A stretch of DNA of 64,000 bases, taken from positions 864,001 to 928,000 of the forward strand of contig QVRM01005607.1 in the NCBI GenBank assembly GCA_003439945.1, in the 5' to 3' direction. Source of the stretch: Dermanyssus gallinae (lineage: Eukaryota > Arthropoda > Arachnida > Mesostigmata > Dermanyssidae). A program made the position numbers and the translations under genes. The notes beneath the pieces were generated by a model. That model did no database searches. It was not told the DNA's origin and saw only the letters and a program-made list of their open reading frames with translations. How positions within the stretch are numbered: position 1 is the stretch's first letter; each line of letters opens with the position of its first letter. Below are positions 1-64,000 of this stretch, in pieces.

Positions 1-1280
1 AATCACAGTAAAGAACTGCAACTAACAGATCGCATTGCCAGAAATGTATACCAAACAGTAGCCTTGTCGAATTACCTGCAGCAAAAACGATTGTTCGCAT
101 ACTTTCTACCAATACGCATGAATCAAAGTTGCTAACGTAAGCGTACGCTTGTGGCAAAACGAAGTAAACAAAAGTTGGGCAACAGACTATTACAGAATGA
201 GAAGTTTTCTCAGTGATGTACACAAAAGTAGTCGACGACGTAGAACGACAGATCGAGAAAAACTGCAAACCTACCACGAGCACTTACATATTGCATGTAC
301 CATGTATTAAACAACAGGCATGTCAAGAGCTATCTAGAATTCCGATATCTACCGACACTGGCAATAGAGCTGATATCAAATCAGTCAAACAAATTGACAC
401 GCATGGCCTGAAAAATATTACAGTAGCTCGAAGTACTCTACTTAGTCTACTACGGCCTAATTTAATGTACCGGCATTTGTATAGTGGTCGATTTTAAGGG
501 AGCCATAAGTAGTGCTTTAGCAGCAGGTGATAGTAAACGTGATATCTTATTGATCATGTAAACTGCATAGTTTTTTTAAAAATAGGAATACAAGATAGCC
601 AATCCCTGCACAACATAGAGTTCTGAAGCACACGAAAAGCGGTCAATATGAGCCGTCCATCGCCGGCTACTATTACGATCTCTGTAAAGTAGTCAGACAT
701 ATTCGTACAGTACTCACTGAGGCAGTTCGGACTGATGACAAATTTTGAGCCATTCCATCGGCCGAGCTGCTGCGGCCACTGAAAGTAGGGCCGCCCGTCT
801 CCGCCCGTCACAGCTGAGCTTGAAACCCTCCTTGACGACGTGACCCCACCAGTCTGCTGGGACCTGGTGCTCCTCGCCGGTTTAGCGCCGTTCTCGAGAA
901 CGGCCTCCACCCCCCGGGTGGCCTGTGCGCGTCCGGGGGGCCCCATACCTATTCGTACCCTTGAGGGAACGCCGGCCATCGTGACGCCCTCGGAGCTGCC
1001 CGGGTCTTCATCGGCTCCGCCACCGGCCGGGAGCGACTCGTCGCCCATGCCCTAAATGGGAAGAGCGCGCAGAAACGTACACAGAAAAACAATACAATGC
1101 ATCATGTGCGAATGCGTATTGACAAGACGTGATCACCGCGCGTACCTACGCAACTACTTCACCTCCTGGCCTTTCCGCCTTCAACGTATCAGATGGCAGT
1201 CTAGCCTGACATTGCTTACTGATGAAACAGATCTTAGCTTGGTAAGTATGGGCTCGCAAGAACATTTTTCCCATGCCTAA
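1..1280. other. Unrecognised sequence with a GC-rich block
   Basis: I see no recognisable gene. Positions about 740-1050 are much richer in G and C than their surroundings and stay open on both strands. The minus-strand frame 1048-554 is rich in Gly, Ser and Ala at its start and has no motif I know. Frames at 213-497 (+) and 1056-1280 (+) also lack recognisable domains. It could be a diverged transposon open reading frame or a host exon; the sequence does not decide. Confidence 0.3.
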
Positions 1281-2000
1281 TCAGCATGCGCCATAAACGG
1301 CAACATCCTACGTGGAGATGTTACGAAAAGGTTCTCTCAATCTGCTCGTATTTGAAAGGTATAGTCATCTGCCCGCATAAAGGTCCAACTAAAGAAGTTG
1401 TTTAGACACAAAAAATAATAACAAAAACGGTTAACCCGGCAAGTCTTTGAATGATCATATCGCTGCACCGCTATCGGATGCAACGACAGGTTAGATTCAA
1501 GTCATACACTTAGGGTAGAAAATGTGGGCGCTATGCGGCTTAAAAGTTTAACGATTTTTAGCCTTGGTGTCGTGTCGAGTTATGCCACGCACACGGGTAC
1601 ACTCTGAAAAGACGGAAACGCACGACGGTTTATCAACCCATTGTACTGGTTTCCCCACGTTCCCTTTTCGTATCTAGCACGATTCGGAGTAGCTTCTACT
1701 CGAGCGATGTTTAACGATCTTAGAATAGGGTATATTTGGAGTAAAGTAAATTTGATGATTTCAGATTTGCCTCAGATGTGGCTGCTGCGCGTCACAGCCA
1801 GCCTCTACAGACAGTTTGGTCTTAGGCCAGAACTTGGTAGAATGGCATAGTGGCTCGTATGTGATCATGAATATCGATGAATATCGACAGAAAATCGGAT
1901 GGTTGGACGGTGGTTCATAGTGCTGCTGCTTATTAGTCATGGTGGTGGCGGTGATGGTGGTCAATCATCTGTCACTCTAACCTACGACTTCTGTCATTTC
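1281..2000. other. No recognisable feature
   Basis: AT-leaning unique-looking sequence with only short, motif-free open frames. No tRNA, repeat array or transposon end was seen. Confidence 0.4.
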
Positions 2001-2460
2001 TAACCTATGACTTCTGTTACTAAGCCGTTGCCGCCGAACGATGCAGTGAAAGTAGTTCGAGCGGCAGACAGTGGCTGGGTGAGCTTGGGCCCGAAGCTTG
2101 GCCCCGAACGACCCACGAAGGGCGATCGCCTGCAAGCGCTGCGTGCACTTGCGCACGTTGCCACTCGCTTCGGAACGCCGCACGACGTCGCACGACAGGT
2201 AACGACGGTATGGCCTGTTGTTGCTAGGCCTACCGCTGTTGCCGCCTTCTGCTGACTGCTGGCTGAAGATTGTTCTTCTTGTCGCAGTAATTGGCGGTGG
2301 TGATGAAGGTGGCGATGATGATGTTGCCGAAAATGGTGTTGTTGGTCCGGCGGCTTCTTCTGCTGCTGCTGTTGTTGCTGTTGCTGCTGTTAACGGCGAC
2401 GTCGAGACACAGGTAGGCACGCGCTGGCGGGTCGGAAGTCGGCGATACGGCAACATTTGG
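2001..2460. other. GC-rich segment with GCT/GTT-rich tract
   Basis: This stretch is open on both strands for 400-480 bases, which is typical of compositionally biased DNA. At about 2340-2395 the plus strand carries imperfect GCT/GTT triplets that read as Ala/Val runs on one strand and Ser/Asn runs on the other. No domain is recognisable. An exon of a host gene remains possible but is unsupported. Confidence 0.3.
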
Positions 2461-2789
2461 ATGGGAGTTGGACAGATTGCGCTGATGGGCGCTCAATCAA
2501 CGGACCTGCCGACACGCATCAACGTCACTTTGGTCAGCGTCAACGTGAGTCAGTATGGTGAGCGTCATCTGCATCTGACTTCACCTTTGTCATCTGAACA
2601 TTTTCATCTGAACTGATCTACTAGTAGCTTCACGCGAAACGTTACGAAACATGTCCTGTCCTACCGCTCGACTGAACAGTGGAGTGCAACACTCTACGTA
2701 CTGTCTATGAGCTAAGGTAAGGTCGGACCGGCAAAAAATGCGGCCGTCGCGTGATTTCAAGTTGACATCTAACATCTAGAGCGGCAGCG

Positions 2790-3075
2790 ACCACGGCGCC
2801 AATAGCAACAATACAAATAACAATAATAACAGCAACTACAATAGCAAAAATTAACAATATAGCAACAACATGAACATATCACAACAGCGAAAACAACAAC
2901 GGGATTGATGCCTGGTAGTACGAACTACGGCGATGACGTTCGGTATTAACGCATCACGGCTTCTCCGCATCATTGTTGCTGTTACGGTTGGTGCTGTTTA
3001 TTGTTTATTAATGCAGTTATATTTGTTATTATTATTACTGTTTGTTACTATGGTATTGTCGCTGTTGTTCCTATA
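2790..3075. repeat. Opposed CAA-rich and TTG-rich tracts
   Basis: About 2795-2900 is rich in CAA/AAT-type triplets. About 2970-3075 is rich in the complementary TTG/ATT triplets. The two tracts are separated by roughly 70 bases and are in inverted relation, so single strands could pair imperfectly. No coding evidence. Confidence 0.5.
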
Positions 3076-3177
3076 ACAAATCTATTGTCTAATTTTCTGG
3101 CACACATAGAGGTTTTGTGAATCTTGAACACATCTCTCTAGCTCAAAGAGTTGCTCTAGCTAAAACGATATGAATAA

Positions 3178-3236
3178 GGAGGGGAGAGAAAGAGCGAGAG
3201 AGAGAAAGATCGAACGAGAGAAATAGAGGAGCTACA
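3178..3236 (+). repeat. GA-rich simple repeat
   Basis: A purine tract of about 60 bases built from GAGA and GAAA steps. A complementary CT-rich tract lies at about 3605-3668. Confidence 0.6.
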
Positions 3237-3535
3237 CAAGATAATGTATGTAGAATAGAAAGCACAAACTAGGCTTATTCGGAAAATGGAGCTGCTTCTC
3301 ATTGACCGATGCGGTAAACCGTTACACAACGGCTTCAAAAACCGAATAGTTTAAGTGCGTCAGACCCGATTTGAAAAAAATTGACCCGAACGTAGTGCAT
3401 GGCAAATTAGTCAGCATAAACTATACTCTAACAGCTCTAACAGTGACGCCCGGCTCGGACGTAGGTCCAATTAGGCGATTATGTATATGAGAACATATAC
3501 ATTTAAGTATAGGCAAGTAATTCAAAGAGGCCTCT

Positions 3536-3554
3536 TATATATATATATATATAT
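3536..3554. repeat. Short TA microsatellite
   Basis: Uninterrupted alternating T/A dinucleotides. Confidence 0.9.
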
Positions 3555-3593
3555 TTCTTATTCAGCAGCTAAAGGCGTCAAGAAACCTTAGAA

Positions 3594-3964
3594 TTGGTAA
3601 AGCGCTCTCCCCCCCGATCCCGCTCTCGTTCTCTCTCTGGGTCTATTTCTCTCTCTTTTTCTCTGGCTCTGAATCTGCTAATGCTGTTCTTGAACAGTAG
3701 ATTCTTAATCGATCGTTTACCTGCAGGGTTCGCTCTCGTGAGGCGGAGTCCCGTGAAATGGCGTCGTAAGGCGGACGGCGGCGTGATCGGCGGCGCAATC
3801 GCTAGACTTGAAATGGCCTGGCGGTGTTCATGATCTCGCGATCCCGTGAGTGGGCTCGTCGAGTGTGTCTGTCGGTGTGAGCCGGGCGACGTCTCGAAAA
3901 TGCTTCGAGCTGGACAACACGACGAGCTCCACGAACGCCGCCACAGGCTACGGTAAGAAATCAC
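3594..3964 (+). other. CT-rich start and CpG-rich block, possible 5' exon
   Basis: A CT-rich stretch (3605-3668) is followed by about 300 bases rich in CG dinucleotides. Near the end, at about 3952-3960, GGTAAGAA resembles a consensus splice donor, with a short open frame beginning ATGCTTCGAG just upstream. This could be the first exon of a host gene on the plus strand. There is no protein homology I recognise and no visible downstream exon, so it is only a suggestion. Confidence 0.2.
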
Positions 3965-4716
3965 CTCTCCTCAGTCTCGACGAGACTACTGCCGCCGAGA
4001 ACGATTAACTTCCGCCCGCAATACCTCCGACCTAGAACGGGAAGAAGACCAGGGCTAACACCTATGTGATTACGGCTCCGTACTCGCTTACTCACTCACT
4101 TACACGCTAAGTTCCTCAAAGAAAGCGCCCTTCTGTCTCTCGCGCGCTAACCTCGGCAAGCCCCAACCGGCCACGACTGTGCAGATCGAACAGAAAAACC
4201 ACCAAAAGGCAAATTGCACTGCAATGGGCTGGATACAGGCAGGTTCTTATGTGCGGACGGCGACGAGTAGCCCCCCTAGCCGACATGCGCTTCCATCTAT
4301 GTTAGTATACTCCTCCCCCTTTCGCAGGGCCTGAGGTACACATTTTTTTACCCCCAATCAATTTCTCGAGACCCCAGTGCTCTCTGTCAATGTTCGTAAA
4401 TAGCATTAGGTAAATTGCTGTTGCTACTAGCAGAGCGTAAGAAGGACATATATCACGTGTCGTTTAGTCAGTCACTGTGACTAGTATGTGACTCAAGCAG
4501 CATTGCGCGCTGGCTGGAGCTTACAGTGAAGTACCGGGAAGGTGAGGCAACTGTTACAGTGAGTTGGCTGAAAGCCCTTGATTGCTCAGGCAGACCACTC
4601 CTGTCACCAACTATGTTACAACGCGCTATAGTAATGCACACTTAGCTTGATGCAACTTCGTAACTATGCATATTATTAGTAGATACTATTAATAGCATGT
4701 ATACGTGTTTGTAGTT

Positions 4717-4718
<2 letters not shown>
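3965..4718. other. No recognisable feature
   Basis: No open frame of note, no transposon end and no RNA gene seen. Confidence 0.4.

Positions 4719-4755
<37 letters not shown>
4719..4755. repeat. TA microsatellite
   Basis: Alternating T/A for about 37 bases. Confidence 0.95.
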
Positions 4756-4757
<2 letters not shown>

Positions 4758-4948
4758 AAATGCGTGCCTTGTACCTTGGGAAATACGCCTAAGTGCGTGC
4801 CTTCTTAGCCTGCCACTAAAAGGAAAGAGGCGATGATGATGGGAAACGTTGGACCTATTAATTATGGGGAACTAATTACGACATATATTAAGGCATAACT
4901 ACAAAAAACATGAAATAGAAAAACGAACAAGAAAAGTAACTAACATTA

Positions 4949-4954
<6 letters not shown>

Positions 4955-5013
<59 letters not shown>

Positions 5014-5046
5014 TATATGTAAATATATATATATATATATATATAT
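4955..5046. repeat. Long interrupted TA microsatellite
   Basis: About 90 bases of TA repeats with a few AAAT and GTAA interruptions, immediately before the 3' side of the LINE relic that follows. Confidence 0.95.
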
Positions 5047-5059
5047 TTATTTATTTTTT

Positions 5060-5640
5060 CTTTTTCTTGTCTTATGTGTCTATAAGATCGTTTCTTCAGT
5101 CTTTCCGGTCTTCACCATGCAGGTCTTGAAGCTGCTATGACCAGTGATAACCTGGGTTAGGTACAACGTACTTTCCGTGTACTCGCATCGGCACCGTCTC
5201 ATGATATCTGGGACTATATTTTGTCCACGAGTCTGGAGCCTCCCGTTTCGTTCCAGTCTACTCTTGAATACATTGAAGCGTCTACTCTTTTTTCTCGCAT
5301 TGTCTTTTTAAGCACCTGATCCCGGTATAAGAAGATGTTTTCTTTTAACCGTTTTGGCCAAAGTATCATGCGCGCAATTATCAGCACGGCCTATGTAGGC
5401 ATTGCCGTATACGCTCTGGTGACCCTTATGGCCATCACTCCTTGCGTTTTGCTAATTTTTTTCGTACTCTTCTAGATTTTCAGTAGAGCTGGTGTCCACA
5501 CTCATTTTGGCCGTTACATAGCGTGGGCTGTACAGATTAAGTTTGTATAAAGGATGTCAAACGCTCTTTTCCAGTCCTAACAATCACCTATTGATCTCGT
5601 CTAAGACGTCGTTTGCTTGTCGTCTCCTCCGACAACTCCG
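5060..5640 (-). pseudogene. R1/jockey-like LINE relic, C-terminal part
   Basis: Read on the minus strand, about 5475-5060 gives the post-polymerase segment typical of R1/jockey-type non-LTR retrotransposons. A stretch reading AIRVTRAYTAMPT matches the usual RVxxxYRTxST segment. Further on, LTQVITGHSSFKTCMVKTGK matches the conserved TQxLTGHGxFxxYLxRIGK segment. The frame is broken by stops and frameshifts, and the catalytic reverse-transcriptase core was not seen. The same segment occurs in the better-preserved minus-strand element at 44.95-46.02 kb. It is a dead 5'-truncated or fragmented copy. Confidence 0.65.
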
Positions 5641-5782
5641 CGTGGATTGCGGTGGCCAAGATAGTCAGTTCGCAGGCAAAAGCGCAAACTCAACTGGCCT
5701 GCTCATCTTCAGGACCTCCTTTTACGGAACCCGTACTGGTCCTCTGAGAGTGAGACGTGTCTATCCTTGATTGCGTCGTATG

Positions 5783-5785
<3 letters not shown>

Positions 5786-5817
<32 letters not shown>

Positions 5818-5822
5818 TATAC

Positions 5823-5887
<65 letters not shown>

Positions 5888-5894
5888 CATATAT
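5786..5894. repeat. TA microsatellite
   Basis: About 110 bases of TA repeats with a few interruptions. Tyr/Ile open frames on both strands here are artefacts of the repeat. Confidence 0.95.
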
Positions 5895-6640
5895 GGGTAT
5901 GTGTATAAAATATATTTACAAAACTTCCATAGTAAATTACGTCCACAAAGTCCATATTCTTCCGTAAACAGATGCAACCTTTAACGACATCGACGATTCA
6001 AAACAAAAATAATAGGCATACTAATTAGCTATCTAGTGACTTTCATATACACTGCAAAATGCACTACTGTATACTCCAACACTAATCAAATACCGCCAGG
6101 AATGCCTCTTCTCAATATATTACCATAAGGCATATATACAACCACAAAATACTGAAAGATTTGGTTAAACGTTTCTAGTTTAAGCCGCACAAAAAAAACA
6201 AGCTATGGTACAGGTTCTAGGCTGGCTAACGAAGATATACTCAAGCTCAACAGAAGCCATTAGAAAGAGTACCGAATGCAAAAACGAAATTAATTCATGT
6301 GTAAATGGAATCTGACGACGGCACCATCACGCCAGTGTGCGGCCACGGCTAATCGAAACAAAATCCAATCAGCACCTCAAGTATAAGCGAACGACAGAGT
6401 TCAATGCATCCATCGTGTGTTTTTTTTGGCTGTTGAAAGAAGCATCAGACAGACAGGAAAAATACAACAACAGCTGCGGCGGCGACGGCGTTCACAAGCA
6501 GTGCTACCACCGGCTATTGGAGTAGACAGTGATACCACTGGAGCGCGTTTACGCTGAGCACAAATTCACAGTGACACACATGCTCGCCGTTCCGTCCGTG
6601 CGCCCGCTTGTTCATCCACACACTCGCATATACACAGATG
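5895..6640. other. No recognisable feature
   Basis: AT-rich sequence without a recognisable gene or repeat. Confidence 0.4.
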
Positions 6641-7870
6641 CAGGCTGGTTAACACAAACGTTTGGGCAAGCCGGCGGCGGCGGTAGGTGACAGTGTGCAC
6701 CTCACGTCAAATTCGTTACTCACGTTTTACCACCAAGCAAATCCCAAGCAAAGTGATGCTATTGCTGTTGCTATTCTTGACGTCCTTGAAGCCGTTGTTG
6801 CTGTTGTTGGTGTTGTCGTTGTTGCTGCTGGTACTGCTACTCCTACTGAAGCCACTGTCGTTGTCGTCGTGGTTGTTGTTGTTGCCTCGAGGGCCGATGC
6901 GTGTCTATGCGTGCTGAAGCCGTATCGCTTTCGCTGCGATTAATGTTAGTATCGTTCCTCGCGTTACTGCGGAGCAGATTCACGTACGATCACAGCGAAA
7001 CGAATGACCAACCGCAAAGACGGTTGGCCTTTTATAGAGGCATATTTTTTCTATCGGGAGCCGCCGCCGCTGCGGCTGCCTCCGTCACCACCTCCGGTCG
7101 TTGTTGCTTGCTAAACATAACAGTCGCTGAGTCCCGATCGGTCCCATCCATCTGCCCGGGCAGTCAAGCGGCCGCCCAAAAGAGGATAAGAAGGAGAAGG
7201 GGGTAGGAGAGGAAGAGTGGGCTTCCCCTCCCCTTCCACCGGGGGGGGTTCGTCGCAGGTCGACAATTCCTTTGCGTCGGACGACCCTTGCCCGCGTTAC
7301 ATAAAGCTCCATTCAGACCGCCGCCGCCGCCACAGGATTCCCAAACCCCTATTCCCGCCCTGCCCGCTTCGCTCTTACCTTCCCGCCGACCCCGCAGTTC
7401 CCCAACAGCCATTCCCACCCATTGCCCATATACAGCAGGAACATAGTGGGGGTGACGTATACCGCAATTGCAACCGCAATTGGCTGCTGTTGCTGCTGCT
7501 TCTTCTTATTAGCGAACGACAGTATATATGTGTGATCGTATACATACATGCATGCATGTGTATTTGCGTACATATACTGTCTCTGAGGTGTCTTTGTCTG
7601 CATGTGTCTATATGAAGGACGACGGCTTATAGACACTATGGCACACTGCCTCAAGCATGATAACCCCTACTATCCCTTTAGCTCAACATTCCGTCACCTC
7701 TATATATACACATACAGATGCTTGTTGTGCATAGATAGACGCGTATCTGACAGGTCGCTCTTGTTTCTTGTTGTGTTGTTGTTCCATTTGCTATTGTGCC
7801 TTGTTTCCACAAGAGCCCGACCAATGCGCCCACTGCGGCTTCCAGTGTCCCGTGGAGCGGTGAATTAGAG
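6641..7870. other. Triplet-rich and GC-rich unrecognised region
   Basis: About 6750-6890 is rich in GTT/GCT/CTG triplets and produces poly-Val or poly-Leu frames. About 7050-7420 is GC-rich with CCG/CGC triplets and a run of eight G near 7240. About 7480-7510 is a CTG/CTT triplet tract. Frames are open on both strands, which argues for composition rather than coding. It could include untranslated or promoter sequence of a host gene; nothing shows this directly. Confidence 0.25.
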
Positions 7871-8925
7871 TCCGTCTCCTTCCCAGCACTGGCCGATCAG
7901 CAGCAGCAGCAGCAGGTCCCGGTGTCTGAGGACAAAGGGGGTTGGTAAAGGCACACTAGGGCGACGCTAAATAATGAGATCAACAGCGTATCGTTCAAGC
8001 TGGAGCGCACTTCTGCAGGTTACAGTAGAAGACCGAAACGCACTGTCTGGCCCGCCTTATTCCTTTTCTCCGGCCAGACTTTGTGTTGACAAGCACGATG
8101 ATTCACCGATAGGTGTAGCCGCTACCGGCGCTGCTTACGGAATCATTGCATGAGTGAGATAATTATCGTGTCCCTGTTAGAGCTGCTGGTGCAATTAGTG
8201 CGTACGTTCCGCCTTCGAGTAGAGGCGAATCAGGGTGGCTGAAAAGACAGGGAGTTACAGGCAGGAAATTAAACAGGACTAGCGAGTTGGACGAGAGTCC
8301 GGGCCCGGCTGAAGTGCTTTATTCGTCAGCGAATCTCCGGCGGCTTCTACTCGATCATCCCTCGCAGCCAGCTCACCTTGTTCCATGTCCCACTTTCGTC
8401 CAGGGAAAAGCCGTTAACCTTGCAACGCACACTTTTTTTTGTATTGAACTCAGCGAACAGATAGGAGTTTTTAACCGACCACGCCGAAACCTGTCGAATC
8501 TGCAGTTGGTGTCCAGTAACCTACTGTTCTTACAGAGAGGTGTGCGCTGAAGCCTCGGCCCCTCTCTATATTACACAACATGTGCTTTCAGAGCGACGGG
8601 AAAGAACAAGCAGGCAAAAACGAGAGAGATGTAGGTGTTTGAAAGAACTGGCTTAATATAGCCGCTTCAATCGCATGCTGTCCGTTACAATGACGTGCAG
8701 CGGCGCCCCGAAGGGCTCGACTGTGTGTGTCTATGTGGATACGAAAACAATCTACTAGGTATTGTCAGCTAATAACAAATGGCTCGCTTGCTCTTGTAAG
8801 ACAGCTGGACTGTAAGGCGGCCTTAAGTCTCCCGTGTGGCTATATCAGGACCAAGCAAAAATCTTTACCGCACACCACCGTAACAAGCTAAATGAACAGC
8901 GCCGCCACCGCCGCTGTCATCGTTC
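7871..8925. other. No recognisable feature apart from a short CAG tract
   Basis: A short CAG run lies at about 7898-7914. The frame at 8287-8550 (+) has no recognisable motif. The rest holds nothing I can support. Confidence 0.35.
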
Positions 8926-9119
8926 TTGTTGTTGTTGTCGTCGTCGTCATTGTTGTTGTTGTCGTCGTTGTTGTTTTTGTTGTTGTTGTTGTTGTTGTTG
9001 TCGTCGTCATTGTTTTTGTTGTTGTTGTTGCTGTCGTCGTCATCATTGTTTTTGTTGTTGTTGTTGTCGTCATTGTTGTTGTTGTTGTTGTTGTTGTGGC
9101 TGCCGTTGTTGTGGCTGCC

Positions 9120-9150
<31 letters not shown>

Positions 9151-9510
9151 CTGCTGTTGCGGTCGTCGTCATTGTTGTTGTTGTGGCTGCCGTTGTTGTT
9201 GTCGTAGTCGTCGTTGTTGTTGTTGCTGTCGTCGTTGTTGTTGTTGCTGTCGTCGTTGTTGTTGTTGCTGTCGTCGTCATTGTTGTTGTCGTTGTTGTCG
9301 TCGTTGTTACCGTTATTGTTGTTGTTGTCGTCGTTGTTACCGTTATTGTTGTTGTTGCTGTCGTCGTCATTGTTGTTGTCGTTGTTGTCGTTGTTGTTGT
9401 CGTCGTTGTTACCGTTATTGTTGTTGTTGTCGTCGTTGTTACCGTTGTTATTGTTGTTGTTGCTCTTGTTATTCTTGTCGTTTTAGTTGTTGTTGTTGTT
9501 TCTGCTAACG
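8926..9510. repeat. 585-bp imperfect GTT/GTC trinucleotide array
   Basis: Almost uninterrupted GTT triplets punctuated by GTC, ATT, GCT and ACC variants. Larger blocks recur inside it, for example segments ending in GTTACCGTTATTG near 9300-9320, 9335-9355, 9405-9422 and 9435-9450, so blocks of about 30-120 bases have themselves been duplicated. All three plus frames and the minus frame stay open (poly-Val, poly-Leu, poly-Cys, poly-Thr). That follows from the triplet repeat and is not evidence of a gene. Confidence 0.9.
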
Positions 9511-10016
9511 ATGGCACATATTATGCAGTTAGACAAGTATTCAGAAACTTATGTTCTTATTGTACGTATGCGTATTGTTGGCCTGTCTCCAAGTCGCCAC
9601 AGTGTGTCGCGAGAAAACAACGCTCTCCGCGCCGGCTTTCACCCACCAGCACGCACGCACGCTCGCTCTCCAGCTTTCTGTGTCTCTAGCCATCCCTATT
9701 TCTTTCGTTGGTTGCACACACAATGTGCTAGAGCTGCGATGACGTAACGCAGGAAACTTGGTGGGCCGGGTTGTTCGTGCAACGAGATGCGGCTCTCTCA
9801 CGCGCGTGCGCTGCCCAAGCTGGACATCGATGTGGGCCAATTGAGCATGATCTGCCTTTGTGGCACAAGCTATATGAATACACCATGCTGCATACCAAAT
9901 GAAAGCTAGCTGCTATGCGATGAGCTGTCGTTGGCATATCCGCACACCGTATTAGTCTTATTTTTCTCGCGCTAGACTTGAATTTGTCAATCTATTTAGA
10001 TGCGCTTAGAAGCACC

Positions 10017-10020
<4 letters not shown>
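9511..10020. other. No recognisable feature
   Basis: Moderately GC-rich sequence open in several frames without recognisable domains. Confidence 0.3.

Positions 10021-10052
<32 letters not shown>
10021..10052. repeat. TA microsatellite
   Basis: Sixteen TA dinucleotides without interruption. Confidence 0.95.
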
Positions 10053-10053
<1 letters not shown>

Positions 10054-11180
10054 CTGCGTATCTGTACGTATGTGGCATACATTGCAAAACCATCGGAGAA
10101 GATGTATTAGTGCCAGCTACATAAGTATTCGCGGACATATTGCCAAAAAACGACAACGTCGAATTGGATTTAGTGCTTAGTTACGTGACTTGCTGAGACG
10201 ACGTAGCGTACTTTTTAGGTACACGTAAATGCATCGTTCTGTAATTGAATGTAATACCTTAGGTATTCTCAAAGGCTATCCTTAGGTTTACGTTATACGT
10301 CGACTCAGATACAGATGCTCTCTACAACACGTAAGATACATGTTGACAGTTGAGTAGCCCAAGAAAAGGACTTTTCTATTTAGGACATGCTTGGTTTTTT
10401 CCTAGAGTTGGCGGAAAGCCTCGTTTCTAGCCCAGCACTACAGCACCGAGGGCAACATATTAAAACTTGCCCACTTTATTATCCAAAAACCACGATTACT
10501 TGACCTTAATTACACCGATCAGACCTGATTACACTGGGCATACCAACGATGTGAGTCTGCGAGCATGTCAATAAACCAATTGAGAAACCCCTTAATTAAT
10601 ATGTGAAGACCTGATAATTTATATAAAAACATTCACAGTTTTTCCTATGCATATTTTGATTTATGCTTACTCTGAAACTCAAAAGGACAAATCGCCAGCT
10701 CCGTTCTGCAATGCGCATTTCTACATTGTAAATTAGGCGGAGTGCAATATTATATTAAATGCCATACAGTTCCTCAGATCTTCGGTGTAGTACCTAAGGT
10801 TTCTAGTGTGGCAGAATTTGCCAATATCTGCCAAATCTGCAAATATATACAGATATTTAAGATATATGTATGCACGTATACTAAACACTAATTGCAACTC
10901 TATGTAGGTTCCAGAAGTGCAACCCCGCTAAACTAAAAGTGCATATCTTTCTACGATTAGTTATATGTAGCAACTGTCATCAATGAACAGGTGTACAGCA
11001 ATTTCCTTAATTCCATATTCGTTTGGGAGTTTAGCACGAACTTATGTAAAATAATGTACTTATTGTTTTAATTAACAGGGCTTGTGGAAGATTTTACATA
11101 ACGTGATGTAAACATCTTGTTTTCTCATATTTATACGGCACGATGAACTACTACAGATAGTAACCATTTCCTGTCACGCA
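10053..11180. other. No recognisable feature
   Basis: AT-rich sequence with no long open frame, array or transposon end. Confidence 0.45.
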
Positions 11181-11820
11181 GACATACTGAGCGACATTGT
11201 TACGGGCGATCCCTGCGTGCATGATCGTTATGTGTTGAAACAGTGAGCACTGTTAGGGGCCGACTGCCTGGACCGAGCCTGCCAAAAGGTCTGTTTTATG
11301 CGTGTTTTATTACAAGGCTAGCCATTTTAACTTACTTACAATAGAAAGCAACCTTATCAGGGGCCGTAGCGCCTCTTTCAGAGAGCTCAACACCGTGAAT
11401 AACAGTGGCCTGATTCCCTCCAGAAGGTCAGCCAGTCAAAAGACTGACAAAACCGTGTCACCGGCCGAGCGGGACTCACTGGGCTTGTCTTCGAGACCTT
11501 TCTGGGATAGCAAGGTCGGTGGGTCCTACCCGCAGGCAACCTGTAGCCTCATCTGATTGTTTACGATCGGCATAGTTCCGCTCCTAGTGGAATCGCCCTG
11601 ACCATAATAGCGTAGGTAAAGCTGTGTACCTCGGACGATGGGCCCCCGAGGGAACCCGGGGGACGACACACAGCTTCATCAATGACCGTCTTAGGACAAT
11701 CCACTTTATTCTGGAGGAGCAAGCTCTCCTCCGGCATAATCCTGCTTATCTAGCGCCGGTAGGCTAGCCGCGGGCATAGGACAGGTCGTCCCGTCCTGTG
11801 ACGTCACCGACAGTTCACAC
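11181..11820. other. GC-rich unrecognised segment with small inverted repeats
   Basis: GC content rises relative to both sides. A frame at 11302-11556 (+) has no known motif. Two short inverted repeats are visible: one near 11642-11666 (CCCCCGAGGG facing CCCGGGGG) and one near 11715-11737 (GGAGGAG facing CTCCTCC). It may be part of an old mobile element; I cannot name it. Confidence 0.25.
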
Positions 11821-12304
11821 TTCTTGAGACACCACGACAAGAATCAACAATATGATGCAAGCCCTAGCAATTATTGCAATTGATTTTTCAGCAAGTATAT
11901 TAGGGAGGTGTTGTTTTCAACACTTTAAGCAGAGCTTTGCTCCAGGATAACCGAATTATATGGCCAAGAAAGACATACGCCAGTGGCCGGCAAGAAACAT
12001 TTAGAGAATGCCTGGTCTGCTGGATGTCTTAGCGAAGCCAAACGGGCTGCGTCGCTTCCAGCAAGTACGATAATGTTATTCCCATCGTCGTCGTCCTTGG
12101 CGATAGCGCACTCCATCTCACCTTTGAGCATACGGGATCGAGAGCATCGAGAGAGGCGATGGTTCATGATACTCTCAACACAGGCGGTGACCGCCCTACA
12201 TCGTAATATATGGGTGGCCGCGATTCTGCTGTTTATCATACTTTGGCCCGCGTTAACTAATTTTTCAAGTTTCGAGAATAACTCGTAAGTACATACCTGA
12301 AATA

Positions 12305-12358
12305 AAATACGATGCGCTGACTTCACTAATTGCGGCGTAGGGTTTTTATTAAATTGTA
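12305..12358 (+). repeat. Short dispersed repeat, related to 13.98-14.04 kb
   Basis: The segment reading TGCGCTGACTTCACTAATTG followed by CGGCG and a T-rich run is similar to 13983-14030. It directly precedes the SINE that starts near 12361. Confidence 0.5.
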
Positions 12359-12360
12359 GC

Positions 12361-12645
12361 GGCGAGGCCTAGGGAATCAGTGCGCTATTCATGAATGTCA
12401 TTTACCGGGGAGTCGCCGGTTCGATCCCTGTTGTTGATCGAATTTCTTTGAGCGATGCTCATTGACGATAAACCATTCGAGAGTCACCGGCCATGTCGCC
12501 ACAAGGGGTGTTAGGGAAACCCTAGATATGTTCTGTTCACAGTGCACTGAAGATATGCCTTTCATTGGTTGAGTTCCTAGCCCGTAGGGGACGGAAGATG
12601 ATTTAGAATTAAGAACAACCTCCTTAAAAATGTTTTTAATTATAG
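12361..12645 (+). mobile_element. SINE (family 1), plus strand
   Basis: A head of about 100 bases contains GGTTCGATCCC (about 12418-12428), a good RNA polymerase III B-box of the tRNA type. A body of about 170 bases follows, ending in a segment with AAGAACAACCTCCTTAAAAA. The same head and body occur in reverse orientation at 63.30-63.52 kb, and the head alone at 48.03-48.15 kb. Three copies with a shared 5' boundary and a pol III box indicate a tRNA-derived SINE. The A-box is weak. Confidence 0.65.
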
Positions 12646-12649
12646 GGTT

Positions 12650-13912
12650 TTTAATAAACAGCGACAAGGAACAAACGAAAATAATAAGAAGAAGCCGTTC
12701 AGGCAATCGAATCACTAGGCCATCAGTCAGCAAGATGAAATGGCTATATAAGGCTTAGTGGGATATATATGGAGGCAACTTTGTTCCTATTTTGTCATAG
12801 GGGAGACAAACGTTGTAACGTGTGTTCTTATGTACTTGCATGTGCCCGACTACAAGGGAACTTTCGGTTTCAGCCGACCTTGATAAGGGTTAAGGTCAGC
12901 AAAGATCTCAGCTTGATTCTCCCATCTCGTCACAATAAGTTGTCAATAGAAGCCAACTTGCTGTAACGCCTTGGTAGCTTTTGCCCCCCTTTCCTTTTTG
13001 TTTCGATTGTTCTTCTTGTTTATTATGTTGTCATAGACTGCCAATAGCTAAACTTTCAATAGTGAGTAACTTTCACTTGCAGCTGACTGCAAGAAACGCT
13101 CTACGATACAAATACTTGTGCATTGGGTCGATTTGGTTCTGTTTAGAACAGAGATGATTTAGCCCTATCTCAAGGTCAACAGGTAGAGTTTGGACACAAT
13201 AGTTCGGGCACTCCCCTTGGTTGTGTCAACTTACTTGCCAAACAATCCAAGGAGATCCGATGTTAGTCGTCAGAGCTGCCGCACTTTAGAGCAACCTAAA
13301 GAAAATTACGTCGGATTTCTCCTACAGCATCAAGAGCGTTCTTAATCTACTACGTGTCTCATGTCTCACTGCGCTTGTTCTACTTGTTAATATGCACCTG
13401 CTGTGATATGGCGTTAGGGTTGGGGTGCGTGTCAATAATTCACGGAAGCCTCTCTATGAAGGCAGGCCGGATTCGTTCAGCCAAAACTGTAAGCGTAAAT
13501 TGGGAGAAAATAAAACCATGTTTTAATCGAATTTGCAAATTGAGATGCTTATTTTTAAACGTGTTTGCTATACCACATGTATGGCAGCGGTTTGATAGCC
13601 GACCTTACGTTGTAGTCACTTTTCACAAGTCTGCAGGCTGCCATTAGTCATGAGAGACAGCTCGAATTGGGGTAAGCCCTAGAACTAGGGTCGAATTCGA
13701 TTTAATTCGATTTATGCACAATAATAAGAAAATACGTCAGAAGACTCCTGTAAATAATTGTTCTTAGAGATTCACCAGTGAATCGGCAATAGCAAGAACT
13801 AGCATATATACTCGTATCTGCATCCCCCTAAGAGCGTCGACAAAGTCGCACCACAAATAACTGCAAGTTCAGCGCCGTATTTTCTGTAAACGGCCTTCTT
13901 GTTATGGCAACA
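12650..13912. other. No recognisable feature
   Basis: Short frames at 12769-12966 (+) and 13354-13647 (+) have no recognisable motifs. Confidence 0.4.
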
Positions 13913-14139
13913 ACTTATCACAACTTTATGGAATTACAATTAAGTTTTCTACGCATATCAGTACCTTCGCATGAAAGTGTTATGCGCTAACTTTACTAAT
14001 TACGGCGAAGAGTTTTTTGCAATCAAAATTTTAGTTTGCAATTCCACTATCGTAACATAGTGCTATCTATCTAACTTCTTTATTATCTTATACGCATTTC
14101 TATTTCTTAGGACTAACTTACAGATGGGGGAATCATCAC
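13913..14139 (+). repeat. Direct repeat copy 1 (about 227 bp)
   Basis: This segment is repeated at 14751-14904. The copies share ACTTATCACAACTTTATGG-like starts, TGCTATCTATCTAACTT cores and GGACTAACTTACAG ends. Copy 1 has about 75 bases in the middle, related to 12305-12358, that copy 2 lacks. It looks like an undescribed dispersed repeat. Confidence 0.7.
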
Positions 14140-14683
14140 AACGGATGGTGCAACCAAACATTCCTTTCTTTTAATGATAATATAGAACTTTAACATAGTT
14201 TTCGTGCAACCAGAAGGCATAACCTATGAGAGATTTAGAGTTTATTAGTTGTTTTCACGACTGACGACGCAACGCAAAGTTAGTATGCATAATTGCATAT
14301 GTGTGGATGAATACCGGATGTGCGTGCGGGCAAGCGGACATGTTATCGTGACCTTTCTTTGCTAAGCTATGCATTGCAACGCATCCCGAAGAACCGCAAC
14401 ATCACGTGGTCAGCAATAGCAGCAGTCATTACGACTGCAAGCTTGTGTCACCTATACTGGAAAGTGGACTATTTAGAGAGACGGGAGCGGTCGTCATGTT
14501 CCGTTATGTCAGCCGCATGTATTTATGCTTTTGCAAAAACGATAAATCGCCGATGGCGTGGCATCTGCCACGCACCTCGCAAATTCGCTACGCAGCTCTC
14601 GCGGCCGTCCGTAGCGACGTCACCGAAATTGTGACCAGCTTCTGTAGACAACCTTCAGAGATGAGAAGTTCGAAACACACACA

Positions 14684-14684
<1 letters not shown>

Positions 14685-14717
<33 letters not shown>
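14685..14717. repeat. TA microsatellite
   Basis: About sixteen uninterrupted TA dinucleotides just upstream of direct-repeat copy 2. Confidence 0.95.
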
Positions 14718-14719
<2 letters not shown>

Positions 14720-14750
14720 GACGGAAATCTCCCAACGCCAATGAGTTGAC

Positions 14751-14904
14751 ACTTATCACAACCTTATGGAATTACAATTAAGCTTTTTACGCATTCTAAG
14801 TTTGCAATTCTACTACCGTCACATAGCGCTATCTATCTAACTTATTTATTATCTTATACGCTTTTCTATTATTTAGGACTAACTTACAGCTGGGGGAATC
14901 ATCA
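14751..14904 (+). repeat. Direct repeat copy 2 (about 154 bp)
   Basis: Second copy of the repeat at 13913-14139, same strand, with an internal deletion of about 75 bases. Confidence 0.7.
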
Positions 14905-15095
14905 GAAATCATGCAGCGATGCGCTTAAGAAGGCAGGCGTTCTGCAATGCAACGTTCTTTACAAAAATACAAATAAAGCGCTGCTGAAAATATGACTACG
15001 TAAGTATTACCAGTGCTTCTGCTTGTGTTATTAATACAGCATTTGAATGTACGAGCTATTAGCGACAGTGGACATTGTAAGATTGCATTCTGTTG

Positions 15096-15167
15096 TTGTT
15101 CTATCGTATCTGGTTAATGTGTTTGCAGTTACCGCTGCAATCACATTAACCAGATACGATAGAACAA
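15096..15167. other. 72-nt near-perfect hairpin
   Basis: Positions 15096-15121 and 15142-15167 are exact reverse complements (26 bp). After one T/T mismatch, 15123-15128 (TTGCAG) pairs with 15135-15140 (CTGCAA), leaving a six-base loop. Total stem is 32 pairs with one mismatch. The size and shape fit a small-RNA precursor, but the perfect arms also fit a small inverted-repeat insertion. No copies of it were noticed elsewhere in the window. Confidence 0.8.
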
Positions 15168-15264
15168 AAGAAGCAAGGCACAAAAACGACGGTGACAGCA
15201 AAATGTCAATGGTAGCGCTATTCTATACTACAAGACGAGAAAAACATACCGAAACAGCGGATGC

Positions 15265-15410
15265 TACAACAACAACTACAACTTTATCAACAACAACAGC
15301 AACATCAAAGACTACAGTATCAACAACAGCAACAACAAAGACAACAGCATCAACAAGAACAACTACAACTAGAAGAGTAACAACAACAGCAACAACAGCA
15401 ATAACAAACA
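15265..15410 (+). repeat. CAA/ACA-rich triplet tract
   Basis: Imperfect CAA triplets with ACT, GCA and AGA variants give a Thr-rich frame inside the open frame 15047-15568 (+). That frame also runs through the hairpin at 15096-15167, so I do not treat it as a gene. Confidence 0.7.
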
Positions 15411-15569
15411 GGGACGAAGGCAATATCTTTTTGGTGAATGTAGCCGCGTGTAAAGGAAACTCGGCTGCATTGATACCACGAAACGAAACAAGGGTACTAC
15501 GCTCAATTGGCTATAGAAAAGGCAATGTACACGCTACGGCATTGGCAATGTCCAATTGGCCGATGTAAG

Positions 15570-16130
15570 GCCGGTTGACAAAAACACTCGCTCTAGGTCG
15601 CGTAAATAGACACGCGCAGCATCAAGATTCGTGTAACGAAGATGATCAGGCAGCCCGGTGACGCACTCATAGGCTTACTGCGCGAATGAGGAAACACTCG
15701 CGTGAACGGCGCCACCGTAAGTTGAGTGTGCGTAGCAGGTATGACAGAGCGATTCAAGCCCCCCATATAGACAGAACTTCCTGGATGTTCGTATCAATCC
15801 ATTTATATGTATATATGCATACACACACACATCCACAAGAAGATTGCTTATTTTGCTCCTGTGTGGTTACCTAACGTCCCACCACGTGACCTTCCTGTAA
15901 GTTGTATATCGACCTCGCTTTTGCTTGATTTTACGTGTGGTTCCCTCGACTACCGCTGTTGATCCAGCATATTGTGACTACTGATCGCACAGCGTACATG
16001 ATTTACTATCAACAATAAACTATCGGCATGCGTAAACGCGTATGTCACGCACCGACACAAATAGGCGTTTGAGGAATTTGTGAAACCTAGTTTGTGCCTT
16101 AAGTCACTGCTTAGCGGTAACTTGTTCCAG
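15570..16130. other. No recognisable feature
   Basis: No gene or repeat recognised. Confidence 0.35.
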
Positions 16131-16139
16131 ACAGCATAA

Positions 16140-17035
16140 CTGGACGTGGTGTTTAATGGGAAAAAAAACACAATTTTAGTATTTAATGGGGTTAGGAGAA
16201 AAGGAAACTTGTGGTGCAGAGGACGGAATTGGGCTAAACAAGTCAGTACAAGTACCTTGGGGTACGGGATATTACGGAGGAAGAAGGCTGAAAGAAGAAA
16301 AAATACAGTAAGGTGCAAGGGCCTCAGGAGGTTTAATAAATATATAATAACAAGAAATATATGAAAAGCCATGTATATGCCAGATTTAGTGTTGGCTAAT
16401 GCCTCTCTGGTCCACAGTGCGGAGTTGGAAAAGAAGTGAGAAACATTACAAAGATAAGTGGTACGATTTGCATTGGGATTGCCGTTTTAATTGCGCTAGG
16501 GAGTTTGTTGAGGGGAAAGAGGGATGTCAAAATGTATATAAGGGGAAGTATAAAAGTAAGCTAAGATTAAGCGTTAGGTTTAAAATGTCACACACAAAAG
16601 ATGAGTTAAACAGATGCAGCTGGTAAAGACGGCTCTAAGGATCGAAATGTAGGAAAGAATCGCACAGTAGAGTTTGCAGCTAGGGATATTGGGTGCAATA
16701 GTCAGCAATGGGCAAAAGATGAGTTAAACAGATGCAGCTGGTAAAGACGGCTCTAAGGATCGAAATGGAGGAAAGAATCGCACAGTAGAGTTTGCAGCTA
16801 GGGATATTGGGTGCAATAGTCAGCAATGGGCAAGAGCGAGGGTATCGGAGACAATGATGAAATTGAAGGTAAACAAGTCATATACAGGCAAATGAAATTT
16901 GGCGATGGGTTCCAGATAAAGTTTGGCAGGTACACATGGAAATGAAAAGCAGGAAAAGCGGGGTAGAATGAGTATACGACAGTTTAAGAGCGAGTGGGCT
17001 ATTGGACAGGGATGGTAGATACTCTTAATCAATCA
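16140..17035 (+). pseudogene. LINE family A relic, 3' half, part 1
   Basis: This segment parallels the downstream half of the longer family A copy at 41.5-44.7 kb. Both carry an AGAAAAGGAAACTTGTGG-like block, a GGAGGAAGAAGGCTGAAAGA-like block, then CTCTCTGGTCCACAG-like and CAGATGCAGCTGGTAA-like blocks, all in the same order. The reading frame is broken by stops throughout. A 118-bp tandem duplication lies inside it. Its expected 3' end is missing here and appears at 18.2-18.5 kb, with minus-strand LINE B sequence between, so the element was probably interrupted by a later insertion. Confidence 0.6.
16599..16834 (+). repeat. 118-bp tandem duplication inside LINE A
   Basis: The block starting GAGTTAAACAGATGCAGC at 16603 begins again at 16721 with only a few mismatches, so the period is 118 bases. 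The family A copy at 44.4 kb has this block once, so the duplication is specific to this copy. Confidence 0.9.
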
Positions 17036-17049
17036 TATTTATTTCACTC

Positions 17050-18140
17050 AAATAGAGTATGTACAACATAGTTCATGCTATTATTAAACATAAATACTTG
17101 TTGTTTTGGCGTTCCACCGAGACAAGAAGTGTGAAGATCTTTGTTGCAGTGCCGGACAATCAACCGCGTGGTACTTAGCGCATTGCTGCTAGCGGAACCG
17201 ACAAGTACACTGAGTAATATAGTCTTCATGAAACTCCATACGGGAGTATAGGAGGTGATGGAACCCGTGTACGATGTACCTGGTATATAAAGTCACCGCA
17301 TTTTGCGGCATTGCACCAAGTGCATTCATTAATACTGTCTCGAGCGAAGAATTCACGCCATACCGGATGTGCAAACACCAGTCACGTGTCAGTATATGCC
17401 CCTACGGGACATGCCTGTATACATGCCTGTCATTGCAGGCCACCCCGGCCCACAACCAAGAAGACTTAAAGACGTCGAGCGTTCTTACCTCTGTCGCTGC
17501 TTCCGTGAATTTGCGTCGCCACCCTCCCAAGAAATGGTTAAGTGGCTCCGTCAATGGCATACGCAGTCTAAGCCGAAGCATCTCCACCATCGGCGCACAG
17601 TCCGACAATACATACACGAAGCGGCTTCTCGCCTTGATTGAAAGGCAGAGTACTCGCTTCATGTATAGTGTGAAGCACTTTTCAAATTAAAATTAGCTTG
17701 AGATAGGTGTTGGCACACTCTGTCTAAACTATACGCCAACTTTGGCAGAGTTTTGAACATAAACAAGCGCACTGCCGTACCGACGGACAGTCGCCGTAGA
17801 TCTCCGACCCCTCCGTAGAGAGCTGCCAGTGCCGAGTTGACACTGTTCTCGATGTGTGTAGTAAACGATGTTCCCCTGTAGTGAATCCGGATACCCAAGT
17901 ATGGGAAAGAGTTTACAAACTCCAATGGCCTCCCGCAGCAACGAATAACGTCGTTTGCAGCTAAACGCCCACCGCGACGAAACTTAATCGCCTTGGTTTT
18001 GCGTGAGTTTATTTCTAGCCCTTTTTTTTCATGAGATACGCCTCTACCATGGCGGTAATGCGCGAGATGACACCAATGTTACGATGAGCAATAACGATGT
18101 CATCAGCATACATCACTACCACGGCATGTTGAAACTCTTG
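17050..18140 (-). pseudogene. LINE family B relic with reverse-transcriptase motif
   Basis: On the minus strand, 18113-18096 reads MYADDI, the polymerase active-site motif of non-LTR retrotransposons. It is followed by a segment ending in NSRKTKAIKF and then FVNSFPYLGIRI (about 17920-17885), the usual thumb-region YLG motif. Downstream segments at about 17660-17400 and 17374-17190 probably represent the C-terminal domain, with CLHIRYG near its end. Frames change several times and stops are present, so it is non-functional. A related copy is at 38.70-39.42 kb. It splits a family A element on the opposite strand. Confidence 0.65.
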
Positions 18141-18194
18141 ACGCGCGTATTGAACAATGTTGGATGGATGTTGGATACAAGGATACAAAGAGAG

Positions 18195-18530
18195 AGAGAA
18201 AGAATTGAGAGAGTATACAAAATATAGGGAGAGGCAAAGTACAGAATGTCGAGCTTGTGGGCTAGGAAATGGGTCAATCGAACATAGTGTAAAAGAATGT
18301 ATAGCCTTGGGGGGGAACAGAGATATAAACCTGTCGGAGGCCCTAGCTTTAGGACCAATTGTTAGAATAGATTAGGCCGACATTACAGAAATGGCTGTCC
18401 CCATGGAAGTCAAATACTCAGTAGGTATTGAAGAACACATTGATTATATGGATGCGTAGGTAACATATATGCTGCCGCTCTAAGCGCTCCTGATTTAAAA
18501 GGGTGGCATGTGTACTAAGGTATACTTGCC
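18195..18530 (+). pseudogene. LINE family A relic, 3' end, part 2
   Basis: The frame at about 18230-18375 reads ECRACGLGNGSIEHSVKEC, a C-terminal zinc-knuckle-like CxxC...H...C pattern of non-LTR elements. It matches the end of the family A copy at about 44570-44700. The tail at about 18430-18520, containing GCTGCCGCTCTAAGCGC, recurs at 46085-46150. This is the 3' end separated from 16140-17035 by the family B insertion. Confidence 0.6.
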
Positions 18531-18745
18531 AAGCGAATAACTAATCAATCATGTATTTATATATATGACCCTACAGTATACATTCACTTGTATTGATATT
18601 AAAGTATCGACTAATAATAACAATCGCCTAAATGATTCGCACCGATACAAATGGTATACATGCCAAGCGAATAACTAATCAATCATATATTTATATGTAT
18701 GACCCAACAGTATACATTCACTGGTATTAATATTAAACTATCGAC
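18519..18745 (+). repeat. Two direct repeats of about 93 bp, offset 134 bp
   Basis: The block beginning TATACTTGCCAAGCGAATAA at 18521 recurs at 18655 with few changes, including an internal ATATTTATATATATGACC-like segment. The two copies are separated by about 40 bases. Confidence 0.85.
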
Positions 18746-19268
18746 ACGCGAAAATGGTTGGTATCGACGTTTAGAGAAATCAAGATGTGTGCCTCAAGTC
18801 ACAGCACAGAGGTAATCTATTCTAGACAGCATACCGATCATGCAACACTCAGGTCAGATTATCAACCATGGTATTTTATAGACTGATTTTGTCATACATG
18901 CCACATACTCCAGTTTGACCCATATTCTGCAGACTTGTTTTCTGCAGGTTATCTATTTAGCCCTATTTGAGCTGTCATAACAGTAGGCAAGTAGATAACC
19001 TTTGTGTATGATGTAGCAATTCTTGTAGCACTATTTATAATGCTGGCTGCCATATTGACATAACAATAAGTAAATGCGTTACCGATGTGCTAACGATAGC
19101 TGTATAGGTGAGGCAATAGCAATGTGCATCGACGCAGAAGGAGCCTATTTTGAAAGTTTTTAAAGAATTGTAACAATTAGTTCAATATTTTTTTTATTGA
19201 CTCAGTTTTATTACTTCCCTGTATATCAAGATAATTATTGGAAAATACTAAATAAATATAAAGTAATC

Positions 19269-19270
<2 letters not shown>
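18746..19270. other. No recognisable feature
   Basis: AT-rich sequence without recognisable content. Confidence 0.4.

Positions 19271-19304
<34 letters not shown>
19271..19304. repeat. TA microsatellite
   Basis: Seventeen TA dinucleotides. Confidence 0.95.
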
Positions 19305-19307
<3 letters not shown>

Positions 19308-19689
19308 GAGAAAGAAAGACAGAGAAAATAATTTAGGTTATAAGATTACTTAGTTTTTATAGGATTAGTCGGGCAGATCGATTAAATAGATTATGAAAAC
19401 GCCTACGGTTAAGGTGAAAACGTGGGTAAATAACCGCCATGGTTAAGCTTTGCGAGCAGCTCAGGAGAATAGCATGGACAACAGCATGTTTCCCGGAATC
19501 CCTAAAATGGCTTTTTGACAAAGTGGAAATCTGGTTGTTGGCGCACAACCGTCGCATACAGTGACGCGTTTCTTTGCTCCCCTTGCTTTGGAAGATGCCA
19601 GACGCTCGCACGGCGCTCGGATGTTGTGCATTCGTGGAACGCGTTGCTCCGCTATGATTGTTTATAAACAGTAGTCTTTACATATGTAC

Positions 19690-20315
19690 GCGTGTCGATA
19701 CGCAACAATAACTACACATATAGAAAATAATATTTATTTAATCTTCCAGAATGCTTTTGTTTTCTTCAAAATAGCTTCTACTCGCTGCAATGCACGTGTG
19801 CTATCTTTGTTCCCAGTCTCCGAAACTTTTTCTTAAACGCGTCTTCTGAAACGAATAAAATTTCTCTTTGGATTTCTTCTTTATCTCCTCCTCTATAATA
19901 ACGAAATGTATGTTCATTTAATTGTTTTAGCTTTGGGAACAGTAAGAATCGCCCAAGGCCAATTCCGGCAAATATGGAGGTTGCAGAAAATCTAAATATA
20001 TTGTTTTTATTAAATAACACGAAATCGGTATCGATATATGCGCCAGTGCGTTGATGTGATAGAAAATCCAATATTAATTTGCCCAGAATTCAGGCCTCTT
20101 GCGTGGGACGTTCTTGCACAAGCTTCTTAAAACTACGCGGTAGTTAACCACCGGGAGGTTGGGCTGGGTCTTTTTATTAGATCTCGTAGCCATAAACCCG
20201 TGGCCCGTCGCCTTGAATCACTCTCTGAAACAATCCAGGGTCTTCTGCTACCGCCTGAAGGTTCAACTCCAACATTTCTCGACGGGCGTTAATTTGCTGA
20301 AAAATCAACATTTTA
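19690..20315 (-). pseudogene. Mariner transposon with internal deletion
   Basis: On the minus strand from about 20315 the frame reads MLIFQQINARREML and then VIQGDGPRVYGYEI, matching the GDETWVYGYD segment of mariner transposases. The middle of the catalytic domain is missing. The frame resumes with RPEFWAN-type sequence, a decayed SWILHHDNAPAH block and QPPYSPDLAPCDFFLFPKL-type sequence near 19960-19920. It ends near the transposase C-terminus at about 19790-19740. Frameshifts and stops are present. A second, differently deleted copy lies at 47.38-47.76 kb. A non-autonomous, dead mariner. Confidence 0.7.
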
Positions 20316-20319
20316 TGAA

Positions 20320-20860
20320 ACGAATTTAGCTGCCAGTCTTTAGATGCCTAAAATTTCTGTCAGGACTATTACAACTGATCCATAGATATTTTCAATTTCT
20401 GAGCTATCTCCTAGTTTTTCAGCGATTATTGGCTACGCTATCACAAACTTTTTAACGTTTTTTTCTGTTACTGACTTCGAACGCCTTCCGAAACGGGGGT
20501 AATCTTAGGTCTCCTCACGTCCATCGCAAAATCGACAGTACCATGTATATACAATGTTGTCGGAATACTGCTTGATCATCTGCAAGCAGTTCGCAACTTT
20601 TCCACAAATTCAGAACATATGATTTAGTTTTAACACAAGGCTTGATGCAGATTTGTTGCTCTTCCATTTTCGGTTCTTTAAAAATTACCGAGCCTCGTTT
20701 TTGTCACTTCTTTAAAGCAAACTCAAGCAATGAACGCGACAAAATACCATAACTTGTCAAGTGTGTACCAGATGAATGGCTCTTCCATGCAAGACAAACC
20801 TGAAGATTCAAGATGCTAGAGCTTGCCAATTCACCCTCGTAAACATGCACGTCAACAAGC
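20320..20860. other. No recognisable feature
   Basis: The first part may still be mariner 5' sequence on the minus strand, but I could not align it. Confidence 0.3.
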
Positions 20861-20864
20861 ACAC

Positions 20865-20865
20865 T

Positions 20866-20893
<28 letters not shown>
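20865..20893. repeat. TA microsatellite
   Basis: Fourteen TA dinucleotides. Confidence 0.95.
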
Positions 20894-20897
<4 letters not shown>

Positions 20898-20899
20898 TT

Positions 20900-22685
20900 G
20901 TGCGTATGCTGCTACGTATGCTGGGTTTTCGGTGATTACATGCTGTGTGGCTTACGAAGCTCATCGGCGTAAGCTGTTGGCTAGGATATTTCAAGATGAC
21001 CTGGGTCGGACGCCCTCTCTCGGCGGCCTTGGCTGCGGATATACGCGATTCAAGGAATATGAGCAACGATAAAGTATCGGCGAATGAACAAAGGCCGCCG
21101 CATGATGTGTCACACACGACTGCAACCGTCACAGAGTCAAATTTATGTGGCGGTGGGCGCGCCGTTACGGAGCAGTGACCAGGCAGTAGCGCTTCGCTCC
21201 TGCCTAGGGAACAAAATCTCCCATCCTTGGAACCAATTCGAAGAAAACCGGTGATGCTTTGCCAAGGAAGAGAGGCCTTGGACCGTCATTAGCCGCTTAG
21301 AGAAGAATTTGCTTCATGGGTGATATCAGATATGGTGCAGTCAAGGTGGTTACACAGCGGCGATTGTTAGAATCGGGTGACCTAGCCCGTTCCGACGAGC
21401 TGTCTCGCCACTTGCAGATAAACAAAGATAACTATTGCTTGGCTGCAGAGGAAAATGTTGGAAGTGGTATGGTTGGGGTCAGTCAAAACGCTAGCCAAAT
21501 TACAAAGTTAACAATATATAATGATGTCCCTGTAGTCCCTGTAGATGTCCTTCTTTTGCTTTTGTGTTCAATGTCCAAAGCTAGAATTCTAGACGTCAGC
21601 CTGGGCTTTACCGAGTTGCAGGTGACGGACGTACAGTATAACTCATGCTTGGTCTCTTTGCGCACTTTTCGTAGAAAGAAGAGGCCCTAATTAGGCTCAC
21701 TCTTGTCTTTGGTCGCATACCCCCTGCCACGGCATGCTTGGCACTCAGGTCACACAGGTCGCTTTGGAACCTGATTATTAGATTTCATGATTTAATTAAT
21801 AGAGAGTAGGTCACTTAGGAGCAGGTCCTTATAGTCGACAGTTTTCCGGAAGTGTAGCCAATCTAGTGGTCCGGTTCTAGTTCGTCCAGGCCTGGCGTTG
21901 ACCATCTCAGCAGGATACCGCAGACGGAGGCAGCGTTTCCCCGCGTCGAGACAGAGTATCTCCTGTAGCGAGACAGATAAGAGTCCTCTGACTTTGTGGA
22001 GCTATAATACTTGGCCAAAAAGGGGTCTTGAATGCTGGCGAACAAAATTCATTACGTACTCAATTGACGAGTACTTCCCAATTGGTTCCTAGGTTTATTT
22101 TCACGTGGTGAGAAACATGACCAGACTCAGATGGGCTGCCACCGACCACTTAAGGGACTAAGGAAACGATGTCGGTTGCATCCCAAACTAATATTTGACC
22201 TTTCTAAAAGGAGTGAGTGTTATTCTGTCTATTTGTCTATATCTATTGTCACTATTAGATTCGGCGGTTACAGAGCACAAGGGACCACACGAGTTTATGG
22301 CTTTGTTAGCGGTGTCGCCGATCTGCACTTTGAACACAAAACATGCTGTATAATCCAATAGGCTACCTCTTTTTTTATGGGGAATACCTGAGGCATATCT
22401 ACGTTAGCACTGGTGTGGAACTTAAAAACTTAGATACATCAGCGGGCTTATGTGGGGAACGGTTTTTGCTTCAGAAATAACCAGTGAGAAGACGACAGCT
22501 GGATCTGCTATAGTCAATAGGCTAGAAAGCCCCAAATCTCCTTTAGATACAAGCACCAGGATCTACAGTAGCGCAACGGGTAGTAATGATATGCCAAAAA
22601 AAGCTTCGAGGGTTTGCGGCGTCCCCGTCTCTAGCTTCGTTTTCCATATACTACTACATGTCTAAAGAAACTTTTTTGGGCTGAC
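20900..22685. other. Unrecognised sequence
   Basis: The longest frame, 21316-21690 (+), begins with ATG and encodes 124 residues without a motif I know. Others are shorter. No transposon ends, arrays or RNA genes were recognised. Confidence 0.3.
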
Positions 22686-22689
22686 CCTC

Positions 22690-22865
22690 AGCCAACATGT
22701 AACGCCCACGGGTTTGCGTTTGCATTGCTTCGTAAAACATACCCCATAAATACACATGTGCAACGGTAGAGATCGAACCCGTGCACCTATGTGTCTCCTC
22801 CGGTAGCGAGGCGCACGCGAATGCACCACGCCAACAGGCTCGACACTACATAATATTTAGTCGAC
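22690..22865 (-). mobile_element. tRNA-derived SINE-like element (family 2), minus strand
   Basis: On the minus strand the order is a possible A-box (TTGGCGTGGTGCA, about 22832-22820), then about 40 bases, then GGTTCGATCTC (about 22778-22768), a close match to the pol III B-box. Spacing fits a tRNA-like promoter. I could not fold a complete cloverleaf with a proper acceptor stem, so a SINE head or tRNA relic is more likely than a working tRNA gene. Confidence 0.5.
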
Positions 22866-22869
22866 TTCT

Positions 22870-25560
22870 AATAGAATGAACTAGGTCCTTGACACCCAAA
22901 CGGAACATAGGGGTCCTAGGAAATCCTTCTGCTCTAGCTCACTTACCGGCACCACGAGGTTGTCCGGAAACACGAAGTGAGATAGGTTATGGTCTTAAGC
23001 CTGTCAGGCGGGGTGCGGTAACTAGAGGGCGTGAGATATAACGGGTTCGCTCTGATGCAGTTAAATGATTTCGTTGAGTCGAGTTTCAGCAGAATCCCAA
23101 GTAAATCACACGATCCTATAAAGGTGCGGGTGGAAGGTTATTAAATAAATAAGTATAATTTATTTCCCAATACATACGTAGACCCCTCCGGAGATCCGCT
23201 GTGCAAAGTGTGACATGTTCAAATACGGGATGTTCTAATGTTACGCGGTTCTACTCAGTGAGCACAAGTTTATCGAATGACTAGGCCTTTTTGCGACATC
23301 ATTGGGGAGTCGAAGACAGTCCTCACAACCTGAGAGAAAAAAACCCGACCTAGCCGCTTAGGAAGTGCGGAGACCAAAATACACACATGCTATACCATAA
23401 ACAAAAAAAACACCTGGCGTGTAGCATAATTAATTATTTACACCAAAGTATTTTAGTTAGCACTAAGCTGGCGCAAGATATCACGGCACTATACGTAGTT
23501 GTTTGGATTAATCACCTCTACGAGATGCAACCAGCAACTACCGTCTAGTGTAAAATTTATTTTCCACGTTTTGCAGTATTTCGTCAAGCGAGTTTTGATT
23601 GCTAATTTCGGTGTTATTACTGTTCATTTGCTTGCTGTGTTTTGTTGTTCATAGCAACCCGACAGTTGTTGCCGTCTCTAGCCGCTGTAAGATTGGTAGG
23701 ATTGGTACTACCCGCACAGCCATTAAGAGGATGTCCACGGTCGGCTGTGTTGAATGACTCATCGGTATCCTTAGCAATAGTATGCCAGCCAAACTGTCAG
23801 CAGCCTGGCTAATCAACGCAAAACCGGGAGACGAATTGTGACGACGGGAACCCAAAATGTTCATGTAGCACCTTCAATTATAGCATATTTCGATTGAGCT
23901 ATTGCAGCAAGGAAGGAATGAAAAACTTTCTGGCATGTGAGCACAGCTGACCCGTTTAAAGTACGGATTGATCTCGTGGCGCTCTTCGCGTCGAACTTTG
24001 ACACGACAAAACGTTTGACCCCATAGAAAATGACCCTTTGATATGTGGTCATGCGATTTTTCCTTTTTTTTCATTTCAACATCACCTATCGTCCGATTGA
24101 CAATAGGGTACGCGCGGTACAGGCTGCACTGTATTGTCGTCGTCGCTGTTAGTGATAATATATGCGTATGAAAAAGTAAGAGTAACAATATCTAACAATA
24201 TTAATCTACCGAAAATATGTTAACAGAAAAGCAAAGTGCAAAAACCCTGTCCTATTAAGTGTGTTCTGGAATACGCATGCGTAAGGGTTTCTGTTTAATT
24301 GCCTAAGGCTTTGTTCTGTTTGTAAACTGGTAAGAACACAGCACGATATGCAGCGCGATCATGCAGCTAATGCAGCAAGGGAAGCCCTAAGAGTCTAAGT
24401 CAGTCCCTAGTTCAAAGAACTAGAGAAGACCAATTCTGAATGCCATTTTTTCTTCTGTCCGTAGGTGTCCCAAAGAAAGATATCTGTCTTAAAGAAATCA
24501 TTAATCTTATAAATTTCTTTGCAAACTTAAACAAAAATCTCCTTTGTTTCGCATTTTGCATGAGCTGATCATTCTCGACTTTAAATCTTTCCAATTCAAA
24601 TCGTTTCCGATAGACATGTTTTAGATTTCTTCTGCGTCCACGATGATAACTAGGCGCTTTTATAGTATGTGTGCTGGTTTGATCCAAGTTTAACAATTAC
24701 GCACTTTTCTTTGCCAAGCCTTCCTTATAGAAGACCAAACATTTTAATTCAGATTTAACTACCTGGTCTCCAAAAAATCCACATCTGACCGAATTTAAAT
24801 TCGGAGCCTAGCGGAGATGAACCCTTTTCACTTCGACACGAAACAAGAACATCCGTTTTTCTACAGAGCAGTCTTTGTGTATAATCTGCACAACCATGTA
24901 CATACATTCGATCATTTTTAAAATTTGACTGAGTATGTTCACAGAGACACTGCAATAGTAACGACAATCGATTTAGATTCATGGCTGCAGCCCATTTCAA
25001 CACGACTACGACCTTCATTTTATTCAGTGAAAGTCGACTACTTCTTATCTTAATGCATTCGACAACGATAACGATAAAAACTATCATGGTGATGACGATG
25101 TTCAACGAAGAGACCTGCTCGTTAATGATTTCCCTGTTTAGAACGGATGGATGTTTCAAACGGTCTGCCCAGCGTAGCCTCGGCCTTCCTCACAGAAAAA
25201 AAAACTGAGTGCCACGTCGTGCACACATCGTTTTATGTGCGAGCGACATCTTTAACAGAGCGTATATAACTTACTCTGCAAAAGTTGTAACCGTGACGTC
25301 ATGTCCCTACGCAACATTTGTGTTTAAACACTCTATTAAAATGTCCTGATGAGACACTAAATTAAGTGAGAGCTATTAAGAAAACGATCATATCGTTAAC
25401 ACTGTGTACGCTTACTTATTTTTATTACACATTATGCTAGTAAACGTTACGCAACACAATAACCTGTAGATAAGCCGGCCGCTATTATTGTGCCACTTGG
25501 TGTTTATCATATAGCAAGGAACACGTTTAGTTTTTTTTTATATAGAACAAAATGTATTTA
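22870..25560. other. Long stretch without recognisable features
   Basis: Several frames of 60-134 codons occur, for example 23874-24188 (-), 24412-24696 (-) and 24755-25159 (-). None has a recognisable domain and all lie in AT-rich DNA. I found no arrays or transposon ends. Confidence 0.35.
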
Positions 25561-25639
25561 TTCAATATAGTCAATTATTTACGGTCGGAACATGACACTT
25601 GGGTCCCTGCGAACGTGTGCACCAATACGGTGGGTCCAG

Positions 25640-27430
25640 TGTAGGGACCAGCCATTTCTAGAGGGTTCCCCGAACCGAGGCCGCATTGCCCCATTGCACA
25701 TCCAGAAATCGGCGCTGTCTGAGGAAATCACCCGCTCGCTTATCTCCGCTGGCTAGGATCAGCCGCTTCCCGACCTTCTGTAGCAAACTGCGAGTGAACG
25801 GACCCGGCCCGCCAAAGGTCTCGAAGGCAAGTGGGTAAAACTCGTACGGGTACTCGATGTTCTGGTACTGCCAGCACCGACCATTGAAGGGGCTAATGCA
25901 TGAGTCAGTAACTGTCGCGTCCCAAACCAGCATGCATCCGCGCTCGAACGGGGTTAAGGTCAGGCCCTCCCTGTCTAGTCCGACCGGTTATAGGATGCAC
26001 GGTAGACCACAGGATCGTAGAGCTCTGCTGAAGGTTTCGTTCAGGGCTTGGTGTCTTGCTCGCCTACCTGCGCTGACGATACAGGACATCTGGCTGGACG
26101 ACGCCTCCGCAGACGCAGGCATGAGTGTACACAAGGTCTGTCCCCAAACGAAGTCGGACCACGATCCTCACCGACTCGTCATCTACCAGGATCTCGATCC
26201 GGGCACAGGGAATGGCGTGAAGCCATGCGCTTGCCCCCTTGGAGGAGGCGGCGCGCAGCCTGGCCTTATGGGCGTCTGCGGTGCATCCTGCAATAAGGTT
26301 TTCGATTGTTTGCTCATATACAGTTGCCAGGCCACTCCGCTCAGCGAATTCAATGACTTGGTCGATGTCCCTTAGAACTATATCGGGGGAAGACCACCGT
26401 CGTCCAAGTACCATACGTTTAAAAGGCACTCAAGAGAATCGAATAACTCTTTGGTAGCCAGGCAGAACAGGGAGGACCCGATGGGTAGCTTGCTGAAACA
26501 TACTTGGGGCATAGGCTTTCAGAGCACTCAATAAGTGGTTCCTCCAAATTCTGTTAAAGGCATTCCTGAGGTCAAGCTTGACCACAAGAGTAGCTTTAGA
26601 GCGTGACTCCAGGAAGGACCGAGTCAAGTGCACCGCGGTGTCGCATCTTCCCGGTGTCGCAACCTATGATAATGGACACCAAAAGTACGTGAGATATCTG
26701 CCTTGTTCTCAAAGATGCAAATTGTTGCCGCCAGCCTCCGGATTGCAGATGAACATGCGATGGGTCTTACGCTGCCATCTTTCTTCTTCAGGACGAAAAG
26801 CCAGGCCTCAAAGAAGAGGGGTCGCCATTCGGAGAGTGGCGAACCCCAGCGAATAAAATCAACGACTTTGGTCAGGGTAGCCGCAAGCCGGTCGGCGGCA
26901 GCTCCTAGAGCGGGAGGCAGCAGGTCTTGTAGGAGCTGTGGTCTGACAAAATCGAGGACGGCGGCTGAGCTTCGCAAAAACGTTTTCATGGCAGACTGAA
27001 CATTGTCGCCTTGATGGCAAAGGCACGTGAGGATGGCCAGGCTAGGATAGAGGTGAAGGCGCGGGGGGTGCTTATCCCACAGCAAAGCCGTCTTGCTGGG
27101 CTTTTGCGCCAACGTGTCTTCTGAGATTAAGACCCTGGCCGCCGAAGAAACGTCGCCTTCCGAGAGCTTGGTAATGGCTAGCCGGATGGTGTCAACTGTT
27201 CGCTGCCGTGGACGTAGGTTTGAAGAAGGGCTACTGCCATCGTCAAACCGTCTCCCATGAGGAAAGTCGCGGATGTTCTTCCGGACAATAATCGCATATG
27301 ACCAGTCATCCTTCCCGCCATCGGGTAGGCGGAGGGCAATGGGCGCGAAGGAGAACAGGGAAAGCCAGGCCGTGTCGTCATTGTTCTCTGCGACTGAACA
27401 CAATACCTTAGTAGACTCTTTGGCCACTTG
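25640..27430 (-). pseudogene. LINE family C: non-LTR-type RT element with YLDD motif
   Basis: Reading 27427-26624 on the minus strand gives the N-terminal linker (EGDVSSAARVL, then WDKHPP). RPLFFEAWLFVLKKKDG and VRPIACSSAIRRLAATI follow, matching the conserved RT segment RPIAVGxxxRRLAAK. After a frameshift, 26590-26450 gives VVKLDLRNAFNRIWRNHLL. The expected QGDPLGP-type segment is absent. WYLDDG, the catalytic motif, lies at about 26420-26403. Then 26380-26080 gives the post-RT domain with VDDESVRIVVRLRLG. Finally 25935-25660 starts MLVWDATVTD, a conserved C-terminal module that I tentatively link to a nuclease function. Several frameshifts and one internal deletion make it dead. Two more fragments of the family are in the window. 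Confidence 0.75.
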
Positions 27431-27570
27431 CCGACATACTGATTTTGGCGAAATGCGGACCCACCGCCAGCGGCGAGTGACATTTGCATAACGCTGATTA
27501 GCCCAACCGCATTAACCGATAGTTTAAGGGCTGTGACTCGCGTCGTCAATGGTATAGGCAATCCCTCCAG

Positions 27571-27590
27571 AGGGGGGGGGGGGGGGGGAG
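27571..27590 (+). repeat. Run of 17 G residues
   Basis: An uninterrupted G17 tract at about 27572-27588 lies just upstream (minus-strand sense) of the LINE C reading frame. On the minus strand it reads as poly-Pro. Confidence 0.9.
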
Positions 27591-27599
27591 GCGACACTC

Positions 27600-28860
27600 T
27601 TAGTTATAAACACAAAGGCCGATGAATGAAGTTATTCTGCGCAGAATTATTGTGGGCCAATAATGTTGTTTAGTGGTCCATGCATAAGAAGTGACCTACG
27701 TGACCCACGAAATGGTCTAGGTCTCAAGGTGTGTCAGAGCAGACAGTTTGAGTTGGTGCGGTTAATCCACCTATTTCTAATGCATTTCATCATACATCAG
27801 CGATCTGCTGCTAAGAGCTAAAATTCGCGACAAAAAAGAAACTGTAAGCAGCGGAGGCTCCGGACTCCGGAGAACTTCGGACTCTGGAAACTCCGGAGAT
27901 GGACAAGATGTATATTAATTGATTTATTATTCGCTTGACATGGTTTATCTAAATACACATGTCACTCTTATACATGAGGGGCACTCAGAGCGGCAACACA
28001 ATTATACGAGTATATTAGTGAGACACACAGTGGAACTGTGCACCTCAGGATTTAGGTACGATTTTAATTAACCTTTAGAAGAAGTAACGAATAAGTAAGG
28101 AATAAGTTATCTTAAAGCAAGGGACAAGCCACACCCGCAATCTAGTTTTTTTTTACAGAGGCGCATATTATAGTTCGAACACAATATAAAGAATATATAT
28201 ATAATGTTTAGGAACATCTTTACGAGTTAAAACTTTGTCAGACTGGACAATATTATAGTATAAGAAGATAATGTTCCTGTTCATTGCCAGTAGATGCTGT
28301 AGATGCTTGTGCACTGGGCCACCCAGGTAGATGCACGTCGAATGGAAAAAAAATAGATGGGAGGGGCAACTAAAAGACCACGGTGACGTAGTAGACGAAA
28401 GTTGTCTAAAATGAGTTTCATCAAACGGTCTTCATTTGCGGCGGCTGTAACTTCTCTAAACTGCCCCCGAACACAGCCAGACTGGACGAGCTAGATCCGA
28501 GCTAGATGCTTCGCCTTTAGATAAGCCTGGAAGTGTCGGCATGCTGAGGACACGATCCTCGTTTTCTGTCGTGGCCAGCTTGGGCGCACGCAAGCAAGCG
28601 ACCCCCGCAGCCGTCTATCCAATGACGTCTGTGTCATGGCAGCACAGCACGGCTGGTGGCAGCCTCGGAACGCTGTGAGTCACTGAACGAACTGCGGCTG
28701 TTGCGACCGGAGCCCTTTTAGAACGCCCAGAGCAGGCGGTCGATTGGACTATTTGGGCGAAACGTGACACGAATCGCCTTTAGCGTCTACACCGGTTGCG
28801 GTCATTCATAATCGGTTCAAGTCGGCCGGGCGACGTTGGCTTTGTAAGCAACGCACTGCG
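27600..28860. other. No recognisable feature, GC-rich second half
   Basis: About 27850-27905 contains several CTCCGGA-type short repeats. About 28440-28860 is GC-rich, with weak, unconvincing resemblance to a LINE C-terminal region (HAEDT near 28540). Confidence 0.3.
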
Positions 28861-28865
28861 CTGAG

Positions 28866-29150
28866 GTGCTGCTTAATAGGCTTCGCAAGCGACAGTGTCG
28901 GAGATTGGCCACAATGAAGAATGACTACTATAAGCTATCCTTTAGAATTTGTTCTTCTTCGTCTGCCCATGTCGACATGCGTTCTTCCATCTCAAGGGAG
29001 GTTCTCCGGCGGCCGAGAGCAGTAACAGCACAGTCGTTGCTGCAACGAGCATCACTGAGCAAGGCGTTCGTGTAAGAGGAAGCTAAAGATGAAAAACTCC
29101 TTCTTCTTTCAATTTTGCTTCCATATACTGAGATCACGTACATATTTGTG
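28866..29150. other. Unrecognised open segment
   Basis: Frames at 28866-29075 (+) and 29143-28928 (-) overlap. The sequence is balanced in composition and the minus frame is rich in Ser and Glu. No motif supports either strand. Confidence 0.2.
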
Positions 29151-29192
29151 TGTCATATAGTTTGTAGAAGCCTTACTGATAGACTCGATTTT

Positions 29193-29262
29193 CTATATAT
29201 ATATTTATATATATATATATATATATATATGTGCGTGTATTTATGTGCGTGTGTGTGTGTGA
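29193..29262. repeat. TA microsatellite followed by GT tract
   Basis: TA repeats to about 29230, then TGTGCGTG and GTGTGT repeats to about 29262. Confidence 0.9.
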
Positions 29263-29723
29263 TTAAGTCGTGATAATTTGTGTGTTTGTGTTAATTCTAT
29301 GATAATGATCTGTCAACTTATTTAGAAAAAAATTGTCTGTCAATTGCGGGGTTGGGTGTATTGCGAGAAATACCCCGTCTCCCCTTAGAAATGAGTTTCA
29401 ACTTGGAAGCGCCAGCTGTGTTCACCGTTCGCCACGACGACGGCGGCAAGCGTTCTAGACGCCGTCAGCACAGCCGGCCTTCGTCAATGCTCTCACGGTA
29501 TCGCATGCAGCTACGTTGTGTGCAATGGATGATTCGTGTAGATTCGTTCCGAAAAGGCGAATCGAAAATAGAGTGATGATGGAAACGAATCAGTTGTGAT
29601 ACGAGCTATTGTAGTACACATGTAGGGAAAACTTTGTGTGCGTCTTAAAAAGACTCTTCACGACGACTGGAAAAGAAAGCGATTTTAAAAACCGATTACG
29701 CCACACGTTTTTTTTCTTTTCAG

Positions 29724-29926
29724 TCGACGTCATATTTATTAAGTTGGAAGGAATTGCAGCGGCAGCAGCAGCAGTAGCAGCATCAAGCAGCTTCCCTTCT
29801 TTGGCAGGAGCGGCATTGCACGACATTGCTAGCGTGTCAGGCAAAACCCAGTCGCCGACGGCTCTGTCAAACTGTGTCGATGGATCGGGCGAGGACGCGA
29901 GCACAGAAACTACGGCGGGAAAGTAG
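29724..29926 (+). other. Possible terminal exon after a splice-acceptor-like site
   Basis: At about 29704-29723 a strong pyrimidine tract ends in CAG, an excellent splice-acceptor shape. The frame that follows (29726-29926) encodes about 66 residues, including a poly-Ala run interrupted by Val (GCA/GCG codons near 29757-29790), and ends in TAG. I recognise no domain and see no matching upstream donor. A GCA triplet repeat next to a chance acceptor is equally possible. Confidence 0.25.
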
Positions 29927-30500
29927 ATGTGTACGTAACAACGAAAAATCAACGCATGGCGAAGATGAAGAGAAAGAAGAAAAAAAAACCAGAGAAAACG
30001 CCAGAAGCAGCAGCAGCAGCAGGAGAAAAATAAACGTCAACATTGCATCGAAACAACAACAGATAAGAAAAAATCGAAGAGGAGGAAAAAGAAGATGGAA
30101 TAAGAGAAGACATTACCAATTCGAACGGCACGCAGCAGCAGCAATTGCAGCGAGCGGAGTGATATGAAGAGTCTATTAGCGTTTTGGTCGTTGGTAGATC
30201 GAATGTGAAGCGTGCTAAAATGTGTTTGTGATGAACGCTATTGGGAGTGACCAATGCTGCTGTATTAATAATTATGGAGGGACAACTATATGCAGGACAA
30301 TTGAACATGTGTTGGGTAAGCTGCACCCGAATACTCGCCATGCCAATCTAGTCATTCCTTATTCGGATTTAAGTGATGGGATAAACAAGATTCTGTTTAA
30401 GCAATGATCTGTATCAACAAATGACTAGAATTACGCGGGTACTGATCCGGGCATACTATGAAATATATCTGTTATTTTATACCCGATACTTTTGTATCAT
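29927..30500. other. Purine-rich unrecognised sequence
   Basis: About 29960-30130 is A/G-rich with GAAGAA and AGCAGC triplets, open as Lys/Arg/Glu/Ser-rich protein on the plus strand and Ser/Phe-rich on the minus strand. No known motif. Confidence 0.3.
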
Positions 30501-30525
30501 AACGTTATATGTATATATATATATA

Positions 30526-31612
30526 CAGGGTGTTGCAGAAATTTTTCATAATAGAATATACAAATTGTAGAGCTCGTTAAAGCAAATATTTTTTCCAATG
30601 GAACATGGTCTCTGAGAAGTCTTGTTTCGGAGTGAGAGCGAAATTACTACAATTTGTGACACTAGTGTTTTTGCCCGACATAGGAGCATAAAATGTGCTG
30701 TTGCGAGACAACCAGTCCTCCTATACAGAAACTAAACACACTGTCGGGTTCGTGAGATTGAGATGAGAGAAAATTCTGCTTCCTCCGAAGAATATACAAG
30801 ACCGGTCAGAAGATGCGACACGGTCGTTTAGAAGAGAATTCGTCAAAAATGAAGTTTTTTATTAGCTTTCACGCCAAATACTTCAGAATCATAACCCTAC
30901 GACCACCCACGTGTTCAAAGCTAACATATTCAGCAAATGCGCATTTCACGACGATCATTTTGGTACCAAACTTATGGCAATACGAGCTGTGGTTGCAGAG
31001 TAATTACGATTTTTCGGTGGGATGTCCAGATTAAGTGCATGAAAAATGACTGTGTGGCGACGTTCACTACCGCCGACGTGTCGCGCGACAGCCGCAGCGC
31101 GTCATTTTCATGCACTTAATCTCGACATGTTCGACGAAAAATCGTAATTATTCTGCAACCACAGCTCGTATTGCCATAAGTTTGGTACCAAAATGATCGT
31201 CGTGAAATGCGCATTTGCTGAATATGTTAGCTTTGAACACGTGGGTGGTCGTAGGGTTATGATTCTGAAGTATTTGGCGTGAAAGCTAATAAAAAACTTC
31301 ATTTTTGACGAATTCTCTTCTAAACGACCGTGTCGCATCTTCTGACCGGTCTTGTATATTCTTCGGAGGAAGCAGAATTTTCTCACATACCCGACACTGT
31401 GTTTAGTTTCTGTATAGGAAGACTGGTTGTCTCGCAACAGCACATTTTATGCTCCTATGTCGGGCAAAAACACTAGTGTCACAAATTGTAGTAATTTCGC
31501 TCTCACTCCGAAACAAGACTTCTCAGAGACCACGTTCCATTGGAAAAAATATTTGCTTTAACGAGCTCTACAATTTGTATATTCTATTATGAAAAATTTC
31601 TGCAACACCCTG
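30526..31612. mobile_element. 1,087-bp near-perfect palindromic transposon (foldback/MITE)
   Basis: The element begins CAGGGTGTTGCAGAAATTT at 30526 and ends with its exact complement at 31612. The two arms, each about 510-530 bases, are reverse complements with only scattered mismatches. The unpaired centre is at about 31050-31095. TA flanks both ends (30524-30525 and 31613-31614), as expected for Tc1/mariner-type target duplication. Open frames in the arms mirror one another and encode nothing recognisable, so it must rely on transposase made elsewhere. The CAGGGTG end resembles ends of mariner-type elements. Confidence 0.85.
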
Positions 31613-31636
31613 TATATATATATATATATATATATA
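31613..31636. repeat. TA microsatellite between two transposons
   Basis: Twelve TA units separate the palindromic element from the Tc1-like element. Flanking TA tracts lie at about 30510-30525 and 33233-33260. Confidence 0.95.
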
Positions 31637-33232
31637 CAGTCACTGAAAAAATATAGGGCCACCCATGTTTGCCGCATTTCACGCATTTATTATAACCGAT
31701 TGTGTAAAGATCATAATGATACATGATCACAGAGTAACAGCGGATACTTTTATCGACATTTGGAGTATCGGGTTACCTTAAAACACGAGATTTCGACATT
31801 TGGCACAGCTACGCTGCGAAAAAATTATAAAGTCACCACCAAGATGCATGTCTTAGCGAGTGAATTGAGTGGAATAACAACGTTTGGGCTCATTTCACGG
31901 CACCTAACAACTATACTTAATATTTAGTGAACTTCCCATTACGTCGGATAGCTTCAAAAATGCGGTTTGGTATAGTGTTGAACAAATTTTGGATGACGTC
32001 CTGCGAGAGCTCGTCCCAAGCCTTCACACTTGCTTTTTTTTAGTTCTACCTGGTTCGAAAATTGTTTTTCGTCGGTGTAAACCTTTCGGGCGAGCCAGCC
32101 CCATACATTTTCGATAATATTAAGACCAGGTGAGACTGCAGGCCAGCGTAGGACCTCAATGTGGCGTTGTTCGAACCAGCTTTCGATCAACTTAGCAGTG
32201 TGAATCGGGGCATTATCGTGTTGAAAAACAAAGTCGGGTCCTCCCATCAGCTCAAAATGTGCGGATTGCTCTTCTAGTTGATCCCTATAGCGCGTCGAAT
32301 TAACACAACCGTCTAAACACACAATCGGCGACCTTGTATAATACCCGACAGCGGCCCAGATCATCACCGAACCGCCACCTGAGTGCCGTTTTGACAAAAA
32401 ACGTTCTTCCTTGCGCACATTGTGGAAATAATAGCTAATCCATCCGGTCCATCACAATTGAACTTTTTTTCATCTGAAAAGAGCACTCGGTGCCATTCAG
32501 TGGTCCATAACATCGTAACCTAGGCAAAGTCGAGACGAGCTTTCTGATGCTCAGCGGTCAATCGTGGTATTCTCTCAAGTTTTTTTCTCGTGAGCCAAAG
32601 TGTCTTCCTAAGGAGGTTTTGCACATTTCGCACGTTTGCACACCGGCCGCCGCCGCAATTGCCTTTGCCGAGAGCACAGAGTTCGAGGCTATCTTCAAAA
32701 TTGCGCGCTTGTTTCGTTCCGAAATGGCATTTGGACGCCCCGGACTCTTTTTTACGCCGTATTTTTCACCCAAATTCACGAAGTTGTTCACTACTTGGCG
32801 AAAACGCCCCAATCGACGGGAAATTTGCCGATTAGAGAGGCCTTATAAGCCGACATCCTTATAAGCCTTGATTTGGATATTTTCGTCACTCGTGAGACGC
32901 CGACCCAAACCCATCGTTTCAGCACAGAAAAATTTCTGGTAGGAGGTCTGCTTTCGTTTCCGTCGAGCCGTGAAATGAGCCCAAACGTTGTTATTCCACT
33001 CAGTTCACTCGCTAAGACATGCATTTTGGTGGTGACATTATAATTTTTTTGCAGCGTAGCTGTGCCAAATGTCGAAATCTCGTGTTTTAAGGTAACCCGA
33101 TACTCCAAATGTCGATAAAAGTATCCGCTGTTACTCTGTGAGCATGTATCATTATGATCTTTACACAATCGGTTATAATAAATGCGTGAAATGTGGCAAA
33201 CATGGGTGGCCCTATATTTTTTTCAGTGACTG
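31637..33232 (-). mobile_element. Tc1-like transposon with 264-bp terminal inverted repeats
   Basis: Both ends start CAGTCACTGAAAAAA when read inward. The left repeat is 31637-31900 and the right repeat 32969-33232, nearly identical over 264 bases. TA dinucleotides flank both ends. Inside is one minus-strand transposase gene (separate entry). Long inverted repeats of this size are at the high end for Tc1 elements, which often have shorter ones. The strong similarity of the two ends suggests the copy is not very old, although its transposase is already broken. Confidence 0.9.
31954..32914 (-). pseudogene. Tc1-family transposase, frameshifted
   Basis: The start is the ATG at 32914, giving MGLGRRLTSDENIQIKAYKD. 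An in-frame TAA follows about 25 codons in. The helix-turn-helix DNA-binding region follows (GRFRQVVNNFVNLG, then SPGRPNAISERNKRAILKIA). The frame then shifts near 32560. The first catalytic Asp is in LFSDEKKFN (about 32480-32455), with another shift around 32420. The last part is open: GGGSVMIWAAVG, QHDNAPIH (second Asp) and SPGLNIIENVWGWLARK (Glu). The D-D34E spacing places it in Tc1 rather than mariner. All catalytic residues survive but the frame does not, so no full protein can be made. Confidence 0.85.
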
Positions 33233-33260
33233 TATATAGATATATATATATATATATATA

Positions 33261-34008
33261 TTTTTTTTTTTTATACTATTATATTTCTCTATTGAGGAGG
33301 GAGTGTTCCTTTTAAAAGCGTGATTACGATCATAACACGACAGGCGTGCCAAGAAAAGTAATGTTTCTTAACTGTAATATTGTCGATAATATGTTTAATA
33401 AGTTCGTTTGCACGCTGTAATTAATAAATTGATTTCCAAAAATAACGCTAGATTAGCAAATTATGCCAATGTGATAAATATGCAACTAAGACAAGCAATA
33501 TACTTTGGGGATTTGAAGAAGTCGATTGGATTTTAGAGATTATATGTTTTTCTTAGATATTAAAGAAAGAAGAGAATATAATGGCACTAAAAACATGTAA
33601 CGCGCTTATCACTGATGAAACCTCCAAAACAAACGTGTCCTGTTCCTCTAATGATCAGTTCTATTGTCTATTGTCATCATCATTAATATGTTCTTCTTTA
33701 TTTGTATTGAAATATAATATATTGGAGCAAATAAATAAACTCGCCTCTAAGTGCAGTCTTACCCCGGGCCTTATCGCTCCAATGTTTTATAAAAAAAGTG
33801 GCGCATGTTATAAAATACCCACTTCCGTTAATTTATGCCAACTTCTACGAATGTGGTATTGTGCCATTATTTTCGACAGTTCGTAATTATGCCTCTACAC
33901 AGAACGAAGTGCAATGTTGATAGCCTAAAGTCGCATCGGTAACATAAGGGTCGCGTCGGGAGGACAAGAGAGGGAAAACCTTAATTGAATGGACAGCTAG
34001 TCTGGACC

Positions 34009-34009
<1 letters not shown>
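33261..34009. other. No recognisable feature
   Basis: AT-rich. The frame at 33581-33886 (+) has no known motif. Confidence 0.4.

Positions 34010-34036
<27 letters not shown>
34010..34036. repeat. TA microsatellite
   Basis: Thirteen TA dinucleotides just before LINE D. Confidence 0.95.
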
Positions 34037-34040
<4 letters not shown>

Positions 34041-34049
34041 GACTACAAA

Positions 34050-34995
34050 GACCCGACTTTCCACAGAGCAGGATTTCAGTCAACGGTCGATCTAACACTA
34101 TGCAGCGATACAATGGCCACCAAAATTAAAAAAATAGACAGTACTCATCGAAAAAGAAAAGATCGGCGATCATTGTTATATTGACTTTACGATGATGCTG
34201 CTAAACAAAACGCACTACAGGATCTACAGTTGCTAAGCAAAACGCACTACAGGATTAAAGACGAAGAGATCTTCAAGAGCAAACTTAAGAAAGCAATCCT
34301 CACAGCTCTCCCCTCGCACACAAGAAAAACAGCACGACACCCTTACCAGAGCCTGCACCAGGGCTATTAAACCCCCTTACACTGGAAGGGCTGCAACTGG
34401 AAGGTATGCATGCCAACCAAATTACTGGTGGAAGAGCGCGGAAACGGACAGATTGTAACAGAGCCACAAGAGGGCATATAAATGCCATAAGATCCGGGAG
34501 GCCGAGATCCTCGCCTTAGAAAATTGTAAAACAAGTAGAGCGCTTTAAAAAAAAAGCAATAGGAAAGCAGAAAGCTCTGCTGACTACAAAGAATACATTA
34601 CGTAAGATCATGCAGAAGGCTGTACAAAATGGTCAGATGAATGCGCGGGCAGCCCCCAAAAGCTATGCCAAATACAAACGCCGTACACATTTTAAGCAGA
34701 CTGTTTCCACAACATGCACATTTCAATAGGGAGGCATACGTCAGAAAAGGGACACCTTCAGAAGGAGAGCGATTTCCGCCTATCACACGCGCGGAGGTAA
34801 TGGTGGTAGTGGAGAGGCTCAAACCAGGCTGTTCTTCGGGACCCGACGGCAATCTGCATGTAGCGGTCAAGACGCTCTTTAAAGAACAGCCGTATGTCTA
34901 ATCGGCAGTATTCATCAAGACGATATCAAGTGGGAAAATGCATAAAGACTGGAAGAGAGCCTGATTCCCAAATGTAACAGAGGGTTTTTTCCTGA
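34050..34995 (+). pseudogene. LINE family D relic (endonuclease end to RT start)
   Basis: The plus strand starts with GFQSTVDLTLCSDTMA, matching the SxIDLTFxSxxLA segment near the end of the APE-type endonuclease domain. It runs through a decayed linker. A clear frame at about 34641-34901 reads FPPITRAEVMVVVERLKPG and then CSSGPDGN, the conserved PITxxEIxxAIxxLKPGKAPGPDG entry to the reverse transcriptase. HKDWKRA follows near 34945. Stops and a short direct duplication (about 34195-34258) interrupt it, and RT catalytic motifs are absent. An R1/jockey-type relic. Confidence 0.65.
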
Positions 34996-34999
34996 CAGG

Positions 35000-37558
35000 A
35001 AGAAAAATAATGGGCTGCAAGAAACTGATGGTTGGCGGCTCAAAAAGAATATGATGCTATCGCCACAGGCTCAGCGTGTCATTGAATTTGCCTGCTCATC
35101 GCAGACATAAAATGTAGATAGACCGCTTGACGGGAAAAAAATTGCAACCGGTGGGGGACCAGTGAGCGATCTCGGCCACATATTTCGTTAGACGCTCGCC
35201 ACTTCTCCCAATTGCCCACAGTACTGTCCTGTATATATCTGGACCATTAGAGGTCTTGGCTGGCCAACACCCAACGGCGGTCGGGTACTACACAGGATAA
35301 AAGAAGGAATACGCCTCACTCGTAGCAACAGTGCGTAACTGTATTCACCCTCCTCCGCATAAAACCGTGCCACAAGCCTTCATAACATTATATTAATTAA
35401 AAACTATATGTTACTTGTGGATCATATGCTCAACTTAATGTGGTCTGAGAGGTGCCTGCAGTACGGCTTTACTAAAGACATATCCGCAGCAGCGCAACTA
35501 TTTTAAATGGTCTAAGATTAGACAACTTATATAAACAGAAAGACATCGATGGACAATATATATCAACAGAAAGAAAACATTTAATTGTGTCTAGAGTGAA
35601 CCATTTTTAACTTTACAGAAAATAATTGATATACATATTGACTCTTTGTAGTTCTTAAATGCACTTATAGCTGTAAAGTTTGATACATTATTGGATCTTT
35701 GTATTATGCACTGTACATATTGAATGCAGGTATTTGTGTGAATGACTATCCATGTGAAACTCTCTATCCTTTAAAAGCAACAAAAGAGCATTGAATTAAT
35801 CGGTGATGCAGAGCGGTAAAACTTTTCCTGCCAGAGCTTCGACGTTTTCCTGTTTCGTTTTATCGGTGCATAAATACTGCTCAAAGCTTTGCAGACAGAG
35901 TAGCTTCCATGAGGATGTTTAGTCTATCAGTATGTGCATTCAGACTCACTTTTATATGTGACAAAATAACTTAGTTATTTGAAGCGTACCTCTTGAGAAT
36001 AAATACAGAGTAGCACTACAGGCCATTAGACAGTAAGTAATCTGTGCAACGTTTTTTGTTTTACTTTCATTTTGAATGTAGCTAGTATCATGCCAGTCTT
36101 CATGTTTAATGATAGGTCAATGCATACATTACTGCAATGGCATGGCCTTTGACGACGATAGCAATTTTGTGGTTTCACAGAAAAATATCGCGCATGTTTA
36201 CCAAGTAAACGGTCACTTACCGTATATGCATAAGAGTTTGTTGCTGCTTTGCATTCAAACAAGCCTACAACATTAACTGCATTATGGTGCTGACAAAGCG
36301 AGGTCACGTGAGGCGTCTGTCTGAGAAGCATGACTCTGTAGGACCTGCAGCTAACAGGGCACGCCTTTGTATATTTTACGTCAAGCTCCTTTACAGTGAC
36401 AGAGAGACTCCAAAAATTGCTACTAAATTATATAATTCGGTACAGTATTTTGTCGTAAGAATAAGAAACAGGTCACCTATCGGCATTTTGTCTGAATTTG
36501 GGCTATCAGCTTGGACCAGTCCTATAGGGAATCCCGATGATACATTGTGAAAACAACAGGGGCAAGCACAAATCGTTACGACTATTTTGGTCTCATCTTT
36601 CTCCTTTTCTGGAATACGATCTAAAAAGTATGAGTTTCGATTTTAATATATTTTAAATGAGAGGTTTTTTACTTTGAATTAAGAGGTAAAATATCCTAGT
36701 ACCAGCACTTAATTGATCTTAGCCTCCAGTGCTTTTGAAAAATTTGGAGTTTTATTTGCAAATACCACCACTCTGATATACTTAGATGCAGTGCCTAAGT
36801 GTACGGTAATAATTATTTGCAGCATGTCGTATAGGAACCGGATGGATTGACCCTCACGTCTTTCAAGATGGGTCGCATGCTAGTAGAGTGATGCAACCGT
36901 TACCAATTTGTTAGCCCCGCATTAACGGTCAGCGCGGGAGCGGAACACGCTGGTCATATATCTGTGTTGGCGAAAACCAATAAGTGTTGTAAGTACGCCA
37001 GTATTACCTACCCCCAAGGCTTTCGTTCGCTGGAATTTGAGACAGTGGAAGAACCTGACAACGGCGGAGACCTACAAACTTATTTTTAACAAACGACGGA
37101 AAGACGCTCAACCGACGAACAGTGGACACCAAAACTCTCAAATACCTGCACTAGAAACTATCGCTGTACATTCAGCAAAGTTACGCTGTGTCTGTACGTG
37201 GAACTCTGCTAGACTGGACATGTCCAAACCTGACGTTGATGTGTGACGTTTTCATTTATTCGATTCAGTTTGTGCGTTTATATGGAGGCAATTGCTACCC
37301 CATATATATACAAGCGATACCTCTCATACATATACAAGCGAATACTTCGTTAAAGTAAAACAAATGAGAAAAATAAAACGTGTCTCGATGTCCTGCATCT
37401 TCAAGATACAACTATGAAGTTTCTAGGCATTACCGCTATATATATAATGGTCTATAGTACTGCGATATGGATATCTTGATCACTATAGAATGAAGCTTAA
37501 GGGGGAGGTGTGTTTAGTGGGTAGCGTTCTTGGCAGACCAACATCCAACCGTAAATAT
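35000..37558. other. No recognisable gene, possible LINE 3' UTR motif
   Basis: Frames at 36331-36026 (-), 36284-36550 (+) and 37037-37246 (+) show no recognised motifs. At 37511-37523 TGTTTAGTGGGTA matches a motif also found at 44884-44897 (-) and 63930-63942 (+), where it may be the 3' untranslated region of R1-like LINEs. Confidence 0.3.
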
Positions 37559-37560
37559 GA

Positions 37561-37779
37561 ATATATATATATATATATAGAAAATATTGTGGTAATTTAT
37601 TAATCATTTACAATACGTTTGCACACTCGGCAGTGGTCGCCTTTTTTATTCATATATATATATATATATATATAGGCAACAATTGTCTTCTTATGAACGT
37701 GTACACCGGATAAATCAGGTAACAAAACTATAATAATATATAATATACATATTTACAATACGTTTGCACACTCGGCAGT
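37561..37779 (+). repeat. 29-bp direct repeats around TA microsatellites
   Basis: An exact 29-base repeat containing ACAATACGTTTGCACACTCG lies at 37606-37634 and again at 37751-37779. TA tracts lie at 37561-37579 and 37652-37674. Confidence 0.85.
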
Positions 37780-38194
37780 CAAACAATAAAACTACCTTAA
37801 AACTACCTCAAAACTTCTATTTTGCTTGGCAGAGAATTGTGGAAAAAGTCAGGACACTGGAAAAAGAACCGGGAGCGCATCTCTAAACTCTAAAAGGAGC
37901 TCGCCTTCTAAAATCACAACTAATCGTCGTTTTGCCACTAGTGAAATGCATGTGCGAACAGGTAGTTTGTCAGCAATTAGTGGAGAACGTGTTTCCGTAC
38001 AAAGGTAAGCCACGTTCAAATAGAAGCTATGCGACGGCAAACATTGCACTGCTTGTAATTTAATTAACACAGCTTTCGTGGGCAGCTCCCTTTTAGGCTA
38101 AAGTGCGGCCTTGTTGCGCCATTCTTAACAATGTCCGCTTAGACAGTACCACTATTCTATTTCCCACGTTTTCCTACGTTAAACGTTTTATTCA

Positions 38195-38195
<1 letters not shown>
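37780..38195. other. No recognisable feature
   Basis: Nothing supportable seen. Confidence 0.4.

Positions 38196-38197
<2 letters not shown>

Positions 38198-38245
<48 letters not shown>
38198..38245. repeat. TA microsatellite
   Basis: About 24 TA dinucleotides. Confidence 0.95.
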
Positions 38246-38247
<2 letters not shown>

Positions 38248-38699
38248 CTCACGTTCCCAGGAGACAATTGTCGCTCCACTTACTTTCTTTTTAAAAAAAC
38301 TCTCTCTATATATATATATACTTCCGGGCAAAAATTCACGATTTCATTTAACGAACATAGATACATCAAACATACTATTTTTGTTCTGAAACAAATTTGT
38401 GAGAAAACTGTTTATTTTAAATGTAAATTTAGTTTAATTTATTGCGTGTATTACCTCCGCGTACCTACCACGGACTGCGGCCAAGCAATTTGAAATTGGT
38501 CTAATTAACTCAACACCTTCGAAAACACATTTAGAGCTAGAGTTCTGATCCGACTCGTCGTTTCAGCCCAATACCCCGAATGCTTTAGGCGATTCAGGTC
38601 GAGAAATGGTGGCTACGTTATTAAGTCAACGTTAGCAAGTCATCCAATCAACTAGTCTAATATTTGATTGCCATGTTTTTTTTTTATTTAGTACACAAA

Positions 38700-39420
38700 T
38701 ATTGCAATGTTTACCGGATATCTTATAATTTTTAATTCTTCGAATCGAAAAATACAACGTATTTGTGAAGTTTGGCTGCAAAATTTACAGCGACACTCAT
38801 CGAAAGGGTTATGAGGCTTAGTGAAATGGCACAGTTGCGGTGGAACCCATGAACGGAGAAGCGGGTAAGAACGTGACGCTGCTCGAAGAGCGGTTTCATC
38901 CATGCATTGTCCAACATTATCGGTGTTTTATAGAATGCTTCTCGCACTTCCGAGTCAGAACTTTATAGCCTTTGTCTTCGATCCGTTAATCGTTACACCA
39001 TTGTGCTCTCTGTATGTTTCCAGCATCCCTAAATACTTTTTTAGATCCGTGAACACTCTGCCACAAGGTCATCGGCATCGGGAGTTATGCAAATGCAGGT
39101 GTAGTGCTCATTAATAAGGCCCGGTGGATTACTCAACAAGACTGAAATAACAGCGGGCTGACATTATTGCCCAGAGGATAACTGGTTTGCAGGAAAGACC
39201 CGTATTCCGGAAAGCTGTTATCTAGGATGATCGGGTTTGCTTTCAGTGTGGCTACCACTATTCGCAATTTTTTTAAGCCTACGCCCGTAGCGAGTACCTT
39301 TCCACGACCACGCCTTGTAGTCCAAAAATCCAGCGAACAGTGCTTGGCGCATGACGCCGATCGAGGGCTTTACGCCGTCTAAAAGCTCTTAGAATGCGGT
39401 CACTGTCGAACGTCTTGCTT
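38700..39420 (-). pseudogene. LINE family B relic (RT fragment)
   Basis: On the minus strand, 39412-39300 reads SKTFDSDRILRAF and then APSTVRWIFGLQGVVVERY, the RT finger/palm segment. NNVSPLLF follows (about 39172-39145), then PDADDLV near 39085-39064, a decayed YADDL catalytic motif, then LKKYLGMLETYREHNG and NGSKTKAIKF. The last matches KTKAIKF in the family B copy at 17.05-18.14 kb. The frame shifts repeatedly. A dead fragment of the polymerase domain. Confidence 0.65.
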
Positions 39421-39424
39421 TGCC

Positions 39425-40195
39425 TTTAAGGGAGGGCCTTTAGCAAAACTGGCCGTGGTAAGCTCCAACTTGAGGGGGGCCATGACAAGTAAGCCGGGAA
39501 AAATACGTACTCTTTTTTTGCATTTGTGCACACCTTGTAGATGCCGTTTTGCTGTCGAGCTCGGTGGCATGGTGGGTGCATTCGCGTGCGCCTCGCGACC
39601 GAAGGAACCACATAAGTGCTGCGCGGGTTCGATCGCCATTGTTGCACATCTGTCTTTATGGGGTCCGTCCTACAAAACAATGCTACCCGTGAACGTTAAA
39701 TGATGGCTGAGAATCACTCCGAAACAGTGTTTTTGATGCCGTTACGCTAGCAACTATGCTTAAACGCTCAAACTCAATACGTCCAACGATACAAAATGCC
39801 GTATTCTGCTTTATAATTCTAGGCTTTAATAGAGATTTGCTAAGACATACTTGCACTTGAGGCCTCAACAGAAGCGTAACAATTGTATTTTCTTTATGTT
39901 TCAAGCTATTTAGCACTTTTAAATGATTGGACGTCCTGTTAACACATTAATTAATATCGAGAAACTTTACTTATATGCGCATTTTTTTTTGTACGAACAC
40001 GACAATTGCTACTGATCCATGGGACTCGAATGGCCGTTTTAGATAGGCGCATAGACCTATATGAGTACTAACGTACGTAATATATTTTTAGTATAAATAT
40101 GTGCATTTATGTATTTTACGTGCTTTTATGCATAGTAATGATTTATTTTCGTTATACAACTTCGTTATGTTAGCACCTTGGAGTGGATAAGTGTC
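39425..40195. other. No recognisable feature
   Basis: Overlapping open frames near 39400-39700 on both strands have no recognisable motif. Confidence 0.35.
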
Positions 40196-40494
40196 TCCGC
40201 GCGAACGTGTGGTCACGGGTTCTCTAACCCAGGGCTAGCCCAGTTCAACAATGTGCCCCAAACAGACGCTGCATTTTCTTGCTGAATGTCGAGCGACAGC
40301 CTCTGACGCAATAATTCAGATGCTCTCGAGCCCCCGTCGAGAGATTAACGGTTCTACCTACGCGCTAAATCAACTTGAGCGTAAAGGGCTTGCAGCTTTT
40401 ATAGTCTCAAACGCCAACGGACAAAATTCGTGGGGAAACGCTGGAGTATTTTCTGCATTTGTTAGCCTCAGCTAACTTGCTCGGTCCGTACCTG

Positions 40495-40860
40495 CACCTA
40501 AAGGGGCTATTCATTTGGTGATAGTTATGTCCCAAACAAGGATGCGGCCACGCTCAAAGGACGCCAAAGTCAGACCGTCAAGTCCTTTTATATCATCCCT
40601 GGATAGACCCGGGGATTCGAACACACGTGAAGCCGGCAGACCTTAGTGCGCGGCTAAAGTTGTCATTTAAAGCGGAGTAACGTGTTCGTCGGCCTGCACT
40701 TAAGACGCATGACAGGTCATGATGAGCCAACGCGTCTCTAAAATCACCACAACGACATCGATAGGGCAAGACTAGGTCAACACCAAGCCGCAGGCCTGCG
40801 CCTATGCGCGTCGTTTCGTCGTCCAAAAGAGTCCCAATTCGCGGACGAGGTAAGGCGTGT
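40495..40860 (-). pseudogene. LINE family C fragment (C-terminal part)
   Basis: On the minus strand it reads LDDETTRIGAGLRLGVDLV, then CRCGDF with HHDLSC, then RYSALNDNFSRALRSAGF. After a stop, LDGLTLASFERGRILVWDIT follows. These match, in order, the VDDESVRIVVRLRLG and FERGCMLVWDATVTD parts of the longer copy at 25.6-27.4 kb. This copy keeps more of the Cys/His segment between them. Truncated and non-functional. Confidence 0.7.
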
Positions 40861-40869
40861 CACCAAGCC

Positions 40870-41465
40870 CCAGCCCCTTGACCACTAACAGCCGGAAACC
40901 TGGCTTTTTTAATCCTGCTCTAATAATCAGGCCTGCTAGTCACTTTTCTTGAAGATGCGATGTCCAACAGTCCTGGTTAGCCCTATTATTGGGAGGATTT
41001 TTTTTTTTCCAATGCTTTTTAAGGTACACCTATGTAGGTATTGATATATATAGATTTTACATGTGTGAGCAGTGGTTTATTGTCGATGGTCTACCTGTAG
41101 CATAGACGTATCTGGCTGACCGATTGTAAATCTCGTAGCAGCTTTGGACTCGTCGGCGTAAAACGATTGTCCGCGTATCTGATGACGTCCGTCAAAACTA
41201 AACGGTTAAGGACCGAAATAGTCGCGCTAACGAAAGCCTTTCTCCGAAGCGTTTCTTAAACGGCGTGTAGATATGCGGAGATGTGCGTGAATCGGCTGCG
41301 TTTTTCCACGCGCATATGTATTTAATAGGACAGAAAAAAATTATATATTGTATATATTTAGCAGTATATATAATCTACTATGTACACAATGTATAACAGA
41401 TTACACATATTATGATATATTGTAAATATAACGATATAACAATACATGTGTGTATTTATAAGGGA
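40870..41465. other. No recognisable feature
   Basis: TA-rich towards its end; nothing else supportable. Confidence 0.4.
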
Positions 41466-41489
41466 ATGGTATATATATATATATATATA

Positions 41490-44400
41490 ATGGTATATAT
41501 GGATATGGAAGGTGCTGTGAATAAGATCGGCACACAGGTACAAAACTTAATACAATTTTGCAAACAGCGAAAGGTAGTGTTAGCAAAGTGTTCACTTTAA
41601 ATGGTGGAAGATGTTAAAGAAGAAAGGGAAGATCGCGGTGCGTGCAGGGTGATCAGTAGAAAGATGATGTAGCTGGTCAGGGTAGCGAATTACGAGTACT
41701 TGGCTCTGGAATACATTCAAAACAGTCCAAAGGCCATAGCCTCCCTAATGGTGCGCTACAGGGAGGTGAGTGCTGTACGAGCGGCACAATCAACTAGCAA
41801 GATTTGGTGATTGACACAAATATAATTAAAGCACTTCACATGCAAGTGAGACATAGGGGAGCGGAGCACTGGATGGGTACGCACACAAATTAACGAGATC
41901 CGGGCAGCGCACCCGAAATGCGAGCCCCAAGTAGAAACAATTTATGTACGCGTGGTGCGACAACAGATACAGGGACAAATGAGACAGAAGGGAACAATAT
42001 TGTAGGTAAGGGTAAGAACAAGAGAGACTACAGGTGCAGGAGGGATCGGAACAGTTGAAGATACTTTCCAAGAAAGAAGAAACACAAAAGAGCAGTCGAG
42101 ATCAAGGGGAGGTCATCAGACGGTTGGCTATCCATGGCATCAAGAGACGAAACTAAAATGACTACGTAAAAGCAACGTGCCTTTTAAACTGGTTGCCATG
42201 TCAAATATAAGAGGAAGGAAGGCAGAGAAGAAAGTGAAAAGAACTATATAAATCACTAAAAATAAAGTCTGTCGATCTCTTGGTAGTAACAGAAACGCAT
42301 TTGTGGGATGGAAGTGCCGCCGGGTTTAAAGGGATACAATTGGTGCGATACAAACCGAAATACGTACATAAGCAAAAACAGGTTTAAGGAAGTTAAGATA
42401 ATAATGAGAGAAGCAATTTTGTGCGAAGAAGTTGGTATTGTCAAAACAAAAGATATGGTGGTTATAAAGATACACCTGGAAGGGACAACATGTAAATGCA
42501 CATATAGAACAGCTGAATTTACAAGAAGACAGAGCGGAAGACTGACACAACTAGAAGAGCCCAGCGGGGTCCAGTTTTTATTTTACACCCGCGGGTAGAA
42601 GAAAGATATGCGTACACACAGGGGGATAGAAAGTCATGCGTAAACTATGTACTGACAAAGAGTAAAGTAGGCAATTGGGTAGAGGAAATCAGGATAGATG
42701 AAGAGAAGACATTCAATAATGGAAGTGATCATTATTGGGTAGACGTAAGCGGGAAACAGAAAAGCCAGGGCGGGTAGTTGTACAAAAGAAATGCTTGGGT
42801 AAACACAAATAGGCATACAAAGTAGAATACATACAACAGCTGTTAGTAGCAAGTGGGGGAAGGGCAGGTAGACGAGATGTATAGGAACACTTAAAACGCA
42901 TATGACAATTGCCGTAAGATAGACAAGGAAGTTCAAAAGGAAGATGTCCAAGGGTGGTGGAGTAATCAAATAAATAGGGCAATATTAAAGCGGAAAAACG
43001 TGGAGTACGGAACATAGAAAGGTAATAGGAAGGAATGCAGACAAGGCAGAAGTGTATTGAGCTAAGAAACGAGCTCAATTGATAATACAAGATGCAATTC
43101 AAATTGCAGGCGAGAGGATTTAACAGCATTTTGGGGGCTCACAGAGATAAAACATGCACAATAGAGCAAATTGACACCGCGTTACAAACACTATTTTTCA
43201 CGACTGGCGTAAACAATATAGATATGGGAAAAACTTGCACGGGAATTATAGCCACAGCAGATGAGATCGAAGGCGTAGTAAGAAAAATAAATTCAAAACC
43301 GTCAAAAATGTGATCTTGACGGGATTTTTGTAGGAATTGCCCAAGCGTTAGGAGAGGAGTACGTGTATGATCTAATGAAGCAAATCATTAATATATCTAG
43401 AGAAAGGAGACTCCCGGAGGGTTGACGCAAAGAAAGAGTTTCTCTTCATCTCAAGGAAGGGATAGATAATAACACTTTACAAAAAAGGCGACCAATCACA
43501 ATTACACCTATAACGTATGAATTATTTATGCAGGTATTTGAGAGTAGAGTGCAGAGTATTTTAGAGACAATTGAGAAAATAAGATAATGACAGTGCGGAT
43601 TCAGGAAAGGGTATGAACTCGATGATTATATTTATTTATTAACTCAGGCTGTGGAGGCATCGAGATTCGATTTAATAGTATCTAAGGGGGTCAGTCAAGG
43701 CCAATGTCCGTTGTCATTGGCAATTACTTTATTGTACATAGAGAGAATAGCGTAAAGGATTTATAACATGGTTTGGGATGGCAAATAGGGGAATAGGGTG
43801 TATATATCATGACACTAGTGCTGCTGTTTGCTGACCATAAGCTGTACGTGTGTGATACGGTAGTGTGACGGCAGGTCACTAACGAAGTTTAACAAATGTT
43901 GAATGCATGTGGGAAAGCAAGGGAGAAACTGGATATGGTGTCTAATGCAAAAAGACCGCAATTTTAGTACTAATTAAGGCTAGGGGAAAAATAAATCTTG
44001 TTTAATGGAGGAGTGAATTGGACTATCTAAGTCAGCACAAGTATGTTGGGGCGGCAATGACTACAGGGGATGATTATTTAGAGAAAGAAAGAATACTGCG
44101 GAGGAACAATACTGAAAGAGGGAGAAATACAGTGAAGTGTAAGGGCTTCTGGGGTTTTATTAAATATATAGCAACAAGCATGATTGTTTTTTGCGAATGC
44201 CTCCCTGGTCTACAGCGCGGGGCTAAGAAAGATGCTAGAAACAATGCAAACTGAAATTATTAGATTTGCACTGGGTTACCATTCTAACTGCGCCAGGGGT
44301 TTCATGAGGAAGAAAAGATGTTAAAGCTGAAACAAAGAGAAGTTCAAGGTGAACTAAAATTTAGTATTGAGATTAGGAATGTCATAAATAAAGGATGGGT

Positions 44401-44705
44401 CAGACAGATGCAGCTGGTGAATACGGCACTAAGGATTGAAACGAAGTAGAATCGCAGAGTAGAGTTCGCAGCTAGGGAGGTTAGGTACATGAGTCAACAG
44501 CGGGCAAGACCAAGGGTATCGAAGAAAATAGTGAAACTGAGCGATAGGTTCCCGATCAAGTTTGGCAGGTTGAGTTTATGGATTAGAAAATGAGTCAATC
44601 AAGCATATTGTAACAGAATGTACAGCTTTGGGGGAGCCAAGATAGAGACCTGTCGGGGCTCTAGCTCTATGGCCAAATTTTAGAAAGGGCTAGGTTTATA
44701 TTTGT
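41490..44705 (+). pseudogene. LINE family A, longest copy, endonuclease to C-terminus
   Basis: An APE-type endonuclease begins SNIRGRKAEKK at about 42200 and continues SVDLLVVTETHLWDGSAAG at about 42270-42320; TETH is the catalytic-site motif. The RT follows: RPITITPITYELFMQVFE (about 43490-43545), QCGFRKGYELDDYIYLLTQA (about 43590-43650), GVSQGQCPLSLAITLLYIER (about 43688-43745), and FADH at 43827-43838 where FADD is expected, so one catalytic Asp is changed. The C-terminal part (43960-44700) matches the copy at 16.1-18.5 kb and ends in a CxxC...H...C knuckle. Many stops and frameshifts are present. About 3.2 kb survives, the most complete family A copy here. Confidence 0.75.
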
Positions 44706-44949
44706 TTTTCTGAAGGTTAAGGGTTTAAAACACATTTACGTACGACTAAGCGAAATAATAGCAGAAGTTGGTAAGCCCCCTAGCGTGCCAACGCCCAGAC
44801 AGTGTGGGTCTCAGCCACCTAACAGCAAGTTTTGCGGGCAATTCTTGGCGCCTGACATGAGTCGAGCCGAAGGATTAAGACAATACCCACTAAACCCCTA
44901 CATATATTTATGGTAGTGCCTACATATATGTATCCTCCTTAAGATGACC

Positions 44950-46020
44950 CTCCGACCGGCGAGATCCTTAACGCAGAAGAGTGACTACACACAGGCGGCG
45001 AGGAAGTCTCGAAAGTTTGAAATCGTTAGGCCCCGCTTGTCGAGTCGCGCCTTGGCAACAACTCTCAGACGCTTTCCATCATTTTCCTTTTTCCTGCTTC
45101 TTCTTTTGCTTTCATGATACGTTGAATAGGCTTTGCAGCCGCGTTCCAGCTTTTGACCGACGTGAGCATGTACGTGAATAGCTCTCCCAGAGTGTCCTTT
45201 CTGGTCGTGCCTCGTCTAGTCTCGGGCCATGCGACGCATCGCAAGACCGTATGTTCCGAAGAGTCCACCTCGTCACAGTACAAGCATTACGTTGTATCAA
45301 CCTTTCCTATCCGGTTTAAATACACCTGAGAATCGCCGTGACCCGTGAGTACCTGGGTCAGGTGAAATGTGAGACGACCCCGCGACGATTCATCCATCGG
45401 CGGATGTTCGGAATGAGGTTCCTCACGAGCGCCCCTGGTTGCCCGTCCATGATACTATCTCACTCTTTCTGCCACCGATCGAGTGTCCCCTCGCGTTCTT
45501 TTACGAACTGCCTATCTAAGTTAACCCACAGGCGCCGACGTTCGGCTGCCTTTAGGTCCTAGGGCACTCCCTCCGCCAGCACGAGCGAGGCCGCAGTGCT
45601 GATGATGCGACACTCCCGATTGATACGTAGGGCCCCGATCTGTTGGACATTCCTCAGGATCTTTTTAGTAGCGTCCGTGTCCATTCTAGGCGGCATCAAT
45701 ATGGGCGAGCCAAAAAGGATGATCGAATCGGATACGGACATCAGAAGTCTCCGAACGCTATCTCTCAGGCAGTACGTGTTAGGCACGCCATTAGCCGCCT
45801 TTTGCGCCTTTCCAGCCGCAATCCTTACATGAGCGGTTCCTCGCAATTCTCGGTCTAGCTCCATGCCCAGGTATCTTGCCGTGTTCTTGAGCTCGATAGT
45901 TACGCCCGATAGCGTAAGCTTTAGAGGACTACATTTCTTCTTGCCGATGAGTAGGATAGCTATACTCTTCTGTGGTGCAAGCGTTAGGCCGGCACTTCTC
46001 ATTCGCCAGGTCGATAAAAA
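44950..46020 (-). pseudogene. R1-like LINE, C-terminal half
   Basis: The minus frame 46002-45559 reads AGLTLAPQKSIAILL, then ARYLGMELDRELRGTAHVRI, LRDSVRRLLMSVSDSIILFGSPIL, and INRECRIISTAASLVLAEGVP. This is the thumb and connection region of R1-clade elements. After a frameshift, SHFTQVLTGHGDSQVYLNRIG (about 45370-45310) and YCDEVDSSEHTVLRC (about 45281-45238, a C-H-C knuckle) follow. The end of the frame is near 45065. The polymerase catalytic motifs upstream are missing, so the copy is 5'-truncated. GTTTAGTGGGTA on the minus strand at about 44895-44884 may belong to its 3' untranslated region. Confidence 0.8.
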
Positions 46021-46059
46021 AAAGAGGTTGTCCCTATGGAACGCAAATACTTAGTATGT

Positions 46060-46160
46060 ATTAAAGGATACATTAATGATATGAATGCCTAGGCAATATC
46101 TATGTTGCCGCTCTAAGCGCCCTTGATATAAAAGAGTGATATGTGTATTAGTGGATATGT
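46060..46160 (+). repeat. LINE family A tail fragment
   Basis: Contains ATGTTGCCGCTCTAAGCGCC and flanking sequence matching 18425-18525, the presumed 3' end of family A. Detached from any coding part. Confidence 0.55.
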
Positions 46161-46238
46161 ATATATATATATATATTCGGGTGCTGCAAGCATTTTCGTG
46201 CAAAAACTAAATTTGCATTTATATATATATATATATGG
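46159..46238. repeat. Two short TA microsatellites
   Basis: TA tracts at about 46159-46176 and 46220-46236. Confidence 0.9.
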
Positions 46239-46819
46239 GATGAGAGAGGCAAATAAACCAGCTTGTATAACTTTCTTCGACGATTGTGAATGCCTTGAAA
46301 TAAGAGTCGTCTGAATGCAGACATAGTAATATTTACGTCTGTCTTGGCTACTGCGTAGGTCGTCAATAAGTGAGTAGAATTTTCTCGATGTGGATCATTG
46401 TAGTATATGATGACGATGATGTAACATAATTACGTATGTAATTTCAGGCAAAAGCGACGCTTATATAACGTGTGGCATTCATTTGAACTCAGCCTGTCAG
46501 CACTTGTTGTAGACATGGAGAAATACGAATTCCGTACGGCAATTAAACACTTTTAGTTGAAACGGCTGTGCAAATTAAAGCTGAGTTGGGTTACGAAGTT
46601 AACCATTTATCTATGGATTATTTAATTTAAAAAAAATAGAAAACACATTAAATTAAAATGGCCGAAAACTAAGGTGCGCTCAGACCGCGTAGGTAGTACT
46701 ACGAAATGGTTGAAACCATTCTTCATATCGTCATGAAAAAACGCCAAATAAGGTCCGTGAGATGGCGAGATTAGAACATCTTGCTGTAGTGTTTGTCTTT
46801 GCTTAAGTCCAATCCGCAA

Positions 46820-47380
46820 GCTGTTGGCGTCGATTCGTTACCGTGGACGAGACGAGAAGACTATACACCCAAGTAGGGAGACCAGTTGAAGCAGTGGACA
46901 GAAACTGGCAAGTGTGTGTCAAGCAAGAGTGTTTTGCCGGCCGGAAAGCTAACGGCTTCCCCTGTTTGGCGTTCCCTAAAAATAATCTTCATTGGATACT
47001 GGCGGAAGGGTCAAACAGTTACAGGAGCATACTGTTCCACATGTCTAAAATGTTTGCACGAAGAGCTTCAAGTGGGACTGGTGCGAAAAAGGTAATTTTT
47101 ATCATGACCACGTTCTGGCTTATTTCGTCGTCACGCACGGTCCTAGTCGCATATTGCACAATTTTTGGTCCAAATTGCTATCCCACCCAACCTATTGTCC
47201 CAATTGGGCCTATCCACTTAGTAGATGTTGCAGAAATCGCTCTCAACGCTCGGGCGGAAACATTGGCATTGTTATGGACTAACTGTCCTCGCCACCGAAC
47301 AAGGACTGCCTTAGAGGAATTACGTCATTCTCAAATGACTATATCTGCGTTCACGTACATTTATGTAAATTCCTAACGAA
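46820..47380 (+). pseudogene. Mariner transposase relic, plus strand
   Basis: The frame begins RRFVTVDETRRLYTQ at about 46828, matching the VTVDETWIHYYTPE segment of mariner transposase. The frame shifts, and QWTETG and KIIFIGYWRKGQTVTGAYC follow, matching the GIIFIDYLEKGKTITGEYY segment. After another shift, FYHDHVLAYFVV (HHDNAPAHTS) and LLSHPTYCPNWA (LPHPPYSPDLA) follow. The N-terminal DNA-binding domain and C-terminus were not found. It differs in sequence type from the two deleted minus-strand mariners, so it is a separate subfamily. Dead. Confidence 0.75.
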
Positions 47381-47382
47381 AT

Positions 47383-47765
47383 ATTTATTTTATCCTCGAA
47401 AATGCTTTTGTTCTTTTTAAAATTGCGTTATCACGATAGATGATGCAATATATGTTTGCCCAGAGTTCAGGCCTCTTGTATCAGGCATTTTTGCGAAATC
47501 GTCTTGAAATTCGCGGTAGTACTTCTTATTGACGGTAGTATCAGGTAGCAAAATTCGTGGAAGGCAGGTCTTCTGCTACCGTCTGAATTTCCCGTTCGAA
47601 CATTTCCCGATGGGCACTCACTTGCTGGAAATTCAACACTTTAAAAACAAATTGCGTTTTCTCACTTCTTTGAACCAAATCCAAACAATACACGCCTGTG
47701 TGTAGCTGACGAACACCGCTTCTAAGTAAGACCAACCGGAAAATCTTGGTAGCTTTGGTCTTACG
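47383..47765 (-). pseudogene. Second internally deleted mariner, minus strand
   Basis: The minus strand reads VLNFQQVSAHREMFEREIQTV and then NKKYYREFQDDFAKM, followed by RGLNSGQT. These parallel the mariner at 19.69-20.32 kb, including the shared 3' end AAAGAACAAAAGCATTTTCG. The internal deletion has different endpoints, so the two copies lost their catalytic cores independently. It abuts the plus-strand mariner in tail-to-tail orientation. Confidence 0.65.
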
Positions 47766-47801
47766 GCAAATAAAAATATCAGAACGTTCGGATTCGCCCT
47801 C

Positions 47802-47887
<86 letters not shown>
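47802..47887. repeat. TA microsatellite
   Basis: About 43 TA units with one TG interruption. Confidence 0.95.
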
Positions 47888-47889
<2 letters not shown>

Positions 47890-48029
47890 GCTTAGCACGC
47901 ACACCTAAAAAACCATGTTACCCCTTTTATATTAGAGGCGCTCAAAGCAGCAGCATGCACAGACATTTTGGGACGTCTAGGGTTTCCCCATGAGTCTTTG
48001 TGGCAGTACAGGCGCTGACTGCCAGAAGT

Positions 48030-48148
48030 ATGGTTTATCACCAATTTTTTAATGAGCATCGATTAAGAAAATACGAACAACAACAATGAAATCGGCGACA
48101 CCCCGGTAAGTGACAACCATGATGAGCGCCCTAGCTGCAATGACAACC
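48030..48148 (-). mobile_element. SINE family 1 copy, minus strand
   Basis: On the minus strand, TGTCACTTACCGGGGTGTCG and GATGCTCATT-type blocks match the head of the copy at 12361-12470 in the same order. The B-box is degraded here. The body was not aligned. Confidence 0.55.
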
Positions 48149-48149
48149 C

Positions 48150-48151
<2 letters not shown>

Positions 48152-48203
<52 letters not shown>

Positions 48204-48211
48204 GTATATAT
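48152..48211. repeat. TA microsatellite at left edge of minisatellite
   Basis: About 60 bases of TA with two TG interruptions. It runs directly into the first 17-bp unit. Confidence 0.95.
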
Positions 48212-51200
48212 AGCTCGTTCTCAGAACCAGCTAGTTTTTAGAATTAGCTTGTCCTTAGAACCAGCTCGTCGTTAGAACCGGCTCGTTCTTAGAACCGGCT
48301 CGTTCTTAGAACCGGCTTGCCCTTATTACCGATTCGTTCTTAAAACCAGCTCGTTCTTAAAACCGGCGCGTTCTTAGAACCGTCTTGTTCTTAGAACCGT
48401 CTTGTTCTTAGAACCGTCTTGTTCTTAGAACCAGCTCACTCGTAGAACCGGCTCGTCGTTAGAACCGGCTCGTCGTTAGAACCGGCTCGTCGTTAGAACC
48501 GGCTCGTCGTTAGAACCGGCTCGTTCTTAGAACCAGCTCGTTCTTGAAACCCGCAAGTTCTTGTAACCAGCTCGTTCATAAAACCGTCTTGTTCTTAGAA
48601 CCAGCTTGTTTTAAGAACCAGCTTGTCCTTAGAACCAGCTTGTTCTTAGAACCAGCTTGTTTTCAGAACCTGCTTGTTCTTAGAACCAGCTTGTCCTTAG
48701 AAGCAACTTGTTCTAACCACCGGTTTGTTTTTAGAACCAGCTTATTCTAAGAACCGACTCGTTCTTAAAACCGGTTTGTTTTTAAAATCGTCTTGTTCGT
48801 AGAACCGTCTTGTTGTTAGAACCAGCGTGTCCTTAGAACCGTCTTGTTCTTAAAACCAGCTCGTCATTAGAACCGGTTTGTTCTTAAAACCAGCCCGTCG
48901 TTAGAACCAGCTCGTTGTTAGACCCGGCTGGTTCTTAGAACCGACTCATTCTTAAAACCGCTCCTTCTTAAAACCGGCTCCTTCTTAAAACCGGCTCCTT
49001 CTTAAAACCGGCTCCTTCTTAAAACCGGCTCGTTCTTAGAACCGGCTTGTTCTTAGGACCAGCTTGTTATTAGAACCGTCCGGTTCTTATAACCTGCTTG
49101 TTCTTAGAACCGTCTTCTACTTAGAATCAGCTTGTTCTTAGAACCATCTCGTTCTTAGAACTAGCTTGTTCTTAGAACCAGCTCGTCGTTAGAATCGGCT
49201 TGTTCTTAGAACCAGCTCGTTTTTAGAACCAGCTTGTTATTAGAACCGGCTTGTTTTTAGAACCGGCTCGCTCGTTCTTAGAACCGTCTTGTTCTTATAA
49301 CCAGCTTGTTATTAGAACCGGCTTGTTCTTAAAACCGTCTTGTTCTTAGAACCAGCTTGTTCTTAAAACCGTCTTGTTCTTAATACCGGCTTGTTCTTGG
49401 AACTGACTTGTCCTTAGAATCCGCTCGTTCTTTGAATTAGCTTGTTCTTAGAACGGTCTCGTTCTTAGAACCAACTCGCTCTTAAAATCGTCTTGTTCTT
49501 AGAATCAACTTGTCCTTAGAACCGTCTTGTCCTTAGAACCGTCTTGTTCTTAGAACCGTCTTGTTCTTAAAACCAGCTTGCTTTTAGAACCAGCTCGTCA
49601 TTAGAGCCGGCTTGTTCTTAGAACCAGCCCGTCGTTAGAACCAGCCCGTCGTTAGAACCAGCTCGTCGTTAGAACCGGCTCTTTGTTTTTTGGAACCGGC
49701 TTGTTCTTAGAACCGGCTCGTTTTTAGAACTGGCTCGTTCTTAGAACCGGCACGTTCCTAGAACCGGCTTGTCCTTAGAACCGGCTCGTTTTTAGAGCCG
49801 GCTTGTTTTTAGAACTAGCTCGCCGTTAAAGCCGGTTCGTTTGTAGAACCGGCTCGTCCTTATTACCGGTTCGTTCTCAAAACCGTCTTTTTTTAGACCC
49901 AGTCTGTCCTTAGAACCGTCTCGTTCGTAGAACCAGCTTGTTCTTTGAACCAGCTCGTCATTAGAGCCAACTTGTTCTTAGAACCAGGTCGTCGTTAGAA
50001 CCGACTCGTTCTTGAAACCAGCTTATCCTTAGAACCAGCTTGTCGTTAGAACCGGCTCCTTCTTAGAACCGGCATCTTCTTAAAACCGGCTTGTCCTTAG
50101 AACCGTCTTGTTCTTAGAACCGTCTTGTTCTTAAAACCAGCTTGCTCTTAGAACCAGCTCGTCATTAGAGCCGGCTTGTTCTTAGAACCAGCCCGTCGTT
50201 AGAACCAGCCCGTCGTTAGAACCAGTCCGTCGTTAGAACCAGCTCGTCGTTAGAACCGGCTCTTTGTTTTTTGGAACCGGCTTGTTCTTAGAATCGGCTC
50301 GTTTTTGGAACTGGCTCGTTCTTAAAACCGGCTCGTTCCTAGAACCGGCTTGTCCTTAGAACCGGCTTGTCCTTAGAACCGGCTCGTTTTTAGAGCCGTC
50401 TCGTTTTTAGAGCCGGCTTGTTCTTAGAACTAGCTCGCCGTTAAAGCCGGTTCGTTCGTAGAACCGGCTCGTCCTTATTACCGGTTCGTTCTCAAAACCG
50501 TCTTTTTTTTAGACCCAGTCTGTCCTTAGAACCGTCTTGTTTGTAGAACCAGCTTGTTCTTTGAACCAGCTCCTCATTAGAGCCAACTTGTTCTTAGAAC
50601 CAGGTCGTCGTTAGAACCGACTCGTTCTTGAAACCAGCTTATCCTTAGAACCAGCTCGTCGTTAGAACCGGCTTGTTCTTAGAACCGGCTCGTTCTTAAA
50701 ACCGGCTTGTTCTTAAAACCGGCTTGTTATTAGAACCGGCTTATTCTTAGAACCGGCTCGTTCTTAGAACCGGCTTGTTCTCAGAACCAGCTTGTTATTA
50801 AGAACCGGCTTGTTCATAGAACCCAGCCCGTTCTTAGAATCAGCTCGTTCTTAGAACCAGCTCGTTCTTAGAACCACCTTGTCCTTACAACCGCCTTGTT
50901 CTTAGAACCACCTTGTCCCTAGAACCAGCTCGTTCTGAGAACCGGCTTGTTCCTAGAACCGGCTCGTTCTTAGAACGGGCTCGTTCTTAAAACCGGCTCG
51001 TTCTTACAACCAACTTGTTCTTAGAACCGCCTTGTCCTTAGAACCAGCTTGTCCTTAGAACCGTCTTGTTCTTAGAACCAGCTTGTCTTTAGAATTAGCT
51101 AGTCCTTAGAACCGTCTTTTTCTTAGAACCAGCTCGTTTTTAAAACCGGCTCGTTTTTAGAATCAGCTCGTTCTTAGAACCGGCTCATTTTTAGAACCAG

Positions 51201-54200
51201 CTTGTCCTTAGAACCGTCTTGTCCTTAGAACCGTCTTGTTCTTAGAACCGTCTTGTCCTTAGAACCAGCTCTTCATTAGAGCCGGCTTGTTCTTAGAACC
51301 AGCCCTTGCTAGAACCAGCTCGTCGTTAGAACCGGCTCGTCCTTGGAACCGACTTGTTCTTAGAACCGGCTCGTTCTTAGAACCAGTTCGTTATTAGAAC
51401 CGGCTCGTCCTTATTACCGGTTCGTTCTCAAAACCGTCTTTTTTTAGACCCAGTCTGTCCTTAGAACCGTCTCGTTCGTAGAACCAGCTTGTATTTTGAA
51501 CCAGCTCGTCATTAGAGCCAACTTGTTTTTAGAACCAGGTCGTCGTTAGAACCGACTCGTTCTTGAAACCAGCTTATCCTTAGAACCAGCCCGTCGTTAG
51601 AACCGGCTCCTTCTTAAAACCGGCTTGTTTTTAGGACCGGCTCGTTCTTAAAACCGGCTTGTTCTTAAAACCGGCTTGTTCTTAGAACCGGCTTGTTCTT
51701 AGAACCGGCTCGTTCTTAGAACCGGCTTGTTCTCAGAACCGGCTTGTTATTAAGAACCGGCTTGTTCATAGAACCGGCTCGTTCTTAAAACCGGCTCGTT
51801 TTTAGAACCGGCTTGCTCCTAAAACCGGCTTGTTCTTAAAGCCAGCCCGTTCTTAGAATCAGCTCGTTCTTAGAACCAGCTCGTTTTTAAAACCGGCTGG
51901 TTTTTAGAATCAGCTCGTTCTTAGAACCGGCTCATTTTTAGAACCAGCTTGTCCTTAGAACCGTCTTGTCCTTAGAACCGTCTTGTTCTTAGAACCGTCT
52001 TGTCCTTAGAACCATCTTGTTCTTAGAACCGTCTTGTTCTTAGAACCAGCTCGTCGTTAGAACCGGCTCGTCCTTGGAACCGACTTGTTCTTAGAACCGG
52101 CTCGTTCTTAGAACCAGTTCGTTATTAGAACCGGCTCGTTCTTAGAACCGGCTCGTCCTTATTACCGGTTCGTTCTCAAAACCGTCTTTTTTTAGACCCA
52201 GTCTGTCCTTAGAACCGTCTCGTTCGTAGAACCAGCTTGTTCTTTGAACCAGCTCCTCATTAGAGCCAACTTGTTCTTAGAACCAGGTCGTCGTTAGAAC
52301 CGACTCGTTCTTGAAACCAGCTTATCCTTAGAACCAGCTCGTCGTTAGAACCGGCTTGTTCTTAGAACCGGCTCGTTCTTAAAACCGGCTTGTTCTTAAA
52401 ACCGGCTTGTTCTTAGAACCGGCTTATTCTTAGAACCGGCTCGTTCTTAGAACCGGCTTGTTCTCAGAACCGGCTTGTTATTAAGAACCGGCTTGTTCAT
52501 AGAACCCAGCCCGTTCTTAGAATCAGCTCGTTCTTAGAACCAGCTCGTTCTTAGAACCACCTTGTCCTTACAACCGCCTTGTTCTTAGAACCACCTTGTC
52601 CCTAGAACCAGCTCGTTCTGAGAACCGGCTTGTTCCTAGAACCGGCTCGTTCTTAGAACGGGCTCGTTCTTAAAACCGGCTCGTTCTTACAACCAACTTG
52701 TTCTTAGAACCGCCTTGTCCTTAGAACCAGCTTGTCCTTAGAACCGTCTTGTTCTTAGAACCAGCTTGTCCTTAGAATTAGCTAGTCCTTAGAACCGTCT
52801 TTTTCTTAGAACCAGCTCGTTTTTAAAACCGGCTCGTTTTTAGAACCGGCTCATTTTTAGAACCAGCTTGTCCTTAGAACCGTCTTGTCCTTAAAACCGT
52901 CTTGTTCTTAGAACCGTCTTGTCCTTAGAACCAGCTCTTCATTAGAGCCGGCTTGTTCTTAGAACCAGCCCTTGCTAGAACCAGCTCGTCGTTAGAACCG
53001 GCTCGTCCTTGGAACCGACTTGTTCTTAGAACCGGCTCGTTCTTAGAACCAGTTCGTTATTAGAACCGGCTCGTTCTTAGAACCGGCTCGTCCTTATTAC
53101 CGGTTCGTTCACAAAACCGTCTTTTTTTAGACCCAGTCTGTCCTTAGAACCGTCTCGTTCGTAGAACCAGCTTGTCCTTTGAACCAGCTCGTCATTAGAG
53201 CCAACTTGTTCTTAGAACCAGGTCGTCGTTAGAATCGACTCGTTCTTGAAACCAGCTTATCCTTAGAACCAGCCCGTCGTTAGAACCGGCTCCTTCTTAG
53301 AACCGGCTTGTTCTTAGAACCGGCTCGTTCTTAAAACCGGCTTGTTCTTAGAACCGGCTTGTTCTTAGAACCGGCTCGTTCTTAGAACCGGCTTGTTCTC
53401 AGAACCGGCTTGTTATTAAGAACCGGCTTGTTCATAGAACCGGCTCGTTCTTAAAACCGGCTCGTTTTTAGAACCGGCTTGCTCCTAAAACCGGCTTGTT
53501 CTTAAAGCCAGCCCGTTCTTAGAATCAGCTCGTTCTTAGAATCAGCTCGTTCTTAGAACCAGCTCGTTTATAAAACCGGCTGGTTTTTAGAATCAGCTCG
53601 TTCTTAGAACCGGCTCATTTTTAGAACCAGCTTGTCCTTAGAACCGTCTTGTCCTTAGAACCGTCTTGTTCTTAGAACCGTCTTGTCCTTAGAACCATCT
53701 TGTTCTTAGAACCGTCTTGTTCTTAGAACCAGCTCGTCATTAGAGCCGGCCCTTGCTAGAACCAGCTCGTCGTTAGAACCGGCTCGTCCTTGGAACCGAC
53801 TTGTTCTTTGAACCGGCTCGTTCTTAGAACCAGTTCGTTATTAAAACCGGCTCGTTCTTAGAACCGGCTCGTTCTTAGAACCGGCTCGTCCTTATTACCG
53901 GTTCGTTCTCAAAACCGTCTTTTTTTAGACCCAGTCTGTCCTTAGAACCGTCTCGTTCGTAGAACCAGCTTGTTCTTTGAACCAGCTCCTCATTAGAGCC
54001 AACTTGTTCTTAGAACCAGGTCGTCGTTAGAACCGACTCGTTCTTGAAACCAGCTTATCCTTAGAACCAGCTCGTCGTTAGAACCTGCTTGTTCTTAGAA
54101 CCGGCTCGTTCTTAAAACCGGCTTGTTCTTAAAACCGGCTTGTTCTTAGAACCGGCTTATTCTTAGAACCGGCTCGTTCTTAGAACCGGCTTGTTCTCAG

Positions 54201-56900
54201 AACCGGCTTGTTATTAAGAACCGGCTTGTTCATAGAACCCAGCCCGTTCTTAGAATCAGCTCGTTCTTAGAACCAGCTCGTTCTTAGAACCACCTTGTCC
54301 TTACAACCGCCTTGTTCTTAGAACCACCTTGTCCCTAGAACCAGCTCGTTCTGAGAACCGGCTTGTTCCTAGAACCGGCTCGTTCTTAGAACGGGCTCGT
54401 TCTTAAAACCGGCTCGTTCTTACAACCAACTTGTTCTTAGAACCGCCTTGTCCTTAGAACCAGCTTGTCCTTAGAACCGTCTTGTTCTTAGAACCAGCTT
54501 GTCCTTAGAATTAGCTAGTCCTTAGAACCGTCTTTTTCTTAGAACCAGCTCGTTTTTAAAACCGGCTCGTTTTTAGAATCAGCTCGTTCTTAGAACCGGC
54601 TCATTTTTAGAACCAGCTTGTCCTTAGAACCGTCTTGTCCTTAGAACCGTCTTGTTCTTAGAACCGTCTTGTCCTTAGAACCAGCTCTTCATTAGAGCCG
54701 GCTTGTTCTTAGAACCAGCCCTTGCTAGAACCAGCTCGTCGTTAGAACCGGCTCGTCCTTGGAACCGACTTGTTCTTAGAACCGGCTCGTTCTTAGAACC
54801 AGTTCGTTATTAGAACCGGCTCGTTCTTAGAACCGGCTCGTCCTTATTACCGGTTCGTTCACAAAACCGTCTTTTTTTAGACCCAGTCTGTCCTTAGAAC
54901 CGTCTCGTTCGTAGAACCAGCTTGTCCTTTGAACCAGCTCGTCATTAGAGCCAACTTGTTCTTAGAACCAGGTCGTCGTTAGAATCGACTCGTTCTTGAA
55001 ACCAGCTTATCCTTAGAACCAGCCCGTCGTTAGAACCGGCTCCTTCTTAGAACCGGCTTGTTCTTAGAACCGGCTCGTTCTTAAAACCGGCTTGTTCTTA
55101 GAACCGGCTTGTTCTTAGAACCGGCTCGTTCTTAGAACCGGCTTGTTCTCAGAACCGGCTTGTTATTAAGAACCGGCTTGTTCATAGAACCGGCTCGTTC
55201 TTAAAACCGGCTCGTTTTTAGAACCGGCTTGCTCCTAAAACCGGCATGTTCTTAAAGCCAGCCCGTTCTTAGAATCAGCTCGTTCTTAGAACCAGCTCGT
55301 TTATAAAACCGGCTGGTTTTTAGAATCAGCTCGTTTATAAAACCGGCTGGTTTTTAGAATCAGCTCGTTCTTAGAACCGGCTCATTTTTAGAACCAGCTT
55401 GTCCTTAGAACCGTCTTGTCCTTAGAACCGTCTTGTTCTTAGAACCGTCTTGTCCTTAGAACCATCTTGTTCTTAGAACCGTCTTGTTCTTAGAACCAGC
55501 TCGTCATTAGAGCCGGCTTGTTCTTAGAACCAGCCCTTGCTAGAACCAGCTCGTCGTTAGAACCGGCTCGTCCTTGGAACCGACTTGTTCTTAGAACCGG
55601 CTCGTTCTTAGAACCAGTTCGTTATTAGAACCGGCTCGTTCTTAGAACCGGCTCGTCCTTATTACCGGTTCGTTCTCAAAACCGTCTTTTTTTAGACCCA
55701 GTCTGTCCTTAGAACCGTCTCGTTCATAAAACCAGCTTGTTCTTTGAACCAGCTCGTCATTAGAGCCAACTTGTTCTTAGAACCAGGTCGTCGTTAGAAC
55801 CGACTCGTTCTTGAAACCAGCTTATCCTTAGAACCAGCCCGTCGTTAGAACCGGCTCCTTCTTAGAACCGGCTTGTTCTTAGAACCGGCTCGTTCTTAAA
55901 ACCGGCTTGTTCTTAAAACCGGCTTGTTCTTAGAACCGGCTTGTTCTTAGAACCGGCTCGTTCTTAGAACCGGCTTGTTCTCAGAACCGGCTTGTTATTA
56001 AGAACCGGCTTGTTCATAGAACCGGCTCGTTCTTAAAACCGGCTCGTTTTTAGAACCGGCTTGCTCCTAAAACCGGCTTGTTATTAAAGCCAGCCCGTTC
56101 TTAGAATCAGCTCGTTCTTAGAACCAGCTCGTTCTTAGAACCAGCTCGTTCTTAGAACCAGCTCGTTCTTAGAACCACCTTGTCCTTACAACCGTCTTGT
56201 TCTTAGAACCACCTTGTCCTTAGAACCAGCTCGTTCTGAGAACCGGCTCGTTCCTAGAACCGGCTCGTTCCTAGAACCGGCTCGTTCTTAGAACGGGCTC
56301 GTTCTTAAAACCGGCTCGTTCTTACAACCAACTTGTTCTTAGAACCGCCTTGTCCTTAGAACCAGCTTGTCCTTAGAACCGTCTTGTTCTTAGAACCAGC
56401 TTGTCCTTAGAATTAGCTAGTCCTTAGAACCGTCTTGTTCTTAGAACCAGCCCTTTATTAGAGCCTGATTGTTTTTAGAACCGTCTTTTTCTTAGAACCA
56501 GCTCGTTTTTAAAACCGGCTCGTTTTTAGAACCAGCTCGTTCTTAGAACCGGCTCATTTTTAGAACCAGCTTGTCCTTAGAACCGTCTTGTTTTTAGAAC
56601 CGTCTTGTCCTTAGAACCGTCTTGTCCTTAGAACCATCTTGTTCTTAGAACCGTCTTGTTCTTAGAACCAGCTCGTCATTAGAGCCGGCTTGTTCTTAGA
56701 ACCAGCCCTTGCTAGAACCAGCTCGTCGTTAGAACCGGCTCGTCCTTGGAACCGATTTGTTCTTAGAACCGGCTCGTTTTTAGAACCAGTTCGTTATTAG
56801 AACCAGTTCGTTATTAGAACCGGCTCGTTCTTAGAACCGGCTCGTTCCTAAAACCGGCTTGTCCTTAGAACCGGCTCGTTCTTAGAGTCGGCTTGTTCTT
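48212..56900. repeat. 8.7-kb minisatellite of 17-bp units with higher-order structure
   Basis: The unit is close to GCTCGTTCTTAGAACCG (17 bases), repeated about 510 times without a break. Common variants change the first triplets (GCTTG, GTCTTG, GCCCG) and the core (TCCTTAGAA, TCGTTAGAA, TTTTTAGAA, TTCTTAAAA). GTTCTTAGAAC is an 11-base palindrome. A rare variant (AGACCCAGTCTG) occurs at about 49895, 50511, 51446, 52194, 53129, 53927, 54879 and 55694. Spacings of 748, 935 and 952 are exact multiples of 17, and alternate spacings sum to about 1.68-1.77 kb, so the right two thirds is a tandem higher-order repeat of four or so blocks. The left third is less regular. Open frames inside simply follow the repeat. 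Confidence 0.95.
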
Positions 56901-56998
56901 GCAAACTGCGAGTAGACGGACTCGGCCCGCCAAGGGTCTCGAAAGCAAGTGGGTGAAACTCGTACGGGTAACCGATGTTCTGGTACTTTCTAACCTTG
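56893..56998 (-). pseudogene. LINE family C scrap at right edge of minisatellite
   Basis: About 90 bases, starting GCAAACTGCGAGTAGACGGA at 56901, match 25783-25872 of the LINE C element with few differences and in the same orientation. They correspond to its C-terminal module (the ETFGGPGPF part). The match ends close to the TA microsatellite at 57001. Confidence 0.85.

Positions 56999-57000
<2 letters not shown>

Positions 57001-57034
<34 letters not shown>
57001..57034. repeat. TA microsatellite
   Basis: Seventeen TA dinucleotides. Confidence 0.95.
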
Positions 57035-57037
<3 letters not shown>

Positions 57038-57700
57038 CAGTTTGCTAAGTTGCTGTTTTATTCAAAGTATTAGCCTGAATCATATTGAGATTTTGCCGAG
57101 ATACTTTGTCGGCGCTGATTATAGGGCTAAAGATAAGTACATAGGGATACAGCTAGATGGCTAGTTCTGTTACTGCTCTACACCCTAACTGCAATGTTCT
57201 CCTTTCGCAGTTCGCCACTACAGTGTAACATTACTGATCTACACAAATGCTAGGCACGTTGAGCTACGTGGGCACTTTTTCTCATTAAATCAAATAATCT
57301 AAGACTGTTGAACATTGGCCCGCATTGGACGGGCTTGCACTAGCAAAAGCGACTGTGCTGCATTCACTAAGATGAAAACAAACGAATTGTTATGCTATGT
57401 GGTTTCCGGTTGAGAGCTTATGTATGTCCTACACAATCACTTCGAACGTCTTTCTATTTGTCTGCAGCCCTTTAAAGTTCTACGATGTACAGCAAATTTC
57501 GAAGGATAAGAAGAAGTGTTTAACCATTTCACCAGCCCCCAATAATAATAGTAATAGGCTGTCCACCAATTACGGAAACAATCCGACTAAGGCTGAAGAT
57601 GCCGCGTACAGTACCCTACACATCATTTATTTTAGAGTGGAAAATTAAAGTCGAACAGGCTAAACGAGAGGCCCCGTGCCTCGACGTATTTAATTCATAT
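57035..57700. other. No recognisable feature
   Basis: Short frames only, none recognised. Confidence 0.4.
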
Positions 57701-57704
57701 GTGC

Positions 57705-57707
<3 letters not shown>

Positions 57708-57739
<32 letters not shown>
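57708..57739. repeat. TA microsatellite
   Basis: Sixteen TA dinucleotides. Confidence 0.95.
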
Positions 57740-57741
<2 letters not shown>

Positions 57742-57957
57742 TACAGAGTTCCATTTTTGCGAACCACTAGCAAAACAGTGAGGCTCTTGCTCATTAGATA
57801 AACGATAGTTGTCGCCAACCTTATTGGCAGGCGACGTTCGAACGGGCTTGCGGCCTACTGGAACATGAACTTGCATCCCGCTATAGAGGGCTATGCACGG
57901 ACCGCAATTGACTAGGCCACTTCAATAAGGCCTCGGCGGTCTCCGCCAATGCTATTG

Positions 57958-58030
57958 CCGCAACAACAATAACAGTCGCAACAACAACAGCAACAGCAGC
58001 AGCAACAAGAACAGCAACAACAACAAGAGG
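57958..58030 (+). repeat. CAA/CAG triplet tract
   Basis: Imperfect CAACAA and CAGCAG triplets over about 70 bases. On the minus strand this gives a Leu run and is not a gene. Confidence 0.85.
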
Positions 58031-58597
58031 AGTGGCGTCTGTCTGTGACAGCCCGGCGCTCGATGGATCGCTGTACGGGAGTCGCCGCTGTACGATGCAG
58101 GGTTTCTATAATCTACATATATGGGCGAAGAGCAAGCAACGAACGGGTGGGCGGGAAATTTTTGCAACGCGAACAAGTTTGAAAACACGACGAGGGGAGA
58201 GATCGAACAGGCTAGCAGCCCCTGGGGCTCGAGCTAGGGCAGGCTGTCGGGCCGGCCGGCCATAGCTTCAGAGCCAGCTTACCATGCAAACAGCCCCAAA
58301 CCTCCCCGCAACCCCCGCCTGCTTTGCGTAACGCCGCCGAATCGAATGAGTCGTTCGTTTGAGCATATTACACTGCGTCGTACCACTGATAGCCGACGAC
58401 GAAGCGGTGTCGCGCGCCGCAGATGAAAATTGTTCGTAGCCGGCCCGACGCGACGGTAACAACAAACACTAGTGCGAGTCAGTCCAGTGTACGAGACATG
58501 TCACCTTCGTATCCCGTTACGTCGAGCGAGCGCGCGCCTCGCGACATACGTCTACAGGAGAGAGCGCTAACAGTACTACAAATATCCTGTGTGAGCA
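58031..58597. other. GC-rich unrecognised segment
   Basis: CpG-rich sequence, open on both strands, with no recognisable motif. It could be a promoter or exon-containing fragment of a host gene. Confidence 0.25.
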
Positions 58598-58737
<140 letters not shown>

Positions 58738-59488
58738 CGCGTACTGGAAACAGTACATATATGATCACGATAGATTCTGGCTTCTGACCAGGAATCGGTG
58801 CTCGCCGAGTTTACGCCGAGGCGTTGAACTATTTTGGGTTAAGCCGCTGGATTCCGCTACACGTTATGAATAAAAGCAGCATGTTGACCCTGTTTGATCT
58901 CATCTGTGTCCAACAGCTGAACATTTGAGTTTTTGCTCCTTAGAGGCAAAGGCGAAGCATCATCTCACTAAGAGACACCCGCTAAGGGATCAGGTCATCA
59001 CTTAGCCGGTATTTACGCACATTTTACTTCAGTTAGATGACATGCATGCCGTTTGCTATCGGCAGAGCAGTATTAAAACAGCGTGGGTTCGATCTCGAAA
59101 CGCATAATGAGTTGATGCCAACGACCTTTTTTTGTAGACTGGTCGAAACCCAGTAGTTCCAAACAAAGGTACGGGTATGTTCGCAAAACATTGCAGGCTT
59201 GAACTAGAGTGCAGGACATGTTAAGTCAAACATTGCGATTACTCATCCAAATATATATCTACAAAGAGGTGGAAAGGAGAACGCGCACAAGATGGAAATC
59301 GAGTGGCGGCTATAAATTCGACAAACGGGTGCAGTCCTCGTTCTCACATTTTTTCGTAGCGAACTAGTCTACTTTGATAGACTCTCCGTATTCTGTACGA
59401 CTAAAAACAAGCATTTAGACCGCAAACTTTATTTTGAGTATCAGCAGTCTTTGGCGGTTAGATATAGTCTATGGGCGAGCGAGACCAG
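58738..59488. other. No recognisable gene, one B-box-like site
   Basis: GGGTTCGATCTC at about 59085-59096 resembles a pol III B-box, but I found no convincing A-box or second copy. The last bases before 59490 are the left flank of the viral insertion. Confidence 0.35.
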
Positions 59489-59506
59489 GCTGGACGAATT
59501 ATTAAA

Positions 59507-59792
59507 GTGGGACGAATTATTAAAAATATGCGACAGGTATCCATACAAGGTACAATGTAAAGGTGGAACACTAGAATTCAACTCACAATACATTTTCATA
59601 ACAAGTAATATACACCCTGAAAAATGGTACAAATTCGACGGATACAACGTAGCTGCTCTCATGAGACGCTGCTCACTACTCATCAATACTGACCCCGACA
59701 TTATACCTGAAGCTAAATGGGAAACGCCCAATGGAACATTAGATGATATACCTACTGAATTAATAAACGCATGGAATTTGGAACAAACATAA
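59507..59792 (+). pseudogene. Rep C-terminal fragment of the CRESS virus
   Basis: Starts at KWDELLKICDRY without a start codon and runs through motif C (ITSN) to the natural stop TAA at 59790-59792. It is the only copy in the window that keeps the true Rep C-terminus after PDIIPEA. Immediately upstream, 59492-59506 repeats the first bases (GGACGAATTATTAAAG), a micro-duplication at the integration edge. It ends 13 bases before the convergent capsid stop codon. Confidence 0.85.
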
Positions 59793-59805
59793 CTTTTATT
59801 GTCTT

Positions 59806-60741
59806 TTATCCGTTATAAGCATATTCAATACCTCCTATAGAATGTAACGATGTAGGACTAATAAATCCAACTTTGTTTGTTGTATATGTTTTGAACTTTG
59901 CATATGCAATTGTAGCAGATATTATAACTTTAAATCTGTATGCTTGTAGTAATGCTGTAGTATCTCCGGGTATCTTATATTTACACCATGCAATTATTGG
60001 TCCATTCAAATGAGTAGCTTCTGTACGGATAGGAATCCAATGGTTTTTTGGTTTTTGTTCTAATACTTGTGCGCCGGTCAATTTATATAGATATTTCGGT
60101 TTTATAATCCAATTCTGTTGCACTGATGGATCAAATAATTTTGCACCTTGTCCGTTTAAAAACTTGTCTATATCTGTTGGTACACTTAAATCAATGTGAT
60201 AGGACTTAACTCAAGATGGAGTAGACCGTTGATCATTTTTCGCGACTTCATCCAAATTTGGCTTCGCATGTGTCTCAGGTATAAACCTAATCTTATAGAA
60301 AAGCACCTTTAAATGAGTATATTGCTTTCCAATTTCATCTTTTAAATCCTGAATCAACGATACAGGGAAACAAAATCTTTGTACTCCTCCTTTATTACTT
60401 AAAGTAGTTATTATTCCAGTGTTTGGGGCAGAAAAAGATCCTTCGAGGTGCCTGATAACACGTGTAACAAACTTAAACCGACATCTACGCTTCCTTTTAA
60501 AAGTATTAATAGCAGAGTGAACACTCGTGCCTGACCACGGTGGATTCGCGTTAGCAAAATGTCGTAACCATCCACCATTTGATCCACTTCCAACTGCTGT
60601 CGCTAATAGAACCGGCGCACCGTGCTGTAGAATATCCTGAATCGCACCACTCATTCCCGGTCGAGGTCTCCTCTTAAGTGTAGATAATCTTCGATAGGCT
60701 CCTAGCCTATCTAACTCAATTGATGCCATTGATATGACCAA
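59806..60741 (-). pseudogene. CRESS virus capsid gene with internal stop
   Basis: The frame runs from an ATG at 60741 (an alternative ATG lies a few codons on) to TAA at 59808-59806, 311 codons, with one in-frame TGA at 60213-60211 about 176 codons in. The N-terminal part is Arg/Lys-rich (RRLSTLKRRPRPG), as in circovirus capsids, where it binds DNA. The body has a Trp/Tyr/Gly pattern consistent with a beta-rich shell protein, but capsids diverge too fast for me to name a relative. The assignment rests mainly on position, convergent orientation to Rep, and the basic N-terminus. The length is at the long end for the family. Confidence 0.65.
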
Positions 60742-60935
60742 TTACGAAGCGCATCGCGATAGGTCCTTCTAGAATGAAACGCAACACTTAAACGACACAT
60801 CCTCAAAAAAAATGCTGACGCATTATACTGTCTCTTTGCTCTCTGTAATCTCTCAAGTGACCCTTGATAAAAAAAATCGGATAACCTATACCACCGGAGA
60901 TAAGACACAAACGACCCTCTCCGCGGTCGAGCCAT
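60711..60935 (-). other. Small basic frame upstream of the capsid
   Basis: A 74-codon ATG frame overlapping the capsid start by about 31 bases in another frame. It is rich in Arg and Tyr (MARPRRGSFVSYLRWYRLSD). It may be the original capsid N-terminus separated by a frameshift, or a separate small viral frame. It starts 56 bases from the origin stem. Confidence 0.45.
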
Positions 60936-60990
60936 GACTGCCCTTTCTCAAAAAGGAATGGACTATATATACCCTGTCACAGCGTCAAGC

Positions 60991-61022
60991 CACACGGGTG
61001 GGTAATACTAACCACTCGTGTG
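60991..61022. promoter_or_regulatory. Viral replication origin stem-loop, intact
   Basis: Arms 60991-61001 and 61012-61022 pair over 11 bases with one G/T mismatch. The 10-base loop 61002-61011 holds GTAATACTA, which on the minus strand is TAGTATTAC, the circovirus-type nonanucleotide nicked by Rep in rolling-circle replication. It sits in the 91-base gap between the divergent 5' ends of the capsid-side frame and Rep. Confidence 0.85.
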
Positions 61023-61026
61023 CGTG

Positions 61027-61889
61027 ATGGACCCCGCTGCAAATAAAACCGCACGCCGGTGGTACTTTACTCTCAACAACTGGACACCACCCGAGTTGGA
61101 CACATTGACTGAAAGACTTTCCTTTTTGTGTTCTTTTGCCATTATAGGAAAGAAAAAAGGAGAACAAGGAACACCTCATCTACAAGGATACTTCGTACTT
61201 AAAAGCCCGAAACGGTTTTCTGGACTGAAATTAATTCTTCCATGTGCTCATATCGAAATCGCTAAAGGAACTCACAAGCAGAACATCACATACTGCGGAA
61301 AAGAAGATGACAACCCCTGGATCACTGGCTCATTACCCGGAAAAAACAACAATGACTTGTACCTTGATCTTGCCTGCTCAGCTTGCACTGAGTCTTCTAC
61401 GAATAGGTACACTACAGCCGCTAAAGATTACCCTTCTATATTTGTTAAATATTGGAGAGGTTTTCAAGAATTGTACAGGATCGCTAATACAATACCCAGC
61501 AGAACACAAATGTTCAAATTGTTTATCTTCTATGGCCCACCTAGAACAAATAAAAGTCGAGTGTCCCACGAAGTATCATCCAGACTTGGAACCACATATT
61601 ATAAAAACAGAGGCCAATGGTGGGATCATTACACACAGGAAACCTCTGTTGTTATAGATGACTTTTATGGATGGATAAAGTGGGACGAATTATTAAAAAT
61701 ATGCGACAGGTATTCATACAAGGTACAATGTAAAGGTGGAACACTAGAATTCAACTCACAATACATTTTCATAACAAGTAATATACACTCTGAAAAATGG
61801 TACAAATTCGACGGATACAACGTGGCTGCTCTTATGAGACGCTGCTCACTACTCATCAATACTGACCCCGACATTATACCTGAAGCTAA
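61027..61889 (+). pseudogene. CRESS virus Rep, copy 1 (plus)
   Basis: I start it at the ATG 61027 (MDPAANK); an upstream GTG would overlap the origin stem. Rep nicks the origin and unwinds DNA. Domain order: endonuclease motif I FTLNNW (14-19), motif II PHLQGY (50-55), motif III YCGK with the catalytic Tyr (89-92), Walker A GPPRTNKS (170-177), Walker B VVIDDF (208-213), motif C ITSN (249-252). The Walker A Gly before Thr is Arg here, which should impair ATP binding. The viral frame is intact for 287 codons. It then runs into the inverted copy and reads antisense to a stop at 62005-62007. The natural C-terminus is lost. Confidence 0.85.
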
Positions 61890-61914
61890 TGAACAATATA
61901 AAAAAAAATATTGT
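61888..61914. other. Inverted-duplication junction between the two Rep copies
   Basis: Homology of copy 1 ends after TGAAGCTAA (about 61889). Homology of copy 2 begins near 61911. The bridge is a small palindrome, CAATAT, then A8, then ATATTG (about 61894-61913). The bridging bases match neither Rep copy. Confidence 0.75.
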
Positions 61915-62645
61915 GAGTTGAATTCTAGTGTTCCACCTTTACATTGTACCTTGTATGGATACCTGTCGCATATTTTTAATAATTCGTCCCACTTTATCCA
62001 TCCATAAAAGTCATCTATAACAACAGAGGTTTCCTGTGTGTAATGATCCCACCATTGGCCTCTGTTTTTATAATATGTGGTTCCAAGTCTGGATAATACT
62101 TCGTAGGACACTCGATTTTTATTTGTACCAGGTGGGCCATAGAAGATAAACAATTTGGACATTTTTGTTCTACTGGGTATTGGATTAGCGATTCTGCACA
62201 ATTCTTGAAAACCTCTCCAATATTTAACAAATATAGAAGGGTAATCTTTAGCGACTGTAGTGTATCCATTCGTAGAAGACTCAGTGCAAGCTGAGCAGGC
62301 AAGATCAAGGTACGAGTCATTGTTGTTTTTTCCGGGTAATGAGCCAGTGATCCAGGGGTTGTCATCTTCTTCTCCGCAGTATGTGATGTTCTGCTTGTGA
62401 GTTCCTTTAGCGATTTCGATATGAGCACGTGGAAGAATTAATTTCAATCCAGAAAACCGTTTCGGGCTTTTAAGTACGAAGTATCCTTGTAGATGAGGTG
62501 TTCCTTGTTCTCCTTTTTCCTTTCCTATAATGGCAAAAGAACACAAGAAGGAAAGTCTTTCAGTAAATGTGTCCAACTCAGGTGGTGTCCAGTTGTTGAG
62601 AGTAAAGCACCACCGGCGTGCGGTTTTATTTGCAGCGGGGTCCAT
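61911..62645 (-). pseudogene. CRESS virus Rep, copy 2 (inverted, truncated)
   Basis: Starts at ATG 62645 and covers about 245 of the expected residues, roughly 93% identical in protein to copy 1 (about 17 differences by eye). Walker A is intact (GPPGTNKN), but motif III reads YCGE instead of YCGK, losing the conserved Lys. The frame leaves viral coding after EFNSQY, so motif C and the C-terminus are missing. It is tail-to-tail with copy 1. The lesions differ from those of copy 1, so the copies have diverged separately or came from different viral molecules. Confidence 0.85.
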
Positions 62646-62674
62646 CACGCACACGGGTGGTTAGTATTACCCAT
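62646..62674 (+). promoter_or_regulatory. Half origin at the right edge of the viral insertion
   Basis: CACACGGGTGG and then TAGTATTAC at 62662-62670 match the intact origin. Similarity stops about three to five bases after the nonanucleotide, so the second stem arm is absent. The boundary therefore falls at the Rep nick-site region. Confidence 0.8.
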
Positions 62675-63300
62675 GATGGCAAAACGGACACATACGAGAA
62701 GTATTTTTGTTCGCTTATCGCGGAGCGCCAAGGAGGGGCCATTGGCGCGAATAATGACCGCGCAGCGTTGACACATTGTTGGGCATATCAACGTCATCGT
62801 TGTCGTCGATGCTGGACATTTAGGCACCTGTCACGCCAGTGAAACAGGACAGCAGCTGTCCTTCGGTCTACCATCGCGGTCGAGCGCTCGTATAAGTCAC
62901 GCCAAGCGTCACGTTCGACTGACGTGGGACCAACTAGGCCTTACGTGCCTAATTGAGTACGCATCGGGGGCACGGCGGATGGCGAAGATACGCGCCATCT
63001 ACCGAAACATTGCGGCTGGACGGCTGGGGGGGCGTCGGTCGGTTCGATGGCAGAGATAATTCGAGCACAGTGAAACCTGGCAGCTCCTCTTCCAAATAAG
63101 TATATACAATAAGTATCATTATTACCGTCATAGACTTGTTTTTTTGAGCCGATTCTCGATACATGGCGGCTGCACTAAGACCGTGTGTTTCGCGTGTCGG
63201 TCTGCCGGTATTGTTTGCTGGCTGGCTAAAATTATTCGTTTCTTCCGTCAATGTCAACGCGTTGCTCTCTGGCTGTTCGTCCAGGTACGGACATTTCTAG
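62675..63300. other. Right flank of the viral insertion, no gene recognised
   Basis: GC-richer host-type sequence with overlapping short frames on both strands and no motif. Confidence 0.4.
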
Positions 63301-63301
63301 A

Positions 63302-63515
63302 GTAAAAAAAAACATTTTTAAGGAAATTGTTTTTAATTTTAGACCATCATCTGTCCTTCATGGGCCTGGAATCGTCATGATGCACATCTTTAATGCACCG
63401 AGAGCCGGACAGGTCAACAAGCATTGCTCAATGAAAAATCGATCAACAACCGGAATCAAACTGGCGACACCCCGGTAGATGACAATCGTGACTAGCGTAC
63501 TAGACCCCCTAGACC
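63302..63515 (-). mobile_element. SINE family 1 copy, minus strand
   Basis: On the minus strand the head (TTGTCATCTACCGGGGTGTC, then GTTTGATTCC as a B-box remnant, then GTTGTTGATCG) and the body ending in CAATTTCCTTAAAAATG match the copy at 12361-12645 from end to end, with a shorter middle. Confidence 0.65.
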
Positions 63516-64000
63516 ACGTCGCCACACGGAAATGTCTACCACGCCTACTTCCTGCTCTCGGGACCCTGGCAATGATGCCGGTCCGCTCTAGTCAACTGGA
63601 AGCATTATGGCCTTCAACTAACGAATGCATATGCCTGCAGTGCTTAACCTCCAGCTTATAACTAGGCGTATAAGTAAACATTCTAGATGTATAAGCAAAA
63701 TTATTTGCTCATAGCTATTCTATTGGGTGGGGAGCAGCCAGGCCCTCATGGTCTCGACGCACCCTCACAGGACGGATTACAAAATGGCATTTCGCTATCC
63801 AACCGCAGGTAGTCATGCGGGATGATAGTCAGGGATAGAGCTGATTAAAGGAGAACGGCAGAGACGCCTCTCCCACGGCTTCGATGTAATGCCAAAGTAA
63901 TACCGAGCCTGGGGGAAGGGGAGGAATCCGGGTTTAGTGGGTTTGCGAGTCTCATACTAGTCACGCAGGCTGGTAGTGGCGCATGTGCATCATGCATTCC
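63516..64000. other. Unrecognised; possible LINE 3' UTR motif
   Basis: No coding sequence recognised. GGTTTAGTGGGT at 63931-63942 matches the motif at 37511-37523 and 44884-44897, so this may be the 3' untranslated part of another R1-like LINE on the plus strand. Confidence 0.3.

What the first reader, a model, noticed from the sequence alone, without database searches (positions are those of the whole stretch)
59490..62674. Longer-than-unit-length endogenous CRESS virus with both rep and cap
The integrated unit (about 2,173 bases from 59507 to 61680) is followed by a repeat of its first 210 bases, so more than one genome length was captured. That fits a rolling-circle concatemer as donor. 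Most endogenous CRESS elements are Rep fragments. A copy holding rep, cap and an intact origin stem-loop in an animal genome is unusual and gives a nearly complete record of an ancestral virus.
Basis: partly seen in the sequence, partly recalled or inferred. Interest (0 to 1): 0.9.

Follow-up and report, generated by a model that had tools for sequence, protein, structure and literature searches.

The report
Palindromic endogenous cyclovirus, likely mite host
An animal chromosome, probably that of a mite, carries the decayed remains of a small circular DNA virus captured as a bit more than one genome length followed by a mirror-image copy of its replication gene, a fossil that bears on how such viruses get trapped in host DNA.

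Summary
A 2,173-nt unit (59503-61675) is followed by a repeat of its first 214 nt (4 differences). Rep is a circovirid Rep, closest to Red mite associated cyclovirus 1 (71% aa), on the cyclovirus side of a Rep tree. The origin motif lies on the presumed capsid strand, as in cycloviruses. "Cap" rests on position, a decayed frame more open than in 1000 shuffles and an Arg-rich first piece; no capsid homology was found. No gene is intact. The two rep copies differ as neutral DNA would (nonsynonymous 17.5 of 24; 17.4 of 25 expected), so they probably drifted after insertion, which argues against misassembly and free virus. Mite cyclovirus-like insertions and tandem full-length circovirus insertions are already published, so this is a new member of a known kind with an unusual palindromic layout. 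Host species and read-level junctions remain untested.

The parts
59492..59506 (+). 15-nt near-tandem duplicate of viral bases (repeated at 59510-59524) at the left host-virus junction; small templated insertion or slippage
   Evidence: sequence
59503..61675 (+). one full 2173-nt viral unit, circularly permuted, starting inside the helicase part of rep
59503..59792 (+). C-terminal part of rep, ending in its own TAA
59806..60210 (-). third piece (134 codons) of the presumed capsid frame; its stop lies 13 nt from the rep stop
60211..60741 (-). second piece (176 codons) of the presumed capsid frame, in frame with the third but closed by an internal stop
   Evidence: no homologue
60711..60947 (-). 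first piece (78 codons, 15 Arg) of the presumed capsid frame, in another frame
60991..61022 (-). origin hairpin; nonanucleotide TAGTATTAC at 61002-61010 on the presumed capsid strand; one stem mismatch
61027..61889 (+). forward rep copy from its ATG to the truncation; HUH endonuclease (Viral_Rep) and SF3 helicase (RNA_helicase) domains; open, with a substitution at a Walker A residue otherwise invariant in the alignment used
61676..61889 (+). direct repeat of 59503-59716 (4 mismatches)
61890..61902 (.). A-rich filler at the inner inverted junction
61903..62673 (-). inverted copy of 60999-61769: rep from its ATG (62645) into the helicase domain, plus half of the origin hairpin
62662..62673 (+). 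nonanucleotide TAGTATTAC plus 3 nt; viral sequence ends 5 nt past the predicted nick (62668/62669)
   Evidence: nick position from ICTV profile PMC5656780

Best explanation
This is a germline-type (endogenous) insertion of a cyclovirus-like member of the Circoviridae, close to Red mite associated cyclovirus 1, in an animal genome that is probably a mite's. The inserted DNA was a replication by-product rather than a single genome: a rolling-circle molecule of one unit plus 214 nt, joined through a short A-rich filler to a reversed stretch that runs back through rep and stops at the replication origin. The likeliest course is that a replicating strand overran one unit, switched to the opposite strand near 61769-61889, was copied back to the nicked origin and ended there; host end joining (filler at the inner junction, a 15-nt templated duplicate at the left) then sealed it into a chromosome break without a target-site duplication. 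Afterwards it decayed, mostly neutrally, as a fossil. Shown: the arrangement, the Rep kinship, the near-neutral divergence of the copies. Inferred: strand switching, end joining, the mite host, the capsid identity, germline inheritance.
For: Arrangement and exact 2173 spacing. Rep: Viral_Rep 4.4e-15 and RNA_helicase 2.5e-12, closest solved chain 7lar_A at 4.8e-49, Red mite associated cyclovirus 1 at 1e-144, 71% identity; a 60-row ML tree groups both window copies with it (100/99) on the cyclovirus side. [quoted passage not shown] PMC5656780). The two rep copies differ at 24 sites in 244 codons with dN/dS 0.72; nonsynonymous 17.5 against a neutral 17.4 +/- 2.2 for 25 random changes; 22 of 27 differences in the inverted repeat are transitions: drift after insertion. 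The outer end lies 5 nt past the nick site: 11/2173 = 0.5% for one random breakpoint, about 2% over the four viral breakpoints (my arithmetic). Right-flank repeats recur left of the element at 12.4-12.6 kb and 48.1 kb, so the same repeat families lie on both sides. A review cites template strand switching in porcine circovirus replication (Cheung 2004, seen only in the reference list of PMC3187698) and calls origins of circular ssDNA viruses recombination hot-spots (passage, same call).
Against: No read-level proof of the junctions. Host not identified: the one host ORF searched gave 0 hits and the own-genome search did not complete (8 tries). The viral end is not exactly at the nick. The inner breakpoints (61769, 61889) have no special feature that I saw. 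Decay is uneven: of 18 differing residues, 12 are derived in the forward copy, 3 in the inverted copy (2 without the junction codon) and 3 are unresolved (two-sided binomial p 0.035, or 0.013 without the junction codon, the latter my arithmetic), which a simple equal clock does not predict.
Confidence: 0.62

Rival explanations
1. Two separate linear viral molecules, one longer than a unit and one partial, were ligated head-to-head by host end joining during the same integration event; no strand switch took place.
For: Filler of about 13 nt at the inner junction and a templated duplicate at the left end are what end joining leaves (the inference is general knowledge). The copies show divergences of the same order: 27 of 771 (25 without the inner edge) and 4 of 214.
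Against: Does not by itself explain why the inverted stretch ends at the origin, nor why it starts within 120 nt of the end of the forward copy, though both could be coincidence.
Confidence: 0.28
2. The inverted copy arose after integration, by a local inverted duplication in the host chromosome.
For: Host DNA can form inverted duplications by fold-back synthesis (general knowledge). Divergence between the arms (27 of 771, 3.5%) and between the direct copies (4 of 214, 1.9%) cannot exclude a somewhat different age.
Against: The duplicated stretch contains no host sequence and ends at the viral origin; the arms differ more, not less, than the direct repeat.
Confidence: 0.1
3. Misassembly or a fold-back read artefact, or free virus stitched onto host DNA.
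For: Palindromes are a known assembly and long-read artefact (general knowledge); no reads were available; the element lies 1.3 kb from the window's end.
Against: The arms differ at 27 of 771 sites with no indel and mostly transitions; these changes are nonsynonymous at the neutral rate and hit conserved Rep residues in both copies, unlike sequencing error or a live virus.
Confidence: 0.05
4. The inverted rep copy was kept by the host as a gene (a Rep-derived interfering protein), while the forward copy decayed.
For: The inverted copy keeps an open frame and fewer derived changes (3, or 2 without the junction codon, against 12); those two fall on near-invariant residues of motif III and Walker A, as in a catalytically dead version.
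Against: Small numbers; the forward copy is open too; no stop in 25 changes has a 35% chance under neutrality; the frame runs on into antisense sequence; no expression data; the pooled dN/dS of 0.72 fits the neutral count.
Confidence: 0.04

Closest known systems
Red mite associated cyclovirus 1 (taxid 2936547; Dermanyssus gallinae RNA-seq, PMC10183022)
   Same: Nearest Rep, 71% identity over 98%; contig 2260 nt against a unit of 2173 nt; sister in the Rep tree at 100/99.
   Different: Reported as part of the mite's virome from RNA-seq (section 13 read), not as an insertion; its Rep is a single full-length protein; its capsid could not be compared. That the database record and the paper's 'red mite associated cyclovirus' are the same is inferred from the name.
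Endogenous cyclovirus-like rep elements of Varroa destructor and Tropilaelaps mercedesae (PMC6069186, PMC3198968; passages read)
   Same: Mite genome, cyclovirus-like Rep.
   Different: PMC6069186 states that its new elements all derive from rep and none showed homology to circovirus cap; the passages read describe no full unit or inverted array.
CVe-Cypriniformes, tandem complete circovirus genomes in carp and Sinocyclocheilus (PMC6372831; passages read)
   Same: Multiple complete genomes in tandem, listed as Rep-Cap.
   Different: Sister to barbel circovirus (genus Circovirus side), vertebrate host; no inverted copy mentioned in the passages read.
Hymenolepis microstoma endogenous cyclovirus with rep and partial capsid (PMC6186406; passages read)
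   Same: Cyclovirus-derived insertion holding both rep and capsid sequence in an invertebrate.
   Different: Tapeworm host; capsid found by similarity there, not here.

Membership tests
Circoviridae | Rep with HUH endonuclease and SF3 helicase domains | tested here: met
   PF02407 and PF00910 above Pfam's cut-off in both longer rep copies
[quoted passage not shown]
   TAGTATTAC at 61002-61010 (minus), hairpin z -3.2 with one stem mismatch; definition from PMC5656780
Circoviridae | Capsid gene on the strand opposite rep, homologous to circovirid capsids | tested here: inconclusive
   Open frame on the opposite strand: longest run 176 codons against a maximum of 161 in 1000 shuffles; 2 stops against a minimum of 6; no homology, each given only some or separate pieces
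Circoviridae | Genome of 1.7-2.1 kb | tested here: not met
   Repeat spacing 2173 nt, slightly above the 2017 range; the nearest virus contig is 2260 nt. Marginal; no membership of a formal species is claimed
genus Cyclovirus | Origin motif on the same strand as cap | tested here: met
   Motif and presumed capsid frame both on the minus strand, rep on plus; conditional on the capsid assignment, but the motif is certainly on the strand opposite rep
genus Cyclovirus | Little or no gap between the 3' ends of rep and cap | tested here: met
   Rep stop ends at 59792, presumed capsid stop begins at 59806
genus Cyclovirus | Rep groups with cycloviruses | tested here: met
   60-row ML tree: with Red mite cyclovirus 100/99, wider group of 10 rows 99/92; the branch of the whole cyclovirus side is 80/90
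Endogenous viral element | Joined to host DNA on both sides and inherited | tested here: inconclusive
   Same repeat families left and right of the element and near-neutral decay; no reads or orthologous locus
Rep-mediated integration | Junction exactly at the nick site | tested here: inconclusive
   Right end is 5 nt past the nick; left end is in rep

The most novel reading that the evidence does not exclude
The insertion froze an actual strand-switching replication intermediate of a cyclovirus, with its free end at the Rep-cut origin serving as the end joined to the chromosome; that is, Rep nicking, not only random breakage, helped integration and left a viral palindrome in a germline.
Probability: 0.2. 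Interest if true: 0.62.

Novelty: new member of a known kind. Interest (0 to 1): 0.42.

Why it matters
It ties a cyclovirus lineage with a slightly large genome to (probably) a mite host, gives a fossil that covers a whole unit rather than a rep fragment, and holds two or three copies of the same stretch, probably laid down together, an internal clock. If other insertions also end at the origin, it would show how ssDNA viruses without an integrase enter germlines.

Tried and rejected
Rejected: simple head-to-tail concatemer (it cannot give 61903-62673). Rejected: differences between copies as standing variation of a live virus, because they are not dominated by synonymous changes. Rejected: a second Rep elsewhere in the window (120 Rep proteins by tblastn at E<=1; outside the element only weak hits, best E 0.008). 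Target-site duplication: longest word shared by the two host edges is 5 nt, not at the edges. Iterons: no repeated 7-mer in 60948-61027. Rfam: 0 hits at gathering threshold in the window.

Led nowhere: three viral-contig scans, 4, 68 and 7 pattern matches, 0 relatives; capsid piece protein search, 71 candidates, 0 hits (1 of 3 pieces given); host ORF search, 7125 candidates, 0 hits; capsid pieces against solved structures, 0 hits (2 of 3 pieces); six host ORFs against Pfam, 1 of 6 with a hit; bacterial promoter scan, not informative for an animal. Tree input: 58 of the 120 listed proteins (of 252 found) plus 2 window rows; the other 62 listed were left out for size.

Full report
What is there. 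The interval holds a direct repeat of 214 nt at a spacing of exactly 2173 nt (59503-59716 and 61676-61889; 4 mismatches) and an inverted repeat of 771 nt (60999-61769 against 61903-62673; 27 mismatches, two of them at the inner edge; no indels). In order: host, a 15-nt near-tandem duplicate of viral bases (59492-59506), one complete 2173-nt unit, 214 nt of a second unit, about 13 nt of A-rich filler, 771 nt in reverse orientation, host.

What it encodes. The plus-strand frame from the ATG at 61027 is a circovirid Rep: PF02407 and PF00910 above Pfam's cut-offs, best solved relative 7lar_A (4.8e-49), best protein Red mite associated cyclovirus 1 (1e-144, 71% over 98%). The inverted copy (ATG at 62645, minus strand) gives the same two domains. 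The forward copy is cut at 61889; the C-terminal end of rep with its stop lies only in the left piece, 59503-59792. So there is no contiguous intact rep. Opposite rep, 60947-59806 on the minus strand carries three open pieces (78, 176 and 134 codons) in two frames, with an internal stop between the second and third. Over 59806-60741 the best frame has 2 stops and the longest open run is 176 codons; 1000 dinucleotide shuffles gave at least 6 stops and at most 161 codons. The first piece has 15 arginines in 78 residues. Position and an Arg-rich start suggest a capsid gene (the Arg-rich N-terminus as a circovirid trait is recalled, not from a call), but no homology was found. The protein search accepts only candidates of 0.55 to 1.75 times the query's length, so a capsid longer than about 308 residues would have been missed by the one piece searched.

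Origin. TAGTATTAC, which fits the family's motif, lies on the minus strand at 61002-61010 within a hairpin that folds better than all of 200 shuffles (-8.9 kcal/mol, z -3.2), with a mismatch in the stem. Motif and presumed capsid share a strand, and only 13 nt separate the 3' ends of the two frames. Both are ICTV marks that separate Cyclovirus from Circovirus (PMC5656780, whole text read). The unit is slightly longer than the 1.7-2.1 kb stated there.

Kinship. A maximum-likelihood tree of 60 Reps (2 window copies and 58 of the 120 listed relatives, of 252 found) joins the two window copies (100/99), then Red mite associated cyclovirus 1 (100/99), then an unnamed protein from a 2252-nt contig (100/97), inside a group on the cyclovirus side (that side's own branch 80/90). 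A red mite associated cyclovirus is reported from poultry red mite RNA-seq (PMC10183022, section 13 read). Hence a mite host is likely, but the window's species was not identified: the one host ORF searched gave nothing and the genome search did not complete (8 tries).

Endogenous or artefact. The two rep copies differ at 24 sites over 244 codons with dN/dS 0.72; 17.5 nonsynonymous changes stand against 17.4 +/- 2.2 for 25 random, transition-biased changes. A replicating virus would be expected to show mostly synonymous differences, and long-read errors to include indels (general knowledge). Both copies carry substitutions at near-invariant residues: Walker A in the forward copy, motif III and Walker A in the inverted copy (motif names recalled). 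That 25 changes made no stop has a 35% chance, so the open frames need no selection. Repeats of the right flank recur to the left of the element at 12.36-12.64 kb and 48.06-48.13 kb, and a 38-nt left-flank match lies at 25.8 kb, so the same repeat families lie on both sides. This argues against contamination or free virus; reads would settle it.

Mechanism. A unit plus 214 nt in direct order is what a rolling-circle product gives. The reversed stretch needs a strand switch or the joining of a second molecule. It runs back to the origin and ends 5 nt past the nick (positions 7/8 of the motif, PMC5656780), a coincidence of about 0.5% for one random breakpoint and about 2% over four (my arithmetic). 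A review notes that origins of circular ssDNA viruses are recombination hot-spots and cites work on template strand switching in porcine circovirus (PMC3187698, passages and reference list). I favour strand switching with run-off at the origin followed by host end joining; ligation of two molecules is the main rival. There is no target-site duplication at the edges, as expected without an integrase.

Against the simple story. Of 18 differing residues, 12 are derived in the forward copy, 3 in the inverted copy (2 without the junction codon) and 3 are unresolved (two-sided p 0.035, or 0.013 without that codon by my arithmetic). The left piece differs from the middle copy at three residues, one of them at the junction; at the other two the middle copy departs from Red mite cyclovirus (alignment). 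Uneven decay could be chance among small numbers, local differences in mutation, or weak constraint on the inverted copy; the last would be the most interesting and is not shown.

Age (inference). About 3.3% between copies means about 1.6% per copy; with a recalled arthropod rate near 3e-9 per site per generation this is of the order of five million generations, with wide error.

Novelty. Endogenous cyclovirus-like rep elements in Varroa and Tropilaelaps, complete circovirus genomes in tandem in cyprinid fish and rep-cap elements in other vertebrates, and a tapeworm cyclovirus element with rep and partial capsid are published (passages read). PMC6069186 states that its new elements were all from rep. 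In 10 literature searches of the open PMC set I saw no mite element with a full unit or an inverted arm, judging by listings and the passages read; subscription papers and preprints are not covered. Verdict: a new, fairly well-preserved member of a known kind with an uncommon palindromic layout.

Noticed in passing
48213-56900: An 8.7-kb satellite array with a 17-bp unit (about 510 copies, 77% matches), ending 2.6 kb left of the element.
   Followed up: no
31954-32451 (-): Piece of a DDE transposase (PF13358 DDE_3, 5.8e-16); Tc1/mariner-type by recall.
   Followed up: no
8922-9500: Long imperfect trinucleotide array with long open frames across it in several registers.
   Followed up: no
16595-16833: Tandem duplication of a 118-bp unit, 2 copies, 99% alike.
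   Followed up: no
63308-63526, also 12355-12637 and 48055-48134: Dispersed host repeat in the right flank, pieces 75-84% alike between copies.
   Followed up: partly
61027-61889 versus 61903-62645: Uneven decay of the two rep copies: 12 against 3 (or 2) derived amino-acid changes.
   Followed up: partly
59503-62673: CpG observed/expected 0.83 in the element against 1.09 in the window left of it.
   Followed up: no
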